Program-made: the position numbers and the translations under genes | Assembly: GCA_004564215.1 (NCBI GenBank) | Contig: CP024846.1 | Coordinates: 1,488,001 to 1,552,000, forward strand | Length of the DNA: 64,000 nt | Direction: 5' to 3' | DNA from: Beijerinckiaceae bacterium | GTDB taxonomy: Bacteria; Pseudomonadota; Alphaproteobacteria; Rhizobiales; Beijerinckiaceae | The notes under the pieces: model-generated | Told to the model about the DNA's origin: nothing | The model's database searches: none | What the model saw: only the letters and a program-made list of their open reading frames with translations | Shown: positions 1-64,000 of the stretch, one piece after another | Position numbering within the stretch: the first letter of the stretch is position 1 | How the letters are laid out: every line of letters begins with the position of its first letter

Positions 1-68
1 CCTTCGAAATTGCTCCCGAGGGCGACGCCGCGGGCACCAAGCTCCAAAGCCTGTCCTTCAAGAAGTAA
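1..68 (+). CDS. C-terminal end of an unidentified protein (cut by window edge)
   Basis: An open frame enters from the left edge and ends with TAA at 66-68, giving a tail of about 21 residues that ends LQSLSFKK. The next gene, dps, lies on the opposite strand and ends 57 bases away, so the two genes converge. The fragment is too short to assign a family. Confidence 0.4.
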   Translation, partial: FEIAPEGDAAGTKLQSLSFKK

Positions 69-125
69 AGCGGGCTTTCGCTGCGCAACCCATCGGCGCC
101 AAGCCGAAAATTGCGCAGCCACAGC

Positions 126-614
126 TCACGCAACCTCTTGGAGATGGGCTTCCAGGAACCAAAGCGACTTGTCGAGGGCGCGCGAAAACGCCGTCAAAAT
201 ATCCGCTGTGTCCGCATCGCCTGCCTCGTCGGTCGCCGCGATCCCGGCGCGAACCGAATTCGCGACCGTGCCAAAGTGCTCGATCAGCGCCGCGATGTGA
301 TCCTTGATCTTGTAAATATCTGTCGGATAGGGCTTGAGCGAGGTCTTGTTCGCCACCACTTGCGAAGTGCCAAGCGCGGTTCCGCCCAGTTGCACAACGC
401 GCTCGGCCATGGTGTCCACATGGTCGTCGATCTCGGTGCGGAACGAATCGAGCATTTCATGCACCGCGATGAATTGAATGCCCTTAAGGTTCCAATGCGC
501 CTGTTTGGTAAGCAAAGCCAAATCGATGGCGTCGGCTAAGCGGGCATTCAACAGATCGATGGAAACCGCTTTTGCATTCGACTTCACATCGTTCAGCGTT
601 TTATGCAACTTCAT
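126..614 (-). CDS. dps: Dps-family ferritin-like DNA-protection protein
   Basis: The 162-residue product has the length and pattern of Dps, the dodecameric mini-ferritin that oxidises and stores iron and protects DNA under starvation and peroxide stress. The ferroxidase signature is visible near residues 36-60: KQAHWNLKG, then FIAVHEMLD and RTEIDDHVD, supplying the intersubunit His, Asp and Glu ligands. Later helices (AERVVQLGG, SLWFLEAHL) also match the family. The ATG at 614 is preferred over an in-frame TTG at 620 because GGAG lies nine bases upstream. The promoter must lie in 615-915, shared with topA on the other strand. No operator for an iron or peroxide regulator could be identified there. 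Confidence 0.93.
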   Translation of the reverse strand: MKLHKTLNDVKSNAKAVSIDLLNARLADAIDLALLTKQAHWNLKGIQFIAVHEMLDSFRTEIDDHVDTMAERVVQLGGTALGTSQVVANKTSLKPYPTDIYKIKDHIAALIEHFGTVANSVRAGIAATDEAGDADTADILTAFSRALDKSLWFLEAHLQEVA

Positions 615-915
615 AAGCAAATACTCCGCTTTTCTGGTGGATTCTTCAGTTTAGCAAGCTTGCCTGCGGTATTTTGGCGCACTGAGACTTGGCAATTGCT
701 AAACTTAGCTTTAGTAAATGCGCGCCGAAACGAAAAGGTTCATCAGGTCCAGCATTTTTGACGGGATTTGACTATGATCCCGCGCTCCCCCATCCTCCGG
801 CGCATCGATTTCGGCCAAGCTCCGGCTCGGATCCCCTAGCGCGAGCGGTACCAGATCAATTTGAAATTAATAAAATACCGGCTGTTGCGCCGCTGGGAAC
901 AGATAGGACCTATGC

Positions 916-3771
916 ATGAATGTCGTCATCGTCGAGTCGCCGGCGAAGGCCAAAACGATCGGCAAGTATCTGGGAAAGGGCTATGAGGTCTATGCCTCCT
1001 ATGGCCATGTTCGGGATTTGCCGGCCAAGGATGGTTCGGTGGATCCGGACGCGGATTTCGCCATGCTCTGGGATGTCGATTCCCAGTCGGCAAAACGGCT
1101 GGCGGAGATCGCCAAGGCCGTCAAGAGCGCCGACCGAATTATCCTCGCGACCGACCCGGACCGTGAAGGGGAAGCGATTTCCTGGCACGTCCTCGAGATT
1201 TTAAAGGCCAAAAAAGTCCTCGGCACCAAGCCGGTCGAACGGGTGGTCTTCAACGCGATCACCAAATCGGCGATTCTCGATGCCATTCGCAATCCCCGCC
1301 AGATCGACGAGGCGTTGGTCGATGCCTATCTGGCGCGGCGCGCCCTTGATTATCTTGTCGGTTTCAATCTCTCGCCGGTGCTGTGGCGGAAATTGCCCGG
1401 CGCCCGCTCCGCCGGCCGGGTTCAATCCGTGGCCTTGCGCCTTGTCTGCGACCGCGAACTCGAGATCGAAAAATTCGTTTCGCGGGAATATTGGTCGATC
1501 CTCGCCCATCTGAAAACCGGCGCCGGGGCCCCCTTCGTCGCCCGCCTCATCGGCGCCGACGGGCAGAAGATTGCGCGCCTCGATATCGGCTCGGGGGGCG
1601 AGGCGGAGGCCTTCAAAGCCGAGCTGGAGGCTGCCAAATTCTCGGTGGCCCGCATCGAGGCGAAGCCCGCCAAGCGGCACCCGGCGCCGCCCTTCACCAC
1701 CTCAACCCTGCAGCAGGAGGCCTCGCGCAAATTGGGATTTGCTCCCGCCCGAACCATGCAACTCGCCCAGCGGCTTTACGAGGGCGCCGACATCGGCGGC
1801 GAAACGGTTGGCCTCATTACCTATATGCGGACCGACGGCGTCGACCTCGCCCCGGAAGCGATCACCAGCGCGCGCAGTGTCATCGGCAAGGAGTTCGGCG
1901 CGAACTACGTCCCCAAGGCGCCGCGCAAATATACGGTGAAAGCCAAGAATGCGCAGGAAGCGCATGAAGCCGTTCGCCCGACAGACCCGGCAAGGTTGCC
2001 GAAGCATGTCGCGCGAAGCCTCGAACCGGATCAACTGCGGCTTTACGAACTGATCTGGACACGCACCATTGCGAGCCAGATGGAATCCGCCGAGCTGGAA
2101 CGCACCACGGTCGATATTCTCGCGGAAGCTGGAGCCCGCAAAATCGACCTGCGGGCGACCGGCCAGGTCATTCGCTTCGACGGCTTCCTGAAACTCTATC
2201 AGGAGGGGCGCGACGACGATGACGACGATGAAAGCGGCCGGCTGCCCGAGATGCACGAGGGCGAGGCCCTCGCCAAGGAAAGAATAGAGGCGAGCCAGCA
2301 TTTTACCGAGCCGCCGCCGCGCTTCACCGAGGCGACCCTCATCAAACAGATGGAGGAGCTCGGCATAGGCCGACCTTCGACCTATGCTTCGACCCTCGCG
2401 GTTCTGCGTGAACGCGATTATGTGCGGCTCGAAAAGAAGCGGCTGTTTCCCGAAGACAAGGGCCGCCTCGTCACGGCCTTTCTGGAGAGCTTTTTCACCC
2501 GCTATGTCGGCTATGATTTTACCGCCGACCTCGAAGAGAAGCTCGACCTTGTGTCCAACCATGAGTTGGACTGGAAACAGGTCTTGCGCGATTTCTGGAC
2601 CGATTTTTCGGGCGCGCTCGCGGGCACCAAGGATCTGCGAACAACTCAGGTCCTGGATAGTCTCAACGAACTCCTCGGCCCGCATATTTTTCCGGCCAAG
2701 GAAGACGGCTCGAACCCACGCGCCTGCCCCTCCTGCGGCGCCGGCCAGCTTTCGCTCAAACTCGGCAAATTCGGAGCCTTCATCGGCTGCTCCAACTATC
2801 CCGAATGCAAATTCACCCGCACCTTGGCAAATACCGAGGCCAGCGACCTGCCTGAGGGGGATCGCCCGGGGGTCAAGGTTCTCGGCGAAGACCCGCAGAC
2901 GGGGGAAGAAATTTCGCTCCGCGATGGGCGTTTCGGCGCCTATGTGCAGCAAGGCGAAGGCGAAAAGCCGAAGCGCTCTTCCCTGCCCAAAAGCGTCAGT
3001 CCCGGCGACGTGACCCTGGAGCTGGCCCTCGGGCTGCTGTCGCTTCCCCGCGAGGTCGCCAAACACCCCGAGACCAAAGAGCCGATCCTGGCCGGCATGG
3101 GCCGCTACGGTCCCTATGTCCAACATGGCAAGACCTACGCAAGCATCGGCAAGGACGAAGATATCCTCGCCATCGGCGGCAACCGGGCGATCGATCTCAT
3201 CGTCGCCAAGGAAAGCGGCTTGACCGGTCGACGGTTCGGCGCCGCCGCGACCGCGCCCTCGCGGGTGCTCGGGGAGCATCCGACGGGGGGCGACGTGGTC
3301 GTCAAGGCCGGTCGCTATGGCCCTTATGTCAATCACGGCAAAATCAACGCGACCTTGTCCCGCGATGCCGACCCCACCACATTGACCTTGGAAGAAGCGC
3401 TCGCGCTTCTCGCCGCGAAAGCCGACGGCGGAACGGATCGCAAAGGTGCCGTTCAGGGTCGTCTTCTCGGGGAGCATCCTGCGGGCGGGCCCATCACCGT
3501 CCGGACAGGACGCTTCGGTCCTTATGTGAATTACGGTAGGATCAACGCGACCCTGAAAAACGATCTTTCCCCGGATGCGATCACGATCGAGGAAGCTATC
3601 CGCCTGATCGAGGACAAGGAGAGCGCGGGAGGCGGTTCGAGGTCCCCCAAAAGATCATCCAAAGCGCCTTCGGCCAAGAAAGCGGCTCCGGCCAGAGCAG
3701 CCAAGAAAGCCGCGCCGGCAGCAGCCGCCAAGGCGCCGGCTCCGAAATCGAAAAAGGCTAAGCGAGCGTGA
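916..3771 (+). CDS. topA: DNA topoisomerase I
   Basis: This type IA topoisomerase relaxes negative supercoils by transient cleavage of one strand. The Toprim domain starts at the N-terminus (VIVESPAKAKTIGKYLG), with the acidic DPDREGEAISWH motif near residue 80. The catalytic tyrosine is Tyr303 in the ITYMRTDG motif. A four-cysteine zinc finger begins at Cys604, followed by several topoisomerase C-terminal repeats (RYGPYV, RFGPYVN) and a Lys/Ala-rich tail. An Asp-rich stretch sits near residue 435. At 951 residues it is a normal length for alphaproteobacteria. The stop codon overlaps the GTG start of rnr by four bases, so the two genes are translationally coupled. Confidence 0.97.
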   Translation: MNVVIVESPAKAKTIGKYLGKGYEVYASYGHVRDLPAKDGSVDPDADFAMLWDVDSQSAKRLAEIAKAVKSADRIILATDPDREGEAISWHVLEILKAKKVLGTKPVERVVFNAITKSAILDAIRNPRQIDEALVDAYLARRALDYLVGFNLSPVLWRKLPGARSAGRVQSVALRLVCDRELEIEKFVSREYWSILAHLKTGAGAPFVARLIGADGQKIARLDIGSGGEAEAFKAELEAAKFSVARIEAKPAKRHPAPPFTTSTLQQEASRKLGFAPARTMQLAQRLYEGADIGGETVGLITYMRTDGVDLAPEAITSARSVIGKEFGANYVPKAPRKYTVKAKNAQEAHEAVRPTDPARLPKHVARSLEPDQLRLYELIWTRTIASQMESAELERTTVDILAEAGARKIDLRATGQVIRFDGFLKLYQEGRDDDDDDESGRLPEMHEGEALAKERIEASQHFTEPPPRFTEATLIKQMEELGIGRPSTYASTLAVLRERDYVRLEKKRLFPEDKGRLVTAFLESFFTRYVGYDFTADLEEKLDLVSNHELDWKQVLRDFWTDFSGALAGTKDLRTTQVLDSLNELLGPHIFPAKEDGSNPRACPSCGAGQLSLKLGKFGAFIGCSNYPECKFTRTLANTEASDLPEGDRPGVKVLGEDPQTGEEISLRDGRFGAYVQQGEGEKPKRSSLPKSVSPGDVTLELALGLLSLPREVAKHPETKEPILAGMGRYGPYVQHGKTYASIGKDEDILAIGGNRAIDLIVAKESGLTGRRFGAAATAPSRVLGEHPTGGDVVVKAGRYGPYVNHGKINATLSRDADPTTLTLEEALALLAAKADGGTDRKGAVQGRLLGEHPAGGPITVRTGRFGPYVNYGRINATLKNDLSPDAITIEEAIRLIEDKESAGGGSRSPKRSSKAPSAKKAAPARAAKKAAPAAAAKAPAPKSKKAKRA

Positions 3772-6143
3772 AAAAAAACGCGACAGGATCCGGCCTAGAC
3801 GTGGCCGAATCCGCGCAGATCCCGCATCATTCACAGGATGGGGGATTTCCGTCACGTGCGGAAATTCTTGCCTTCATCGCCCGCGAGCGTGAAGCCACGG
3901 GCAATCCGCAAGGCAAGATCAGCAAGCGGGAAATCGCCCGCGCATTCAACATCAAGGGAGAAGACAGGATCGCCCTCAAGCGGCTCTTGAAAGAACTGGA
4001 AGCCGAGGGCGCCATAGAGCGGCGGCGCAAGAGCCTGCATAAGCCCGGACTTTTACCCTCGGTCGTGCTGGCCGATATGCTCGGGCGCGATCGCGACGGC
4101 GAGCTCCTCGCCGTCCCGGCCGAATGGGACACGACCCAGGGTCAGGCGCCGAAGATATTGCTGACGGCAAGCTCCCGCCAGAAGCCGGGGGGTGCGGTCC
4201 CGGGTCCCGGCGATCGCGCCTTGCTGCGCGTTGAATTGGTGCCGGGCGCGGAACCCGGCGAACCAACCTACACCGGGCGCGTCGTGAAGCTTTTGCCGCG
4301 CGCGAAATCCCAGGTTTTGGGGATTTTTCGCGCCGACGCGGGGGGCGGCGGACGCATTGTTCCGATCGACAAGAAAAATTTCCATCGGGGCGAACTGAGC
4401 GTCGGACCGGGCCATGAAGGCACGGCCAACGATGGCGACCTCGTGGCGGTGGAACTTCTGCGGACCGGACGCCTCGGCCTTCCGGCGGCGCGCGTGCGCG
4501 AAAGGCTGGGGGCGCTCGACAATGAAAAGGCGGTGAGCCTGATCGCCATCCACGCTCATCAATTACCCCATGTGTTCCGACCTGAGGTCATCGCCGAGGC
4601 GGACAGCGCGCGACATGCCGGCATGGCACAACGCGAGGATTGGCGGAGGGTGCCGCTCGTCACCATCGATCCGGTGGATGCCAAGGATCACGATGACGCG
4701 GTCCATGCCGAACCCGACCCCGATCCCGGCAATCCCGGCGGCTTTATCTTATGCATCGCCATCGCCGATGTCGCGGCCTACGTGCGGCCGGGGGGGCAGC
4801 TCGATCGCGAAGCCCAGGATCGCGGCAATTCGGTTTATTTCCCGGACCGTGTCGTGCCGATGCTTCCGGAAAGAATTTCCAACGACCTTTGCTCGCTTCG
4901 GCCGAATGAGGATCGCCCCGCCCTCGCCGCCCGGATCGTCATCGCCGCCGACGGCCATAAGCTGCACCATACCTTCCACCGGGTCATGATGCGCTCGGCG
5001 GCGAAACTTTCGTATGCGCAAGTGCAAGCCGCAATCGACGAGAGACCGGACGAAAATACAGCGCCGCTGCTCGCCAATGTTCTCGTTCCGCTTTACGACG
5101 CCTATCGCGCGCTCAAGCACGCGCGGGACAAGCGCGGGCCGCTCGATCTCGATCTGCCGGAACGCAAGATCATTCTGGACACAGAGGGCAAGGTTCAGTC
5201 CGTCGTGACGCCCCCGAGGCTCGATTCGCACCGCCTCATCGAAGAATTCATGATCCTCGCCAATGTCGCCGCCGCGGAAGCGCTCGAAGCCAAGCACCAG
5301 GATTTCATTTACCGTGTTCATGACGAGCCATCGCTCGAAAAGCTCAATAATCTCGCCGAGTTTCTAGCCTCGATCGGGATCAAGCTTGCCAAGGGCCAAG
5401 TTCTTCGTGCGACGCAATTCAACGGTATTCTGGACAAGGTGAGGGGCAGCGAAAACGAGCATCTCGTCAATGAAGTCGTGCTGCGCACCCAAGCGCAAGC
5501 CGAATATGTCATCGAGAACTATGGACATTTCGGTCTCAATCTCCGCCGCTACGCCCATTTCACCTCCCCGATCCGCCGTTATGCCGATCTCATCGTTCAT
5601 CGCGCCCTGATCCTTGCGCTGAATCTGGGATCCGACGGCTTGGCACCTATCGCCAGGGAGCAGTTGGCCGAAATTGCTGCAAAAATTTCCGCCGCCGAAC
5701 GCCGCGCCATGGCGGCGGAACGGGAGACATCGGATCGGCTGATTGCTGCCCATCTTGCCGGCCATATCGGAGCCAGTTTCGAGGGCCGTATCTCGGGCGC
5801 GACCAGCGCCGGGCTGTTTGTCAAGCTGAACGAGACGGGCGCCGATGGCTTCATCCCGGCCTCGATGCTCGGCGATGATTATTTTCGTCATGACCCCGCT
5901 TTGCATGCTCTGATCGGCTCGCGCACCGGCCAAATGCATCGGCTCGGCGACATCGTTACTGTCAGGCTTGTGGAAGCTGCCCCGCTCGCAGGCGCGCTCC
6001 GCTTTGAACTCTTGAGTGAAGTCTCGCCGCGCCAGGTAAGCGGACGCTCAGCCAAAGCCAAGCGATTGCCGCACCGCGACATACGGCCTTCTAGCGGATC
6101 ACGGCGCACACGCCTATCTGGAGGCAAGACTTCAAAAAGGTGA
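3768..6143 (+). CDS. rnr: Ribonuclease R
   Basis: This is a 3'-to-5' exoribonuclease of the RNase II/R family that degrades structured RNA. The 791-residue protein has an N-terminal winged-helix region, cold-shock-like domains, and an RNB catalytic core whose metal-binding motif DPVDAKDHDDAV lies near residue 301. It also carries HFTSPIRRYADL, conserved in this family, and a C-terminal S1 domain (GRISGATSAGLFVKLNE). The tail is basic. Translation starts at a GTG overlapping the topA stop, a pairing common in Rhizobiales. Confidence 0.96.
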   Translation: MKKNATGSGLDVAESAQIPHHSQDGGFPSRAEILAFIAREREATGNPQGKISKREIARAFNIKGEDRIALKRLLKELEAEGAIERRRKSLHKPGLLPSVVLADMLGRDRDGELLAVPAEWDTTQGQAPKILLTASSRQKPGGAVPGPGDRALLRVELVPGAEPGEPTYTGRVVKLLPRAKSQVLGIFRADAGGGGRIVPIDKKNFHRGELSVGPGHEGTANDGDLVAVELLRTGRLGLPAARVRERLGALDNEKAVSLIAIHAHQLPHVFRPEVIAEADSARHAGMAQREDWRRVPLVTIDPVDAKDHDDAVHAEPDPDPGNPGGFILCIAIADVAAYVRPGGQLDREAQDRGNSVYFPDRVVPMLPERISNDLCSLRPNEDRPALAARIVIAADGHKLHHTFHRVMMRSAAKLSYAQVQAAIDERPDENTAPLLANVLVPLYDAYRALKHARDKRGPLDLDLPERKIILDTEGKVQSVVTPPRLDSHRLIEEFMILANVAAAEALEAKHQDFIYRVHDEPSLEKLNNLAEFLASIGIKLAKGQVLRATQFNGILDKVRGSENEHLVNEVVLRTQAQAEYVIENYGHFGLNLRRYAHFTSPIRRYADLIVHRALILALNLGSDGLAPIAREQLAEIAAKISAAERRAMAAERETSDRLIAAHLAGHIGASFEGRISGATSAGLFVKLNETGADGFIPASMLGDDYFRHDPALHALIGSRTGQMHRLGDIVTVRLVEAAPLAGALRFELLSEVSPRQVSGRSAKAKRLPHRDIRPSSGSRRTRLSGGKTSKR

Positions 6144-6218
6144 ATGTTGCAACGGTTGCACAGCTAGGCTAGCCAAAGTTCATTGCCGCGCGGCCTTCAG
6201 CTGGTGAGGATTGAGTTC

Positions 6219-6623
6219 ATGGCAGACGACGGCCTCGTCACCATCCACAGCATGCGTTCGGCGCAAGACACAATAGAAGGCGTCGAAGCGGCCGTGAAAG
6301 CCAAGGGAGCGACCCTCTTCGCCAAGATCGATCACGCGGCCGGAGCCACCGAGGCCGGCGCCACATTGCGCCCGACCACGCTGATGATTTTCGGCAACGC
6401 GCCCGCCGGCACGCCACTCATGAAATCGAACCAGCGCATCGGCATCGACCTGCCGCTGAAGATGCTCGTTTGGAAAGACAGCGAAGGCAAAGTCTGGCTG
6501 ACCTACGACGATCCAGCTTGGATCGCGAGACGGCACGGCATCGACGCCCAATTCGAACCCGTCGTGCACGCCATGTCGGCAACGCTTAGCGAAATTGCAC
6601 AGGATGCGGCCGGGGTGGGTTAG
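6219..6623 (+). CDS. DUF302 domain protein
   Basis: The 134-residue product matches the DUF302 fold: GLVTIHSMRSAQDTIEGVE at the start, then AKIDHAAGATEAG, LMIFGNAPAGTPLM and LPLKMLVWKD, ending with WIARRHGI. The biochemical role of the family is not established. The ATG at 6219 is chosen over an upstream TTG at 6183 because GTGAGGA lies about eight bases before it. There is no signal peptide with this start, so a cytoplasmic location is likely. Confidence 0.85.
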   Translation: MADDGLVTIHSMRSAQDTIEGVEAAVKAKGATLFAKIDHAAGATEAGATLRPTTLMIFGNAPAGTPLMKSNQRIGIDLPLKMLVWKDSEGKVWLTYDDPAWIARRHGIDAQFEPVVHAMSATLSEIAQDAAGVG

Positions 6624-6657
6624 GACAATTCCCGATGATCAAGACAGAGAGGAAGAA

Positions 6658-7128
6658 ATGATGGAGTCGCCGGCGATCGATGTCCCCCCCTTTGCGCCCA
6701 CGTCGCCCCGCGCCCCGCGCGATAAGGGTGCTCCCCGCAACGCATGGCAGGCAATTCGCCACGGCTTGCGCGGACATTGTCCCAATTGCACCGAAGGTAA
6801 AATTTTTCGTTCCTATCTGAAGGTCAATGACACCTGCCCGACGTGTGGCGAGGAATTGTTTCATCAGCGGGCCGATGACGCCCCGCCCTATATGACGATC
6901 TTCGTGGTCGGCCACATCGTGGGTGCATTCATGATCCTCGTCGAGAAATTCTGGCCGGATGCGCCGATGTGGCTCCACGCGATGGTTTGGCCGACCATAA
7001 CCCTCATCCTCTCGCTGTGGTTTTTGCCGATCATCAAGGGTGGTCTCATCGCTCATCAATGGGCCCTGCGGATGCACGGTTTCGAAACGGCACCCGGCGC
7101 TACGATCGGCCAAAGCCCCTCCAAGTGA
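6658..7128 (+). CDS. DUF983 family zinc-ribbon membrane protein
   Basis: The 156-residue protein carries two Cys pairs typical of DUF983 (GHCPNCTEGKIF and DTCPTCGEEL), followed by two hydrophobic helices (residues about 80-102 and 108-130). It is probably an inner-membrane protein with a cytoplasmic zinc ribbon; the function is unknown. The start at 6658 follows GAGGAAGAA directly and is better than an upstream ATG at 6595. The stop overlaps the GTG start of the next gene, so the two are coupled. Confidence 0.88.
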   Translation: MMESPAIDVPPFAPTSPRAPRDKGAPRNAWQAIRHGLRGHCPNCTEGKIFRSYLKVNDTCPTCGEELFHQRADDAPPYMTIFVVGHIVGAFMILVEKFWPDAPMWLHAMVWPTITLILSLWFLPIIKGGLIAHQWALRMHGFETAPGATIGQSPSK

Positions 7129-8303
7129 CGCCTCAGAGTCTTCCGGCCGCGGGTCTTGCCAAGGGCAAAATCATCCCTGCGTTGGCGTCGGCGATTGCCA
7201 CCGTCACGATCGTCGGCGTCGGCCTGTCGCTGACCATGCCTTTGCTCGCGCTGCGGCTGGAACAGCAAGGCTATAGCGCCCGCGCCATCGGGCTGAACCC
7301 GGTTGCCGGCGGCATCGCGATCCTGGCCGGCGCCGCCTTCGTTCCGGCCATGGCCCGGCGCATCGGCGTCAAGCCCTTGCTGCTACTGGCGCTTTTGGTC
7401 GGAGCTCTTAGCCTCCTGAGCTTTGCGCTGACCAATAATTATTGGATATGGCTGGTCATTCGCGCCGTGTTCGGCGCCGCCCTCAGCGTGCTTTTCGTGA
7501 CCAGCGAATATTGGATCAATACGGTCGCGCCACCTGAGCGGCGCGGCTTTGTCCTGGGCTTCTACGTAACCAGCCTCGCCGCGGGGTTTGCCGCCGGTCC
7601 TTTGTTCCTGGTGTTTGTCGGCACCGCGGGCGCCACGCCGTTCCTGGCGGCAATTGCCCTTTTCGCGCTCGCGGCCCTGCCAATCCTGCTGTGGAGCGGC
7701 AGGGCGCCGGAGATCAAAAGCGCGGCGCATGTGCCGGTGTTCGGTTTTCTGACCAGCGTTCCCATCGCAACCCTCGCCGGGCTTCTGCATGGCGCAATCG
7801 AGACCGCGAGCCTCGGCCTGTTGCCGGTCTATGCCCTTCGCGCCGGGCTCACCGCCGAAATCGGCGCCATTTTCGTGACCCTGTTCGCCCTGGGCAATGT
7901 GTTCTTCCAACTGCCGATTGGCTATGTTTCGGATTTGATGGATAGAAGTAAGCTATTGTTGGCTCTCGGCCTTTTTGGATTTTGCGGGGCTTTGGCCCTG
8001 GCCCTGATCGGCCCTTCCTATTTTGTTCTGTTTTGCTGCCTCCTGACGCTCTGGGGCGGCATTGTCGGCAGCCTTTATGCCGTCGGTCTCGCCCATCTTG
8101 GCTCGCGTTTTCAGGGGGCCGAACTCGCCAGCGCCAATGCCGCCTTCATCATGCTCTACTCGCTGGGGATGCTGACCGGTCCGCCGATTGCCGGTTTCGG
8201 CATGGATTTCATTGTTCCGAACGGGTTTTTCTTCTCGATCGCTGCCATGCTCGGGCTCTATCTTAGTCTGGTTTGGCGGCGTCGACCTCGTAGGCTTTCT
8301 TGA
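7125..8303 (+). CDS. Major facilitator superfamily transporter
   Basis: About 392 residues with roughly twelve hydrophobic segments, including a first helix near residues 17-40 and an ARRIGVKPLL loop like the MFS loop between helices 2 and 3. The N-terminal half has the layout of YcaD/sugar-efflux-type carriers (RAVFGAALSVLFVTSEYW). The substrate cannot be read from the sequence. The GTG at 7125 overlaps the DUF983 stop (GTGA), which makes it a better start than the track-like longer frame running back into that gene. Confidence 0.88.
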   Translation: MTPQSLPAAGLAKGKIIPALASAIATVTIVGVGLSLTMPLLALRLEQQGYSARAIGLNPVAGGIAILAGAAFVPAMARRIGVKPLLLLALLVGALSLLSFALTNNYWIWLVIRAVFGAALSVLFVTSEYWINTVAPPERRGFVLGFYVTSLAAGFAAGPLFLVFVGTAGATPFLAAIALFALAALPILLWSGRAPEIKSAAHVPVFGFLTSVPIATLAGLLHGAIETASLGLLPVYALRAGLTAEIGAIFVTLFALGNVFFQLPIGYVSDLMDRSKLLLALGLFGFCGALALALIGPSYFVLFCCLLTLWGGIVGSLYAVGLAHLGSRFQGAELASANAAFIMLYSLGMLTGPPIAGFGMDFIVPNGFFFSIAAMLGLYLSLVWRRRPRRLS

Positions 8304-8394
8304 CAAGCCGGGCGCGATCCGTATGGTCGCGGCTTCACAATCCCCGAGCAGTCGGATGATCGCGCGCCTTGCGCCGCATTGAAGGAACACACCA

Positions 8395-8562
8395 ATGGCC
8401 AAGGCCGCTATGATCAAGATCAAGCTTCTGTCCACGGCGGACACGGGCTATTTTTACGTGACCAAGAAGAATGCCCGCACCAAGACGGAAAAGCTGACGT
8501 TCAAGAAATATGATCCGGTCGTCCGCAAGCACGTCGAATTCAAGGAAACCAAGATTAAGTAA
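8395..8562 (+). CDS. rpmG: 50S ribosomal protein L33
   Basis: A 55-residue basic protein starting [13 protein letters not shown] and containing [23 protein letters not shown], the typical L33 sequence of alphaproteobacteria; it ends VEFKETKIK. It lacks the cysteine pairs of zinc-binding L33, so it is the zinc-free form. GAAGGAACAC upstream provides the ribosome binding site. The gene lies 91 bases after the MFS gene and is followed by an AT-rich inverted repeat (8569-8596) that might act as a weak terminator. Confidence 0.97.
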
Positions 8563-8716
8563 CCGTCGAAAAATAGCGGAAACTTCGAACTATTTTACTC
8601 GACTTCGATAACAGCCAACCTCAACACGATGCAGAAGAAATTCGTCTGACGTGAACGCGAAGCACGATTGCGGATAATAGCTGCTGGAGCGTGCGAAGCC
8701 GAAGGTCTATCGGACT

Positions 8717-9319
8717 TTATGGTGGCCCTGCGCCATTCCATAAAATTTTTGCTCCTAATGAAACTGCCTGTCGCAGACTATGAAATTGATTTCTGCTTAA
8801 TTGAGCAGGGACCATTAAGAGAAAATATTGAGTCGATCTCATTCCGGCTTGGACTTCTCCTAGAAAATGTTCGTCTGGTTTAATGTAAAGCGCTTGAGTG
8901 CCGATTCGAAAATCGTAGGGAAGACTAACTTGGATATCCGTCCAATCCATGATGTCGCCATCGCCCCTGTAATGCATGACTATCGCCACCAGTTTTTCGG
9001 TTGACCTTAGCTCTGAGCCCGAAACTACGATTTGCAATGTTTTGAAATCCGGACTGGCTAGGCCCCAGGCATTTATTCCCACGCCTATTTTTTCTAGTTT
9101 CCAATTTTGCCAAGTGGTGAGGCCCCACGGCACCCAAGCCAAAACGGTAATTATTGAGAGCGCAATAATGGAGGGTGACCGCCACCACGCCATTACTGGC
9201 GATTGGGGTGCGCCTTTTAATGAGTCCGCTTTCATGAGCTTGATCTGCTTGCGCTGGAGAAACGCGCTATATGATGCAACGCAGATAGCCAGAATCGCGA
9301 GTGTGAGCTGATAATCCAT
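8717..9319 (-). CDS. Hypothetical membrane-anchored protein
   Basis: About 200 residues from the ATG at 9319 (a longer frame reaches 9391). The first 22 residues form one hydrophobic segment, followed by a basic stretch (QRKQIKLMK) and a second helix near residues 49-68. The remainder looks like a soluble domain of beta strands. I do not recognise a family. The base composition is visibly poorer in G+C than recO next to it, which suggests acquisition. It converges with rpmG and lies downstream of recO on the same strand. Confidence 0.6.
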   Translation of the reverse strand: MDYQLTLAILAICVASYSAFLQRKQIKLMKADSLKGAPQSPVMAWWRSPSIIALSIITVLAWVPWGLTTWQNWKLEKIGVGINAWGLASPDFKTLQIVVSGSELRSTEKLVAIVMHYRGDGDIMDWTDIQVSLPYDFRIGTQALYIKPDEHFLGEVQAGMRSTQYFLLMVPAQLSRNQFHSLRQAVSLGAKILWNGAGPP

Positions 9320-9432
9320 TGTCAAATAATACCATGGTAATTTTTGCCAAACATACCTCGGCATAGACGATTTTAACCACTGGAACTGCAACGCTCACGC
9401 CAATTGCTGCAATATCTAATTTAGGATCGACT

Positions 9433-10173
9433 TTACGCGGCCCAGCCCGGCCGCTTGGCGAGTTCCGTGAGATAGGCGCCATGCGCCTCCGGCAAGCCCT
9501 GTCCCCGCGGCCCGTAGAGGTCGCGCATCAGGAAAAACTCCATCAGCCTGAACCCGTCGCGGATGTCGCTTAAGGGCAACCCGTCGAGCAGGGTTTCGCC
9601 TTGCAAGAAGGGCGGCAGACGCAGCAGCTTGGTCTTGTACGGCTCGCCCGCGGCCTTGGAGACGGCGCGCCCGGATTTCGGCGAGACATAGACGAGATCG
9701 TCGGTGGCACCCGTCGCCGCGCATTGCGCGAGATCGAGACCGAACCCCATTTCGGTCAGAATTTCGGCCTCGAAGCGGACGACGAGCGGCGGCAAATTTT
9801 CCGGCCTCTGGACATCGTCGGCAATCTGCATGGCCATCTCATAAAGCAAGGGGTGCGGATCGCGCTCGGCGGCAAGGCGCAGCAAGGCCGCAACGAGCCC
9901 CATCGCATGGAGTGCTTCCGCGCTCGCCATCAAATGTTCGGTCCGCAATTTCCCCGGCTCGATGCAAAATGTACCGAGATGTTCGTCGAGCCGGGCCCGC
10001 CAGACGAGTTCGGCTTGATTGCCGGGTTGCAGATATGGCTGCATGCGTCGCGAGCGGCCGCCCCTGACCAGACCGAAATGTCGCCCATGCGCGCGCGTCA
10101 TCGCCTCAAGGATGACGCTCGTCTCGCCATGCTTCTTCAGTCCAATGATGAGCCCGTCATCGCGCCATTCCAT
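9433..10173 (-). CDS. recO: DNA repair protein RecO
   Basis: The 246-residue protein begins MEWRDDGLIIGLKKHGETS, the OB-fold domain of alphaproteobacterial RecO, and continues into the helical domain (LRTEHLMASAEALHAM). RecO helps load RecA onto SSB-coated DNA in the RecFOR pathway. The usual C-terminal cysteine zinc site is not visible, as is common in this class. The upstream oxidoreductase ends 12 bases before the start, so the two are likely co-transcribed; era, the frequent neighbour of recO, is not here. Confidence 0.94.
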   Translation of the reverse strand: MEWRDDGLIIGLKKHGETSVILEAMTRAHGRHFGLVRGGRSRRMQPYLQPGNQAELVWRARLDEHLGTFCIEPGKLRTEHLMASAEALHAMGLVAALLRLAAERDPHPLLYEMAMQIADDVQRPENLPPLVVRFEAEILTEMGFGLDLAQCAATGATDDLVYVSPKSGRAVSKAAGEPYKTKLLRLPPFLQGETLLDGLPLSDIRDGFRLMEFFLMRDLYGPRGQGLPEAHGAYLTELAKRPGWAA

Positions 10174-10185
10174 GCGGGCTCCGGA

Positions 10186-11160
10186 CTATGGAATGAGGAC
10201 GGTCGCGCCCGTCGTCTCGCGGCCTTCGAGGGCGCGATGGGCATTGGCCGCGTCTTCGAGCGGCATGGTCCGGTGCAGCGGAATCTTGACGTCGCCATTG
10301 TCGACCACGCGGAAAAGGTCGCGGGCCATTTTTCGAAAATCCTCGGGTTTCGCCGTGTGAGTATGCAGTGACGGGCGGGTCGCGTAGAGGGAGCCCTTGG
10401 AAGAGAGAAGGGTAATATTGAAAGCCTCGATCTGACCCGAAGCCGAGCCGAAGCTCACGAACATTCCAAACGGCCGGAGGCAATCGAGCGAGGCCGGAAA
10501 GGTCGCCTTGCCGACCCCGTCATAGACCACGTCGCAAAGCTTTCCCTTGGTGATTTGCTTCACCCGCGCGGCAAAATCTTCTTCGCGATAAAGAATGACA
10601 TGTTTGGCCCCAGCCTTCTTGGCAAGCTTTGCTTTTTCGGGCGAGCCGACCGTTCCGATCACGGTCGCGCCCAGGGCCTTCGCCCATTGGCAAAGGATGA
10701 GGCCGACCCCGCCCGCCGCCGCGTGAACCAGAATCGTGTCGTCCTTTTTCACCTTAAAAGTTCGACGCAGCAGATATTGCGCGGTGAGCCCCTTCAGCAT
10801 CATCGCCGCGGCGGTCTGATAGGAAATGCTCTTTGGCAATTTGACGAGACGATCCGCCTCGATCAGCCGCACCTCGGCATAGGCGCCAAAATTATGGACA
10901 CAAGCGACCCTGTCCCCCTGCTTGAAATCCTTGACCCCCTTGCCGACCGCGATCACTTCCCCCGCAGATTCATTGCCGGGCGTAAAGGGGAGAGAGGGAG
11001 CAGGGTAAGCGCCGCTGCGAAAATAAGTGTCGATGAAATTGACCCCGATCGCATGGTTGTGGAGAAGCACTTCCCCGGGCCCGGGCGGCGGCAACTCAAT
11101 ATCTTCGATCCGCATGACGTCCGGACCGCCGACCTCGTGAACACGGACCGTCTTTGTCAT
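10186..11160 (-). CDS. NADPH:quinone oxidoreductase, medium-chain dehydrogenase family
   Basis: A 324-residue zeta-crystallin-type enzyme without catalytic zinc ligands. The N-terminal GroES-like domain has GVNFIDTYFRSGAYP and PFTPGNESAGEVIAVG; the Rossmann motif VHAAAGGVGLILCQWAKALGA is near residues 145-165. Enzymes of this group reduce quinones or other activated double bonds with NADPH. It ends 12 bases before recO and starts 6 bases after the end of the MT-A70 gene stop region, so it may be read in the same transcript. Confidence 0.92.
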   Translation of the reverse strand: MTKTVRVHEVGGPDVMRIEDIELPPPGPGEVLLHNHAIGVNFIDTYFRSGAYPAPSLPFTPGNESAGEVIAVGKGVKDFKQGDRVACVHNFGAYAEVRLIEADRLVKLPKSISYQTAAAMMLKGLTAQYLLRRTFKVKKDDTILVHAAAGGVGLILCQWAKALGATVIGTVGSPEKAKLAKKAGAKHVILYREEDFAARVKQITKGKLCDVVYDGVGKATFPASLDCLRPFGMFVSFGSASGQIEAFNITLLSSKGSLYATRPSLHTHTAKPEDFRKMARDLFRVVDNGDVKIPLHRTMPLEDAANAHRALEGRETTGATVLIP

Positions 11161-11166
11161 GATGTT

Positions 11167-11841
11167 TCAGTCCCTTCTGTCGGCCGCAATCGATGCCGTG
11201 CGATCCGTGCTGGAATTGTGAGCATAGGTGTTCCAGGCAGGTTGATAGGAGTCATCCGCCTGGTCGCCCCAGGTTACCCAGCCGGGACGCACGCCGCGAC
11301 CGAATAATTCGAGATAAGGACCAGGCGAACAGGATTCAATAAGCTTATATTGCTCGTCCGGCTTGCGCGAATGTTCGCGTTTGCGTGTCGCTAGATAGTT
11401 TACTTGCCTTCGACCCGGTGACAAAGTTCGCGCGTTCTTCCCCCGCGTGCCAAACAGGATCAGTTCCGTCACGTTGCGAAAGTAAAAACCGACGCCGCGG
11501 CCGTCCGATGCCCCGTCTTTTCGGACCTTGTGCCAGACAATATTGGCTTTGTAGGTAAATCCCCAGTCGGACATGACACGCAGTCCGTCCGGCAGAAGCG
11601 CATTCGGACACCAGAGATAAAGATGCGCCGTCGGGGCCGCGATCTCGGCCAGCGGGAGCGCGCCAATTTCCTCCAGAGCCATGGTGGCATAGCGGGAAAG
11701 GCGCCGATGTTCGGGGGCGACCTTGCCGGTCTTATTCTGGAACCGCCAGGGCGGATCCGCCAAGATCGTCTTGAACCGCGCGCCTGCCGCAGCGGTCAGG
11801 AGATCGATGGAGGCGGGGCTGAAACTTGAATCGGATTTCAT
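11167..11841 (-). CDS. MT-A70 family adenine N6-methyltransferase
   Basis: The product of about 224 residues carries the MT-A70 catalytic tetrad DPPW (FKTILADPPWRFQNKTG) and the S-adenosylmethionine-binding region near HLYLWCPNALLPDG, ending with YLELFGRGVRPGWVTWGDQ. Bacterial members methylate adenine in DNA and often occur without a partner nuclease, frequently in phage or mobile DNA. No restriction gene is adjacent. The ATG at 11841 is preferred to a TTG at 11916. It occupies the place where lpxA normally follows fabZ, 84 bases downstream of fabZ on the same strand. Confidence 0.9.
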   Translation of the reverse strand: MKSDSSFSPASIDLLTAAAGARFKTILADPPWRFQNKTGKVAPEHRRLSRYATMALEEIGALPLAEIAAPTAHLYLWCPNALLPDGLRVMSDWGFTYKANIVWHKVRKDGASDGRGVGFYFRNVTELILFGTRGKNARTLSPGRRQVNYLATRKREHSRKPDEQYKLIESCSPGPYLELFGRGVRPGWVTWGDQADDSYQPAWNTYAHNSSTDRTASIAADRRD

Positions 11842-11925
11842 GGGCCCTGTCCCAATGCCGGCGGGACTTTGAGCATAGGTGATTCGCCGCAGGACCGGCG
11901 GCTTTATCGATAGCAATGGGTGAAA

Positions 11926-12393
11926 CTATACAGCTTCATCGGCCAGCATGGCAGCGATTTCCGCCTCGCAGACCAGAATGCCGTCGACCAGCGCGCGGCC
12001 CTTGTACCACCACATGGTCCGGCGCCGATTGGTCTTGGTCATATGGAATTCGACCCGATCGCCAGGGACCACGGGTTTACGGAACTTGGCCTTGTCGATG
12101 CTCATGAAATAAACGAGCGGCGCCTTCCCTTTTAAATGCGCATTGATGCAGAGTGCGCCGGCGGTCTGGGCCATGCCTTCGATCAGAAGAACGCCGGGCA
12201 TCACGGGGCGCTCTGGAAAATGGCCTTGGAATTGCGGCTCGTTGATGCTGACATTCTTGATGCCGATCCCGGACTCGTCGCCCCTCGCCTCAATGATACG
12301 ATCGACCATCAAGAACGGATATCGGTGAGGCAGCGATTTCAACAAACGCAGAATGTCCAAAGTTTCGATGGTTTCCGTCGCCGCCTCGCTCAT
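11926..12393 (-). CDS. fabZ: 3-hydroxyacyl-ACP dehydratase FabZ
   Basis: The 155-residue hot-dog-fold enzyme dehydrates 3-hydroxyacyl-ACP in fatty acid synthesis. The motif [11 protein letters not shown] is near residue 24 and the catalytic His is in [15 protein letters not shown], followed by the catalytic Glu in [10 protein letters not shown]. The ATG at 12393 follows GGAAGGCAAGAAG; the longer upstream frame is non-homologous. It begins 46 bases after the lpxD stop, as in the classical lipid A operon, but the next gene is not lpxA. Confidence 0.95.
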
Positions 12394-12439
12394 CTTCTTG
12401 CCTTCCCCCCTATTGCGGTGTTGGAGCGCGTTTGCTTGA

Positions 12440-13324
12440 TCAGGAAACGCCGGCCGCACCCGTTAAAACGGTAAAGTCCTGAAGGCGCGAGCCCGCAGAT
12501 AAGACAGCCTGAGCGGGAATAACGCAATGGCGGCCGATCGTGACATTATGAGCGACCCGTACGAGATTATCGACTTTCGAGCCTTCGCCGACGACCGTGT
12601 CGCCGATCGCGCCGCGATCGATCGTCGAATTGGCGCCGATCTCGACAGCGTCCTGAATGATGACGCGGCCAATGTCCGGCGCCTTGGGAAACTGCGGCCC
12701 TTCAAGCGCGGCAAAGGCGACCGGGTCATATTGGCCGATTCGCACGCCGGCATGCAAAGCGACTCTGTCGCCGATCAGCGCGTGGGAAATCGTGACCTGA
12801 GGTCCGATTGTGCAATCGCGGCCCAGACGGACGTCCGCACCAATGACGCTATTTGCGCCGATCACCGTGCCTGAGCCAATTTCGGCGCGGGGTCCGATGA
12901 CGACGCCCGGATCGACGATCACGCCAAGTTCGAGGCGCGCCTCGGGATGGATCGAAGCGCCCGGGTTGATCCCCACGGTGCCAAACAGCGAGCACGACCG
13001 ATCGCCCTGAGGGAATATTCGGCGCAGAACGAGGGCGAAAGCCCGATAAGGATCCTCGACGACCAGGGCCAAAGTCCTTGGGGGAATCAGGCCCGCATGC
13101 TGGGGCCGCACGAAACAGGCGCTGGCGCGGCCCGTTTCCAGAAGCTCAATGTTCGGCAAAGCCTCAAAGAAGGTGATTTCGCCCGCTTCCGCGTCCTCCG
13201 GCAGCGCCGCGCCCCGGATAACCCCGGAGAGATCCGCGCCTTGGCCGACGGTTGCACCGGTGCAGGCAACGACTTCAGCCAGCGAAACGGAAACAGCCCG
13301 CGGAAAGAAGATTGGTTCGCTCAT
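12440..13324 (-). CDS. lpxD: LpxD, UDP-3-O-acylglucosamine N-acyltransferase, C-terminally truncated
   Basis: LpxD adds the amide-linked acyl chain in lipid A synthesis. The N-terminal uridine-binding domain ([23 protein letters not shown]) is followed by the hexapeptide repeats ([16 protein letters not shown]) and [20 protein letters not shown] with VAHNVTIG, which holds the likely catalytic His. The protein stops at 294 residues just after VLTGAAGVS, about 50 short of the usual 340-350, so the last coils and the C-terminal helix are missing. The usual DGFGFA-like motif reads QYDPVAFA instead. Only 46 bases separate the stop from fabZ, so the missing part is deleted rather than shifted out of frame. 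Activity is uncertain. Confidence 0.88.
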
Positions 13325-13469
13325 GGGAGCATCCCCGTTTCAGGCCGTCCCGGGAAATTCGCTCTCGTCCATTCCCCAGTCGCCGAACTGACGAAAACCG
13401 CCACTGCCTTCGTCAAATTGGGGTGAGATCGCTGGCGGAACGCACCGCCAGCGGAGGAACTCGGAAGGA

Positions 13470-15920
13470 TCAGAAAGTGGTGCCGCCGGTAAAGCGGAAG
13501 AACTGAGTCTGATCGTACTGGTTCTTGGTGAGGGCCTTGGCGAAGTCGAAGCGAATGGGCCCAAGCGGCGACGACCAGATGATCGAAGCACCGACCGAGG
13601 TCCGAATCAACGCCGAGTCCGCGCCGACCGTAATGCAATTGCCTTGGGTGAATGCCGGCGCGACGTCATTCAGCGTGCAGACGCCGTTCGGGCTAAAATT
13701 GGTCCGCCCGGTAAATCCATACAAGGTGCCGGCGTCGGCGAAGAGAGCTCCCTTCAGACCGAGATCTCTCGGCATGCCGTAAATCGGGAATTGAGCCTCA
13801 ATACTGGCACCGTAGTATTTGGTGCCGCCGAGCGGGTTACCCTGTGGGTTGGTGCCGAACGACACGTCGCGGGGGCCGATACCCGAGGGAGCAAACCCGC
13901 GGACCAGACTCGGGCCCAAATTAAAATTGTCGACGATGCGGATCGTGCTGTTGCTGCCAAAGCTTTGGATATCGCCGCCCTGCAGGTGAATAAGCCCGAT
14001 GATCTGATCGTAGATCGGATGGTAGAAGCGGAGATCGGCGGTCGTGCGTACAAAGCGCGCATCGCCGCCAAGACCCGCAACATCCTGGCGCAATTCGGCA
14101 TAGATCCCGGAGGTCGGGTTCTTGTTGTTGTCGAGACTATTATAGCCGAGCGTGTAGCCGGCCATCGAAGTCAGGAATGGACCTTCCGCTTCCTTCAAGG
14201 CAAGCGAGGCTTCGCCGTTGGTCAAGCAATTATAGAGGAAGCTCTGATTCTGCACGGGGAAGCCCGGCGTGATCCCATAAATCGGCGACGAACAATCATT
14301 ATACGGACGCCGCGAATTATTCGGGATGGAGATATCCGTGCGGTAGATCGAATAGCGCGGCGAGAAGGTGATTTCTTCGGTCACCGGCAAGCCAAGGCGA
14401 AGCGTCGCGCCGGTTATGAAGTTGTTGTAGTAAGAATAGCGCCAAGCATCGCTTTTCTTCGCATAGAGATCGAAGCCCGCGGCCAAGCGATAGCCGAGGA
14501 AATAGGGTTCGGTGAAATTGAAGTCGACGCCGCGGCTGTATTGGCCCTCGGACACCGCAAGCCGAACATATTGGCCCCGACCCATGAAGTTCGTTTCGGT
14601 CACGGCGACGTCGGCGATGAAGCCGTCGGTGGTCGAATAACCGCCCGACACCGATAGAGAACCGGTGGGCTGATCCTCAACGTCGACGACGATGATCACT
14701 CGATCCGGGGTCGAGCCTGGTTCGTTGGTGATTCTTACTTTTTTGAAAAAGCCGAGGTTGTTGAGTCTGCGTTCGGCCCTATCGACAAGGACGCGATTAT
14801 AGGCATCGCCCTCACCCACCTCGAATTCGCGCCGAATGACATAATCGCGCGTCCTTGTGTTCCCCCGCACGACGATCCGCTCGATATAGACTCGCGGCCC
14901 GTCATCGAGGACGAAAGCGATCGTGACGGTATGGGTCACGGGATCGCGGTCACCGCGGGGGCGGACCTGCGTAAAGGGGAACCCGTGCTTGCCAACTTCC
15001 TTGGTCAGCGAATCGACGGTCTTTTCGACCATGTCGCCGTTATAGATATCGCCGGCCGACAGACGCACCAATGGCATCAAAGCGGCAGCGTCGATATCGG
15101 GGATATGCGATTCCACATTGACGGCGGCGACCATATACTGGGCGCCTTCCTCGACGGTAATCGTGATGATGTAGCCGCCTTGCTCGGGGTCGAACTGAGC
15201 GTCCGAACCGACGACATGAAAGTCGGCATAGCCGTTCTTGAGATAGAAGCGACGGATGAGTTCGAGGTCCGATGCGATCCGATCTGGATCATAGACGTCG
15301 GAAGTCTTGAAGAAGGAGAGGAAGTTCATCTCCGTCGTCTGCATGAGATCGCGGAGCTTGCCGCCGGAATAGGCAACATTGCCGACGAAATTGATCGCCT
15401 TCACGCCGGTCTTGTCGCCCTCGTCGACGGTGAAGACGACATCGAGGCGGCCGTTCGGCAAATCGACTGTCCGGGCCCTCACCTTGGCCGCGGCGCGACC
15501 TGAACGGCGGTAGACGTCCTTGATGCGCTCGATATCGGCGTCGACCATGGCGGGGCTATAAGGCCCGCGCGACTTCGATTGAACTTCAACCGTCAGCGTC
15601 TCGGTCTTGACCTTGCTGTTGCCTTCGAAAACGACGCGATTGATGATGTTGTTTTCAGAGACGCTGATGACAACGCGGCCGCCAGCCCGGCTGACGCGAA
15701 CGTCGGAAAACAAGCCGGTGGCATAGAGATCCTTGACGCCCTTGTTGATGGCCGCCTGATCGGAACCGGTGAAATAGGAAGCGATCGTCTCGGAATCCAC
15801 GCGCTTATTGCCTTGGACCGAAACGCCCTCGGCAAAAGCGCCCGAACTACAGCTGATGAGCCACGCAAGAGCAACAATTGCGACAGTGAGCCGGGCTTGA
15901 AAGTTACGCATGAATTGCAT
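13470..15920 (-). CDS. bamA: Outer membrane protein assembly factor BamA
   Basis: The core of the BAM complex inserts beta-barrel proteins into the outer membrane. The 816-residue precursor starts with a signal peptide (ARLTVAIVALAWLISC, cut near AFAEG), followed by five POTRA domains (GVSVQGNKRVDSETI; VVFEGNSKVKTETL; INFVGNVAYSGGKLRD; and two more) and the C-terminal barrel. The conserved VRGF motif is present near residue 680, and the chain ends in phenylalanine, the barrel-sorting residue. The ATG at 15920 gives the shorter, typical signal peptide. It lies between rseP and lpxD. Confidence 0.96.
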   Translation of the reverse strand: MQFMRNFQARLTVAIVALAWLISCSSGAFAEGVSVQGNKRVDSETIASYFTGSDQAAINKGVKDLYATGLFSDVRVSRAGGRVVISVSENNIINRVVFEGNSKVKTETLTVEVQSKSRGPYSPAMVDADIERIKDVYRRSGRAAAKVRARTVDLPNGRLDVVFTVDEGDKTGVKAINFVGNVAYSGGKLRDLMQTTEMNFLSFFKTSDVYDPDRIASDLELIRRFYLKNGYADFHVVGSDAQFDPEQGGYIITITVEEGAQYMVAAVNVESHIPDIDAAALMPLVRLSAGDIYNGDMVEKTVDSLTKEVGKHGFPFTQVRPRGDRDPVTHTVTIAFVLDDGPRVYIERIVVRGNTRTRDYVIRREFEVGEGDAYNRVLVDRAERRLNNLGFFKKVRITNEPGSTPDRVIIVVDVEDQPTGSLSVSGGYSTTDGFIADVAVTETNFMGRGQYVRLAVSEGQYSRGVDFNFTEPYFLGYRLAAGFDLYAKKSDAWRYSYYNNFITGATLRLGLPVTEEITFSPRYSIYRTDISIPNNSRRPYNDCSSPIYGITPGFPVQNQSFLYNCLTNGEASLALKEAEGPFLTSMAGYTLGYNSLDNNKNPTSGIYAELRQDVAGLGGDARFVRTTADLRFYHPIYDQIIGLIHLQGGDIQSFGSNSTIRIVDNFNLGPSLVRGFAPSGIGPRDVSFGTNPQGNPLGGTKYYGASIEAQFPIYGMPRDLGLKGALFADAGTLYGFTGRTNFSPNGVCTLNDVAPAFTQGNCITVGADSALIRTSVGASIIWSSPLGPIRFDFAKALTKNQYDQTQFFRFTGGTTF

Positions 15921-16125
15921 TGTCAGACCGGTCCCCAAATACGCGAACGCCGAAAAACCACGGGCGCCAGATAGTTGATTCAACTGATGTTGCCCAAATC
16001 TCAAGAGCTGTACCAGCCTTCAACAAGCGTTGCTTTTACAAGCTTTGACCTCCGCTGCAAATCAAGTTTCGTCTTAGTTCAGCGTTTTATAGGGAGCGTG
16101 GCAGGTAAGACACGCATTGAGGTGA

Positions 16126-16158
16126 GCAAAGCATTAAGCAACAAGGTTAATGCTTTGC
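16126..16158 (-). other. 12-base stem-loop between rseP and bamA
   Basis: GCAAAGCATTAA and TTAATGCTTTGC pair perfectly around a 9-base loop, 58 bases after the rseP stop and about 205 bases before bamA. There is no T-run on the minus strand, so it may be an RNA-processing or stabilising stem, or a weak terminator, that uncouples bamA from rseP. Confidence 0.55.
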
Positions 16159-16216
16159 CTGAGCGGTATGACAACTTTGAGACCGATCGATGTCCAAGCA
16201 GCGTGCCGCCGTTGGA

Positions 16217-17362
16217 CTACTCCCAATGCATCAGCTGCCGAGTGGTATGAATGACGTCGTTATAGGTTGCAAAGATCATCAAGCTCGTCACCAACATGAG
16301 GCCGATCTTGAAGCCGAACTGCTGCACCTTTTCATTGATCGCTTTGCCGCGAACCGCCTCCACTGCGTAATATAAAAGATGTCCACCATCGAGGAGTGGA
16401 ATCGGGAAGAGATTAAGCATCCCAACTGAAATAGACAGAATTGCGGCAAGGTTAAGCAACGCCGCAAAGCCGATCTTGGCCATCGCTCCCGACACCTCGG
16501 CAATCCGAATAGGTCCGGACAATTGATCGGTGGATTCATTTCCGGCGATAAGGCCGCCGATGTAACCGCCGGTCCGGGCTACGACGTACCAGGTTTCCGA
16601 TCCGGCGAGCCTGACCGATTCGAGGAGCCCATAGCGCTGGGTATGCCAATTCTCGGGCTTACCCTTTGATTCTACCCCCAGGACGCCCACGCGGGTTGTC
16701 CCGAACGGCGTCACCACGTCGCGGCGGCGCGGCGTGGCGACCAGTTCGACCAGCTTGCCGTTCCGATCGACCGTAAAGGGCAAGGCCGTGTCGCTGGCGG
16801 TCTGCACGACCCGCTGCATTTCCTCGAAGCTGCGAATCTTGGCGTCCCCGATCGAAACGATCAGGTCGCCCGGCATAAAGCCGGCGGCCTCGGCGGCGCT
16901 TCCGGCGGCCACGCCATCCACGACAGGCAAAAGGATCGCCCGGCCACTGACGTAAAAAATGCCGCTGAAAATGACGATGGCCAGAATGAAATTGGCAATC
17001 GGTCCGGCCGCGACGATCGCTGCACGCTTCCAGACCTTTTGCGCGAAAAAGCTGACCGCCCGTTCTTGCGGCGACATGGCCGCGGCGGCCGCTTCGTCCG
17101 TGACCGACGCACCGTTGGCGTCGCCATGGAATTTGACATATCCGCCGAGGGGAAAGGCCGCGACCCGCCAATGGGTCCCATAGCGATCGTTAAAGCCAAA
17201 AAGCTCGGGTCCGAAGCCGAGCGAGAATGCATCCACCTTCACGCCGCACCAGCGTCCGACCAGGAAATGTCCGAGTTCGTGAAAGAAAACCACCAGGCTC
17301 AGCACGAAAAGGAAGGGCACGATATATCCGGCCAGCGACCAAATATGGGTGAGGATCGACAT
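16217..17362 (-). CDS. rseP: Site-2 protease RseP (RIP zinc metalloprotease)
   Basis: An inner-membrane intramembrane protease of 381 residues. The zinc motif HELGH is at residues 28-32 in the first helix, the PDZ domain (AAGFMPGDLIVSIGDAKI) is near residues 155-225, and the C-terminal motif NLFPIPLLDGGHL supplies the third ligand. In alphaproteobacteria this enzyme (MmpA/RseP) cleaves anti-sigma factors and other membrane substrates. Order dxr-rseP-bamA is conserved in Proteobacteria; here 296 bases with a strong hairpin separate it from bamA. Confidence 0.95.
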   Translation of the reverse strand: MSILTHIWSLAGYIVPFLFVLSLVVFFHELGHFLVGRWCGVKVDAFSLGFGPELFGFNDRYGTHWRVAAFPLGGYVKFHGDANGASVTDEAAAAAMSPQERAVSFFAQKVWKRAAIVAAGPIANFILAIVIFSGIFYVSGRAILLPVVDGVAAGSAAEAAGFMPGDLIVSIGDAKIRSFEEMQRVVQTASDTALPFTVDRNGKLVELVATPRRRDVVTPFGTTRVGVLGVESKGKPENWHTQRYGLLESVRLAGSETWYVVARTGGYIGGLIAGNESTDQLSGPIRIAEVSGAMAKIGFAALLNLAAILSISVGMLNLFPIPLLDGGHLLYYAVEAVRGKAINEKVQQFGFKIGLMLVTSLMIFATYNDVIHTTRQLMHWE

Positions 17363-17725
17363 TAGAACTCCTAGCGGATCTCAATCTCATCGGCACGATC
17401 CCGAAAAGACCCGGCTCTGCTTCGAATTAGATCGTGCATAGTTTAAATAAGAGGCCCCAGGTTAGTTCCATGGAAACGGCCCCGGTCAAGTTGCCCTTGC
17501 TTTGAGCAGATTCCGCCGCGAGTAAATCCTGCTTCAATGGCCGGACTCGTCTTGAGCCAAACCGCGGCAGTTCGCTCTCCAAACAAGGATCGCAAACAAC
17601 CCTATCGTGGTCCGTTTTCAACAGTTTGTCCAACCTCGCGCCATGCAGAGGCGATTTGCGGCGAAGAGTAAAATCAAAAATAGGTTAGCGGTGCGACAAG
17701 CTTCAATTGCGTCTTCAAAGCAGGA
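17363..17725. other. Intergenic region between dxr and rseP
   Basis: The 363 bases hold the degraded palindromic repeat listed next and otherwise no recognisable gene. The minus-strand frame 17427-17633 has no family features. In most relatives dxr and rseP are closer together. Confidence 0.5.
17393..17437. repeat. Degraded copy of the CATGATC palindromic repeat
   Basis: Arms GCACGATC (17393-17400) and GATCGTGC (17430-17437) match perfectly and the left arm is followed by CCGAAAAG, as in the full copy at 59082-59128. The inner right arm has decayed. Confidence 0.6.
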
Positions 17726-18961
17726 TCAACAAACCGAGGCGCGAACAGCACCCTGCTGAGGCAAATGGGTGCGCGCCCTTTCGCGTACAAGCTGATCAAT
17801 TGCCAAAGCATCGGCAACCGACTCCGGCTCGCGCGCAATTCCGTCCGCCAGCGCCGAATTGCAGGCCTGCTCGCACATTCGGGCAATCTCATGAAATGAG
17901 ATGAGCCGGTTCAAGAAAGCCTCCACCGCGATCTCATTGGCGGCATTGAGCACGGTCGGAAGGCCGCGTCCGGTCCGCAAGGCATCGATGGCGACGCGCA
18001 AGGCCGGAAAACGGTCGAGATCGGGGCGCTCGAACGTCAGTTGGCCGACCGCCGCTAAATCGAGCCTGCGGGCAGCGGTCGCAATCCGGTTTGGATAGGA
18101 GAGGCAATGCGCAATCGGAACTTTCATGTCCGGCGCGGCAAGGCCCGCCGTGACCGAGCCGTCGGTAAAGGCGACGAGACCATGGACCACTGATTGGGCA
18201 TGGACGAGGACGTCAAGCCGCGCCGCGTCAATGCCAAAAAGATAATGGGCCTCGATCACTTCCAAGCCTTTGTTCATGAGGCCTGCCGAATCCACGGTGA
18301 CCTTCGGCCCCATCGACCAATTGGGGTGGGTCAGTGCTTGTTCGGGAGTGGCGTTGGCGATCGCCTCGCTGGTCCAGGACCGGAACGGGCCGCCCGAAGC
18401 GGTCAAAGTAATCATCTCGATCATATCGAGGTCCGCGTCGCCCATCGCCTGGAAAATTGCATTATGTTCACTGTCGACAGGCAATAGTTTGGTGCCGGAG
18501 ATCGCCGCTTGACGCATGAAAGCCGGTCCGGCGCAAACCAGGCATTCTTTGTTGGCAAGGGCGACCGTGCGGCCGGCCGACAGCGCGGCAAAGGTTGGCT
18601 CGACCCCGGCGGTACCGGCGATCGCGCCCATGACGATATCAGAAGGGCGCAAAGCGGCCTCGATCACGGCGTCGCCACCCGCAGCCGCTTCAATCGCCGT
18701 GCCGGCCAAGGCTTCCTTCAAATCAGCATAACCGGAGGGATCGGCAAGGGCCGCGAATTTCGCGCCGAGCTCACGTGCGAGCCGCGCCAAAGCCTTGGGG
18801 TTCCGCCCGCCCGCGACGGCCTCGACGCGAAAGGCGCCGCCGGAGCCTGAGATAATGGCGGCTGTGGACGTTCCGATGGAGCCGGTCGCGCCCAGGATCA
18901 CCACGCTGCGAACGTCATGTTCGGCGGCACGCGCTTGCTGCAATTTGGTGATTTTCTCCAT
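17726..18961 (-). CDS. dxr: 1-deoxy-D-xylulose 5-phosphate reductoisomerase
   Basis: The 411-residue enzyme makes methylerythritol phosphate in the non-mevalonate isoprenoid pathway. NADPH-binding ILGATGSIGTSTAAI is near residue 22; metal and substrate sites are seen in LLPVDSEHNAIFQAM and TASGGPFR, with VDSAGLMNKGLEVIEAHYLF further on. The ATG at 18961 places the Rossmann motif properly; the upstream 28 residues of the open frame are not conserved. It follows cdsA and feeds the pathway whose products UppS uses. Confidence 0.96.
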   Translation of the reverse strand: MEKITKLQQARAAEHDVRSVVILGATGSIGTSTAAIISGSGGAFRVEAVAGGRNPKALARLARELGAKFAALADPSGYADLKEALAGTAIEAAAGGDAVIEAALRPSDIVMGAIAGTAGVEPTFAALSAGRTVALANKECLVCAGPAFMRQAAISGTKLLPVDSEHNAIFQAMGDADLDMIEMITLTASGGPFRSWTSEAIANATPEQALTHPNWSMGPKVTVDSAGLMNKGLEVIEAHYLFGIDAARLDVLVHAQSVVHGLVAFTDGSVTAGLAAPDMKVPIAHCLSYPNRIATAARRLDLAAVGQLTFERPDLDRFPALRVAIDALRTGRGLPTVLNAANEIAVEAFLNRLISFHEIARMCEQACNSALADGIAREPESVADALAIDQLVRERARTHLPQQGAVRASVC

Positions 18962-19060
18962 GCCGCTTCGTTCGCCTTCCCAAGTTTTTCCGAGCGAGGC
19001 GGATGAACGTTTCGCCCTGCGAAACTGCTGCAATCCAGATACCAAGCCTGATTCCGGCTC

Positions 19061-19981
19061 TTAATACCAGTCGAAGAGACCGGCCGCGACCGAGGACAGC
19101 CCGCGAGCGGCCCCAAAAACGGCTGCGAAGGCCGCGGCAGCCGCAAATCCATCGAGCCGGTCCATGAAACCGCCATGGCCCGGAATCAAACCGCTGGAGT
19201 CTTTAGCACCGAAGCATCGCTTTACCCAGGATTCGAACAGATCGCCAGCTTGCGAGACGGTCGCCGTGACGAGCCCGAGGACGAAAATCGGCACCGCCCG
19301 CCAGGGATCGCCCGGACCGTAAACGGCGACCGCCGCACCAACGACCGCGCCGGCGAGGATCCCCGTCAACGTGCCGGACCAGGTTTTAGAAGGGGAGATT
19401 TTTGGCCAGAGCTTTGGGCCCCCGATAAGCCGGCCGCCGAAATAGGCGAACACATCGGTGCTCCAAACCGTCGCGAATAGCCAGAAGATGGAGCGCGCGC
19501 CATAGTCCGTCGATCCATGGAGCGCATTGACGGAAACCAGGAAAGCCCCGCCATAAACCGCCCCCGCAAAAGCCCAAACCCTGCGGCCCGAGCCTGCGGC
19601 AAGGGCCAATAAAGACCCACAGACGGCAAGGATCGCGCAGGCGGCGGCGAACTCAGCCCGATGGATAAAAATCGCGGCCAGAATGAACGCCACAGCCACC
19701 AAACCAAGCCGCAGGCGCAGAAAGCGGGCAGCGATCAGGTTTTGCCATTCGAGAGCAACCGCCAAGGCGGCGACAAGCCAAATGAGTATGAAAAGCCCGC
19801 CGCCCAGCCAGACGGAAGAAAGTGCCGCGGCCATCAAGACAGCGGCGGAAACCGCGCGCGGCAGGAGATCGGCTAACCCGCGCCGCCGATATAAATTGGT
19901 TGCCCGGGGCTGTTGGCCCGGCACGTCGGCGGCATCGTTCGGCATGGTGGGCAGGGCAGATGTCTCGGCAACAAGATTCAT
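19061..19981 (-). CDS. cdsA: Phosphatidate cytidylyltransferase
   Basis: This integral membrane enzyme of 306 residues forms CDP-diacylglycerol from phosphatidate and CTP. It has about eight hydrophobic segments and the signature of the family near the C-terminus: [13 protein letters not shown] and [20 protein letters not shown], followed by [13 protein letters not shown]. Its start overlaps the uppS stop by four bases, showing coupling in the pyrH-frr-uppS-cdsA-dxr run. Confidence 0.95.
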
Positions 19982-20766
19982 TTTTGGGTCGTGCCGGTCA
20001 GAACCTTACCATTCCCATCCTGCCCCGTCACGCCGCCGAAACGCCGTTCCCGCGCCGAAAACTCGGCCAAAGCGGCGGTGAAAGCCTGCCGGTCGAAATC
20101 CGGCCAGTGCACGGGGAGAAATACGAATTCGGTATAGGCCGCCTGCCACATCAGAAAATTCGAAAGGCGCTGTTCGCCCGAGGTGCGGATGATGAGGTCG
20201 GGATCCGGGATCCCCGCGGTATCCAGATGGCAGGAAAGAAGGGTCTCGTCGATTTCGGTCGCCTTGATTTTGCCGGCTACTGCGTCCAGCGCCAGCGCCC
20301 GCGCCGCCGCGGCGATCTCCTGCCGGCTTCCGTAGTTGAACGCGACGATCAACGTCAGGCGGGTGTTGGCCCTTGTGAGATCCTCGGCCTCCTGAAGCAG
20401 GGCGCGGATTTCGGCCTTCAAATTGTCCCGCGCGCCGATCACCTTGACCTTCACGCCAGATTTATGCAAGTCATTGAGATCATTGCGGATAAAGCGCTTG
20501 AGAAGACCCATGAGGTCGGCGACCTCCTCGACCGGCCGATTCCAATTCTCCATGGAAAAACTGTAAACGGTCAGATAGTCGAGCCCGAAATCGATCGCCG
20601 CGCGAACCGTTTCACGCAGGGCTTCCAATCCGCGCCGGTGGCCCTCGATCCGGGGGAGGCCGCGCTTGGCGGCCCACCTCCCATTGCCGTCCATGATCAC
20701 GCCCACGTGCACCGGAATGCCGGACATGCAGTTTTGCGCAGGAAGCGTTGTCTCGTCGGTGATCAT
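19978..20766 (-). CDS. uppS: Isoprenyl transferase (undecaprenyl diphosphate synthase type)
   Basis: A cis-prenyltransferase of 262 residues that makes the C55 lipid carrier for peptidoglycan and O-antigen. Catalytic Asp is in [18 protein letters not shown] near residue 27, with [25 protein letters not shown] and the C-terminal [19 protein letters not shown] motif. The length and motifs are complete. It lies downstream of frr by 235 bases and overlaps cdsA. Confidence 0.95.
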
Positions 20767-21001
20767 GGATGGTTCATTATATCCTGGTCGCCAGCCGCCG
20801 TGGCATAGGTGTTGGCGTCCTCTTAGTTATGCAGACGGCGAGGCATGGTGCGCAGAGCGCCTCCGCCGAGGCAATAGGTCAAACAGCCGATTGGGCACGA
20901 TGAAACGAAGTTCGAGAGGTCTTTAAAGAGTCTCTGCCGGATCGCAAGTCCGGTCGGCGTCGAACTTCCATCCCTCGATGTCTATAGCAGATCCTGGCGG
21001 T

Positions 21002-21562
21002 TCACACTTGCATGATTTCGGTTTCTTTTGCCGCCAGCGCGGAATCGATCTCGCCGACGAAACGGTCGGTCACTTTCTGAACCTCGGTCTCATGGCGTTT
21101 CTCGTCGTCCTCGCCGATGGTTTTGTCCTTGAGCAGCTTTTTCAAGGTGTCGAGCCCGTCGCGGCGGACATGACGAACCGCAATCCGCGCCTCTTCGGCA
21201 TATTTATGCGCGACCTTCGCCATTTCCTTGCGCCGTTGTTCGTTGAGTTCGGGAATCCGGATCCGCAGGACTTGGCCTTCGACGGTCGGAGAAAGCCCCA
21301 AATTGGAATTGCGGATTGCCTTGTCCACCGCGCCAACCATGGCTTTGTCCCAGACTTGAACCGACAGCATCCGAGGTTCGGGCACACTGATCGTCGCCAG
21401 CTGGCTCAGCGGCATCGATTGTCCATAAGCCTCGACGTGCACGGGTTCAACGAGGCTCGCGGAGGCGCGCCCGGTGCGAAGACCGCCCAATTCGTGCTTG
21501 AGCGTCGAGATTGCGCCTTGCATGCGGCGGCTGAGATCTGAAATGTCGAATTCTGCGCTCAT
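21002..21562 (-). CDS. frr: Ribosome recycling factor
   Basis: The 186-residue protein has the RRF triple-helix bundle and hinge sequences: [47 protein letters not shown] and [18 protein letters not shown], with EF-G, splits post-termination ribosomes. It follows pyrH by 66 bases on the same strand, the standard arrangement. Confidence 0.97.
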
Positions 21563-21628
21563 CTTGGAACCTTGCTTTATCCTCCCGCGGCCCGTCGAGG
21601 GCCTTGTCGGAGATAGTGCCCTTGAAAC

Positions 21629-22360
21629 TCAAGGCGAAACCAACGTGGCTTTACCTCTTCCCTCCAGCGCGGCGAGGATCGCACCCGGTTCCCTTATCGA
21701 AAATACGATTATCGGAATTCTGTTCTCGCGCGCAAGCGCGAAAGCGGCGGTATCCATGACCGCAAGATTCTTGGCAATGGCCTCGTCGTGAGTCAATTGG
21801 TCGTAACGCTTTGCGGTTGGATCGCGCTTCGGATCGGCCGAATACACGCCGTCGACTTGCGTCCCCTTCATGATGAGATCGCAGGAAAGTTCGGCGCCGC
21901 GCAAAGCTGCTCCGGTATCGGTCGTAAAAAACGGATTGCCGGTGCCGCCAGCCAAGACCACGATCCGTCCCTTGCCGAGATGATGCAATGCCGCTTGCCG
22001 GGAATAGGCCTCGCAAAGGGAAGGCATCGCCACGGCCGACAGAGTCCGTGCCGTCTGGCCTTGCTTCTCGATTGCATATTCAAGGGCCAGCGCATTCATC
22101 ACCGTGGCGAGCATACCGATAGAATCCGCTCGCGCCCGTTCAATCCCTTTGTCGGCCCCTTCGATGCCGCGAAAAAAATTGCCGCCGCCAACCACGACCG
22201 CAACCTCGACACCGCGTCGCGCCGCGCTCTTCAAATCGGCCGCGATCTGCGACAGGATTTCCGGGTCCAAGCCATGGCTTTGCGTGCCCATCAAGGCCTC
22301 GCCGGAAAGCTTGACGACAATGCGCCGCCAAGACAATTTGGGTAGACCGCGTTCGGACAT
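21629..22360 (-). CDS. pyrH: UMP kinase
   Basis: The 243-residue amino acid kinase-fold enzyme phosphorylates UMP to UDP. Motifs: RIVVKLSGEALMG near residue 12, VAVVVGGGNFFRG, LAGGTGNPFFTTDTGAALR near residue 135, and GVYSADPKRDP. Bacterial PyrH is a hexamer regulated by GTP and UTP. The usual upstream partners rpsB and tsf are not present; a divergent response regulator gene lies 517 bases away instead. Confidence 0.96.
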   Translation of the reverse strand: MSERGLPKLSWRRIVVKLSGEALMGTQSHGLDPEILSQIAADLKSAARRGVEVAVVVGGGNFFRGIEGADKGIERARADSIGMLATVMNALALEYAIEKQGQTARTLSAVAMPSLCEAYSRQAALHHLGKGRIVVLAGGTGNPFFTTDTGAALRGAELSCDLIMKGTQVDGVYSADPKRDPTAKRYDQLTHDEAIAKNLAVMDTAAFALARENRIPIIVFSIREPGAILAALEGRGKATLVSP

Positions 22361-22877
22361 TGGCTGGCCACTTGCTCCGTTTTTTACCGCAAACCTTTAG
22401 TCGCAAACCCGCTCGCATTGTAGATTCAGGGGAGTTCGCCAAACCAAAGCTACAAGGGGCACGCCTGTAATTGAGCGTCAAGTCCTACTCCTCGGCGGCT
22501 CACCAGATTCGACACGCGAGCGGTTGGTCAATGCTCCAAAAGACCACAAAGAATCGCAATGCGAATTCCTCTAATTCTTATTCAGACCACAATTGCAGCG
22601 CGCCGATGGCCAGGGCCTCCTGATGAGGATTTTGAACGAAGCGAGGTTGCCGATCATGCAAGCTGACTTATGTCGCGCCCCATAAAAAGAATCAATCGGA
22701 GACTGGCTTGGCTTGCCCCATCGACTCGGCTCATTTGCAGAAACTGAGCGAGCCATAGAAAGTGCCAATCGCGGGTCAGAAAGCATCGTGCCAGCCTTGC
22801 TTTCGCAAGTCGGGAATCCCCGCTGACGCGTTTATGGTGAGGTTGCAAGAGCGCCGTATCAACATGGGCAAATCTTT
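22361..22877. other. Intergenic region between divergent pyrH and response regulator
   Basis: This 517-base stretch must hold the pyrH and response-regulator promoters. I found no convincing gene, RNA or long repeat in it. The short open frames on the minus strand (for example 22571-22786) show no recognisable protein pattern. The position corresponds to where rpsB-tsf often sits in relatives. Confidence 0.5.
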
Positions 22878-23513
22878 ATGAACGAGCGGATCAAGATACT
22901 GTTGATCGAGGACCATCCGATTGTTCGGGATGGTTGCCGGCGTATTTTCGCCAGGCGCCCTGATTTCGAAACATTCGAAGCCAACACGGCGCGGGAAGGC
23001 CTCGCCCTGAATCAACAAGTTTTACCGCAGGTGATCGTCCTCGACGTCGAACTGCCGGACGCGAGCGGCCTCGATCTCATTCCCACTCTCCTGCGCGATA
23101 ATGCAACAGCCCGCATCGTGGTTTTCAGCATGTATGAGGCGGGAACTTTCGTGACCAGCGCGCTGGAAAAAGGGGCTCTCGGTTATGTCACCAAAAACGA
23201 CGATCCCAACACGATCCTGTGTGCAATCGACAAAGCCTTGGCGGGAGCGCTCTATCTGGGCCAGTCGGTTGGTCAAAATCTTGCCCTGGCCAATCTCGAA
23301 CCCGCGGACGATCCCTTGCGCGATCTCAATGCCAGGGAACGTCAAGTCGTCCTCTTGCTCGGCGACGGCAAAAGCCTGACCGAGATTTCGACAACGCTTT
23401 CCATCGGCTATAAGACGGCGGCGAATATTGTCTCCGCGGTTAAGCAGAAATTGCACATCGCGACGAGCCCGGCGCTCATTAAATTCGCCGTTGAACTCAG
23501 GACCAAGGCCTGA
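22878..23513 (+). CDS. NarL/FixJ-type response regulator, orphan
   Basis: The 211-residue protein has a receiver domain with the acidic pocket ED at residues 11-12, the phospho-acceptor Asp56 (VIVLDVELPDASG) and Lys near 106 (GALGYVTKNDD). The C-terminal LuxR-type helix-turn-helix spans residues about 150-205 (LNARERQVVLLLGDGKSL). It therefore binds DNA under control of phosphorylation. No histidine kinase gene is nearby, so its partner is encoded elsewhere. A hairpin lies just after the stop, shared with the converging gene. Confidence 0.9.
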   Translation: MNERIKILLIEDHPIVRDGCRRIFARRPDFETFEANTAREGLALNQQVLPQVIVLDVELPDASGLDLIPTLLRDNATARIVVFSMYEAGTFVTSALEKGALGYVTKNDDPNTILCAIDKALAGALYLGQSVGQNLALANLEPADDPLRDLNARERQVVLLLGDGKSLTEISTTLSIGYKTAANIVSAVKQKLHIATSPALIKFAVELRTKA

Positions 23514-23514
23514 G

Positions 23515-23537
23515 GTTCAGCGCCGCAGCAGCTGAAC
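23515..23537. terminator. Hairpin between converging genes
   Basis: Perfect 7-base arms GTTCAGC and GCTGAAC with a 9-base loop lie in the 35 bases between the stops of the response regulator and the TGG-repeat protein. There is no T-run on either side, so a terminator role is inferred from position and stem only. Confidence 0.45.
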
Positions 23538-23548
23538 GACTTGAAGCG

Positions 23549-24136
23549 CTATTGCGTCCGGAATCTCGGCGCGTTCAGCTCACGGATGCCACCCGTGCCG
23601 GCACCAAGACTGTTGAGGTCGGCCATGCCGCCGGTCCCCGCGCCGATGGAAGAGTCGCGAATTCCGCCCGTGTCCCTGCCAGCGTCAACTTGATCGCCGA
23701 TGCCGCCGGTTCCTACGCTCAGGCCACGCCCATTTCCAAGAATTCCACCCGTCGAGCTTCCCAAGCTCGCGTTGTCGCGAAGGCCCCCCGTTCCGACCCG
23801 GGTCGTCCCGGAGATACCTCCCGTCGCATTCCCAACCCCCAAGCCGATCCCGCCGGTTCCGGCGCCGACATGCCCGATGCCGATGACCAGCAGCGCGCGG
23901 CTGCCGTTCGGTCCCGCGCCCGAGCCGATGCTTGTTCCGGCGACGCCGCCGCCCTTTGTGATCACGGGAACCTGCGTGACTGGCGGCGCCTGCGCTGCCC
24001 CTGAAGGCTGCACAAAGCCCGACGCCTGCCCGGCCGTCGGGGCCGCCTGAGCGGCCGCGGGCGGCGGCGCGAGAGCACTCAGTATGGAAAAGCTTGCGAA
24101 TGCCGCCGCTGAGGTCAGGATCGATCGGTCGCGCAT
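23549..24136 (-). CDS. Secreted glycine-rich TGG-repeat protein
   Basis: The 195-residue protein begins with a likely Sec signal peptide (SILTSAAAFASFSILSALA, cleavage near AAAQA), then an Ala/Pro/Gln-rich linker. From residue about 90 to the end a repeat of about 13 residues recurs, each starting TGG followed by I, L or M: TGGIGLG, TGGISG, TGGLRDN, TGGILGN, TGGIGDQ, TGGIRDS, TGGMADL, TGGIREL. Regular spacing with alternating Asn/Asp/Ser suggests an extracellular repeat fold. I recognise no named family, and the function is unknown. Downstream of a large helicase gene on the opposite side, it converges with the response regulator. Confidence 0.65.
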   Translation of the reverse strand: MRDRSILTSAAAFASFSILSALAPPPAAAQAAPTAGQASGFVQPSGAAQAPPVTQVPVITKGGGVAGTSIGSGAGPNGSRALLVIGIGHVGAGTGGIGLGVGNATGGISGTTRVGTGGLRDNASLGSSTGGILGNGRGLSVGTGGIGDQVDAGRDTGGIRDSSIGAGTGGMADLNSLGAGTGGIRELNAPRFRTQ

Positions 24137-24267
24137 CCGGCTCTTCCTTGGGTTGTTGAATGCAGAGTACCCATATGATTGCAGTTAGGTCGAAGTTTGT
24201 TCGAGGACCCCTTACTACCATCAATCTTTTGCGCGTTCCACCTCGCGACCTTGGCAGCGCGCGTCAC

Positions 24268-27200
24268 CTAGCCGTCCGGATTGTTCTTTTCTTCCAGCTG
24301 TGCCTTGAGAACAAGCAGCTTGGCGAAAGGTGAGTTCGGGTCCGGGGGCCTTTCGCTGGCCCTTTTCTCGGTCGCCAAATGCTCGGGGCGCCCTTGCCTA
24401 CGGTCGTCGGGTCTGCCGCGATTTTGTCCGCCACCTTGCCGACGATCACGCTGGGCGTCGAAGCGCGGCCGCGTCTGGCCTTGCGCCTCCCCCGCGTCCT
24501 TGCGTCGGCGATCCTGACCTGTCCTCGTCCTGGCGGCGAAATTTCTGTCGACGCGCTCTGTTGGCTCCGCGCTCTCCACGGAGGGCGGCGTTTGCACGGT
24601 CTGCGCACCAGCAGGGTTGCTAACCGCATTTGACGCCGCGCCCGATCGCTCGACCGGCCTTTTTCGCGCCCGGGCCTCGGGGCGACGACCGTGATGATGT
24701 TGCCGGTGCGGACGCCAAATTTCGATCGACAGCTCTTCCAGCACCTCGGAGGGACCCTCCGCGCCTGCTGAGTCGTCCGCTTCCGTTGCCTCGGCGGCCA
24801 GCCCCTCGGCCGCAGCGGTCTCGGTCCCCACCGCCTTCAGTTCCTCCGGCACGGGAGGTTCGGGCGCCGGCGGAGGATTGGCTTCCGCCTGGTCGGCCGC
24901 CTCTCCTGCCGCCTCCGCATTGGTTTCTGTTTCGGCGGACTCTTCGACGGATTTGTCTCCCGAACCCAGGTCCGGCCCCTTGGCGTGTTCCCCGACGCAG
25001 GGGGCCAAAGGCTCGACGGCCGCGGCGGCCAGCAAGGGGACCGTGATCGCCGGACCTTTGCGTTGTTCGGTGACATAACCGAGCGAACGAAGAATCGAGG
25101 CAAAGCTTTCCCCCGAACAGCCGGCAAGCGAGGTCATCGCCACGGTGACGACGAAAGCGTCGCCGTCGGCTGTGCCAGGTGGCGGATCGCCAGGCGTGGC
25201 GCCGGGCCGATAGCTGACGGCCGGTCGGATCAAATCGGCGAGGCGCTCGAGAATATCCACCCGTACGGCACGATCCCCACACACCCGAAACCCGGCCGCC
25301 CGGTAAAAATTCTTTTGAACCTCTTTGTCGGCGACGAGCGAGGTTCGGCCGGAGGCGGCGAGATGCAGCACGTCATCGAGCCCGTTGACCGCGTCGGCGC
25401 CGCCATGCTTCAGGGCAAACAGCTGTGCGGCGAGAGCCCGCGGAGCAGGCTTGATCAAGCTCGGCAGATAAAGATGATAGGCGCCGAAGCGGATCCCGAA
25501 TTTCCGCAAGGCGGCGCGGGCATCCTGGGAAAGACCTTTGACGTCGTCGGCAACCCGCGCGCGGTCGAGAACCCCAAGAGATTCGGCAACTTGAAAGGCA
25601 ATGCCGCGTGCGATGCCTTCGAGCCCCTCGCCCTTCTCCAGTTCAGCGAGTGGGCCGAGAAGCTTGTTCACATGCTGCGCCAACCAAAGATCGAGCCGAC
25701 GCTGCACCATCTCGAGCGCCTGCCCGGTCAATTGTTCGTCAGCAATAATTGTAACGCGGGGTTCGAGCACATGCGGACCGGGGCCAATCTTGCCGATCGG
25801 TTCGCCAAGCCAACGGATGAGACCGTCATTGGCAAGAATGAAGGCTTCATCAACCGCCTCGTTGACTCGTTTCGCCCGGCCTTCGATCTCGCTCGCCAAA
25901 GCCTTTTGCGCGGCGGCGTTGAGCGCCTTCGCAGCTTCGCCGGCCGCCTGAGGGTCGGCCGTGAAGCGAAACCCATTGAGCTGGCCGACGTGCTGGCCCT
26001 CGACCATCACGTCACCGCTTTGGGTGACTTCGGCTTCCAACATGGCGTTCTCCCTTAGCCGGCGCATGAGAACACTCGTCCTTCGGTCTACAAACCTTTG
26101 GGCGAGACGTTCATGCAAAGCGTCCGATAATGTGTCCTCTACCTGACGCGTGACACTCTGCCAATGCGCTGGATCGCGCAACCAGCCCGAACGATTGGCA
26201 ATAAAGGTCCAGGTCCTGATTTCGGCGAGCCGCGCCGAAAGTGTGTCGAGGTCGCCGTCGGTGCGGTCCTGGGCCGCGACATGGCGGGCAAACCAGTCGT
26301 CGGGAATCCGTCCCGCGCGCACTATGAAGTTGAAGACCGCAACGACCAGTTCCGCATGCGCTGCGGGCGAAAGCTTACGGTAATCAGGTATTTGGCAGCA
26401 TTCCCAGAGACGCGCGATATCGGCCGTCGTCTTGGCGTGGCGAACGATTTTTTCGTCGCGCGCAGCAAAATCGAGCACCATCTGGTCCACGCCGAGCGGC
26501 GCGCGGGCAAGGCCCTGGTCCTTTGGCAAACGCTCGAGCGAGGCGACAAGACCCGCGATCGAAGAAAAATCGAGATCTGTATTTCGCCACTGCAGCATTC
26601 GGACCGATTCAAAGCGGTGATCCTCCAGCGCTTCGACGAGTTCGGCCTCGAAAGGCTGGCAGCGTCCGGTCGTCCCGAACGTGCCGTCGCGAAGGTGCCG
26701 ACCGGCCCGGCCGGCGATCTGACCGAATTCGGCCGGCGTCAGATGGCGGTACTGCCAACCGTCGAATTTCCGATCGGCTGCAAAGGCAATATGATCGACG
26801 TCAAGATTGAGGCCCATGCCGATGGCGTCGGTGGCAACGATATAATCGACGTCACCGTTCTGAAACATTTCGACCTGGGCGTTGCGGGTCCGCGGCGAGA
26901 GCGCCCCGAGCACGACCGCTGCCCCACCCCGCTGGCGCCTGATCCACTCGGCGATGGCGTACACATCCTCGGCGGAAAACGCGACGATGGCACTGCGGCG
27001 CGGCAGGCGGGTCATTTTTTTCTCGCCCGCGAAGCTCAATGTCGACAGGCGCGGGCGTTCAAGAATCTTCACGCCGGGCACGAGCTCGCGCACCAGACGC
27101 TGCATGGTCGCGGCGCCGATCAGCAAAGTTTCTTCGCGCCCGCGCCGGTTCAGCAATCGATCTGTGAAGACATGGCCGCGGTCGAAATCGGCCGCGAGCT

Positions 27201-27525
27201 GAATTTCATCCACCGCCACGAAAGCCAGATCGAGATCGGACGGCATGGCCTCCACCGTTGCGATCCAGTAGCGGGCCGATTTCGGCTTTATTTTTTCCTC
27301 GCCGGTAATCAGGGCGACAGCGTCGACGCCAGCCTTCTCCACCGCGCGGTTATAAACCTCGCGGGCCAGCAGCCTCAGCGGCAGGCCGATCATCCCATTG
27401 GGATAGGCAAGCATCCGCTCGATGGCATGATGCGTCTTGCCGGTGTTGGTCGGCCCGAGCAAGGCGTTGACGACGGCAGCACGATCCGGCCGATAGGGTT
27501 TGCCGACAGGAAAGGGAACGTTCAT
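24268..27525 (-). CDS. SUV3-like ATP-dependent RNA helicase with long charged tail
   Basis: About 1085 residues. The helicase core at the N-terminus has Walker A (LLGPTNTGKTHHAIERM, near residue 22), a DEIQ box (AVDEIQLAADFDRGH) and motifs V and VI (TDAIGMGLNLDVDHIAF, QIAGRAGRHLRDG). This layout matches SUV3-type helicases, which in mitochondria work with an exoribonuclease. Roughly the last 250 residues are disordered, first acidic, then Arg/Gln-rich, perhaps for RNA or protein binding. The ATG at 27525 gives MNVPFPVG. In relatives this gene clusters with the DUF3108 gene, as seen here two genes away. Confidence 0.9.
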   Translation of the reverse strand: MNVPFPVGKPYRPDRAAVVNALLGPTNTGKTHHAIERMLAYPNGMIGLPLRLLAREVYNRAVEKAGVDAVALITGEEKIKPKSARYWIATVEAMPSDLDLAFVAVDEIQLAADFDRGHVFTDRLLNRRGREETLLIGAATMQRLVRELVPGVKILERPRLSTLSFAGEKKMTRLPRRSAIVAFSAEDVYAIAEWIRRQRGGAAVVLGALSPRTRNAQVEMFQNGDVDYIVATDAIGMGLNLDVDHIAFAADRKFDGWQYRHLTPAEFGQIAGRAGRHLRDGTFGTTGRCQPFEAELVEALEDHRFESVRMLQWRNTDLDFSSIAGLVASLERLPKDQGLARAPLGVDQMVLDFAARDEKIVRHAKTTADIARLWECCQIPDYRKLSPAAHAELVVAVFNFIVRAGRIPDDWFARHVAAQDRTDGDLDTLSARLAEIRTWTFIANRSGWLRDPAHWQSVTRQVEDTLSDALHERLAQRFVDRRTSVLMRRLRENAMLEAEVTQSGDVMVEGQHVGQLNGFRFTADPQAAGEAAKALNAAAQKALASEIEGRAKRVNEAVDEAFILANDGLIRWLGEPIGKIGPGPHVLEPRVTIIADEQLTGQALEMVQRRLDLWLAQHVNKLLGPLAELEKGEGLEGIARGIAFQVAESLGVLDRARVADDVKGLSQDARAALRKFGIRFGAYHLYLPSLIKPAPRALAAQLFALKHGGADAVNGLDDVLHLAASGRTSLVADKEVQKNFYRAAGFRVCGDRAVRVDILERLADLIRPAVSYRPGATPGDPPPGTADGDAFVVTVAMTSLAGCSGESFASILRSLGYVTEQRKGPAITVPLLAAAAVEPLAPCVGEHAKGPDLGSGDKSVEESAETETNAEAAGEAADQAEANPPPAPEPPVPEELKAVGTETAAAEGLAAEATEADDSAGAEGPSEVLEELSIEIWRPHRQHHHGRRPEARARKRPVERSGAASNAVSNPAGAQTVQTPPSVESAEPTERVDRNFAARTRTGQDRRRKDAGEAQGQTRPRFDAQRDRRQGGGQNRGRPDDRRQGRPEHLATEKRASERPPDPNSPFAKLLVLKAQLEEKNNPDG

Positions 27526-28012
27526 GTGGTTAATCAGCGAAGAAGAAAACTCGGAAGGTCGCGCGGCTGACCCCATTCAATTCCGCTAGGCAGGATCTGA
27601 CGCCCCCGGAGAGGTCATGGCCCATTGTCTTGCCCCTCCCATCACAATCCAGACGATCACCGCAAGCGAAGCGATTGATCGCTAAAAATGGGTTCGCCAA
27701 CCTTTATCGCGGCCGGTGTGTCCCACTACGGCACTTGTGTGTATCACAATGGCGCCCTTGCAAGCAGCATTGTTTACAGTTTGAACGAGAGACGAACGAA
27801 TCGCGCCCGAATCGCTGATGAACGATAAATCCTTGTTTGTTCACCACAATATATCGACCGGCAAAGCCAGGTCGTGCCTACGGATTGTAAAAAGAGGGCG
27901 CTAGCGCCGAACTTGGCGGGCTGTTCCGGGGAGCCTTCGGAAGACTCCGAACAGCTATTCTGTCAACCGCGAAAAGCGAAATTTGTTGCTGAAAAATCGA
28001 GCCTGAAGTTTG
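27526..28012. other. Intergenic region upstream of helicase gene
   Basis: This 487-base region holds the helicase promoter and the end of the transferase-fold gene. Two hairpins are seen: GGCGCTAGCGCC at 27897-27908 and an imperfect stem with arms CTGTTC (27921-27926) and GAACAG (27949-27954). No convincing gene was found. Confidence 0.5.
27889..27908 (-). terminator. Possible intrinsic terminator after the GST-fold gene
   Basis: On the minus strand the palindrome GGCGCTAGCGCC (27897-27908) is followed after two bases by five Ts (AAAAA at 27889-27893 on the plus strand). The stem is short (four or five pairs), so this is a moderate call. Confidence 0.4.
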
Positions 28013-28711
28013 TCAGGCGTCGAAATAGCGTTGCAGAATCCGATCGCGGTAATCGACCAGATTTTTGCACTTTTCGGCCGCGGCATGGAGTGGCGTGTCG
28101 AAAACCGGGGTCAGGAATTGACCCACATAGGCAAAAACGGTCGCATCCGTCCCGCAGGGCGTTTCGCCCATCAAGAAACCCTTGGCCCCGATCAGATCGG
28201 AAAGTGCCTGGATGTCTTTGATCGCAAGTTGGTTTCGCTCGTCCCAATTATGACGGCCAAACCCTTGGAGATGAAGGGTTTTTTCGACTCTCCGGCGCAT
28301 AAAATGTCGGACCACAGGCCGGATGGGCAAAGGCAAGGCTTTAAAAAATTGAGCCGGACCTTTGGAAAAATTGGCCTCGTCCAGCCAGCGCGTCGCCAAC
28401 AGCGCAAGATGAAGGTGGTCTTCGCACATTTTTTCGACGGCCCAAGCCGCGGCCTTTTGTTCGGCGGTGAGCCCTAAGTCGAAATCAAAACCGTATTTCT
28501 TCTCGATGTGAAAGCGGATAAACGTCGAATCGGCTATGATGGTGCCTTCATCGTCGATATAGGGCAGTTTGCCTTTCGGCGCGCGAAAATAGCCATTGCG
28601 GTCCGTCCGATAGGGCAGCCCCGCCAATTTCAGCAGCAGCATGGCCTTGGTGACAAAAGGGCTTCCGTCGGGAAGCCCAAAGTAAGGCCCAAATGTATAG
28701 AGCGTGATGAT
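28013..28711 (-). CDS. Glutathione S-transferase-fold protein (FAXC-like), probable AUC start
   Basis: The open frame encodes a thioredoxin-like N-terminal domain and an all-helical C-terminal domain as in GST/failed-axon-connection proteins (GKLPYIDDEGTIIADSTFI, GFLMGETPCGTDATVFAYV). The first ATG (28642) would remove the beginning of the thioredoxin fold, yet coding-like sequence continues upstream: ITLYTFGPYFGLPDGSPFV. An in-frame TAA lies at 28727-28729, and between it and 28642 there is no ATG, GTG or TTG. Three AUC codons (28706-28714) follow a GGAGAAGG ribosome binding sequence; the one at 28711 has seven-base spacing. I annotate from there; an indel or substitution that removed an ATG is the alternative. 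Substrate unknown. Confidence 0.72.
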   Translation of the reverse strand: MITLYTFGPYFGLPDGSPFVTKAMLLLKLAGLPYRTDRNGYFRAPKGKLPYIDDEGTIIADSTFIRFHIEKKYGFDFDLGLTAEQKAAAWAVEKMCEDHLHLALLATRWLDEANFSKGPAQFFKALPLPIRPVVRHFMRRRVEKTLHLQGFGRHNWDERNQLAIKDIQALSDLIGAKGFLMGETPCGTDATVFAYVGQFLTPVFDTPLHAAAEKCKNLVDYRDRILQRYFDA

Positions 28712-28746
28712 GATCCTTCTCCGCTCTTAGCGTCCGCCTCGCACCC

Positions 28747-29601
28747 TCAATGCGAGGACGTCGCGGTCACATCGGAAGGCTCGATTGAAAATTCGATGGC
28801 ATCGATTTCCGCGGCGCCCGCCAATGTCATCAACGCGACGTGAAACGGCACCACAACATGAGCCCGTGGAATCGGGGCGAGCCACGCCTCGATATTGCGG
28901 TTTTCGGCCATGAATCTCGTCGATTTGGAGTCGCGCTTATGGCCGGAGATCGGCGTGTAGCGGGCCGCACAGACCGTGACCGGGCCGGAATAGCCTTTGA
29001 CCGAAACCCCCCTGATCCCGACATAACGGAGCGTGACGTCGAAACGAACGTAGCCGTCATAAACCGGGATGGTTCGGTTGCAGGCTGCCGGTCCGACCAA
29101 GGGTTGGCCCTCGGGAACGGCCATGATCAACGCGCTCGTGGGATCAAGAATGTTGTGCTTGTTGGCCTCGGTCACCGGAATGCGACCTTCCCGGTCCTCG
29201 AAAGGCGGATAGATCTCTACGGCTTTGACGTTTCCGGCATCGAGCGACATCCGAACCGTACGGGTGCCTTGGGTATTCGCGGACGTCGTCGCATAGGTGG
29301 AGGGGGCGACGCCGGTCTTGCGGACGGCACCGCTCGAAGCCAGCGCGAGCTTCACATTGGCGACCATGGCCGCGACGCCGGTCAGCTTGGCACTCAGGTC
29401 GATTCGATAATTTGTCGGATTGACGGTTCCGACGGCTGCCGCTTCCCCGATATGAAAACCAATCAGGCTCACGCTGTAGCGCGCCCGAAATTCATCGGCC
29501 TTCCCCGACGTCAGGCCAAGGCAAAAAACAACCGCGCAAACAAGGGCGAACTCCAGGATCAACCCGTGCCGCAAAAGAAGATTTCCTTGAAAAATAGCCA
29601 T
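28747..29601 (-). CDS. DUF3108 periplasmic protein
   Basis: The 284-residue protein has an N-terminal hydrophobic segment (LILEFALVCAVVFCLGL) with a cleavage-like ADEFRA, then a beta-rich domain typical of DUF3108: YSVSLIGFHIGEAAAVG, NYRIDLSAKLTG and CAARYTPISGHKRDS. The family is expected in the periplasm; its role is undefined. In many Rhizobiales the gene lies between rpmB and the large helicase; the helicase is nearby, but rpmB was not found upstream. Confidence 0.8.
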   Translation of the reverse strand: MAIFQGNLLLRHGLILEFALVCAVVFCLGLTSGKADEFRARYSVSLIGFHIGEAAAVGTVNPTNYRIDLSAKLTGVAAMVANVKLALASSGAVRKTGVAPSTYATTSANTQGTRTVRMSLDAGNVKAVEIYPPFEDREGRIPVTEANKHNILDPTSALIMAVPEGQPLVGPAACNRTIPVYDGYVRFDVTLRYVGIRGVSVKGYSGPVTVCAARYTPISGHKRDSKSTRFMAENRNIEAWLAPIPRAHVVVPFHVALMTLAGAAEIDAIEFSIEPSDVTATSSH

Positions 29602-29957
29602 TTAGCGGCAACCATGATCAAAGAGCACAAACAACGAAAATTGTTTCACAAATCCGCCGCTTTCATGGCCCGAAAGCCAGCGAATCGTGGCGCCCTAAGT
29701 GGCATGATAGCAGGATCGTAGGCAAGCGGCTACGAGGGCAACCCGCGCCGCTTGGCGACAGACTTCCCTCCTCATTTCGCGCTTGCCAAACGCCGAAAGA
29801 CCCACTCCCATGGGGCGATTGTTTGGTGCAGAGTGCTTTCCCTCGTCGAACGTCTTTCGGTCGAAGGCCGTTCTCAAAACAAAGTTGGAGCAAGTCCTTG
29901 TCTCAAAAGCCTATTCATTTTTTCGGGGCTCGCTCCCATCGGCCAACAACCGGGTCA
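29602..29957. other. Divergent intergenic region without a recognised gene
   Basis: The 356 bases separate the divergent DUF3108 and Inh-like genes and should hold both promoters. I see no rpmB, although relatives carry it here, and no convincing RNA element. The open frames that cross it on the plus strand lack family features until the signal peptide at 29958. Confidence 0.5.
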
Positions 29958-30440
29958 ATGTCTATTCTCATCTCCCAGCCTTTGCGAATCAGGGGTTGGA
30001 GCTTAGCCGTTGCCGCAAGCCTTTTTGCGTATTCGGCCGGTTTCGCCGACGCGGTCCCGTATGCGGCATTTTTACCCAAGCTTGTCGGTGAGGGGATTTC
30101 GCAGGTCAAACTCAAGGCAAAGCCGAGTTCCCAAGGCGGAACGACGCCCAGCGAAGTCGCGGGACGCTATGCCATTTTGCGAGAGGGTGGCAAGGATACC
30201 GGGTGCATGCTGACCCTGGACGGACAGGTGAAGGCGCGAGGCGGCGACAAGGCCACCCTATCGCCCGCGTGCCGGGATCAGGGGATCGTGATTTTCGATC
30301 CGATGGCTTGGCGCATCGTGGATGGCCGTCTCGTCTTGACCGCGCGCAAGGGACACATCACCCATCTCGACGCGCAACCGGACGGCACCTGGAAAAAAGA
30401 TGCGAGCGAAGGCAAAGGCCTTAGCCTGAAGAAATTATAA
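29958..30440 (+). CDS. Inh/AprI-type protease inhibitor-like secreted protein
   Basis: The 160-residue protein starts with a signal peptide (WSLAVAASLFAYSAGFADA) and has a C-terminal domain that resembles the AprI/Inh beta-barrel: EVAGRYAILREGGKDTGCMLTLDG, a second cysteine in LSPACRDQG, and WRIVDGRLVLTARKG. The two cysteines fit the disulfide of this family. Such proteins inhibit secreted metalloproteases or, in Rhizobiales, occur as outer-membrane lipoproteins of the Omp19 kind; no lipobox is evident here. The start is chosen for the signal peptide. Confidence 0.72.
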   Translation: MSILISQPLRIRGWSLAVAASLFAYSAGFADAVPYAAFLPKLVGEGISQVKLKAKPSSQGGTTPSEVAGRYAILREGGKDTGCMLTLDGQVKARGGDKATLSPACRDQGIVIFDPMAWRIVDGRLVLTARKGHITHLDAQPDGTWKKDASEGKGLSLKKL

Positions 30441-30449
30441 GTGCCCAAT

Positions 30450-30494
30450 CTCAGATAAGGCGAGGCCGCGAATCAGCGCGGCCTCGCTTCTGAG
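30450..30494. terminator. Strong hairpin between converging genes
   Basis: Perfect 11-base arms GCGAGGCCGCG (30460-30470) and CGCGGCCTCGC (30477-30487) flank a 6-base loop; an outer CTCAGA/TCTGAG pair extends the stem. It sits in the 66 bases between the stops of the Inh-like and KGG genes and can serve both strands, although T-runs are lacking. Confidence 0.6.
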
Positions 30495-30506
30495 CCGCAC
30501 ATAACA

Positions 30507-30803
30507 TTAGCCTTCGACGACTGGTTTTTTGGGTCCACCGTGCGAGGCATGACCGCCCTTGCGTCCTGCTTCGGATGCAAGCGTATGGTTGCGCGAAAAG
30601 CTGCGCTTGTTGGGGTTGACGCTCTGGCCACCCTTACGCCCAGCTTCCGCCGCGAGTCTCGGGTTCTGGGAAAAGCTGCGCTTTTCGTGCGGCACGCTCT
30701 CGCCACCCTTGCGCGCGATCGCCCGCTGCTTTTCCGGATCCATGGAGGCAAAGCCTCGTGTCGAGACGGACGACTTCTTGGGAGATTCCGCTGAAGAGTT
30801 CAT
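30507..30803 (-). CDS. KGG-repeat stress-induced protein
   Basis: The 98-residue hydrophilic protein contains three KGG motifs (IARKGGESV, AGRKGGQSV, AGRKGGHAS) separated by a repeated KRSFSxN unit, plus GFASMDPEKQRAIA near the start. This is the KGG/Con-10 family, related to GsiB, associated with desiccation and general stress. The ATG at 30803 follows GAGAGGAACA. The protein is expected to be intrinsically disordered. Regulation by the general stress response is likely from family knowledge but no promoter was identified. Confidence 0.88.
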   Translation of the reverse strand: MNSSAESPKKSSVSTRGFASMDPEKQRAIARKGGESVPHEKRSFSQNPRLAAEAGRKGGQSVNPNKRSFSRNHTLASEAGRKGGHASHGGPKKPVVEG

Positions 30804-31067
30804 TGTTCCTCTCTCGAAATGACTGTTCCACTCTAAATAGGTAATGTTTTGCACCGTTAAAGGTTGCCCGGATGCTTTCAAGTTCACGTGACCGGCAAAA
30901 GACGCCATGAATTGACGGCTAAGCCATCACTCGCAATTGAAACGAGGCAATTCTCGTTAAGCCGACCTGGCGCGGGCCGAGGTGTCAGACCGCACCCTCA
31001 ATAGGTCCAGCCGACTCAAACGGACTGTAAGTTGAAAAGGATAACGTCTTCTTGATCGGGAAGTCTC

Positions 31068-32453
31068 ATGTCCTACGCAAGCCATGCCGGCCGCACGAGA
31101 TATGCTTTTGGCGATTTGCGGACGCTGCTCGCCCAAGCTTCGCCTGATCGCGCCGGCGACCGGCTCGCCGGGCTCGCGGCCCCCAGCGATGCGGCGCGCG
31201 TCGCGGCGCGCATGGCCCTGGCCGATGTCCCGCTAAGGCGGTTTCTGGACGATCCGCTCATTCCCTACGAGGCCGACGAGGTGACAAGGCTCATCCTCGA
31301 TTCGCACGACGTATCCGCCTTCGCGCCCATCGCTGCCATGACCATCGGGGATTTTCGCGATTTTCTGCTGTCCGACGAAGCGACAACCGCGACGCTGAGC
31401 GGCCTGGCCGCTGGCATAACACCCGAAATGGCCGCGGCTGTCTCAAAGCTCATGCGCAATCAGGATCTGATCGCCGTCGCGCGAAAGCTTTCCGTGGTCA
31501 CGCGGTTTCGAACGACGATCGGCCTGCCGGGCCGGCTGGCCGTGCGCATCCAGCCCAATCACCCCAGCGATGATCTGTCCGGCATCGGAGCCTCTATTCT
31601 TGACGGTTTGATGTACGGCTGCGGAGACGCCTGCATCGGCATCAATCCCGCGACCGACAGCGCCAAGCAGGCCATGCTGCTGCTTGAGCGGATCGAAGAC
31701 CTGCGCCTGCGGTTCGATATTCCGGTCCAATCCTGCGTGCTTGCGCATGTCACGACGACCTTGCAGGTGATCGAGAGGAAGGGTCCGGTCGATCTTGTCT
31801 TTCAGTCGATCGCGGGGTCGCAGGCAGCCAATCGTTCGTTCGGCGTGGACCTCGCGCTGCTTGACGAAGCCCTTGATGCCGTCCGATCGTTGAACCGCGC
31901 CGAACCCGGCGCCAATCTCATGTATTTCGAAACCGGCCAGGGGGCGGCGCTGTCCGCCGAGGCGCACCACGGTGTCGACCAACAAACGATGGAAGCCCGC
32001 GCTTATGCGGTGGCGCGGCGCTATGCGCCCCTGCTGATCAATACGGTCGTTGGATTTATCGGCCCCGAATATCTTTTCAACGGCAAGGAAATCATCCGCG
32101 CCGGCCTTGAGGATCATTTCTGCGGCAAGCTCCTCGGCCTGCCGATGGGTGTCGACGTCTGCTATACCAACCATGCCGAGGCGGATCAGGATGATATGGA
32201 TACCCTCTTGACCTTGCTCGGCGTTGCCGGCTGCAGCTACATCATGGGCGTGCCCGGCGCCGACGACATCATGCTCGGCTACCAATCGACCTCCTATCAT
32301 GACGCGCTTTACCTGCGGTCCGTCCTTGGCCTGCGGCCGGCTCCGGAGTTCGAGACCTGGCTCAAATCGTTCGGAATTATGGACGTCGCTGCGCGGGTAC
32401 GCCCGAGCCCGCAGAACCGCGCGGCGCAACTGCTCGGCGCGGCGCGGCGATGA
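31068..32453 (+). CDS. eutB: Ethanolamine ammonia-lyase large subunit
   Basis: EutB is the catalytic, adenosylcobalamin-dependent subunit that converts ethanolamine to acetaldehyde and ammonia. The 461-residue protein shows family motifs: FLLSDEATTATLSGLAAGITPEM, DDLSGIGASILDGLMYGCGDACIGINPA, LMYFETGQGAALSAEAHHGVDQQTMEARAY and GVDVCYTNHAEADQDDMD. It overlaps eutC by four bases. No microcompartment shell, EutA reactivase or permease gene lies in the window, and no cobalamin riboswitch box was found in the 264 bases upstream. Confidence 0.97.
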   Translation: MSYASHAGRTRYAFGDLRTLLAQASPDRAGDRLAGLAAPSDAARVAARMALADVPLRRFLDDPLIPYEADEVTRLILDSHDVSAFAPIAAMTIGDFRDFLLSDEATTATLSGLAAGITPEMAAAVSKLMRNQDLIAVARKLSVVTRFRTTIGLPGRLAVRIQPNHPSDDLSGIGASILDGLMYGCGDACIGINPATDSAKQAMLLLERIEDLRLRFDIPVQSCVLAHVTTTLQVIERKGPVDLVFQSIAGSQAANRSFGVDLALLDEALDAVRSLNRAEPGANLMYFETGQGAALSAEAHHGVDQQTMEARAYAVARRYAPLLINTVVGFIGPEYLFNGKEIIRAGLEDHFCGKLLGLPMGVDVCYTNHAEADQDDMDTLLTLLGVAGCSYIMGVPGADDIMLGYQSTSYHDALYLRSVLGLRPAPEFETWLKSFGIMDVAARVRPSPQNRAAQLLGAARR

Positions 32454-33202
32454 AATCCAGCACCGATTTTTGGAGCTTTTTGCGCGAGTCGACGACCGCG
32501 CGGATCGCTCTTGGCCGCACCGGCGATGCGTTGCCGACAGACCGTGTTCTCGAATTTCAACTGGCGCATGCGCACGCCCGCGATGCGGTTCAAGCCAATC
32601 TCGATGACGCAAGCCTGATGGGGGAGCTTGCCGATTGGAGGCCGGTTCTTGTCCATAGCCGCGCCGCGGACCGGATGATCTTTTTGCAGAGGCCCGATCT
32701 CGGCCGCCGCCTCTCCGGCACTTCGGAGGCAGCATTATCGGCCGGCGCTTATGACGCCACGATCGTCATCGCCGATGGGCTCTCCGCAACGGCTGTCCAG
32801 CGTCAGGCGGCCCGTCTCTGCAAATTGCTGCTGGCAACGCCAAACCTCAATTTTGCGCCGCCGGTCATTGCGTTGCAGGCGCGCGTCGGCTTAGGGGATG
32901 AAATCGCGGCGAAGCAAGGCGCCAAGATGGTTGTGGTGTTGATTGGCGAGCGTCCGGGCCTTTCGGCCTGCGATAGTCTTGGCGCCTACATCACCTTTGA
33001 TCCGAAGCCGGGCCTCACCAAGGACGCCGATCGCAATTGTGTTTCGAATATCCGGAACGATGGACTTTCGCTGGAAAGCGCGAGCCGGCGCATTCTCGCC
33101 ATCATGGCGCTGGCCAGAACCATAGGGCGCACCGGCACGGCACTGAAAGAAGATGAAGCGCTGGCTTTGATCCCGCAAGCACCGCAAACCGAGATGCCGT
33201 GA
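32450..33202 (+). CDS. eutC: Ethanolamine ammonia-lyase small subunit
   Basis: The 250-residue EutC partners EutB and contributes to cobalamin binding. Seen: LRESTTARIALGRTGDALPT near the start, FQLAHAHARDAVQ, VIVIADGLSATAVQRQA-like sequence near residue 105, and MVVVLIGERPGLSACDSLGAY near residue 165. It overlaps eutB (ATGA) and its stop codon abuts the stop of the converging aldo/keto reductase gene, with no base between them. Confidence 0.96.
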   Translation: MKSSTDFWSFLRESTTARIALGRTGDALPTDRVLEFQLAHAHARDAVQANLDDASLMGELADWRPVLVHSRAADRMIFLQRPDLGRRLSGTSEAALSAGAYDATIVIADGLSATAVQRQAARLCKLLLATPNLNFAPPVIALQARVGLGDEIAAKQGAKMVVVLIGERPGLSACDSLGAYITFDPKPGLTKDADRNCVSNIRNDGLSLESASRRILAIMALARTIGRTGTALKEDEALALIPQAPQTEMP

Positions 33203-34165
33203 TCAACGCTCGCCAATGAACGGAGCCAGAATTTCTTCCGCTTTGATCAAAAGCTCATCGGCAACCTGCGCTTCGGCGGCGCGGACATTTTCGACAATCT
33301 GTTCGGGACGACTTGCTCCGATGATGGCCGAGGCTACTTCCCTTCGGCGCAGCACAAAGGCAAGCGCGAATTGGGCGAGAGTCATGCCGGCTTCACCCTC
33401 GGCCACGCGCTTCACCTCTTGAACAGCCTCCAGGACCGGGGCTTCCAACCAGCGCTTCGGAACCATCGCTCCCATGGATTGATCGGCGGCTCTCGAGCTA
33501 TGTGGCATGGGCGCATTTGGCTTGTACTTGCCGGTCAAAACGCCCTGAGCGAGCGGCGACCATACGATTTGATTGATCCCAAGCTCGGCGCAGCGGGGAA
33601 AGATTTCCTCTTGCGGATACGGCCAGAGCATCGAGTATTGCGGCTGGCTGGAAATGAACCGCGCAACGCCCCCCATTTGCGCGGCCAATTCGATCTTGTC
33701 GAGCGGCCATTCGCTAAAGCCGATATAGCGTGTCTTGCCTTGCGCGACGGCCGCGGTCAAAGCCTGCATCGTTTCTTCGAGCGGCGTGTCCTCGTCGTAG
33801 CGATGGCATTGATAGAGGTCGACATAATCGGTCCGAAGCCGCCGCAGCGAATCATCAAGCTGCTTCACAATCTGGGCGCGCGACAGACCCCTGTCGGTGC
33901 TGCTCATGGCACCGAAAACCTTGGTCGCGAGCATGTAGGAACTGCGATCGATGCCTTCGAGCGCCTCTCCGACCACGATCTCGGCCGCGCCGCGGCCATA
34001 GACATTGGCGGTATCGAAAAAGTTAATGCCGAGATCGAGGGCTTTGTGGATGCACGCCGACGCTTGGCGCTTTTCCACGCCACCCGAATAGGTCAACCAA
34101 GAGCCCAGCGAAATGGCCGAAATCTGCAAATCGCTCGCACCGAGACGGCGGTACTTCAAACACAA
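33203..34165 (-). CDS. Aldo/keto reductase
   Basis: A 320-residue TIM-barrel NADPH oxidoreductase resembling the potassium-channel beta-subunit/YghZ group. Motifs: KYRRLGASDLQISAISLGSW, the catalytic Asp/Tyr in INFFDTANVYGRGAAEIV, the Lys in LATKVFG, the His in DLYQCHRYDED, and C-terminal cofactor residues in SAIIGASRPEQIVENV. The physiological substrate is unknown. It converges with eutC; a link to acetaldehyde reduction is possible but unproven. Confidence 0.92.
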   Translation of the reverse strand: MCLKYRRLGASDLQISAISLGSWLTYSGGVEKRQASACIHKALDLGINFFDTANVYGRGAAEIVVGEALEGIDRSSYMLATKVFGAMSSTDRGLSRAQIVKQLDDSLRRLRTDYVDLYQCHRYDEDTPLEETMQALTAAVAQGKTRYIGFSEWPLDKIELAAQMGGVARFISSQPQYSMLWPYPQEEIFPRCAELGINQIVWSPLAQGVLTGKYKPNAPMPHSSRAADQSMGAMVPKRWLEAPVLEAVQEVKRVAEGEAGMTLAQFALAFVLRRREVASAIIGASRPEQIVENVRAAEAQVADELLIKAEEILAPFIGER

Positions 34166-34377
34166 CCTCCGGGGTGAGGCTCACGCTCCGCCGACTGCAG
34201 GCTAGACCGGACCGAGCCAAAAACCGCTCGCACCGGAACTTAAAGTGGCCGGCGGCGCCGCGAACCCGGCGCCATGCCTATGCGATCTACCGCTCGGCCA
34301 AGATTGATTTCCTACCAGCCTCAAGAGGTCGGGTAACGAATATCTCCAAGTCGGCCTGACGCTACCGGCCAGTCGAC

Positions 34378-34692
34378 TTACTTGAGATGCTGAGCAAGAA
34401 ACTTGTTCATCTCGAACATTGTCACTTTATTCTTGCCGAACACCGCGGCCAACTTGTCGTCCGCGAGGATTTCCCGCTTATTGGCTTCGTTTTGAAGCTT
34501 GTGCTTCTTGATATATTCCCACATCTTGCTGACGACTTCGGTCCGCGGCAGCGGGTCTGATCCGACGACCGCCGCAAGCTCCTTCGACGGCTGCAGAGGC
34601 TTGGAGAAGGCACTTGTCGCGGGCTTAGCCTTTGCCGCCTTACCCCCGGACTTCCCGGCGGTGGTCTGCGACTTCTTATCTGTACTCGTCAT
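34378..34692 (-). CDS. SWIB/MDM2 domain protein
   Basis: A basic N-terminal tail rich in Lys, Ala and Thr (residues 1-35) precedes one SWIB domain (residues about 36-104): LQPSKELAAVVGSDPLPRTEV, MWEYIKKHKLQNEANKREI and KVTMFEMNKFLAQHL. Bacterial SWIB proteins are small chromatin-like DNA-binding candidates, found also in chlamydiae and Rhizobiales; function is unproven. The ATG at 34692 has GGAGG eight bases before it, so the longer frame from 34707 is rejected. Confidence 0.9.
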   Translation of the reverse strand: MTSTDKKSQTTAGKSGGKAAKAKPATSAFSKPLQPSKELAAVVGSDPLPRTEVVSKMWEYIKKHKLQNEANKREILADDKLAAVFGKNKVTMFEMNKFLAQHLK

Positions 34693-35096
34693 TCGGTCTG
34701 CCTCCAATTAATCATCTGCGCGGGCGAAGGCCATGGGATGGCGAAAGCGCTCGCGGGCGTCACGCTCTGTCCGCGACTCGTTTTCTCTCAACGAGCTTAC
34801 CACGACGGAACCCCAACCATCGCGCCCCGTCAAGCGAGGCGCGCATTGTTTGTGAGCGTATCGTCGTCGGAGTGCCATCTTCCCTATGGCCAATGCCAGG
34901 GCCAAAGGTGAATATAGACGGCCAGGGCCGCTTCGGAGAAACCCCCTTAACCTCTGATTCGTCTCACTAAGTTAAGCTAATTCTTGGGTTCCGCCGCTGT
35001 TTTTCGGCTCGAAATACTGAACGAAACCGAAAGTTTTGGGGAAAACCACTTTTGACGATCATTTACGAGGATTTTCCCTCGCAGAAGCCCCCACGG
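34693..35096. other. Intergenic region between rpoH and SWIB gene
   Basis: These 404 bases lie downstream of rpoH and upstream of the SWIB gene on the minus strand. A small stem CGAGG/CCTCG with a 6-base loop (35066-35081) lies 15 bases after the rpoH stop but has no T-run. I see no gene or RNA here. Confidence 0.5.
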
Positions 35097-35972
35097 TCAG
35101 GTCATGGCTTCGGCAGCGTCGGCCATATGGCGTCTGGTGAGAGCTTCGCGCAATTTCTCCATGGCTCGGCTCTCGATCTGGCGAACTCTTTCCTTCGAAA
35201 TGCCCAAACGGTCGCCCAGAGCTTCGAGCGTGGCCCCTTCCTCGGCGAGACGGCGCTCGCGGAGAATTCGCCTCTCGCGCTCGGAAAGGCCGGTCAGAGC
35301 TTCATTCAGCCAAGCGATCCGCCGGTCGGTATCGATCGAAAGACCCACAACCTCGTCCGGGCGCGGCTTGTCATCCACCAGAAATGCGATTCGCTCCGAG
35401 GTACCGGCCGAATCGCCCTCGCTGAGAGGCGCATTCAAGGAAAGATCGGGCCCGGCCAGGCGCGCATCCATCATTTCCACATCCGACCGGCTGACACCGA
35501 GAGACTCCGCAATATGATTGAAGACTTCGGTATTGAGCTGCCCCCCGCCGCTTTGGGCCAATTTCGCCCGCATCCGCCGAAGGTTGAAGAAAAGGGCTTT
35601 CTGCGCGGAGCTCGTCCCGCCCCGCACAATCGACCAATTATGCAAAACGTAATTTTGCATCGAGGCGCGGATCCACCATGTCGCATAGGTAGAAAAGCGC
35701 ACGTCGCGCTCGGGTTCGAACCGTGCCGCCGCCTCCAGCAGCCCGATGTGGCCTTCCTGGATCAGATCGGCGACCGACAAGCCATAGTGGCGAAATCGCA
35801 CCGCGAGGGCGATCACCAACCTCATATGGGCGCAGGTAAGCGCATGCATGGCCTCTTCGTCAGCGTTGTTTTTCCATCGCAACGCGAGTTCATGTTCCTC
35901 GTCACGCGCAAGGTAGGGAGCAGCCATTGCCGCAGTAAGAAATTGTTGCCCGACGCCAGCAAACTGAGCCAT
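35097..35972 (-). CDS. rpoH: RNA polymerase sigma-32 factor (RpoH2 type)
   Basis: The 291-residue sigma-70-family protein has region 2 (ADLIQEGHIGLLEAAARFEPE, FSTYATWWIRASMQNYVLHNWS), the RpoH box QKALFFNLRRMRAKL, and region 4 (ERRILRERRLAEEGATLEAL, ISKERVRQIESRAMEKLRE). Rhizobiales often have two RpoH proteins; the sequence resembles RpoH2, which in relatives serves oxidative and photooxidative stress. The gene stands alone between long intergenic regions. Which paralogue it is would need a tree. Confidence 0.93.
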   Translation of the reverse strand: MAQFAGVGQQFLTAAMAAPYLARDEEHELALRWKNNADEEAMHALTCAHMRLVIALAVRFRHYGLSVADLIQEGHIGLLEAAARFEPERDVRFSTYATWWIRASMQNYVLHNWSIVRGGTSSAQKALFFNLRRMRAKLAQSGGGQLNTEVFNHIAESLGVSRSDVEMMDARLAGPDLSLNAPLSEGDSAGTSERIAFLVDDKPRPDEVVGLSIDTDRRIAWLNEALTGLSERERRILRERRLAEEGATLEALGDRLGISKERVRQIESRAMEKLREALTRRHMADAAEAMT

Positions 35973-36370
35973 TGATCTCGCCTATTGCCCCGAATGCGCC
36001 TCACCGTCGGCGACCATGCCGACGCGAATCGCCCCCGCCCACCCGGCTGCGATGTCGATAAATGGGCGACGAGCTTCCCGTGTCTCGGCGCTGCCGCCGG
36101 AGGACTTTCAAAAGCTGCGTTGCTTCACTCTCCCCACCAGCCGGCTTGTCTTAAACGATTGCCCTGCGCGGCTGGTTCCACCTTTCCTCCCCTTGATTAT
36201 CCGCCAAGCGATCGATCCAACAATTCCGGGTAATTTGGGAAAACTGGAGAGCGGCCCGTCCACCGCAGCCTTATCGCTTGCTCATTGGCGGTCTCTCCCT
36301 CATATTTTGCAAATATTAGCACCCCGCCGCAACCAGCTCCGGCCTTGAACCGGACGTTTGGGAGAGTTCC
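35973..36370. other. Divergent intergenic region between rpoH and nfuA
   Basis: The 398 bases hold the promoters for two divergent genes. I could not identify a confident -35/-10 pair or an extended dyad, and no gene was recognised. Confidence 0.45.
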
Positions 36371-36934
36371 ATGTTTATCGAGACCCAGGCTACACCTAAT
36401 CCCGCAACCTTGAAGTTTTTGCCCGGCCGCCCCGTCATGACCCTTGGAACCCTGGACATCAGAAGTACCGAAGGCGCGGCGCAATCGCCGCTGGCTGAGG
36501 CGCTTTTTTCGATCGATGGGGTCTCCGGCGTGTTTTTCGGGTCCGATTTCATCTCGGTCACGAAATCCGCCGGCGAGTGGCAGGAACTCAAGCCCGTGGT
36601 GTTGGGCGCGATCATGGAGCATTTTGTTTCGGGCGAGCCGCTGCTCAATGAACAGGCAGAAACCTCGGTTGAAGGAGACGGCGAAGAGTTCTTCAAGGCC
36701 AGCGATGCCGAAACGGTGGCGTCGATCAAGAAGCTGATCGAAACGCATGTCCGGCCCGCCGTCGCCAATGACGGCGGCGACATAAAATTTCGCGGTTTCC
36801 GCGACGGAACCGTGTATCTCGCCATGAAGGGCTCATGTTCGGGCTGCCCTTCCTCGACTGCGACGCTTCGGCATGGGATCCAAAATTTGCTCAAACATTA
36901 TGTGCCCGATGTGCGCTCGGTCGAACAGATTTAA
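36371..36934 (+). CDS. NfuA-like Fe-S cluster carrier
   Basis: The 187-residue protein has an N-terminal Nfu scaffold domain (MFIETQATPNPATLKFLPG) and a C-terminal NifU-like domain with the CxxC cluster ligands in MKGSCSGCPSSTATLRHGI, after VRPAVANDGGDIKFRG. It delivers [4Fe-4S] clusters to target enzymes. MiaB, encoded in the next group of genes, is such a target in principle. GGGAGAG precedes the ATG. It lies 33 bases upstream of tsaB. Confidence 0.94.
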   Translation: MFIETQATPNPATLKFLPGRPVMTLGTLDIRSTEGAAQSPLAEALFSIDGVSGVFFGSDFISVTKSAGEWQELKPVVLGAIMEHFVSGEPLLNEQAETSVEGDGEEFFKASDAETVASIKKLIETHVRPAVANDGGDIKFRGFRDGTVYLAMKGSCSGCPSSTATLRHGIQNLLKHYVPDVRSVEQI

Positions 36935-36967
36935 GTCCGGGCGGTCCGCCCCGAACGGACGGCCGGC

Positions 36968-37657
36968 ATGAAGATACTCGCGATCGACACGGCGCTTCCC
37001 GCCATTTCTGCCTGTGTCCTCGATGATTCGGCCGAAACCCCCGAGGCCCAAGAGACCATCCCCATGGAGCGGGGCCATGCCGAGGCGCTGCTTCCCTTGA
37101 TCGACCGGGTCATGGCTCGCGTCGAGGGGGGCTTCGAGTCCTTGGGGCGGGTCGCCGTCACGGTCGGCCCCGGCTCGTTCACCGGACTGCGTGTCGGCAT
37201 CGCCGCCGCCCGGGCGATCGGGATCGCCTGCGAGGTTCCGGTAACCGGCGTGTCGACGCTCGCCGCCCTTGCCGCGCCGCTGATCCTGGAACAAAAGCCC
37301 GGCCTGGTCGCCGTGGCAATCGATGCCCGTCATGGCAATGTGTATTTCGCGGCGTTCGGGCCGGATGGCAGGGCAATCCTGTCGCCCCGGATCGCGACGG
37401 TCCGCGAGGCTGTGCGCTCGCTTGGCGCGGGCCCGGTCCGGCTTGCCGGGTCGGGCGCCCAGTTGCTCGCGATCGAGGCCGCGGCGACGGGAACCGAAGC
37501 CGAAATTGCCCGCGAGAATGTCGGCGTAGAAATTGTTTTCGTAGCCAAACTCGGCCTTCTCGCCGACCCGGTCATGGCCCCGCCCCGGCCGTTGTACCTC
37601 AAGGCGCCGGATATCAAGCGGCCAGATGCGTCGCAGTTTCCAACACCGCCGCCATGA
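36968..37657 (+). CDS. tsaB: tRNA threonylcarbamoyladenosine biosynthesis protein TsaB
   Basis: The 229-residue protein has the ASKHA-type fold of TsaB: MKILAIDTALPAISACVL at the start, EALLPLIDRVMARVEG and VTVGPGSFTGLRVGIAAARAIG near residue 65. TsaB scaffolds TsaD and TsaE in formation of t6A at position 37 of ANN-decoding tRNAs. It stops seven bases before the ATG chosen for rimI. Confidence 0.94.
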   Translation: MKILAIDTALPAISACVLDDSAETPEAQETIPMERGHAEALLPLIDRVMARVEGGFESLGRVAVTVGPGSFTGLRVGIAAARAIGIACEVPVTGVSTLAALAAPLILEQKPGLVAVAIDARHGNVYFAAFGPDGRAILSPRIATVREAVRSLGAGPVRLAGSGAQLLAIEAAATGTEAEIARENVGVEIVFVAKLGLLADPVMAPPRPLYLKAPDIKRPDASQFPTPPP

Positions 37658-37664
37658 ACGCAAA

Positions 37665-38144
37665 ATGATCACTTGGCCCAGGACGGTCTCGCCCTTTATC
37701 CGCCAAATCGGCGCCGAGCGGAGTGCCGAATGCGCGGCCATCCATGCATCGAGCTTTGCGTTTCCGTGGCAGGAAGCCGATTTCGAACAGCTTTTTCTCG
37801 CTCCCGAGACCTTCGCCGATGGTGCCATCGAGGCCAAGGAGGAGAAGCTTGCCGGGTTTGTTCTCTCCCGCTTCGCGGCGGACGAAGCGGAAATTCTGAC
37901 CATCGCCGTTGCGCCGGAATGGCGTCGCTGCGGGGTCGGCACTTTGCTTCTGGCGCCACATTTGGCCGGATTGGCGGCCCTGAGGGTCAATCGATTGTTT
38001 CTTGAGGTCGATGCCGAAAATGTCGCCGCCCGCGCACTTTATGCGAGCTTTGGGTTCGAGCAGGTGGGCGAGCGCAAAGCCTATTACCGCACCGCTGACG
38101 ATCGGCTCGCGGCGGCTCTCGTTATGCGTCTCGAACTGCTATAA
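37665..38144 (+). CDS. rimI: Ribosomal protein alanine N-acetyltransferase RimI
   Basis: The 159-residue GNAT-fold enzyme has the acetyl-CoA loop ILTIAVAPEWRRCGVGTLLL near residues 76-95 and the C-terminal VDAENVAARALYASFGF motif. RimI acetylates the N-terminus of ribosomal protein S18. The ATG at 37665 (MITWPRT) is favoured over one at 37626 within tsaB. In many relatives fur/mur follows; here miaB comes next. Confidence 0.92.
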   Translation: MITWPRTVSPFIRQIGAERSAECAAIHASSFAFPWQEADFEQLFLAPETFADGAIEAKEEKLAGFVLSRFAADEAEILTIAVAPEWRRCGVGTLLLAPHLAGLAALRVNRLFLEVDAENVAARALYASFGFEQVGERKAYYRTADDRLAAALVMRLELL

Positions 38145-38317
38145 TATCTATCACGCGAAGGGAGGCCTCTGCAGTCTTTGGACAAATGGCCTAAAATTGG
38201 GGGCTGGAATCGATCTATTTTTCGATTTGTCACAAGATTCGGCGCAATAATGTCGCCGAAGCGGTAATATTTTAGGACAAGCTTGAGAGGCACGTGCCTC
38301 GTAGACCGTGGGAGAAA

Positions 38318-39754
38318 ATGTCAGGTTTCGATCCTTTGGTTATTGAGCGGGGCAACGCGGGCGATCCTCCCACTCATGCTGAAAAATCCGGCCGCAGGCT
38401 CTTCGTCAAATCCTTCGGCTGTCAGATGAATGTTTACGATTCGCAGCGAATGGCTGACGTTCTCGCGCGGGATGGCTTTGCCGAGACCGACCGCGTGGAA
38501 GATGCCGACCTCGTCATCTTGAACACTTGCCACATCAGGGAGCGCGCGGCCGAGAAGGTCTTTTCCGAGCTGGGCAAGCTGCGTGTGATCAAGGCTGACC
38601 GCGCCAAAATGCGGCTCGATACAAAAATCATCGTTGCGGGATGTGTCGCGCAGGCCGAAGGCGCGGAGATTTTCCGCCGCCAAAAGGCCGTGGATGTTGT
38701 CGTCGGGCCGCAAAGCTATCATCGCCTGCCGGAGCTTTTGCAGCGAGCCGAACGGCGAAGCGCGATCGACACCGAATTTCCGGCCGACAGCAAATTCGAC
38801 CACCTCGCGGTGCCTTCGCCGGCGCAGATTCGCAAGCGCGGCGTCAGCGCCTTTGTCACGGTCCAGGAAGGTTGCGACAAATTCTGCAGCTTCTGCGTTG
38901 TGCCTTACACACGCGGCGCCGAGGATTCGAGGCCCCTCGCCGCGATCGTGGCGGAGGTGGAAAGGCTTGCCGCCGCCGGCGTCCGGGAGGTTTGCCTTAT
39001 CGGCCAGAACGTCAACGCCTATCATGGTCGCACGGAGGAAGGCGGCTCTGCATCGCTGGCCGTGCTCTGCGCCGAGCTTGCAAAGGTGCCCGGCATCGCG
39101 CGCATCCGCTACACCACGAGCCATCCCGGCGACATGGATGCGAGCCTCATTCACGCGCATCGGGATCAGGCCAGCTTGATGCCCTTCCTCCATCTGCCCG
39201 TCCAATCAGGTTCCGATCAAATGCTGCTAGCCATGAATCGCCGGCACAAGAGCGCGGACTATGTCGCGCTTGCGGCCGAAATCCGCAGGGCGCGGCCCGA
39301 CATTGCTCTATCTTCGGATTTCATTGTTGGCTTCCCTGGCGAAACCGAGGAAGATTTTGAGGCAACGCTCGCATTGATCGAAACGGTGCAATTTGCAGCC
39401 GCGTTTTCGTTCAAATATTCGGCTCGTCCCGGAACGCCGGCGGCCGAATTGAAGACTCAAATTCCGGAAGACATGAAGGCGGCCAGGCTTAAGCGCCTGC
39501 AAGCCCTGCTTGAGGAACAGCGCCAATCGTTCAATCGTTCCATGGTTGGACGCAGGCTCGACGTGCTGATTGAAAAACCCGGCCGACATCCTGGCCAGAT
39601 CGCCGGCAAATCGCCCTATCTTCAGCCGGTACAGATGGACGGCGATGTCGAACATATCGGCGAAATTGTCGCCGTTGAGATCGTCGCCGCAGGCGCTAAT
39701 TCGCTATTTGGACGCATCGTGCCAGATCAGGCCGCTCGAGAGGCTTTTCGTTGA
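38318..39754 (+). CDS. miaB: tRNA-2-methylthio-N6-dimethylallyladenosine synthase MiaB
   Basis: A radical SAM methylthiotransferase of about 478 residues acting at A37 of tRNA. The N-terminal UPF0004 domain has the auxiliary cluster cysteines ([32 protein letters not shown]), the radical SAM motif is [16 protein letters not shown], and a TRAM domain closes the protein. A GTG at 38294 is an alternative start; neither start has ideal spacing. Its product needs the isopentenyl modification from MiaA, encoded elsewhere. Confidence 0.95.
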
Positions 39755-40812
39755 AACCATCGGATCGATCAGCGCCGTTTTCACGGCCAGAATTCAAGCG
39801 CGCGCCGGCCGAAAATGATGCGGCGGAGATCACCTTGGCCTTCGATGACAATCGCCATGCATCGCTGGTCTTCGGCCAATATGATCAGAACCTCGCCAAG
39901 CTCGAACGCAGGCTCGGCGTGATTGCCAATGCCAACGGCAATCATGTGACGATCAAAGGCCCCGCCGAAGCGTGCCAACATGCCCGTCTCGTATTGGAAA
40001 ACCTGTATACGCGGGTGACGCTTGGGCAGCCGGTGAGCCTTGGCGATGTCGATGGAGCGATCCAGGAAGGCGCCTTGCAAGGCACGCTCTTTCCCAAGGA
40101 GGAGGATGCCGGGCGCGTTGTCTTCGAACAGATCGGGACGCGTCGGCGCGGCAATGTGCGGGCCCGCAACGCCGCGCAAGACCTCTATTTGCGAACCCTG
40201 AAACGGCACGAGCTGGTTTTCGCGGAAGGACCGGCAGGGACCGGCAAGACCTGGCTCGCTGTGGGCTTTGCGGTTCTCTTGCTGGAACAGGGGGCAGTCG
40301 AACGCTTGGTGCTGTCGCGGCCGGCGCTTGAGGCGGGCGAGAGACTGGGGTTCCTGCCCGGCGATATGCGGGACAAGGTGGACCCCTATTTGCGTCCGAT
40401 CTTCGATGCGCTGGCTGATTTCATGGATGCCCGCATGCTCGAACGCGGCATGCAAACCGGCATGATCGAAGTCGCTCCGCTCGCATTCATGCGCGGGCGC
40501 ACCTTGAGCAACGCCTGCGTGCTGCTCGACGAGGCGCAAAACGCGAGTTCAATGCAGATGAAGATGTTCCTGACCCGCCTCGGCGAAGGCTCGCGCATGA
40601 TCGTGACGGGGGATCCGTCGCAAACCGATCTTCCGCCGGGACAGAAGTCGGGACTGAGCGAAGCGATCGAGCTTCTCTCCGGGCTCGAGGGCATTGGCCA
40701 TGTTGTCTTCAAGGAAGGCGACGTGGTCCGTCACGATCTCGTGCGCCGCATTGTCGGCGCTTACGAAGCCTCGCATCGGGCGAGCCTCGGACTCGAGAAG
40801 GCGCGGAGATGA
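39751..40812 (+). CDS. PhoH-like ATPase
   Basis: The 353-residue protein has an N-terminal KH-like part ([16 protein letters not shown]) and a P-loop domain: [20 protein letters not shown] near residue 157, and the DEAQN Walker B ([19 protein letters not shown]). PhoH/YbeZ proteins partner YbeY in RNA maturation. The start is TTG at 39751, overlapping the miaB stop by four bases, supported by GAGAGG seven bases upstream. Its stop overlaps ybeY in turn. Confidence 0.94.
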
Positions 40813-41309
40813 ACCCCGTGATCGAAGTCGCGATCGAAGCCGGCGATTGGGAGCCTCTCAGTAGGCTCGAGCGGCTTGCGGAGGAAGCAATCGCTGCGGC
40901 GGTTCGGCAAACCGCGTTTGTACTTCCCTCCAATGCCGAAGTCAGCGTGCTCTTCTGCGATGATGCATTTATCCGCGAGTTGAACCGCAAATGGCGCGGG
41001 ATCGACAAGCCGACCAATGTGCTTTCTTTCCCGCCTGGAGGCGATCCGGGCGCAACCCCACTTCTGGGAGACATTGTCATCGCATTCGAGACGGCCGCGA
41101 AAGAAGCTCTCGCCGCACAAATTCCCTTGCATGATCACGTCGTTCATCTTTTGGTGCACGGCTTTTTGCATCTCATCGGCTACGACCATATCGAAACTGC
41201 CGAAGCCGAGGCGATGGAAGCCCATGAATGTGCCATTCTCGCCAAGCTTGGGATCGCCGATCCTTACCACGCTTGCTTGATTGAAGAAGCAGTCGACGCC
41301 CATGAGTGA
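40809..41309 (+). CDS. ybeY: Endoribonuclease YbeY (rRNA maturation)
   Basis: The 166-residue zinc-dependent endonuclease works in 16S rRNA 3'-end maturation and ribosome quality control. The His triad motif is HLLVHGFLHLIGYDH, near residue 117, with the conserved LNRKWRGIDKPTNVLSFP earlier. The gene overlaps phoH by four bases and the next gene by eight. Confidence 0.95.
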   Translation: MNPVIEVAIEAGDWEPLSRLERLAEEAIAAAVRQTAFVLPSNAEVSVLFCDDAFIRELNRKWRGIDKPTNVLSFPPGGDPGATPLLGDIVIAFETAAKEALAAQIPLHDHVVHLLVHGFLHLIGYDHIETAEAEAMEAHECAILAKLGIADPYHACLIEEAVDAHE

Positions 41310-42363
41310 ACGTGACAATCCTGCCACCAGCGAAGCTGGGTTCGACCGATCGATCGTTGGTGGGAAGCCGACCCTGTTCGATCGGCTGCGTGCCTTGTTT
41401 GGCCTTGGCGGCGCTTCGATCCGCGACGACATCCAGGAAGCGCTCGCCGACACCTCGATCGAAGTCGATGTTTCGCCGCAAGAGCGAGCCATGTTGAAGA
41501 ACGTCCTCGCCTTGCATGATGTGCTCGTCGGCGACGTGATGGTCCCGCGCGCCGACATCATCGCGGTTGCGCTCGACACCGAGCTTGCCGGCGTTCTGGA
41601 CATTTTTCGTGCCGCTGGCCATTCGCGCCTGCCGGTTTACGGGGATACCCTCGACGATCCCCGCGGCATGGTGCACATCCGGGACTTCGTCGCTTATCTC
41701 GCCGTCGCGGCGAACACGCGGGAGGGCGAGAAGCGCGCAACCGATGTCCCCGCCCCGGCCCCCATACCGGGGGATAGCAAAAACTTTTGTGGACTTTGCG
41801 AATTGGATATTCCCCTGTCACAGACAAACATTCTTCGCCCCGTATTGTTTGTGCCGCCGTCCATGCCGGCTCTGGATCTGCTGATCAAGATGCAGGCCAC
41901 GAGAACCCATATGACGCTGGTCATCGACGAATATGGCGGCACCGAAGGCCTTGCTTCGATTGAGGACATCATGGAGTTGATCGTCGGCGATATCGAGGAC
42001 GAACATGACGAGGACGAAAGCCCGAAGATCGAAGCCACGGCCACCGGAAGCTTCATCGTCGATGCCCGCGCCGACCTCAACGACGTCTCGGAGGCGATCG
42101 GCACCGATCTCGCCGCAATCAGCGATGCCGAAGAAATCGATACTTTGGGAGGTTTGATTACCGCGCTCGCCGGATATGTACCGGTGCGCGGGGAAATCAT
42201 TGCGAAAGGCGGAATCGAATTTGAAATTCTTGACGCCGATCCCCGCCGGGTCAAGCGAATCAAGATCCGCAAGGGTGGCCCCCGTCTCGGTCCGGGACAA
42301 CTCGAAGAAAGGCTCGGTCAAACGCAGCTAAGCAACGCTGATAATTCCTCGACAGAAATATAG
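41302..42363 (+). CDS. CorC/HlyC-type CBS domain protein
   Basis: The 353-residue protein has the two CBS motifs of the family (MVPRADIIAVALDTELAGVL with SRLPVYGDTLDDPRGMVHIRD; RPVLFVPPSMPALDLLIKMQ with MTLVIDEYGGTEGL) and a C-terminal CorC transporter-associated domain (DTLGGLITALAGYVPVRGE). It lacks the membrane DUF21 domain, like CorC/YbeX. It is often linked to magnesium/cobalt resistance, though the mechanism is unclear. The ATG at 41302 overlaps ybeY by eight bases. Confidence 0.93.
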   Translation: MSERDNPATSEAGFDRSIVGGKPTLFDRLRALFGLGGASIRDDIQEALADTSIEVDVSPQERAMLKNVLALHDVLVGDVMVPRADIIAVALDTELAGVLDIFRAAGHSRLPVYGDTLDDPRGMVHIRDFVAYLAVAANTREGEKRATDVPAPAPIPGDSKNFCGLCELDIPLSQTNILRPVLFVPPSMPALDLLIKMQATRTHMTLVIDEYGGTEGLASIEDIMELIVGDIEDEHDEDESPKIEATATGSFIVDARADLNDVSEAIGTDLAAISDAEEIDTLGGLITALAGYVPVRGEIIAKGGIEFEILDADPRRVKRIKIRKGGPRLGPGQLEERLGQTQLSNADNSSTEI

Positions 42364-42410
42364 CCAAAAAATTCGGGCGGCAACAAAACTCGGGGTCATA
42401 CGGCAACGTA

Positions 42411-43229
42411 ATGGATACCTTCACGATGAATGCTTGGTACTTTGCCGCGATTTTTTTTACTGCCATAGCAGCATTCTGCACGTACTACGGATCAGTGGCG
42501 GAGGGTCGACGAAGCGCCGATGAACAAACTACTCACATCGAGTCCAAACTTCAGGTCTTAGGAACACAGATCCAGGAGCTTCGTCTTGGCTCGGGCTCAC
42601 CAGCTCAGTCAGCAAAGATTGAAGAAGTCGATGAGAAGTATCGAGAATTAGCCGAGGAATTCTTCCACTCCATTCCGTTACGAACGGCTCAAGAGGAAGC
42701 GCGCACCGCGAAACAGCAGGTAGAAGAGGTCCAGAAAGCCCAGGAGCTCGAAGCACATTTTCGCGCTGTCAAACGTGAAGCTGAAAAGCTGGCTGCAGCC
42801 TACAACCGCTCAGGTGGACAGGTTGTATTAGAACTCCAGAGCGATGGCCTACCAGAAAATCTGTTTCGTACACCTCAAAACCATCCCGCTTACGTATTGC
42901 TTAAATTCCCGGGTTCCAAATATTGGGGTATTCGAATCGTTTCCTATCCGGACCGCACATTGGCGCTGCAGTTTGTCCGCCTCCTGTCACCTGATGGTTC
43001 TTCAAACTACCAGGCGATGCAGTTGACCAATGATTCCGTCAACCTCTTCCTTCTCAAAGACCAGTTCGGATTGTCCCTGAACCAATCCATTTCGGATCCA
43101 GTAAGAGCAAATGTAACTGACGGTCTCCTCACAACACCGCAACCGCTCGATCAATTCGAAGCCACCGCAACTGAGCTTACTCGGCGCATCATTGAGTATG
43201 AACTGTTGTCACTCAAAGCGCCTAAATGA
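42411..43229 (+). CDS. Hypothetical membrane-anchored coiled-coil protein
   Basis: The 272-residue protein has an N-terminal hydrophobic anchor (WYFAAIFFTAIAAFCTYYG), then a coiled coil over residues about 35-130 rich in Glu, Gln and Lys (AQEEARTAKQQVEEVQKAQE), and a beta-rich C-terminal domain. I recognise no family. The codon and base use is clearly poorer in G+C than corC and lnt on either side, and the gene interrupts a usually adjacent pair, so it looks acquired. GGCAACGTA before the ATG gives only a weak ribosome site. Confidence 0.6.
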   Translation: MDTFTMNAWYFAAIFFTAIAAFCTYYGSVAEGRRSADEQTTHIESKLQVLGTQIQELRLGSGSPAQSAKIEEVDEKYRELAEEFFHSIPLRTAQEEARTAKQQVEEVQKAQELEAHFRAVKREAEKLAAAYNRSGGQVVLELQSDGLPENLFRTPQNHPAYVLLKFPGSKYWGIRIVSYPDRTLALQFVRLLSPDGSSNYQAMQLTNDSVNLFLLKDQFGLSLNQSISDPVRANVTDGLLTTPQPLDQFEATATELTRRIIEYELLSLKAPK

Positions 43230-43418
43230 ATCATCAGGTTCCGATGCAAGGGCGACGATAGACGTCTTTTCGGGAGCCTATTGATCGCAAAAAAATTCTG
43301 GACCACCTGGCAGCGAAGCCAAAAACTATTTCGTGACAAGAAAATCAGTCAAATAACAAGATAGATGCCCCATCGAGTCGACACGCAACAGCGCCGACAT
43401 CTAGCAAGAGACGGCTGA

Positions 43419-45080
43419 ATGCACGCGATCGCCGCAACGATCATCCTCGCCGCCGGCTGGCGCCGCCGCTTGATCGCCTTCTTGGCCGGGGCCACCGGCG
43501 CGCTGGCCATGGCGCCGTTTGACATCTTTCCGGCGCTCATCATCGCAATGACAACCGCCGTATGGCTGATCGACGGGACAGCCAACAAGGTGAACATGCC
43601 GGCTTACGGGCAGGGCTCCGGTTTGCTCGGATCGGCTTGGCGCGCATTCTGGGTCGGCTGGTGGTGGGGCTTCGGCTATTTCGTCGCGGGTCTTTGGTGG
43701 CTCGGCGCGGCGTTTCTCGTCGATGCGAAGGAATTTGCGTGGGCGCTGCCCCTCGGGGTCGTCGGTCTTCCAGGCGTGCTGGCGATTTTTCCCGCCGTGG
43801 GGTTTCTGTTGGCGCGGCTTTTCTGGATGCCCGGCGCCGGGCGCATTTTTGCGTTTGCCACGGGCCTGAGCTTCTCCGAGTATTTGCGCGGGCATATCTT
43901 TACGGGATTTCCGTGGAATGCTTTCGGCATGGCGCTCGGCGGCAATCTGGTCACCGCCCAATTGGCTTCGCTCATCGGCCTCTACGGACTGACGATCATC
44001 GCAATTGCGGTGTTTTCCGCCCCGGCCGTCCTCGCCGATAAGCCGGCCCGCCAAACTCTGACGCGCCGCCTCCCGCCCGCGATCATGGCGGCCATCGCAG
44101 CTTTTGGCGCCATCTGGATTTTCGGAACGCTCCGGCTGGGGAAAGGCACCACGCCGGACGTCCCCGGCGTGAAACTACGCATCATGCAGCCGAATTTGGC
44201 CCAGGATGAAAAATTTCGGCCGGAAAACAAGGTGCCGATCGTTACGCATTATTTGAATTTATCGGCCCAATCGACAACGGAGCGGGCCGGCCTCGATGAT
44301 GTGACCGTTCTCATTTGGCCGGAATCGGCGTTCCCCTTTATCCTGGCGCGCGACGCCGGGGTGCTTGGCGCGATCGGAGCGCTCCTGCCGCAAAACACAG
44401 TCCTCCTGACCGGCGCGGCGCGCGACGGGGACCTATCGTTCCGGCCCGCCGGAGACTCCGCAGGGCGGCCCCAGCACACCTATTTCAACGCCATTCAAGT
44501 GGTCGCCAGCGGCGGGTTTATTCTCGACAATTATGACAAGGTGCATTTGGTACCGTTCGGGGAATATCTGCCATTCCGTTCCCTGTTTGACCGGCTCGGC
44601 ATTCGCCAGTTTGTCCATATCCCGGGCGGTTTCGAGCCGGGAACCGATCGCAAACTGCTTTTCGTACCAGGCTTACCGGCGGCGGCCGCGCCCTTGATCT
44701 GTTATGAGGCGATCTTTCCGGGCGAAGTCACCCCGGGGCAAACCAACGGGGAGCGCCCCGGATTGCTCTTGAACGTCACCAACGACGGGTGGTTCGGCAC
44801 CACGAGCGGGCCCTACCAGCATTTCGCCCAAGCGCGATTGCGCGCGATCGAGGAAGGATTGCCGCTGGTCCGCGCCGCAAATACCGGCATCTCGGCAATC
44901 GCCGATCCCTATGGCCGCGTTTTAGCTGAGCTGCCGTTGGGATCCGAAGGGATCTTGGATGGCGCTTTGCCCCAGGCGATCCCTGCGCCGCTGTTTGCAG
45001 AGTTTCCGCTTGCCGGCGCCCTATTCCTTTGGGTAGCGAGCCTTATCACAACCGCCGCATTTTTTCGGTTTCGCTCTTGA
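43419..45080 (+). CDS. lnt: Apolipoprotein N-acyltransferase
   Basis: The 553-residue inner-membrane enzyme adds the third acyl chain to lipoproteins. Seven or so hydrophobic segments at the N-terminus lead to a nitrilase-like periplasmic domain with the catalytic Glu in WPESAFPF, Lys in YDKVHLVPFGEYLPF, and Cys in PLICYEAIFPG. A C-terminal helix (LAGALFLWVASLITTAAFF) closes the chain. It follows the inserted coiled-coil gene and is followed by a 458-base low-GC gap. Confidence 0.95.
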   Translation: MHAIAATIILAAGWRRRLIAFLAGATGALAMAPFDIFPALIIAMTTAVWLIDGTANKVNMPAYGQGSGLLGSAWRAFWVGWWWGFGYFVAGLWWLGAAFLVDAKEFAWALPLGVVGLPGVLAIFPAVGFLLARLFWMPGAGRIFAFATGLSFSEYLRGHIFTGFPWNAFGMALGGNLVTAQLASLIGLYGLTIIAIAVFSAPAVLADKPARQTLTRRLPPAIMAAIAAFGAIWIFGTLRLGKGTTPDVPGVKLRIMQPNLAQDEKFRPENKVPIVTHYLNLSAQSTTERAGLDDVTVLIWPESAFPFILARDAGVLGAIGALLPQNTVLLTGAARDGDLSFRPAGDSAGRPQHTYFNAIQVVASGGFILDNYDKVHLVPFGEYLPFRSLFDRLGIRQFVHIPGGFEPGTDRKLLFVPGLPAAAAPLICYEAIFPGEVTPGQTNGERPGLLLNVTNDGWFGTTSGPYQHFAQARLRAIEEGLPLVRAANTGISAIADPYGRVLAELPLGSEGILDGALPQAIPAPLFAEFPLAGALFLWVASLITTAAFFRFRS

Positions 45081-45538
45081 CGTATTTAATTTCAGAATTC
45101 ATGATAATGTTTAGTTGAAAATTATTGCATGCGCTCTTTTGCAGCGTGATTATTCAACCCTCGCCTTTATTTTAATATTTTTTTCCCTATATTTTTAAAA
45201 CTAACCTAAGAAAGTGCGCGGATCACACGCGCTTTCGATATTATCGGGTTTGGATTGGAGATTCGCGTTCAATCCATGGGGCGTGTGTGAAAAGGCTCAG
45301 CTGATACTGTTTTCAGCTGAAAGAAGTATGTTTGACGTGAAGGCGGTGGGTTGAGGCAGTCTGTACCGTGATTCTTTCGTCCCGGAATTTCGTAATCGGG
45401 CGGCCGGCGACTTCCTTTGCGCCAACCATGGGGATGCGAAAAGGGCAACGGGAAGGCAGGCTACTCGGTGAACACCGAGGCGGCGTGGGTGCTCGTTCAA
45501 CCGAGGGGCTGCGCGGCAATGCCTAGGCGAGGATGATC
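45081..45538. promoter_or_regulatory. AT-rich region upstream of luxR, with paired palindromes
   Basis: The 458 bases between lnt and luxR start with about 130 bases far richer in A+T than anything around (poly-T and TAATATTTTT tracts near 45160-45200), which hints at transferred DNA or a silenced promoter. It should contain the luxR promoter. No gene was recognised; the open frame on the minus strand at 45297-45500 has no family features. Confidence 0.5.
45297..45320. promoter_or_regulatory. Two TCAGCTGA palindromes 16 bases apart
   Basis: The 8-base palindrome TCAGCTGA occurs at 45297-45304 and again at 45313-45320, separated by TACTGTTT. The pair also forms one larger dyad and may fold as a hairpin or bind a dimeric regulator about 220 bases before luxR. 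The regulator is not known. Confidence 0.35.
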
Positions 45539-46294
45539 ATGTCATCGAACAAGCTCAGAGACTCTCTCAATCACACGATTCGCTTTATTCACGATCTCGA
45601 CCGGGCCCGCAACCTTAAGGATATCTCCACCCAGGTCCTGCGCCATCTTTCACAAATCGGGGCGGAGCACGTTATCGCGACTTCAATTCCGCGGCTTGGC
45701 ACGACCGGCCGCCAACAACTTAGCCACGTTCTGTTTCAGGATATTCCCCAGGAATGGATTAGCCGATATTCAACTCGCGGTTACGCCTTCGTCGACCCCA
45801 CCATTCGACGGATGATGTCGGGTACCGCGCCGTTTTACTGGAACGAGCTGGATCCGGACATAAAGGACGACCCGGCCGCGCGGCGGGTCATGGAGGAAGC
45901 CGGAGAGTTCAATCTCAAGACCGGCTTTTCCTCGTCCCTGCTCACCCTCGACGGGCAGAGCGTCGCCTTCTCGCTCTCAGGGCGGCAGCTGTCCAATGAT
46001 CCCGAGATGCGCGGCATGTTGACGCTCATCGCGAGCTACGCCATCGGCCGTGCGATCGCCCTCAATCAGGAAGCGACAACCTCCGAGCAAGGCAAGATGG
46101 TCAGTCTGTCGGCGCGGGAGCGAGAAGCCCTGCAATGGGCCTCAGAGGGGAAAGCCGATTGGGAGATCGGCGAAGTCATGAATATCTCCGAACATGGAGC
46201 AGATAAGCATCTGCGTTCGGTACGCTCGAAACTCGGGGCCAGCAACCGGACCCATGCGGTGGCTGAAGCCATTCGCCGCGGCCTCATCGCATAA
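45539..46294 (+). CDS. LuxR-type quorum-sensing regulator (acyl-HSL receptor)
   Basis: The 251-residue protein has the autoinducer-binding domain with the invariant residues at the same spacing as TraR: Trp73, Tyr77, Asp86, Pro87 and Trp101 (EWISRYSTRGYAFVDP, FYWNEL). The C-terminal LuxR helix-turn-helix spans residues about 188-245 (LSAREREALQWASEGKADWE). No receiver domain is present, so it senses a small molecule. The ATG at 45539 has GGCGAGG upstream at good spacing; one at 45533 is possible. luxI follows on the same strand, so this is probably its cognate receptor. The luxR-luxI pair interrupts the usual lnt to metK order. Confidence 0.93.
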   Translation: MSSNKLRDSLNHTIRFIHDLDRARNLKDISTQVLRHLSQIGAEHVIATSIPRLGTTGRQQLSHVLFQDIPQEWISRYSTRGYAFVDPTIRRMMSGTAPFYWNELDPDIKDDPAARRVMEEAGEFNLKTGFSSSLLTLDGQSVAFSLSGRQLSNDPEMRGMLTLIASYAIGRAIALNQEATTSEQGKMVSLSAREREALQWASEGKADWEIGEVMNISEHGADKHLRSVRSKLGASNRTHAVAEAIRRGLIA

Positions 46295-46314
46295 TGGTAC
46301 GGGAAACCGTACTA
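46295..46314. promoter_or_regulatory. lux-box-like 20-base dyad
   Basis: TGGTACGG-GAAA-CCGTACTA starts directly after the luxR stop and matches its reverse complement at seven of eight arm positions. Its 20-base length and position (centre about 117 bases before the luxI start) fit a LuxR-type operator. It could instead be a GNRA-loop hairpin at the end of the luxR message. Confidence 0.45.
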
Positions 46315-46335
46315 TCAACATGCATTCGCCATTGG

Positions 46336-46366
46336 CATTTTCCATACAGTTGCTGACTGGAAATTG
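46336..46366. promoter_or_regulatory. Upstream copy of the CATTTTCCA dyad
   Basis: CATTTTCCAT (46336-46345) and CTGGAAATTG (46357-46366) form arms that match at eight of ten positions with an 11-base spacer. The left arm and preceding GG repeat the sequence of the second dyad 54 bases downstream. Possible protein-binding site in the luxI leader or promoter. Confidence 0.35.
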
Positions 46367-46389
46367 ACCAAGGCGCAGGGTGCGACCGG

Positions 46390-46418
46390 CATTTTCCAGC
46401 TAGCTATTCTGGAGAATG
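46390..46418 (+). promoter_or_regulatory. Dyad that would cover the luxI ribosome binding site
   Basis: CATTTTCCAG (46390-46399), 9-base loop, CTGGAGAATG (46409-46418): the arms pair at nine positions with one G-U-compatible mismatch. The right arm contains GGAG (46411-46414), the Shine-Dalgarno sequence seven bases before the GTG at 46422. In RNA the stem would hide the ribosome site; in DNA it could be an operator. Confidence 0.45.
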
Positions 46419-46421
46419 CGC

Positions 46422-47057
46422 GTGATTCACATAGTAACCGCAGAAAATGAGCATCTGTATCAAGAACAGATGGAGCAAGCTTATCGCTTACGTCATCGTG
46501 TGTTCGTTGAAGAAATGGGCTGGCACAATCTAGCCAAGCCCGATGGACGCGAGATCGATCAATTCGACGATAAACATGCCGTCCATATGCTGTATATCGA
46601 GCACGACAAGGTGCTCGGTTACCAGCGTCTCCTCCCTTCAACGCGTCCCCATCTTCTCTCCGAAGTCATGCCGGAGCTTTGCGAAGTCGAGCGGCCGGTC
46701 GGCGCCCACATCTGGGAATGGACCCGCTTCTGCGTTGAGCGCAGTCGCCGTGATAAAGGCCGGGCCGTCTGTCCCATCACCAACCAGCTTCTGACTGCTG
46801 TCGTCGAATGGGGCATGGAGTGCGGCATTTCCCAGCTCATTATCGAGACCAATCCGACTTGGCTTCTGCGAATGGTGCAGCTGCACTTCTGTCCGATGCC
46901 TCTGGGATTACCCCGCACGATTGAAGGTCAGGACATCATCGCGGTTTTGACCACCTTCGATTCCAGAACCCAGGCACGGTTGCAAGAAATGCGCGGCACC
47001 AGGAGGAAGGTCACGGTTGACAGAAGCGCTCGCCGCCCAGCCCTGCTCCATGCATAA
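46422..47057 (+). CDS. Acyl-homoserine-lactone synthase (LuxI family)
   Basis: The 211-residue enzyme makes an acyl-HSL signal from S-adenosylmethionine and an acyl donor. With the GTG start at 46422 the invariant residues fall at Arg24, Phe28 and Trp34, then Glu44, Asp46 and Asp49 (RLRHRVFVEEMGW, GREIDQFDD), followed by HIWEWTRFCV with the conserved Glu and Arg. An ATG at 46416 overlaps the ribosome site and is less likely. The sequence recalls the BjaI/RpaI/BraI branch, which uses unusual acyl- or aryl-CoA donors, but that is from memory. Metabolically, metK nearby makes its SAM substrate. Confidence 0.93.
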   Translation: MIHIVTAENEHLYQEQMEQAYRLRHRVFVEEMGWHNLAKPDGREIDQFDDKHAVHMLYIEHDKVLGYQRLLPSTRPHLLSEVMPELCEVERPVGAHIWEWTRFCVERSRRDKGRAVCPITNQLLTAVVEWGMECGISQLIIETNPTWLLRMVQLHFCPMPLGLPRTIEGQDIIAVLTTFDSRTQARLQEMRGTRRKVTVDRSARRPALLHA

Positions 47058-47085
47058 TTTGCGAAGATCCTATGTTTAATATTGA

Positions 47086-47117
47086 CCGGCGGCCGAGGGT
47101 AAAGACTCGGCCGCCGG
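47086..47117 (+). terminator. Strong hairpin after luxI
   Basis: Perfect 12-base GC-rich arms CCGGCGGCCGAG and CTCGGCCGCCGG enclose an 8-base loop 28 bases after the luxI stop. A second small stem GACGG-TCCC-CCGTC follows at 47121-47134. No T-run, so Rho-independent termination is not certain. Confidence 0.55.
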
Positions 47118-47269
47118 CGGGACGGTCCCCCGTCAAGACGTTTAGGTCAAAGTCCGGCCACACGGATAGGCTTAAGGTCATATTGGCGTTATGAGGCAGG
47201 CGGCGCCTTAAAGCATCGTTTTGGGGCGTCCAAGAGCCGAAACAGAAGCGCGGCCATTGGAACAAATTC

Positions 47270-47743
47270 GTGAAAAAAATACCAAATCCTATTGACCGGC
47301 ACGTCGGGAGTCGGGCTCGCATGCGTCGGGTCATGCTAGGCATGAGCCAGGAAAAACTGGGAGAAGCCTTGGGCTTGACTTTTCAACAGGTCCAAAAATA
47401 CGAAAAAGGCACCAATAGAATAGGCGCCAGCAGACTCCAGCAGATTTCAAGAACCCTCGATGTTCCGCCGGCCTTTTTCTTCGAGGGAGCTCCTTCCTTT
47501 GAGGCGGCGGCCGACCTTGAACCGAGGCAGTTGGGCGTCGCCGAGGAGCCAAAAAACAACTATGTGGCTGATTTTTTGTCGACGGCCGAAGGCCTGCATC
47601 TGAATATGGCCTTTGCCCGCATCCACGATCCAAAGGTCCGCAAGCGGATCATCGATCTGGTCTCCTCTCTCGCGGGCGAACAGCAACATGCCGAACCCCT
47701 TGAGAGTGAGATGACGGCGGCCGATAAAAACAGCTCTGATTGA
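47270..47743 (+). CDS. Cro/CI-type regulator (PraR/PhrR-like)
   Basis: The 157-residue protein has an N-terminal XRE helix-turn-helix (residues about 15-70: [38 protein letters not shown]) and a C-terminal part ([20 protein letters not shown]) typical of the regulator found next to metK in Rhizobiales. Members such as PraR of Rhizobium and PhrR of Sinorhizobium control attachment and, for PraR, quorum-sensing genes. Here it follows luxI directly, so regulation of the pair is a reasonable hypothesis. The start is GTG with a weak ribosome site. Confidence 0.88.
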
Positions 47744-47889
47744 GCCTGCCTGTCCGCTTTATCGAACATGACAGCGCGAATGGCTTGACAAAACGAACGG
47801 GTTCACAAAAGCATGGGCGCAACCAACGCGGACGCTCGCTGACCTGCGACATTCTGATCTGCGTGACCTTCTTTTTTTGGAGACAGTCC

Positions 47890-49086
47890 TTGGCGCGTGA
47901 CAATTATCTGTTTACGAGTGAATCGGTTGCGGAAGGCCATCCCGATAAGGTCTGCGACCGGATCTCGGATGAGGTCGTCGATCTCTTCTTCCGTGAAGGC
48001 GCGAAGGCCGGGTTGGACCCCTATCAAACCCGGGTTGCCTGCGAAACCTTGGCAACCACCAACCGAGTCGTCATCGCTGGCGAGGTGCGCGGTGCCAAGA
48101 TCCCCCCTGCCGCGATAGAGGCCGCGGCGCGCGAGGCGATCAAAGACATCGGGTATGAGCAAAGCGGCTTCCATTGGCAAACCGCCAAAGTGGAGGTTCT
48201 TCTCCACGCCCAATCCGTCGATATTGCGCAAGGTGTCGATGCCACCGGCAATAAGGACGAAGGCGCGGGCGATCAGGGGATCATGTTCGGCTACGCATGC
48301 CGGGAAACGCCGGCGCTCATGCCCGCCCCCATTTATTACGCCCACAAAATTCTTGAGGATTTGGCCCGCGAGCGCAAGGCCAACTCGAGCCCCGTCGGTA
48401 AGCTTGGACCGGATGCTAAAAGCCAGGTGACGGTCCAGTACCGCAATGGCAAACCCGTCGGCGTGACCCAGATCGTGCTCTCGACCCAGCACCTCGACGA
48501 AAACCTCAGTTCCGAGGATGTGCGCGATATTGTTCAACCCACAATCCTGGCGGCTTTGCCGGAGGGCTGGATCACCAAGGACACCGTCTGGCACGTCAAC
48601 CCGACCGGCAAGTTCGTGATCGGCGGTCCCGACGGCGATTGCGGCCTAACCGGGCGCAAGATCATTGTCGATACTTACGGCGGAGCGGCGCCGCATGGGG
48701 GTGGTGCGTTTTCGGGAAAAGATCCGACCAAGGTCGATCGATCGGCCGCCTATGCCGCGCGGTATCTCGCGAAAAATGTCGTCGCGGCCGGACTTGCCGA
48801 CCGCTGCACGATTCAGCTTTCCTATGCGATCGGGATTGCCGAACCCCTGTCGATCTATGTCGATACGCATGGCACAGGACAAGTTCCCGAGGCGAAACTG
48901 GAAGCGACGCTTGGGCAGGCCATGCGCCTGTCGCCGCGCGGAATCAGAGAGCATCTGTTGCTCAATCGGCCGATCTACGCGCGCACCGCAGCTTATGGAC
49001 ATTTCGGACGCTCCCCGGATGCAGACGGAGGCTTTTCCTGGGAAAAGACCGATCTGGCGGAGAAGCTCAAAGCCCATTTGGGCTAG
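47890..49086 (+). CDS. metK: S-adenosylmethionine synthetase
   Basis: The 398-residue enzyme makes SAM from methionine and ATP. Motifs: [37 protein letters not shown], the P-loop-like [20 protein letters not shown]. The start is TTG at 47890 with GGAG seven bases upstream; a longer frame from 47740 adds unconserved residues. A TTGACA hexamer at 47785-47790 may be part of a promoter. No SAM riboswitch consensus was found in the 146-base leader. Confidence 0.95.
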
Positions 49087-49116
49087 CCGGGTCGCGCTGG
49101 CACGGGATGCCGGAAA

Positions 49117-49845
49117 ATGACGCCTATGGCAAAGCCGCTGTCGCAGAAAAACGGCAGCGGCCACCACCTCGCGTCCCCGCAGAGCTTGCATGGGCGTCGC
49201 AAGGGCAAGAAGCTTCGCGCCAAGCAGACCGAGCTGCTTTGCTCCTTTCTGCCATCCATCCGCTTCGATCCCTCAAGGACCCTTACAGACCCAGCTGCTC
49301 TTTTTGTCGACCCGCCCTTGTCTCTCTGGCTCGAGATTGGGTTTGGCGGCGGCGAGCATTTGACCGCCGAGGCCAGCGCGCATCCGCAGTTCGGCTATAT
49401 CGGCTGCGAGCCGTTTTTGAACGGGGTCGCCAAAGTCCTGGCCTCCATTGAAGATAGCCATTTGCGCAACGTCCGCATCTACGATGGGGACGCGCGGATG
49501 GTGATCGAAGCCTTGCCGAGCGGGGTCCTGGACGGGGTCTATCTGCTCTATCCCGACCCTTGGCCAAAGCGAAAGCACCATAAGCGCCGCTTCCTGTCCG
49601 ACGACGTGCTTCTCGCGCTTGCGCGGGTGATGCGCCGGGGCGCCGAACTTCGTTTCGCGACGGACATCGATGACAACGCCGGCTGGACATTGGCCCGTGT
49701 TTTACGATCCAAGGAATTTGTTTGGGTCGCTGCCGGCCCGCAGGACTGGCAACAGCCCTGGCAGGAGTGGAGCGGTACAAGATACGAAGAGAAGGCGCTC
49801 AAGGGCGCCCGGAAACCCGCTTATCTCACGTTCAGGCGAGTGTGA
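49117..49845 (+). CDS. trmB: tRNA (guanine-N7)-methyltransferase
   Basis: The 242-residue SAM-dependent enzyme forms m7G46 in tRNA. Motifs: LWLEIGFGGGEHLTAEA for SAM binding, and YLLYPDPWPKRKHHKRRF, the TrmB signature, near residue 145. An ATG at 49126 (MAKPLSQ) is an alternative start. It follows metK by 30 bases, the usual Rhizobiales arrangement; rimP and nusA do not follow. Confidence 0.95.
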   Translation: MTPMAKPLSQKNGSGHHLASPQSLHGRRKGKKLRAKQTELLCSFLPSIRFDPSRTLTDPAALFVDPPLSLWLEIGFGGGEHLTAEASAHPQFGYIGCEPFLNGVAKVLASIEDSHLRNVRIYDGDARMVIEALPSGVLDGVYLLYPDPWPKRKHHKRRFLSDDVLLALARVMRRGAELRFATDIDDNAGWTLARVLRSKEFVWVAAGPQDWQQPWQEWSGTRYEEKALKGARKPAYLTFRRV

Positions 49846-50112
49846 CGCCCGTCGGGCCACGCGCCTTGGCGCGCAAAGGGCCGTTCATCTCTTAAAGTTC
49901 TTCTTCACTCGTTCTTTAGCATGGAACGGAGTTTCCCTTCGCGCATTTCGTGAGAGCGCGTAAGGTTCCCGTATAGCGTTCATCCAAAGCTTCGCCAGGA
50001 AGGAAAAATGGCCCAAATAAGGCCTTTACAAACCCTTACCTTTGGCGTCTGATAAATGAAAACAATTAAGAAATATGGCACCTTGGCCATAAATTAATTG
50101 AGGAAGCGTCAC

Positions 50113-50403
50113 ATGATATTTGTGATTGGAAGTGTCCTTTTAGGGGCCATTCTCGGACGGTTTTTCAAGGTCCTTATTCTCGTCCCCGTATCTGCCCTCC
50201 TCGTCGCATTAGTCATCGGTTGGTCTTTTTACGACCAGTGCGGCCTGCTGTCGGCTTTGGGAAGAATGGCCATTTTGGTCACCGCTCTCCAGATCGGCTA
50301 CGCCTCCGGCATGTTTACATACCTGATTCCGCCCTTGCTGCAACGCATGCATCTTGTTCGGAGCCATCGCGGATCGCGTGCCTCGGCCCCGGTCCATCAC
50401 TAA
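50113..50403 (+). CDS. Small hypothetical membrane protein
   Basis: About 96 residues with two or three hydrophobic segments (IFVIGSVLLGAILGRFFKVLI, VSALLVALVIGWSFY, ILVTALQIGYASGMFTYLI) and a short basic tail. The ATG at 50113 follows GAGGAAG. I recognise no family. It stands alone between trmB and a glycosyltransferase gene, both on the same strand. Confidence 0.6.
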   Translation: MIFVIGSVLLGAILGRFFKVLILVPVSALLVALVIGWSFYDQCGLLSALGRMAILVTALQIGYASGMFTYLIPPLLQRMHLVRSHRGSRASAPVHH

Positions 50404-50504
50404 ATGTCGGCCACAAAAACTCCATAATATATCCTGATTATTGACGATTATTAATAGATAAGCTCTGGCTGAGTTAACCAATTTGGTTTCAGCCATTGGG
50501 TTAA

Positions 50505-52466
50505 ATGGTTCTTCACGCTCTTAGCGGGACCCGTGCCACATCGTTTCAAGCCTTCACGGGCTTGAGACGGGGCTCGGCCACCCTGTTTCAGCAAACCGCA
50601 ACGCCGGCCTTTGTTCCGGCGGAACTCGCTTTCTTGGTCCCTTTTGGCATTGCGCCGGCTGTCCTTCTCACTGCGGCGGCCCTTGCGGTCGAACAGGGCA
50701 TCGAGCCGGACGTAGCCTTGCTGGCGAACGGCACGACCTCCGAGATTTTCTTTTACCAATGCCTGGCGCATCACCTCGGCGCAGCCTTCCTCGATGGCGA
50801 GGCCGTGCTCGGCGCCGGCGCACGTTATCCCCAATCCATTCATGTTGGGCTGGCCCCCCTCGCGGGAGACCGCAGCCCTCGCTGGCTGGCCGCGCCCCGC
50901 GGCAAAATGCTCGCACTGCTGTTGGCGCGCGCCCAAGCCGGCGAAAATCTGGGGACGGACCTCGCCATCACGACGCCCACCCGCATGTCCAGCCTGCTGC
51001 GTGCACGCGCGGCGCCTTCGATCCTGCGCGAAGCAAGTTTCGGCCTGGCAGATCTCGATCCAAGCCTTTCGGCGAAAAATGGCCCGAGCTCGCTGCAATG
51101 CGCTGGAGCGATGCTGACCCTCGCCGCCGGGACATTCGCATTTAGCCTGGCACCGGCGCCGACGTTGAACATTACCTCTCTGGCGATGACCTGTTTGTTT
51201 TTCGCTTCGATCTGCCTGCGCCTGTTCGCCGGTGCGGCCAGTTTGGGTCGGAAGCAGGAGCTGCAAAATCGCAGCCCTGTCGACGCGGCTGGCTTGCCCG
51301 CCTACTCGATCGTCGTCGCCTTGCATCGCGAGGCGCGGGTCGTTCCGCAGCTCATTGCCGCGCTCAACGCGCTGGATTATCCGCGCGGCAAGCTCGACAT
51401 CAAGCTCGTGATCGAAAGCGAGGATTTTGCGACGCGGCGCGCCCTTGAGGCGCAGCGGCTTCCTCCCATTTACGAAGTCATCGTTGCCCCCGCTGGCTTC
51501 CCGAAGACCAAGCCCCGCGCGCTCAACATCGCCCTGCCGCTTCTGCGCGGCGAACTTGTCGCGGTCTTCGATGCCGAAGATACCCCGGCCCCCTCGCAAC
51601 TTCGCGAAGCCGCCGAAAGATTTCTCCTGGCTCCGCGTCGTCTGGCCTGTCTTCAGGCCCGGCTCGCGATCGACAATATCGAGGATTCCTGGCTGACCCG
51701 CCTGTTTGCGATCGAATATGCGGTGCTGTTCGATGTGTTGAATCCCGGTCTTGCCGGTCTTGGCCTGCCGCTGCCGCTTGGCGGCTCGTCCAATCATTTT
51801 CGCACCGAAATTCTGCGCGAGGTTTGCAGCTGGGATGCCTGGAATGTCACCGAGGATGCCGATCTCGGCCTTCGCCTCGCCCGCCTTGGATATCGTGTCG
51901 ACACTTTGGCGTCGAGCACGCAGGAAGAAGCTCCAGCCCGGATCGAGGCGTGGCTGGCCCAGCGGCGGCGCTGGTCGAAAGGATGGATGCAGACGTTTAT
52001 TACGCTCACGCGCAATCCCGGTCGCCTCATTACCGAGCTTGGCCCAGCAACGGCTCTCGCGGTCCTGTTGATGATGACTGCATTGGTTATCGCGCCACCG
52101 CTCTGGCCTTTTCTTACTGCGCTCCTGATCTACGATCTTGGCACGGGCCTCCCATCGCCGAACACGATTTCCTTGCTGGTCGCAACGGTCCTTTGGATCT
52201 CGGTCGGAGCTTTTGGCTTGGGTTCAATCCTGTGGCTCTGCCTGCTTGGCATGAAGCGACGCAAACTACGGGGGCTCTGGCCTTTCCTGCCGCTGCTGCT
52301 GCCCTATTATTTGCTGACATCGGTCGCGGCCTGGATGGCGCTCGGTGATCTTATTTTGCGGCCCTTTCATTGGCACAAGACCGAACATGGGCTGGCAAAA
52401 ACCTCCCGGCAAGGCACGCCGACGATCGCGGCCAAAACGGCGGCGGTCAGAGCAAGTCTGTGGTGA
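50505..52466 (+). CDS. Membrane family 2 glycosyltransferase
   Basis: The 653-residue protein has an N-terminal cytoplasmic domain (residues about 40-210) that recalls the GspE/MshE N-terminal domain, transmembrane helices near 205-245, a GT2 catalytic domain (YSIVVALHREARVVPQLIAAL, the DxD-like FDAEDTPAP, the EDADLGLRL acidic motif and the QRRRWSKGWMQ product-binding motif of processive enzymes), and at least three C-terminal helices. It probably polymerises or extends an exopolysaccharide across the inner membrane, though donor and acceptor are unknown. No other polysaccharide genes are adjacent. Confidence 0.85.
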   Translation: MVLHALSGTRATSFQAFTGLRRGSATLFQQTATPAFVPAELAFLVPFGIAPAVLLTAAALAVEQGIEPDVALLANGTTSEIFFYQCLAHHLGAAFLDGEAVLGAGARYPQSIHVGLAPLAGDRSPRWLAAPRGKMLALLLARAQAGENLGTDLAITTPTRMSSLLRARAAPSILREASFGLADLDPSLSAKNGPSSLQCAGAMLTLAAGTFAFSLAPAPTLNITSLAMTCLFFASICLRLFAGAASLGRKQELQNRSPVDAAGLPAYSIVVALHREARVVPQLIAALNALDYPRGKLDIKLVIESEDFATRRALEAQRLPPIYEVIVAPAGFPKTKPRALNIALPLLRGELVAVFDAEDTPAPSQLREAAERFLLAPRRLACLQARLAIDNIEDSWLTRLFAIEYAVLFDVLNPGLAGLGLPLPLGGSSNHFRTEILREVCSWDAWNVTEDADLGLRLARLGYRVDTLASSTQEEAPARIEAWLAQRRRWSKGWMQTFITLTRNPGRLITELGPATALAVLLMMTALVIAPPLWPFLTALLIYDLGTGLPSPNTISLLVATVLWISVGAFGLGSILWLCLLGMKRRKLRGLWPFLPLLLPYYLLTSVAAWMALGDLILRPFHWHKTEHGLAKTSRQGTPTIAAKTAAVRASLW

Positions 52467-52479
52467 CGCGGAGCCGCTG

Positions 52480-52555
52480 GAACCAGCATAGGATGGTGCG
52501 GATAGAATCGACTCTCCCGTCGTCATTTATGGCTTTCCTCGCGAACCGCCGCCGT
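52480..52555 (-). pseudogene. Remnant of a third DUF1871-like gene copy
   Basis: On the minus strand directly after the stop of the 218-residue gene the sequence reads FARKAINDDGRVDSIRTIL, matching FASRVMKDDGRIDSIRAILL of the intact gene at 53213-53488, and the nucleotides are similar. The homology ends after about 20 codons and no start codon precedes it. This is a decayed duplicate. Confidence 0.65.
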
Positions 52556-53212
52556 CTAGTTCTGTTCCTCCCAGGCATACACCACTTTGTGGCCGAGCTT
52601 GTTTTCCAGATCTGCTCGACTGCCGTAATTGGTGATCAAGGCGCTGCGTAAGTCCTCCGGCATTTTCTGGTCACGATAAGGCATGGACGCAAATTCGTTC
52701 GATGCGGTCTCTGCGTCCATCCAATAGCCCTTGTCCGCGATCAGAGCTTTCGCGAGCGCCGGATCATCAAAGCCGATCACCGCGATCTCGGACGACCGCT
52801 CGCCCCACATAGCCCAGTTGAGCGAGCTTGGAATATAGGTCTCTATTTCCGTATGGAACGGAAATGGATCGTCCTCAGGATAAGGCTCAACCCAGCGCAT
52901 CGAACAATATTCCTTTTTGCTGATATCGGCCTTGAAGTTGAAGGCATAGATCTTCTGGTACTTCTGATAGAAAAAAGTGATCGGATCTGGGTCAAGCACG
53001 CTCAGAAGGACGGTTTCGCGCGCCAGCGGAGACCGTGTCTTGCGCGGCACTTCCAGCACATCGCCCATAGCAAAATCGAATTCGCACAAGAGCTGGAACC
53101 GGTAGGGTCGCTTGAAGACCTGCTCAGGCAACCGTCTTTCGATATGGAAGACGCTTTCGACTTTCTGTCTGGCGGCAGGAAACTGTTCCAAGGTCAAAAA
53201 ACTGTCGTTCAT
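52556..53212 (-). CDS. Hypothetical protein, candidate immunity protein
   Basis: The 218-residue acidic, aromatic-rich soluble protein contains SLNWAMWGERSSEIAVIGF, a pattern I associate with immunity proteins of polymorphic toxin systems. No family is named with confidence. Its ATG abuts the stop of the upstream gene (TAGATG), so the two are coupled. The G+C content is lower than in the flanking housekeeping genes. Confidence 0.5.
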   Translation of the reverse strand: MNDSFLTLEQFPAARQKVESVFHIERRLPEQVFKRPYRFQLLCEFDFAMGDVLEVPRKTRSPLARETVLLSVLDPDPITFFYQKYQKIYAFNFKADISKKEYCSMRWVEPYPEDDPFPFHTEIETYIPSSLNWAMWGERSSEIAVIGFDDPALAKALIADKGYWMDAETASNEFASMPYRDQKMPEDLRSALITNYGSRADLENKLGHKVVYAWEEQN

Positions 53213-53488
53213 CTAATCATTCCGCTGGCTTGCAACCCAGCTTGCCAGAAGTTTCGTCGCCGCAAGGCGCGCAGTTCCTCTTGATGGCACGCCGCCGGAC
53301 CGTTCCTTCTCGATCTTCACCAAATGGGTCTCCAACTGCGCGAGATGCGGATTGTCGCCAACGCCCAGCGGGTCCCAACACTTGAGGAGGATGGCTCGGA
53401 TAGAATCTATTCTCCCGTCGTCCTTCATCACTCTGCTCGCGAACTGCCTGTCAAAAGAGTCTTCAGCGTGAGGTGCGCGATTCCTCAT
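53213..53488 (-). CDS. DUF1871-like small protein, copy 1
   Basis: The 91-residue protein contains IRAILLKCWDPLGVGDNPHLAQ, which also occurs in the next gene upstream (VRAILLTDWDPLIVGDNPHLTD). The pattern resembles DUF1871, whose members occur beside toxin genes and are suspected immunity proteins. The pair arose by duplication; a third copy is a remnant at 52480-52555. It is directly followed by the 218-residue gene. Confidence 0.6.
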   Translation of the reverse strand: MRNRAPHAEDSFDRQFASRVMKDDGRIDSIRAILLKCWDPLGVGDNPHLAQLETHLVKIEKERSGGVPSRGTARLAATKLLASWVASQRND

Positions 53489-53523
53489 GAAGGCCTTGGG
53501 CGCTCAAAAAATGCCACCGGTAC

Positions 53524-53793
53524 TCAAGCACCATGTTGTACGCAGCCCAGAATTCTTCTTGCAACGAACGATGTCTGCTTTGCTGGAATAGACTTCCACC
53601 GTTCTTCAATGTCTTTGAGATAACATTCCAATTCTTCTACCGTGCAATTGTTTCTTACAAGATCGACAATACCAGGAATGAGGTCGTCATATTCGTCGGT
53701 GAGATGCGGATTATCACCAACGATAAGCGGGTCCCAATCAGTCAGCAGGATGGCTCGAACACGCTCAGTGGGATCTTTGCTCATCACTCGCAT
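53524..53793 (-). CDS. DUF1871-like small protein, copy 2
   Basis: The 89-residue protein is a paralogue of the gene downstream; it carries WDPLIVGDNPHLTDEYDDLI and ECYLKDIEERWKSI, and conserves the DEYD element missing from copy 1. A soluble helical fold is likely. It lies between the presumed immunity gene at 53905 and copy 1. Confidence 0.6.
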   Translation of the reverse strand: MRVMSKDPTERVRAILLTDWDPLIVGDNPHLTDEYDDLIPGIVDLVRNNCTVEELECYLKDIEERWKSIPAKQTSFVARRILGCVQHGA

Positions 53794-53904
53794 CGCGCAG
53801 CCAAGAAATTCTATCCGGACTCAAACGTTATGAGCTAAAGTTTCGACTATGTTCTTTGCCGCGCGCCTTGTCCGCGGTCACTTTTTGCATGAACCATTGT
53901 ATCG

Positions 53905-54303
53905 CTACCCGGGAGAGAATGATTTGATAACCTCCCCTTCATCTCTTTGTAGACCGCCTTCATAGTAAAGCTGAAATGTATTTGTATCTTCCGGCCAAGG
54001 CTCGTCAAACGAATACCCTTCAAGCATATAAATATACCCATCCTTTACCTGAAGCAGGAAGCCGGCTCCATTTTGTAGGCCGTCAATATTCCCGTCGACA
54101 TCTCCGAACCGAAAGGACGGGTTGCCGGGAAGACTTGCGACTTCATCTGGAATTGAAAAATAAGTCCAGAAGCCGACGCCCGTCATGTGCCGCTTCACAA
54201 CGCGCGCGGCAAGATATTGCCCGCGTAGAATCTGGAAGGTTTCAGCCTTGCCATCAACGAGCATTTCGAGGACGGCATTCTCTAACTTTGTTAATCCTTC
54301 CAT
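53905..54303 (-). CDS. Hypothetical protein overlapping the toxin-like gene, candidate cognate immunity
   Basis: The 132-residue protein has no signal peptide and is rich in aromatics and Gly/Asp (FWTYFSIPDEVASLPGN, YIYMLEGYSFDEPWPED). Its start lies inside the last 13 bases of the toxin-like gene, the arrangement seen in many toxin/immunity pairs. I do not recognise a family. Confidence 0.6.
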   Translation of the reverse strand: MEGLTKLENAVLEMLVDGKAETFQILRGQYLAARVVKRHMTGVGFWTYFSIPDEVASLPGNPSFRFGDVDGNIDGLQNGAGFLLQVKDGYIYMLEGYSFDEPWPEDTNTFQLYYEGGLQRDEGEVIKSFSPG

Positions 54304-55094
54304 GGGTAAGCCGTCCCTATTTTAATAGCTCCATCAGGCATAACCCTACCGCCTACACCGAGTTTGTAGCCATTTATTTCAATTTGTATCTTATATTGGC
54401 CAGTGATTTTCTGTTCCGTTATCACCTTACGAGTAGCGTCTTCGATTGCGCGAAAGGCAGTCTCTTTGGCATCATAGTGTGATAAAAACTCATCCAGTTC
54501 ACGTCCTTCTTTATCGAAAATGTGATGCAACTTGTTCGAATCAACATTCGGAGGTTGCTTGGACTCCGGTGGCTCCGATGGCTCTATTGCCGGTTTAACC
54601 TTCTCTCGGGGAGGCGGCTTTTTTTTCGGGCTCTCGCTGTTTGAACCTTTCAGCCTTGTCCGAAGCCATTCGATGAAAGCACCAAGCGCTTTCATTCTTG
54701 CCTTCGTCCGATAGCCTGCCGGAGTTCCAGATCCGCCGCCCGACCATTGCCCGCTTTCGCGCCCGCTTCCGGCCGGCACGCGCGGCTGATCCGGGTTGAA
54801 TTTCAAGAGAGCCATCGGCGAGAGATCAAATCCCTGCGCTTTCATCAGCTCGGCGGGCGCGACGCCCGAGTCGAGAAGTTCGTCGGCGACGAACAGGCGC
54901 AAGACTTGCTCATCGGTGCAAGGCGGTAGGCCCGCATGGGACAGATGAATATGTGCAAGCGCCTTCTCGCCTTCGTTCCAAAGCTCTGCCGCGCGGCCAA
55001 TTTTTTCGAGAACATAAGGCGCGATGGGCCGCTCATAGGCGGTCGCGAGCAGCGCCATCGCGCGCCTCATCGTCAAGTGCCAGTCGCGGCGCAC
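54291..55094 (-). CDS. Putative short polymorphic toxin (out-of-frame with its N-terminus)
   Basis: The open frame of 267 residues has a helical domain, a linker VPAGSGRESGQWSGGGSGTP, a Pro/Lys/Glu-rich segment, and a C-terminal domain of about 80 residues: NKLHHIFDKEGRELDEFL, then a run of predicted beta strands ending GRVMPDGAIKIGTAYPWKD. Such tails occur in polymorphic toxins (RNase-like folds), but no active site is proven. The GTG at 55094 has no good ribosome site; the region upstream in another frame encodes the matching N-terminus (55033-55224). It overlaps its downstream neighbour by 13 bases and lies in lower-GC DNA. Confidence 0.55.
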   Translation of the reverse strand: MRRDWHLTMRRAMALLATAYERPIAPYVLEKIGRAAELWNEGEKALAHIHLSHAGLPPCTDEQVLRLFVADELLDSGVAPAELMKAQGFDLSPMALLKFNPDQPRVPAGSGRESGQWSGGGSGTPAGYRTKARMKALGAFIEWLRTRLKGSNSESPKKKPPPREKVKPAIEPSEPPESKQPPNVDSNKLHHIFDKEGRELDEFLSHYDAKETAFRAIEDATRKVITEQKITGQYKIQIEINGYKLGVGGRVMPDGAIKIGTAYPWKD

Positions 55095-55224
55095 CGCGTT
55101 CCGCCCGCGTCGTTTTGGCGAGGATCGTTCCGGCGCCGAGCATCAGCCCTTCGCCGGTGATCTCCATGCGCGGACGGACACGGCGTCCCTCCCATTTTTG
55201 CAAAAGCTCTTGCGTTTGCGCCAC
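55033..55224 (-). pseudogene. N-terminal part of the toxin-like gene in another frame
   Basis: A 63-residue frame starts at a GTG (55224) with GGAG five bases upstream: QELLQKWEGRRVRPRMEITG and LGAGTILAKTTRAERG, then DDEAR. Adding one CG unit to the dinucleotide run at 55059-55065 would join DDEARA to MALLATAYERPI in the downstream frame, giving one protein of about 311 residues. The break is therefore a dinucleotide loss, a phase-variable state, a programmed frameshift or a sequence error. Confidence 0.55.
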
Positions 55225-55364
55225 CCAAACTCCGTTTCGAAAGCGGAAGAATCGAGTGGGAAGGGTACAGCCGACCCTCCAAAACGCCTAAAACAGACCG
55301 AGAACAAAAAGCCGAGGGAAAGTGGTAAGATCGCGGAAGCCGAACCGTCTTCGGCAGGCCGCGC

Positions 55365-56048
55365 TTATTTCCGCTTGAGCAAATCCGGCCTTCTCTCGCG
55401 CGTGATCCTGAGCGCTTCGGCCTCGCGCCAGGCCTTGATTTTCGCATGGTCGCCGGACAGCAGCACTTCGGGGATCTCCCTTCCCTCCCATTCGCGCGGA
55501 CGAGTAAAATGCGGATATTCGAGCAGCCCTGCCTCAAAACTTTCATCCGTGCCGGAGGCTTCCTTGCCCATCACGCCGGGCAAAAGCCGCACGCAGGCAT
55601 CACACACCACCATGGCGGCGATCTCACCGCCGGAGAGCACATAATCGCCGATCGAAATTTCTTCGAGGCTTCGCGCGGCGATCACCCGCTCATCGACGCC
55701 CTCGAACCGGCCGCAGATCAAGACCACGCCCTCACCGGCCGCAAGCGCCCGCACGCGCGCCTGGGTGAGCGCCGCGCCGCGCGGGCTGAGCAATAAGCGC
55801 GGCCGCCGGTCGTCCTGATCGAGGTTGGCGTCGAGACTCGCGCTCAGCACATCGGCGCGGATCACCATGCCGGGGCCGCCGCCGGCCGGCGTATCGTCGA
55901 CGGCTCTATGCCGGCCAAGGCCATGCGCGCGGATGTCGTGGGTATCCAGGGCCCAGATACCGCGTGACAAACCCTCGCCAGCGAGCGAGACGCCGAGCGG
56001 GCCCGGAAACATCTCCGGAAACAGCGTGAAGACTGTCGCCTGCCACAT
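55365..56048 (-). CDS. trmD: tRNA (guanine-N1)-methyltransferase
   Basis: The 227-residue trefoil-knot enzyme makes m1G37. Motifs: [21 protein letters not shown] at the start, [30 protein letters not shown] and the SAM knot [16 protein letters not shown], then [24 protein letters not shown]. In most bacteria rplS follows; here the toxin-like island follows instead. Confidence 0.96.
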
Positions 56049-56131
56049 GAGGGATCAACGCTCCGGCCGAAGAACCTCCGGCCCGTTTGTTCTTGGCACT
56101 GACTATCCGAAAACTCTGCAGCTCTTCGGGA

Positions 56132-56659
56132 TCATGCTTCGGAAGGCTTGGCCTCGATCTCCTCGGGCGGCACCACGGTAACTTTGCCGGCCTCAAGATC
56201 GACGTGGGGAACAATCGCCTTGGTGAACGGCAAGAGCAATGTCTCGCCGCCATCGGCGCGGGCAATTTCCAAAATATCGCCGGCACCGAAATTGACGACC
56301 TGAACGACCTTGCCGATCGGCTCGCCCGTCTCGTTCATCGCAGAAAGACCAATCAGATCGGCAAGATAGAATTCTTCCTCTTCGACCGTGGGCAAGCATT
56401 GGCGCGGCACATAAAGCTCGACATTGGTCAAAGCCTTTGCGCCCTCGCGGTCGTTGACCCCGGCGATCCGCGCCACAAAGAGCCCGTCCTTGAGTGGACG
56501 CAGCGCGGCAATTGAGAATTGCCGCGTCCCCGTCGCATCAAGGAGAGGTTTGTAGGATGCAATCGCACGCGGAACGCCGGTGAAGGAATTGAGCCGCAGC
56601 TCGCCGCCGACGCCGTGCGGGGCGCCAAATCGGCCGACGAGGATGCGATCCTTGACCAT
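56132..56659 (-). CDS. rimM: Ribosome maturation factor RimM
   Basis: About 175 residues with the N-terminal RimM domain (RILVGRFGAPHGVGGELRLNS) and the PRC-barrel domain (FYLADLIGLSAMNETGEPIGK). RimM binds S19 and helps assemble the 30S head. The ATG at 56659 gives MVKDRILVG; a start at 56674 is possible. It lies between rpsP and trmD. Confidence 0.94.
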   Translation of the reverse strand: MVKDRILVGRFGAPHGVGGELRLNSFTGVPRAIASYKPLLDATGTRQFSIAALRPLKDGLFVARIAGVNDREGAKALTNVELYVPRQCLPTVEEEEFYLADLIGLSAMNETGEPIGKVVQVVNFGAGDILEIARADGGETLLLPFTKAIVPHVDLEAGKVTVVPPEEIEAKPSEA

Positions 56660-56720
56660 GGCGTCCCAAAACATTTCGGCGAAACGCAGATTCGTTCGCG
56701 CAAGGAAGACGGGGCCTTAG

Positions 56721-56766
56721 ATCACGATGATTTTGGATTGACTCAATCCAAAATCATGAACGTGAT
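56721..56766. repeat. Intergenic palindrome, first half of a compound repeat
   Basis: Perfect 14-base arms ATGATTTTGGATTG (56727-56740) and CAATCCAAAATCAT (56744-56757) surround ACT, with an outer ATCACG/CGTGAT pair. It lies between rpsP and rimM and next to the second palindrome. I recall this type of element from Rhizobiales intergenic regions. Confidence 0.7.
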
Positions 56767-56780
56767 CGATTCCAAAAGCT

Positions 56781-56833
56781 TAGAGCGGGATGCGGGCGGA
56801 AAACCGGTTTCCACTTTTCCTCATCCCGCTCTA
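56781..56833. repeat. Intergenic palindrome, second half of a compound repeat
   Basis: Perfect 12-base arms TAGAGCGGGATG (56781-56792) and CATCCCGCTCTA (56822-56833), with inner GGAAA-ACCGG-TTTCC. Its right end overlaps the stop codon of rpsP by three bases, so it could act as an mRNA 3' stem between rpsP and rimM. Confidence 0.7.
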
Positions 56834-57190
56834 GGCCGCCGGAGCTGCCGGTGTGGCCGCCGCTTTTTCCGCCGCCGCGGCGCGTTCCTGCGCCTTTTTC
56901 CTCGGCAAAGCCTGTTTCGGATTGTTTCCCGGCGCGCGCTTGAGGAGGCCCAAACCATCGAGCAACCGGGCGACACGATCGGTCGGCTGCGCGCCCTTGG
57001 CGATCCAAGCCTGAACCTTTTCCTGATCGAGCACGACGCGGGCGGCCGAATCCTTGGCCTTCAGCGGATCGAAGGTGCCGAGACGTTCGATGAATCTGCC
57101 GTCGCGCGGCATGCGTGAATCGGCGACCACAACCCGATAGAACGGCCGCTTCTTGGCGCCGCCCCGCGACAGACGAATTTTCAAAGGCAT
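56831..57190 (-). CDS. rpsP: 30S ribosomal protein S16
   Basis: The 119-residue protein starts [21 protein letters not shown] and continues [21 protein letters not shown], the standard S16 core (about 85 residues), followed by an Ala-rich basic tail common in alphaproteobacteria. It is followed by rimM, with the palindromic repeat in between. Confidence 0.97.
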
Positions 57191-57228
57191 GTGTACTTCC
57201 TTTCAACAGATGAACAGCTAAACAATGT

Positions 57229-57450
57229 CTAACCTTCGACGAGATCGAGCCGCTTTTCGATGCGCGCGACCCGCCCGTCGAGGCGATCGAGCTTGGTATT
57301 GACCTCGGCGAGCTGCACCGAATGGTCGGCGACGGAACGCTCGAGGTGGCCGAGGCGCACGATGACATCCTCTAATCTATTTTCCACACGATCGAGCTGC
57401 CCGCGCATATGACGCAAATGCTCGAGGATGAGATTGTCGGCCTCGGCCAT
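57229..57450 (-). CDS. Small coiled-coil protein between ffh and rpsP
   Basis: The 73-residue protein is one long amphipathic helix with Leu/Val heptads (ILEHLRHMRGQLDRVENRLEDV, QLAEVNTKLDRLDGRVARIEKR). Its start overlaps the last base of the ffh stop codon (TAATG), so it is translated with ffh. Such short coiled-coil frames beside ffh are common in Rhizobiales; the function is unknown. Confidence 0.75.
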   Translation of the reverse strand: MAEADNLILEHLRHMRGQLDRVENRLEDVIVRLGHLERSVADHSVQLAEVNTKLDRLDGRVARIEKRLDLVEG

Positions 57451-59033
57451 TATTTCTTCTTTCCGAAGGGATTGAGCCCGCTGAACAGGCCGCCGCCAAG
57501 GCCTGGAAGCTTCGCGCCCCCAAGACCCGGCAAGGCCGGCGCCTCGGGCTTGCCGGCCGGCGGCTTCATGCTGGGTTTGACCGCCTGTCCCGGCCCTGGC
57601 CCGATCTGGCGCTGACCCATTTGCTTTTGCATGGCGGCGATCTGCTCGGGCGTCGGTTGCGGCATGCCGCCCATGGAATTGCCGCCCGGAAGACCCAGCA
57701 TCGAGGCCATCTTGCCCATCGGGCTGCCGCGCTTGGCGCCGCCCATCGACTTCATCATGTCGGCCATCTGCCGATGCTGTTTCAAAAGCTTGTTGACGTC
57801 CTCGACGCGGGTGCCAGATCCCGCCGCGACACGCTTTTTGCGCGAAGCCTTGAGCACGTCGGGATTGCGCCGCTCCTCGCGGGTCATCGACGAGATAATA
57901 GCGCGCTGACGCTTGATGACGCGATCGTCGAGATTGGCGGACGCGAGCTGCTCCTTCATTTTGGCAACGCCCGGCATCATCCCCATGATTCCGCCAAGGC
58001 CGCCGATCTTCTCGACCTGGGAAAGCTGGTCCGACAAATCCTCGAGATCGAACTTGCCCTTGCGCATCTTGCCGGCGATGCGGCGGGCCTTTTCCGCGTC
58101 GATCGACTCGGCGGCTTTTTCCACGAGCGAAACAATGTCGCCCATGCCGAGAATGCGGTTGGCGATGCGGGAGGGATGAAAATCCTCCAGCGCGTCCATC
58201 TTTTCGCCGGTGCCGAGCAGCTTGATCGGCTTGCCGGTCACGGCGCGCATGGAGAGCGCCGCGCCGCCGCGCCCGTCGCCATCGATCCGGGTCAGCACAA
58301 TGCCGGTCAGGCCGACGCGATCATCGAAGCTTTTGGCGAGATGGACCGCGTCCTGGCCGGTCAGACTGTCGGCGACGAGCAGGATCTCATGCGGTTTCGA
58401 GGCCGCCTTGATCTCGACCATCTCCTCCATCAGCGCTTCGTCGATATGCGTGCGGCCGGCGGTGTCGAGCAAGACGACATCATAGCCTTGCAGCCGCGCG
58501 GCCTGCTCGGCGCGCTTGGCGATCTGCACCGGGGTCTGGCCGGGGATGATTGGCAAAGTATCGATTTCGACCTGGCGGCCGAGCACGGCGAGCTGTTCCT
58601 GCGCGGCCGGACGCTTGACGTCGAGCGAGGCCATCAGCACCTTGCGCTTCATCCGCTCGGACAGGCGCTTGGCGATTTTGGCCGTGGTCGTGGTCTTGCC
58701 CGCGCCTTGCAGGCCGATCATCATGATCGCAACCGGCGGCGCCGCGTCGAGATCGATATGATCGGCATCGGAGCCGAGCGTCTCGATCAGCACATCGTTG
58801 ACGATCTTGACAACCATCTGGCCGGGCGTCACCGATTTGACGACATTGGCGCCGACCGCGCGCGCGCGCACCTTGTCCACGAAGGAGCGCGCCACGTCGA
58901 GCGCGACATCGGCTTCGAGCAAAGCGCGGCGAACCTCGCGCAGCGCGAGGTTGACGTCCTCTTCCGAGAGCGCGCCACGCCGCGTGAGCTTGTCCAATAT
59001 GCCTGAGAGCTTTTCCGAAAGCCCTTCGAACAT
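57450..59033 (-). CDS. ffh: Signal recognition particle protein Ffh
   Basis: The 527-residue SRP54 GTPase targets nascent membrane proteins. The N domain is followed by the G domain (GLQGAGKTTTTAKIAKRLSE near residue 107, VLLDTAGRTHIDEALMEE, RIDGDGRGGAALSM) and the methionine-rich M domain that binds 4.5S RNA and signal peptides. A Pro/Gly-rich tail (residues about 470-527) is longer than in E. coli. The upstream region contains palindromic repeats. Confidence 0.97.
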   Translation of the reverse strand: MFEGLSEKLSGILDKLTRRGALSEEDVNLALREVRRALLEADVALDVARSFVDKVRARAVGANVVKSVTPGQMVVKIVNDVLIETLGSDADHIDLDAAPPVAIMMIGLQGAGKTTTTAKIAKRLSERMKRKVLMASLDVKRPAAQEQLAVLGRQVEIDTLPIIPGQTPVQIAKRAEQAARLQGYDVVLLDTAGRTHIDEALMEEMVEIKAASKPHEILLVADSLTGQDAVHLAKSFDDRVGLTGIVLTRIDGDGRGGAALSMRAVTGKPIKLLGTGEKMDALEDFHPSRIANRILGMGDIVSLVEKAAESIDAEKARRIAGKMRKGKFDLEDLSDQLSQVEKIGGLGGIMGMMPGVAKMKEQLASANLDDRVIKRQRAIISSMTREERRNPDVLKASRKKRVAAGSGTRVEDVNKLLKQHRQMADMMKSMGGAKRGSPMGKMASMLGLPGGNSMGGMPQPTPEQIAAMQKQMGQRQIGPGPGQAVKPSMKPPAGKPEAPALPGLGGAKLPGLGGGLFSGLNPFGKKK

Positions 59034-59081
59034 GCGCTTGATCCTGTCGCAGTAGCCGCACGAAGCGGCCGAAAACCCCTA

Positions 59082-59128
59082 GGGCATGATCCCGAAAAGT
59101 TGCAGACTTTTCGGACAGGATCATGCCC
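59082..59128. repeat. GGGCATGATCC palindromic repeat
   Basis: Arms GGGCATGATCC (59082-59092) and GGATCATGCCC (59118-59128) enclose a second pairing, CCGAAAAGT and ACTTTTCGG. A related, degraded copy lies at 17393-17437, so this is a dispersed intergenic repeat. Confidence 0.75.
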
Positions 59129-59145
59129 AAAAACAAACAGATAAG

Positions 59146-59165
59146 GGCATGATCCCGATCATGCC
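59146..59165. repeat. Partial copy of the GGCATGATC palindrome
   Basis: GGCATGATC-CC-GATCATGCC forms a perfect 20-base dyad 17 bases after the full copy. It looks like the end arms of the same element without the interior. Confidence 0.6.
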
Positions 59166-59544
59166 GTGTCTTGGACCGCTCAGGGCTGTTCCGCGCGGAA
59201 AAGCCTAAGTTTAGGCTTCGCAACGCCAAACGCGCCCGGGAGCGCAACGCGCCGCCGGACGTTCACCGCTTGCCTCCCAGGACAAGGCGGAGCGCTCGAA
59301 ACCAACCCTCAAACGGAGGACAGTGCCTTTTGGCCCGCGCGGGGGCGGAAGTCAAGGAAGGGGGTGGGGAGCGGGTGGCGGCTCAGTTTTGAGTATTGGT
59401 CGTGACCCAAGCGGACTGGCTCAGAATGTTGTTCTTGAACGTTCGAAAGGGGCGGTTGACCTTTCCGCCAAATGAAGAATCAGAAATAGCTTGCATAGCG
59501 CGTTGGATTAGAACAAAATGAGAACAAAGACTCCAGGCATTAAG

Positions 59545-60942
59545 ATGTCTAACCAACGCATTCGCGACCCATTGCATGACTTGATCGAATTTTCGACCTC
59601 GGAGCTAGAACGCACCCTGTGGAAGGTTGTGCAGACTCGCCCTTTCCAGCGACTGCGCCGGGTGAAACAACTCGGCTTTTCTGATCTGATCTACCCAGGG
59701 GCTAGCCATTCGCGCTTCGCCCACAGCGTTGGCGTCTTCCACACCGCCCGCCAGCTGATGGCGGTGGTTCAACGCCACGTAGTAGACCAGGACAGCAAGG
59801 AAAGGCGAGCTCTTGCGGCCGCGCTCGTTCATGACCTCGGACATGGCCCATTCAGTCACGCATTCGAGAAAGTCGGAAGCCGGCTCGGTCTGAAACTCGC
59901 AGACCATGAGAACATGAGCGATGCCCTCATCAGGCAGAGCGAGGTTTCGGAGGTTCTCAACGAGTTGGGGAGCGGCTTCGCCAACGACGTTGCCGACATC
60001 ATACAAAAGGACGGAATTAGGACTGTACAGCACGCTGTTGTGTCGAGCCAATTCGATGCCGACCGCCTCGACTACATGCGCCGCGACCGCATGATGACAG
60101 GCACCCAACATGCGGCAATCGACTTCCGATGGTTGATCGCGAATCTTGAAATCGGATCTGTACCTGTGGGTGTAGACGATATGCCGATCGGTAAGGTCGA
60201 GACCTTCGTTCTAGGACCCAAGGCGATCTATGCGGCGGAAGCCTTTGTCCTTGGTCTCTTCCAACTCTATCCAACCGTCTATTTCCATAAGGCTACTCGC
60301 GGAGCAGAGAAGATATTCACAGAGCTTCTGGTTCGGGTGGTGACACTCGTCCTCGACGGTATGGTGACCACAACGGGACTGCCAGCAAACCACCCAATTG
60401 TGCGCTTCGCACAGCGCCCCGACGATATCGATGTCGCGCTGATGCTGGACGACGCCGTGATCTGGGGGGCGCTCACTCAGATGGCCGAAGCGACCGATCC
60501 CCTCGTTGCGGGATTCGCAGCCCGGCTCCGAGACCGCAAGCTATACAAATGCCACGATATCCGTACGCAAGTGGCACATGTACTGGATCCAAAGAGCATC
60601 AATGATGACAATGTTATCGAGAAGATCGACAAGTGCTGTGCGGGAATTAGTTCAAAATTAACCGAATGGGTCACCAGTAACGGGGAGGGGCGTCCCCGCA
60701 TATTGATCGACCACGACGAGCGCTCGCCGTATAAGCCCGTTGGCCAGTCCAAGGGGCCCCTCGATCGCATTAACATTCGCACGGACGGCGGGACGCTGGT
60801 CGATCTGAAGGAGCGCTCAAGCGTCGTGGCCGCCTTGAAGACATACAAGCTGTTCCGCGCCTATGCGGACGAGACTGATACGACGGCGCGGGATACCGTG
60901 AGGCGCATCGTGGAAGGGGAGATCGCAACATGTCGTACGTAA
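59545..60942 (+). CDS. SAMHD1-like HD-domain phosphohydrolase
   Basis: The 465-residue protein has the sequence order of dNTP triphosphohydrolases of the SAMHD1/YwfO group: IRDPLHDLIEFSTSELE, QRLRRVKQLGF, the first metal ligands in GASHSRFAHSVGVFHTARQ, the HD motif in AALVHDLGHGPFSHAFE, and SSQFDADRLDYMRRDRMM. Such enzymes hydrolyse dNTPs and some defend against phage by draining the pool. Substrate here is unproven. An ATG at 59518 is a possible earlier start. It overlaps the next gene by 13 bases. The gene sits at a break in order downstream of ffh. Confidence 0.88.
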   Translation: MSNQRIRDPLHDLIEFSTSELERTLWKVVQTRPFQRLRRVKQLGFSDLIYPGASHSRFAHSVGVFHTARQLMAVVQRHVVDQDSKERRALAAALVHDLGHGPFSHAFEKVGSRLGLKLADHENMSDALIRQSEVSEVLNELGSGFANDVADIIQKDGIRTVQHAVVSSQFDADRLDYMRRDRMMTGTQHAAIDFRWLIANLEIGSVPVGVDDMPIGKVETFVLGPKAIYAAEAFVLGLFQLYPTVYFHKATRGAEKIFTELLVRVVTLVLDGMVTTTGLPANHPIVRFAQRPDDIDVALMLDDAVIWGALTQMAEATDPLVAGFAARLRDRKLYKCHDIRTQVAHVLDPKSINDDNVIEKIDKCCAGISSKLTEWVTSNGEGRPRILIDHDERSPYKPVGQSKGPLDRINIRTDGGTLVDLKERSSVVAALKTYKLFRAYADETDTTARDTVRRIVEGEIATCRT

Positions 60943-61445
60943 ACGCCGCAAAGGCAGCTGGCATAGTCCGTGATGCGGGCGGTCGCATTGTCGGTCGCAC
61001 TCGCCTCCAAAAGGTCGCCTACCTACTGAGTGTCACCGGTCTCGAAGACGGCTTGCCCTTTGCCTACAAGCATTATGGCCCGTACAGCGAGGATCTGGCC
61101 ACGGCCGCCCGCGACGCCGGCCTACTTGGCTTGTTGAGTGAAACCGAGCAGCAGGCATCTTGGGGCGGCACGTACTCGACTTACGTTGTCGGTGAACACC
61201 CTAGCTCGTCTGTTCCCCTTGCTCGTCGCCGTCTGGCAGCGGAGGCGGCGGCGGCAGATGCGATCGAGTTGGAGCTGGTGGCCACCGTCGTGTTTCTTGC
61301 CAAGGAGGGGCACAGCGATCCGTGGATGGAAACGGCGCGCCGTAAGCCGGAAAAGACTGAGAACGGCAGGATTGAAAAAGCCCGGGACCTTTACCGAAGG
61401 CTATCCGCAATCGAGACGCCCGTCCCTTGGCCCGCCATCTTGTGA
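60930..61445 (+). CDS. YwgA-like protein, partner of the HD gene
   Basis: The 171-residue protein contains RTRLQKVAYLLSVTGLEDGLPFAYKHYGPYSEDLATAARDAG, a pattern of YwgA-type proteins and related to the SocA/Panacea antitoxin-like fold. In Bacillus subtilis ywgA lies beside ywfO, an HD hydrolase, so the pairing seen here recurs. It may control or be regulated by the HD enzyme. It starts inside the HD gene (13-base overlap). Confidence 0.75.
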   Translation: MSYVNAAKAAGIVRDAGGRIVGRTRLQKVAYLLSVTGLEDGLPFAYKHYGPYSEDLATAARDAGLLGLLSETEQQASWGGTYSTYVVGEHPSSSVPLARRRLAAEAAAADAIELELVATVVFLAKEGHSDPWMETARRKPEKTENGRIEKARDLYRRLSAIETPVPWPAIL

Positions 61446-61593
61446 CAATGCGTATGAGTCAGAGCGTGGGGACATCATACGGCACGCCGGGCCAGCCGTT
61501 TTAACACCAAATGTCTACTCCTGGCGCACATACTGAATTTCAACCAACCAACCGGCGTCCTGGCAATCGCCCATTGCCCGTTGCCCCCGCCGA

Positions 61594-61791
61594 CTACTTA
61601 TCAACCCCCGATGCGTCGTGGTCGGCGGCCTCGCGAGAGGCCCGCTCAATTTTCTTCATTTGCCAATTCATGAACAGGCGCCCGAAAACAATCATCGCGC
61701 CGACGATGAAGAAGGCGCCGAGCCAGCCACTTCCGGTGAAGTGCATGCTTTGAAAGGCTGAATCGTCGATATTGCCGAAAAAATTGCCCAT
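61594..61791 (-). CDS. Small single-span membrane protein
   Basis: About 65 residues with one transmembrane helix (GWLGAFFIVGAMIVFGRLFMNW) followed by a basic/acidic tail. The ATG at 61791 has GGAG six bases upstream, a good site. No family recognised. It lies downstream of the UPF0173 gene on the same strand, 146 bases away. Confidence 0.65.
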   Translation of the reverse strand: MGNFFGNIDDSAFQSMHFTGSGWLGAFFIVGAMIVFGRLFMNWQMKKIERASREAADHDASGVDK

Positions 61792-61937
61792 AGCGCTCTC
61801 CGGAGGCACGGCCCCTGAAAAGCTAAGCTTTCCAGGCTCATGCGGTTTAGGCCCGAGCGTTCCGATTTGAAACGCTGGCGGTCCATGGTCCCCTCTCGAT
61901 ATCTAATCGCCTGCCTTCCGAACGCAAGGCGAGCCGG

Positions 61938-62636
61938 TCAAAGCGCCAAGGCCCCGCCGGGAGCGAGCACCGCGATCTTGGTTTTGTGGCCCTGCATGGC
62001 CGCGACGAATTCGTTCGCGTCCTGGTCGATCATATCGAAGGTTCCGTAGTGGCACGGCACCACCGTGTCGAAGTCGAAAAACCGTTTGACCGCGAGCGCC
62101 GCGGTTGTCCCGCTCATGGTGAAACGGTCGCCGACCGGCACGATCCCGATTTTTGGCGCGTGGACTTCGGCGATCAACGCCATGTCGGAAAATATTTCGG
62201 TGTCGCCCATGTGATAAATGCTCGGGCCTTGCTTTGGCTTGAGGACGATGCCCATGGGATTGCCGAGATAGACGGATTGCCCGTTCAGCACGGTTCCCGA
62301 CGAATGCAAGGCCTGGGTGAAGCTCACGCTGAAGGCGCCGCAATCGATTGTCCCGCCCAAATTGCCGGGGTTGATGTTCGCCGCGCCTTGGGAATTCAGA
62401 TACATACAGACCTCGAAGTTCGAGACGATCTGCGCGCCTGTCGCCTTGGCTATATCTAGAGTATCGCCGATATGATCGTCATGGCCATGCGTGAGCAGGA
62501 TGTGGGTTACGCCTTCGCTCGCCGCCGCCACCGTGCCGGGGAATTTTCGATTTCCGGTCAGAAACGGGTCAATCAAAATGGTGGCCGGACCGAGTTCGAT
62601 GCGGAAAGCGGAATGGCCGAGCCAAATCAAGTTCAT
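61938..62636 (-). CDS. UPF0173 metallo-beta-lactamase-fold hydrolase
   Basis: The 232-residue protein has the MBL zinc motif THGHDDHIGD near residue 49, with MNLIWLGHSAFRIE at the start and IYHMGDTEIF, VPCHYGTFD further on. This is the UPF0173 family of metal-dependent hydrolases; substrate unknown. The ATG at 62636 is preferred to one at 62660. It diverges from ruvX, 89 bases away. Confidence 0.92.
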   Translation of the reverse strand: MNLIWLGHSAFRIELGPATILIDPFLTGNRKFPGTVAAASEGVTHILLTHGHDDHIGDTLDIAKATGAQIVSNFEVCMYLNSQGAANINPGNLGGTIDCGAFSVSFTQALHSSGTVLNGQSVYLGNPMGIVLKPKQGPSIYHMGDTEIFSDMALIAEVHAPKIGIVPVGDRFTMSGTTAALAVKRFFDFDTVVPCHYGTFDMIDQDANEFVAAMQGHKTKIAVLAPGGALAL

Positions 62637-62725
62637 GGTAACCTCCACGAAAGCGGGCAAAGGAACTGGGACGAAAGGGGTGCCGGTGAGCGGGCCGGCC
62701 CTCTTAACATATAAACGAGAGCGGG

Positions 62726-63211
62726 ATGGCGGCGGAAGTTTTGGACCTCGACGATTTAGCGCTTCGTATCGGGCCGCGCGAGCGGCTCATCGGGGTCGAC
62801 CTCGGCACCAAGACCATTGGCCTTGCGCTATCCGACGTCGAGCGGCGGATCGCCACGCCACTGGAGACGATCAAGCGTACCCAATTCACCAAGGACTCGG
62901 CCCGCCTCATCGCGCTTGCGGAGAAATTCGAGGTGGCGGCGCTTGTCATCGGCCTGCCGCTCAATATGGACGGGAGCGAGGGCCCCCGCGCGCAGGCGAC
63001 CCGCGCCTTTGTCCGCAATTTCGGCGCGCTCTCGACCCGGCCTTGCATTTTCTGGGACGAACGTCTTTCGACCATGGCGGTCACGCGGACACTGATCGAG
63101 CAGGATGCATCCCGCGCCAAGCGCGCCGAAGTCGTCGACAAAATGGCGGCTGCCTTTATCCTGCAAGGCGCGCTCGACCGTTTGCGCTGGCTGGGGAACG
63201 TCCAAAATTGA
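62726..63211 (+). CDS. ruvX: RuvX/YqgF-type Holliday junction resolvase-like protein
   Basis: The 161-residue RNase H-fold protein begins with [19 protein letters not shown] (catalytic Asp), then [14 protein letters not shown] and [11 protein letters not shown], and ends [15 protein letters not shown]. YqgF is linked to pre-16S rRNA processing and to DNA resolution. In Rhizobiales it often neighbours a UPF0173-type gene as here. It converges with the DUF6790 gene, 12 bases after its stop. Confidence 0.94.
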
Positions 63212-63223
63212 CGGAGTCAGGGT

Positions 63224-63715
63224 TCACCGAGCGCCGCGGGACATCAGCAAGAGAATGATCGTCGTCACCGGCAAAATAATGTCGAGGTAAAAGACCGCTC
63301 CGGCATTGCCGGGCGCGAAATTTCCCGCAGCCATCATCTGGTGCACATGCCCGATCGCATCGCCCAGCAAAAAGATCGCATTCACCAGGACGGTCGCGGC
63401 CTTGAATCCATAGCTCGCGCGAAAGGCGACACAGCCGGCAACGCCGAAGGCCAAATCCGCCATGCCGACCTCGAATTGAAAGGGGCTGTCCTTCCAGCCG
63501 ATGAATTTGGCCGCGACATCTGGATAGGCAATGTGAAAGAAACCAGCCCACAAACCGCCGAGGCCGATGGGCAGAAGCAACAGCCACGACAGAATTCGGG
63601 CGGCTGCGGGGCGCCGACGGTCGATGGCGGCGCAGATCAGCGCCAGCGCAAAAAGAATCGCCGAGAAATTTTCGAAAACAAAAGCAATGATACTGCCGAC
63701 GATGGAATCCTGCAT
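63224..63715 (-). CDS. DUF6790 family membrane protein
   Basis: The 163-residue protein has about five hydrophobic segments and the sequence GFFHIAYPDVAAKFIGWKDSP, with FQFEVGMADLAFGVAGC and GDAIGHVHQM, typical of DUF6790. The role is unknown. It converges with ruvX and follows a MarR-type regulator on the same strand by 39 bases, so the regulator could control it. Confidence 0.82.
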   Translation of the reverse strand: MQDSIVGSIIAFVFENFSAILFALALICAAIDRRRPAAARILSWLLLLPIGLGGLWAGFFHIAYPDVAAKFIGWKDSPFQFEVGMADLAFGVAGCVAFRASYGFKAATVLVNAIFLLGDAIGHVHQMMAAGNFAPGNAGAVFYLDIILPVTTIILLLMSRGAR

Positions 63716-63754
63716 GTTCGTCCTTCAACCACGCCCGCCCGGTTGCATCATTTT

Positions 63755-64000
63755 TCAATCCGCGGTTTGGCTCGAAGCGCGGCTCTCCAACAGGGCATTG
63801 CGGATTTTCCGCAGTTCCTTGCGCACCCCCTTCAGATCGTCCGCCGGACGTCCCATCGCCCGCGCGATCTGGGCTGGCACGGCCTGCGCGTCGCGCCGAA
63901 GCGTCTTGCCTTTTTCAGTGAGCTTCAGGCGCACCTGACGTTCGTCCTTGGGATCCCGTGCGCGATTGACAAGACCCATGGTTTCGAGCCGCTTCAACAG
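63755..64000 (-). CDS. MarR-family transcriptional regulator (C-terminal part; cut by window edge)
   Basis: The last 81 codons of a MarR-type protein: LKRLETMGLVNRARDPKDERQ is the wing after the recognition helix, followed by LTEKGKTLRRDAQAV and dimerisation helices. The start and the first helices lie beyond position 64000. Family members respond to phenolic or oxidant ligands; the ligand here is unknown. Confidence 0.85.
   Translation of the reverse strand: MLKRLETMGLVNRARDPKDERQVRLKLTEKGKTLRRDAQAVPAQIARAMGRPADDLKGVRKELRKIRNALLESRASSQTAD

Follow-up and report, generated by a model that had tools for sequence, protein, structure and literature searches.

A SAMHD1-like HD hydrolase gene and an overlapping gene related to the DarG toxin-binding domain: a candidate effector-inhibitor pair

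In the 64,000-nucleotide stretch of Beijerinckiaceae DNA analysed here (the window), a gene for an HD-domain hydrolase overlaps a gene for a small YwgA-like protein. This raises the question of whether the two genes work as one unit and, if so, whether the small protein holds a nucleotide-destroying enzyme in check. The original prediction was of a defence or nucleotide-control module in which the small protein restrains or targets the HD enzyme. Our analysis confirmed part of what had been observed and partly supports that interpretation.

The two genes, their catalytic and conserved motifs and related features are collected in Table 1. The 13-base overlap on one strand was as described, and translation of the two genes is likely, judging from this arrangement, to be coupled through it. 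The HD frame has an alternative in-frame ATG at 59518, which would give a protein of 474 aa. The pair had been said to sit beside ffh, and it does. Upstream of ffh there is also a long palindrome (59082-59128). Its core has exactly two occurrences in the genome, the second being at C1:1260478, and shorter GGGCATGATC-type copies lie at 59145-59166.

Table 1. Positions of the features discussed (window coordinates, except for loci given with an L number)
Feature	Position	Strand	Remarks
ffh	57450..59033	- (opposite to the pair)	gene name from reading of the translation
HD-domain hydrolase gene, EF1143/YwfO/SAMHD1-like	59545..60942	+	465 aa from ATG 59545
His60 codon, putative metal ligand	59722..59724	+	aligns with EF1143 H66
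His96-Asp97 codons, HD motif	59830..59835	+	align with EF1143 H110-D111
Asp173 codon, putative fourth metal ligand	60061..60063	+	aligns with EF1143 D183
Two-gene overlap	60930..60942	+	13 bp
YwgA-like gene, stand-alone relative of the DarG C-terminal (toxin-binding) domain	60930..61445	+	171 aa
GPYS motif of the YwgA-like protein	61077..61088	+	Gly-Pro invariant in 25/25 aligned proteins
Four-gene HD operon	L005:3631-7416, L006:267-3886, L007:3622-7413, L008:3626-7413		rhizobial and Roseibium plasmids

The HD enzyme and its small neighbour

The HD protein matched the Pfam families HD (2e-10) and HD_assoc_2 (4.2e-8), each above its cut-off. Using the single sequence, the best match among solved structures was EF1143 (2o6i, 3e-39), followed by 2q14, 2hek, 9mr6 and SAMHD1 (from 1e-18), which bears out the description of the gene as SAMHD1-like. 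A 27-row profile, from which L019 (HD gene split between two frames) and L023 (at a contig edge) were excluded, matched EF1143 (2o6i, 2.8e-109) and SAMHD1 (4.6e-52) in alignments spanning almost the full length. The metal ligands of EF1143 named in the available text of PMC8177086 (H66, H110, D111 and D183) correspond to H60, H96, D97 and D173 of the window protein, and these are invariant in 27/27 aligned relatives. Judged by motif spacing, H100 and H105 occupy the positions of SAMHD1 H210 and H215. The C-terminal third is poorly conserved across the same 27 rows. By homology, then, the HD protein is an enzyme of the EF1143/SAMHD1 kind with an intact catalytic site, and it is likely to be a metal-dependent dNTP triphosphohydrolase. 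We treat it as a relative and do not name it Dgt or anti-phage dGTPase, because it reached none of the dGTPase cut-offs listed: it scored 15.7 bits against the curated anti-phage dGTPase model NF041026 (cut-off 400) and fell under the cut-off of every other dGTPase model listed (NCBIfam, including the Dgt equivalogs). At one related locus (L019:2009-3438, genome G074), the HD gene lies in two frames beside an open YwgA-like frame, which may reflect a pseudogene, a frameshift or an assembly error.

The predicted structure of the YwgA-like protein had the C-terminal domain of DarG as its top match when Foldseek's top 1000 chains were re-ranked with VIA-align, a re-ranking and not an independent search. 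The Gly-Pro of the GPYS motif is common to YwgA-like proteins and the DarG of 7yk3. Sequence and predicted fold agree in placing the protein with the DarT-binding domain of DarG, to which, on these two grounds, it is homologous and of the same fold. In DarG this C-terminal domain binds DarT and inhibits the toxin, according to structural work cited in the available part of PMC11481870. It is not a whole DarG that we see here: no macrodomain or NADAR domain was matched in the 171 aa, and the score against the DarG model NF048014 was 23.3 bits (cut-off 250). Nor was there a nucleotidyltransferase match in Pfam, NCBIfam or PADLOC.

The small protein had been predicted to resemble SocA/Panacea-type antitoxins. 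The antitoxin part of this stands, through the match to the DarG C-terminal domain; the Panacea part does not at the Pfam level, where membership of the family can be ruled out. The window protein was unmatched by SocA_Panacea (PF13274, gathering threshold 25.7 bits), as were 24 of the 25 YwgA members even at an E-value of 0.1, and the sole match was at 0.058. A YwgA of Bacilli matched an annotated DUF4065 protein at 4e-4. Isoelectric points of 23 YwgA-like proteins ranged from 4.4 to 9.4; because the proteins are not consistently acidic, charge mimicry in the manner of DarG is not evident as a general mode of inhibition among these 23.

Some further sequences came up in the YwgA searches. Two Methylase_S type I specificity subunits (L033:163-2073 and L034:1-2070, the former gene encountered a second time as L088) weakly matched a YwgA/Panacea-like profile in their C-terminal part. 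A 588-aa TPR protein (L032:907-2673) had a weak YwgA-like stretch, a match that was gone with a later, larger profile. On an archaeal plasmid (Methanomethylovorans), a distant YwgA-like gene (L183:3477-4022) lies next to a gene for DNA polymerase, with no HD gene annotated alongside.

Linkage of the genes and spread of the pair

The original prediction called for a search for conserved HD/YwgA pairs in relatives, and such pairs were found, with the genes linked. A four-row YwgA profile run against 297 genomes of the same order gave 25 matches in 22 genomes. A same-strand HD gene directly adjoined 22 of these, in 19 genomes; the remaining three matches were in long proteins (588-693-aa frames). 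The reverse search of the 297 genomes returned 22 strong HD loci, every one with a YwgA neighbour (21 direct, one inferred). The inferred case is G006, where the HD gene runs off its contig while the final 61 HD codons stand ahead of YwgA on a different one; presumably these parts belong to one gene. Five weaker HD matches (95-133 bits), mostly in longer frames, had no YwgA match adjoining. This reciprocal linkage rules out chance adjacency within the order.

At 36 pair loci, of which two are near-identical, both genes were always on one strand, with a gap of at most 20 bp; the HD gene came first at 32 and the YwgA gene at four (start codons were picked by script, and the overlap lengths at these loci are approximate). 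Distances among the HD proteins followed those among the YwgA proteins, with r=0.94 over 23 pairs (0/5000 permutations as high) and r=0.74 over the 11 close pairs (2/5000 permutations). Host ancestry common to both genes could contribute to this correlation, but the sporadic presence of the pair speaks against its being the whole cause. Short spacing and shared direction at 36/36 loci, together with co-divergence, agree with the gene arrangement and joint inheritance of a type II toxin-antitoxin module. The two genes travel together between genomes and prophages, and are therefore probably one control or anti-phage unit.

Within the order the pair is scattered (22 pairs in 19/297 genomes). The host carries a second, divergent pair (G000:C1:2454639-2456510, ~25% identical), and two other genomes of the order also have two. 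Among the 11 family members listed there was no pair match. In a search for an empty insertion site at ffh, the stretch of 5 to 9.9 kb beyond this gene was compared in 11 relatives of the family (ffh was unmatched in the twelfth other genome). HD or YwgA matches were seen there in 0/11, and of the window's other right-hand genes these stretches held nothing but two weak 24% matches to one gene. Searching genome contigs with a single protein gave only two relatives. A MAG titled Hyphomicrobiales (L003) has a pair 83% identical to that of the window in quite different surroundings, and a Loktanella MAG (L004) has another pair. A scan of 398 genomes of the phylum gave 19 YwgA matches in 17 genomes: the host's two pairs, four new pairs, one 243-aa frame, the type I specificity-like protein again, and 11 C-terminal parts of 347-392-aa frames, which from their length and position we take to be DarG.

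The pair was also said to lie in lower-GC DNA. For the window this remark is weak, because the GC content of the pair (0.583) is near that of the window (0.592) and 34% of the window's 1.9-kb stretches are as low; what is lower is the third-position GC of the two genes (0.667 and 0.674 versus 0.755-0.826 in four neighbouring genes). Elsewhere, the pair had a lower GC content than its flanks at 19/19 other loci measured, by 0.02 to 0.22 (this count includes the host's second pair, excludes G016 and the contig-edge locus L129, and uses pair ends partly set by hand for L127 and L137).

Viral contigs carry the pair too. Of 25 with an HD relative, seven had a YwgA neighbour and 18 had none, and one viral-contig YwgA had no HD in its stretch. 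On a reading of translations, the viral-contig pair of L047 adjoins two integrase-like frames, that of L046 lies among repressor-like and toxin-antitoxin-like frames, and that of L045 is near transposase-like and TIR-like frames. The pair shows signs of mobility. HD relatives were present in 13 phage records and 51 plasmid records; of 13 plasmid loci inspected (L005-L012 judged by annotation alone, L040-L044 by profile), one, from Priestia, had a YwgA-like neighbour. The window YwgA protein itself had no relative in plasmids or phages, and the pair-region DNA no match in plasmids. No YwgA match was found near the HD relatives of Listeria, Paenibacillus and Thermomicrobium; these and the 18 viral loci indicate that HD relatives can live without YwgA. 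Two other HD relatives, on plasmids of Methylocystis (L010:4454-6194) and Sphingobium (L011:4456-7355), follow hypothetical genes of 139 and 136 codons, respectively, and may represent a further pairing of a small protein with an HD protein.

In Priestia megaterium (L041, Bacilli), the pair adjoins a tautomerase gene, a site-2 protease gene and a YwhD-family gene, an ordinary-looking context. This neighbourhood fits the ywfO-ywgA locus of B. subtilis, from which the names YwfO and YwgA and the gene order come and in which the pair is apparently core.

Defence context and competing readings

The defence context of the pair is mixed. The pair of G172 has a DRT class IX reverse transcriptase ~1.7 kb away, the only one in the 19 genomes at 1e-40. 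A scan of neighbours gave single matches to HTH_IX and HEPN_IX, taken here as the partners of this reverse transcriptase at the same locus, and a TOTE primase was among the 149 proteins scanned. PADLOC models at 1e-8 gave 71 families near pairs and 13 in control stretches (149 neighbour proteins, of 156 computed, versus 149 control proteins), a tally of families and not of proteins that is confounded because reverse-transcriptase models inflate it: they make up most of the 25 families listed near pairs. The neighbour genes were chosen by a simple longest-frame rule and some may be spurious. No tyrosine integrase (PF00589) was listed within 20 kb of the pairs in the 19 genomes, several pair contigs being shorter than this.

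On four of the four such plasmids inspected, an HD gene ends an operon of radical SAM, 3'-5' exonuclease, AAA ATPase and HD genes, its product being 34.5-37.3% identical to the window HD protein. Annotated Shedu or CD-NTase-like genes lie near two of the four. We regard this as a candidate nucleotide-targeting defence operon, and because of it the HD clade appears to keep defence-like company with other partners too. HD-domain proteins also feature as putative toxins in a survey of Staphylococcus toxin-antitoxin systems, in the available passages of which YwgA has 0 occurrences (PMC10244574).

We hold it to be marginally probable that the two genes form an effector-inhibitor module, similar in behaviour to a type II toxin-antitoxin pair or a defence pair. 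The effector would be the HD protein, acting as a dNTP triphosphohydrolase of the EF1143/SAMHD1 kind, and the small DarG-C-terminal-type protein would bind it and keep it inactive. Phage infection or another stress might disturb the complex or shift nucleotide levels; the HD enzyme, freed or activated, would then drain dNTPs, and DNA synthesis of the phage (and host) would stop, the use being anti-phage or a growth brake. Linkage, co-divergence, the signs of mobility, the catalytic site recognised by homology and the DarG-domain fold match are the observed base of this reading; beyond them it supposes that the HD protein is active as a dNTPase, that the small protein physically binds it and inhibits (and does not activate) it, that such a trigger acts and that the pair is of benefit against phage.

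The pair might instead be a conserved control of the dNTP pool, as YwfO-YwgA of Bacilli would be. The small protein would then serve as a regulatory subunit, adjusting the enzyme to signals of growth or starvation, and defence would be secondary or absent. The homologous Priestia pair among ordinary-looking genes is consistent with this, as are EF1143, a dNTP-pool enzyme that depletes dNTPs and is activated by dGTP (in the passages of PMC8177086 to hand); a YwfO-like protein retained in the minimal cell Syn3.0, for which a housekeeping role as cleaner of modified nucleotides has been proposed (PMC4993169, in part); and a Dgt-type dNTPase of Caulobacter with a role in the cell cycle and, in the text available, unchanged susceptibility to phage CbK (PMC12186491). 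These four points were counted against the effector-inhibitor reading, as were the HD relatives without YwgA, the lack of a listed integrase, the confounded PADLOC tally and the inconsistent acidity. A pool-control pair would however sit poorly with presence in 19 of 297 genomes, GC below the flanks at 19/19 loci, pairs on viral contigs, a genome with two divergent pairs and the lack of a pair in the 11 family members listed, and on this evidence we judge it unlikely, though of some weight.

Less probable still, the small protein could serve as a subunit for activation, sensing or targeting, which would sense a phage product or DNA and turn the HD enzyme on: its nearest relative in sequence and fold is a toxin-inhibiting domain, and the overlap and HD-first order (32/36) suit toxin-antitoxin pairs equally well. 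That the HD protein hydrolyses another nucleotide (alarmone, cyclic or modified), so that the module would not deplete dNTPs, seems highly improbable. HD-superfamily substrates are diverse (PMC8177086, available passages), the C-terminal third is poorly conserved and a relative belongs to the different four-gene operon described above, but the best structural relatives are dNTPases matched over near full length and the four metal ligands are all retained. Unlinked function of chance neighbours could draw on the 18/25 viral HD loci without YwgA, which lie outside the order and lend no support within it, and on the archaeal YwgA-like gene without an annotated HD neighbour; set against reciprocal linkage and co-divergence, this reading is barely credible.

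At somewhat less than even confidence, we extend the effector-inhibitor reading to an undescribed, widespread immune family of toxin-antitoxin-like pairs, whose SAMHD1-type dNTPase would be kept off by a direct protein inhibitor of the DarG C-terminal kind. The domain would then be a general, partner-swapping inhibitor fold (of HD enzymes, DarT and possibly TPR and type I specificity proteins), and DarG may perhaps have been built from it by fusion.

Comparison with known systems

We found no description of an HD/YwgA pair in the open-licence literature searched, and one may exist elsewhere. In the literature found, as far as its available text goes, ywgA is a hypothetical protein in an expression table, and YwfO is discussed as a proposed nucleotide-cleaning enzyme (PMC4993169). 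The terms 'HD domain' and 'YwgA' have 0 occurrences in the available text of two Panacea papers (PMC8832971 and one other).

The YwfO-YwgA pair of Bacilli, with Priestia megaterium as the example, is homologous to the window pair and likewise adjacent, on one strand and HD first; it lies among ordinary-looking genes, whereas the pairs of the order occur sporadically, in DNA of foreign appearance. EF1143 of Enterococcus faecalis (2o6i, 3irh, 4lrl) is the closest solved relative of the HD protein and has the same four metal ligands, but is described as a single enzyme (in the part of PMC8177086 available). PanAT (Panacea/SocA/DUF4065) resembles the small protein in its conserved Gly-Pro, named as GPV in the available text of PMC8832971, and in antitoxin roles; it differs in that 24/25 YwgA members have no Pfam SocA_Panacea match. 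With DarTG, the likeness is that of the small protein, by homology and predicted fold, to the DarT-binding domain of DarG. Unlike DarG, it stands alone with no macrodomain or NADAR domain found, and its partner is an HD hydrolase and not the ADP-ribosyltransferase DarT.

A parallel in action would be Clover (CloA/CloB), also two genes, whose HD dNTPase can protect against phage but also be toxic when its partner, which restrains it, is missing (PMC12265719, in part); for the window pair such restraint is what we infer. CloB is, in the same passages, a nucleotidyltransferase that acts through p3diT, whereas the window partner is a small DarG-type domain. Both animals (SAMHD1) and bacteria use depletion of dNTPs against viruses. 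For keeping a dNTP-destroying enzyme off, the worked-out bacterial solution that we found is the small-molecule inhibitor of Clover, as given in that text. If the proposal is true, a protein inhibitor homologous to the DarG toxin-binding domain would add a second one, linking two immune families and hinting at what ywgA of Bacilli may do.
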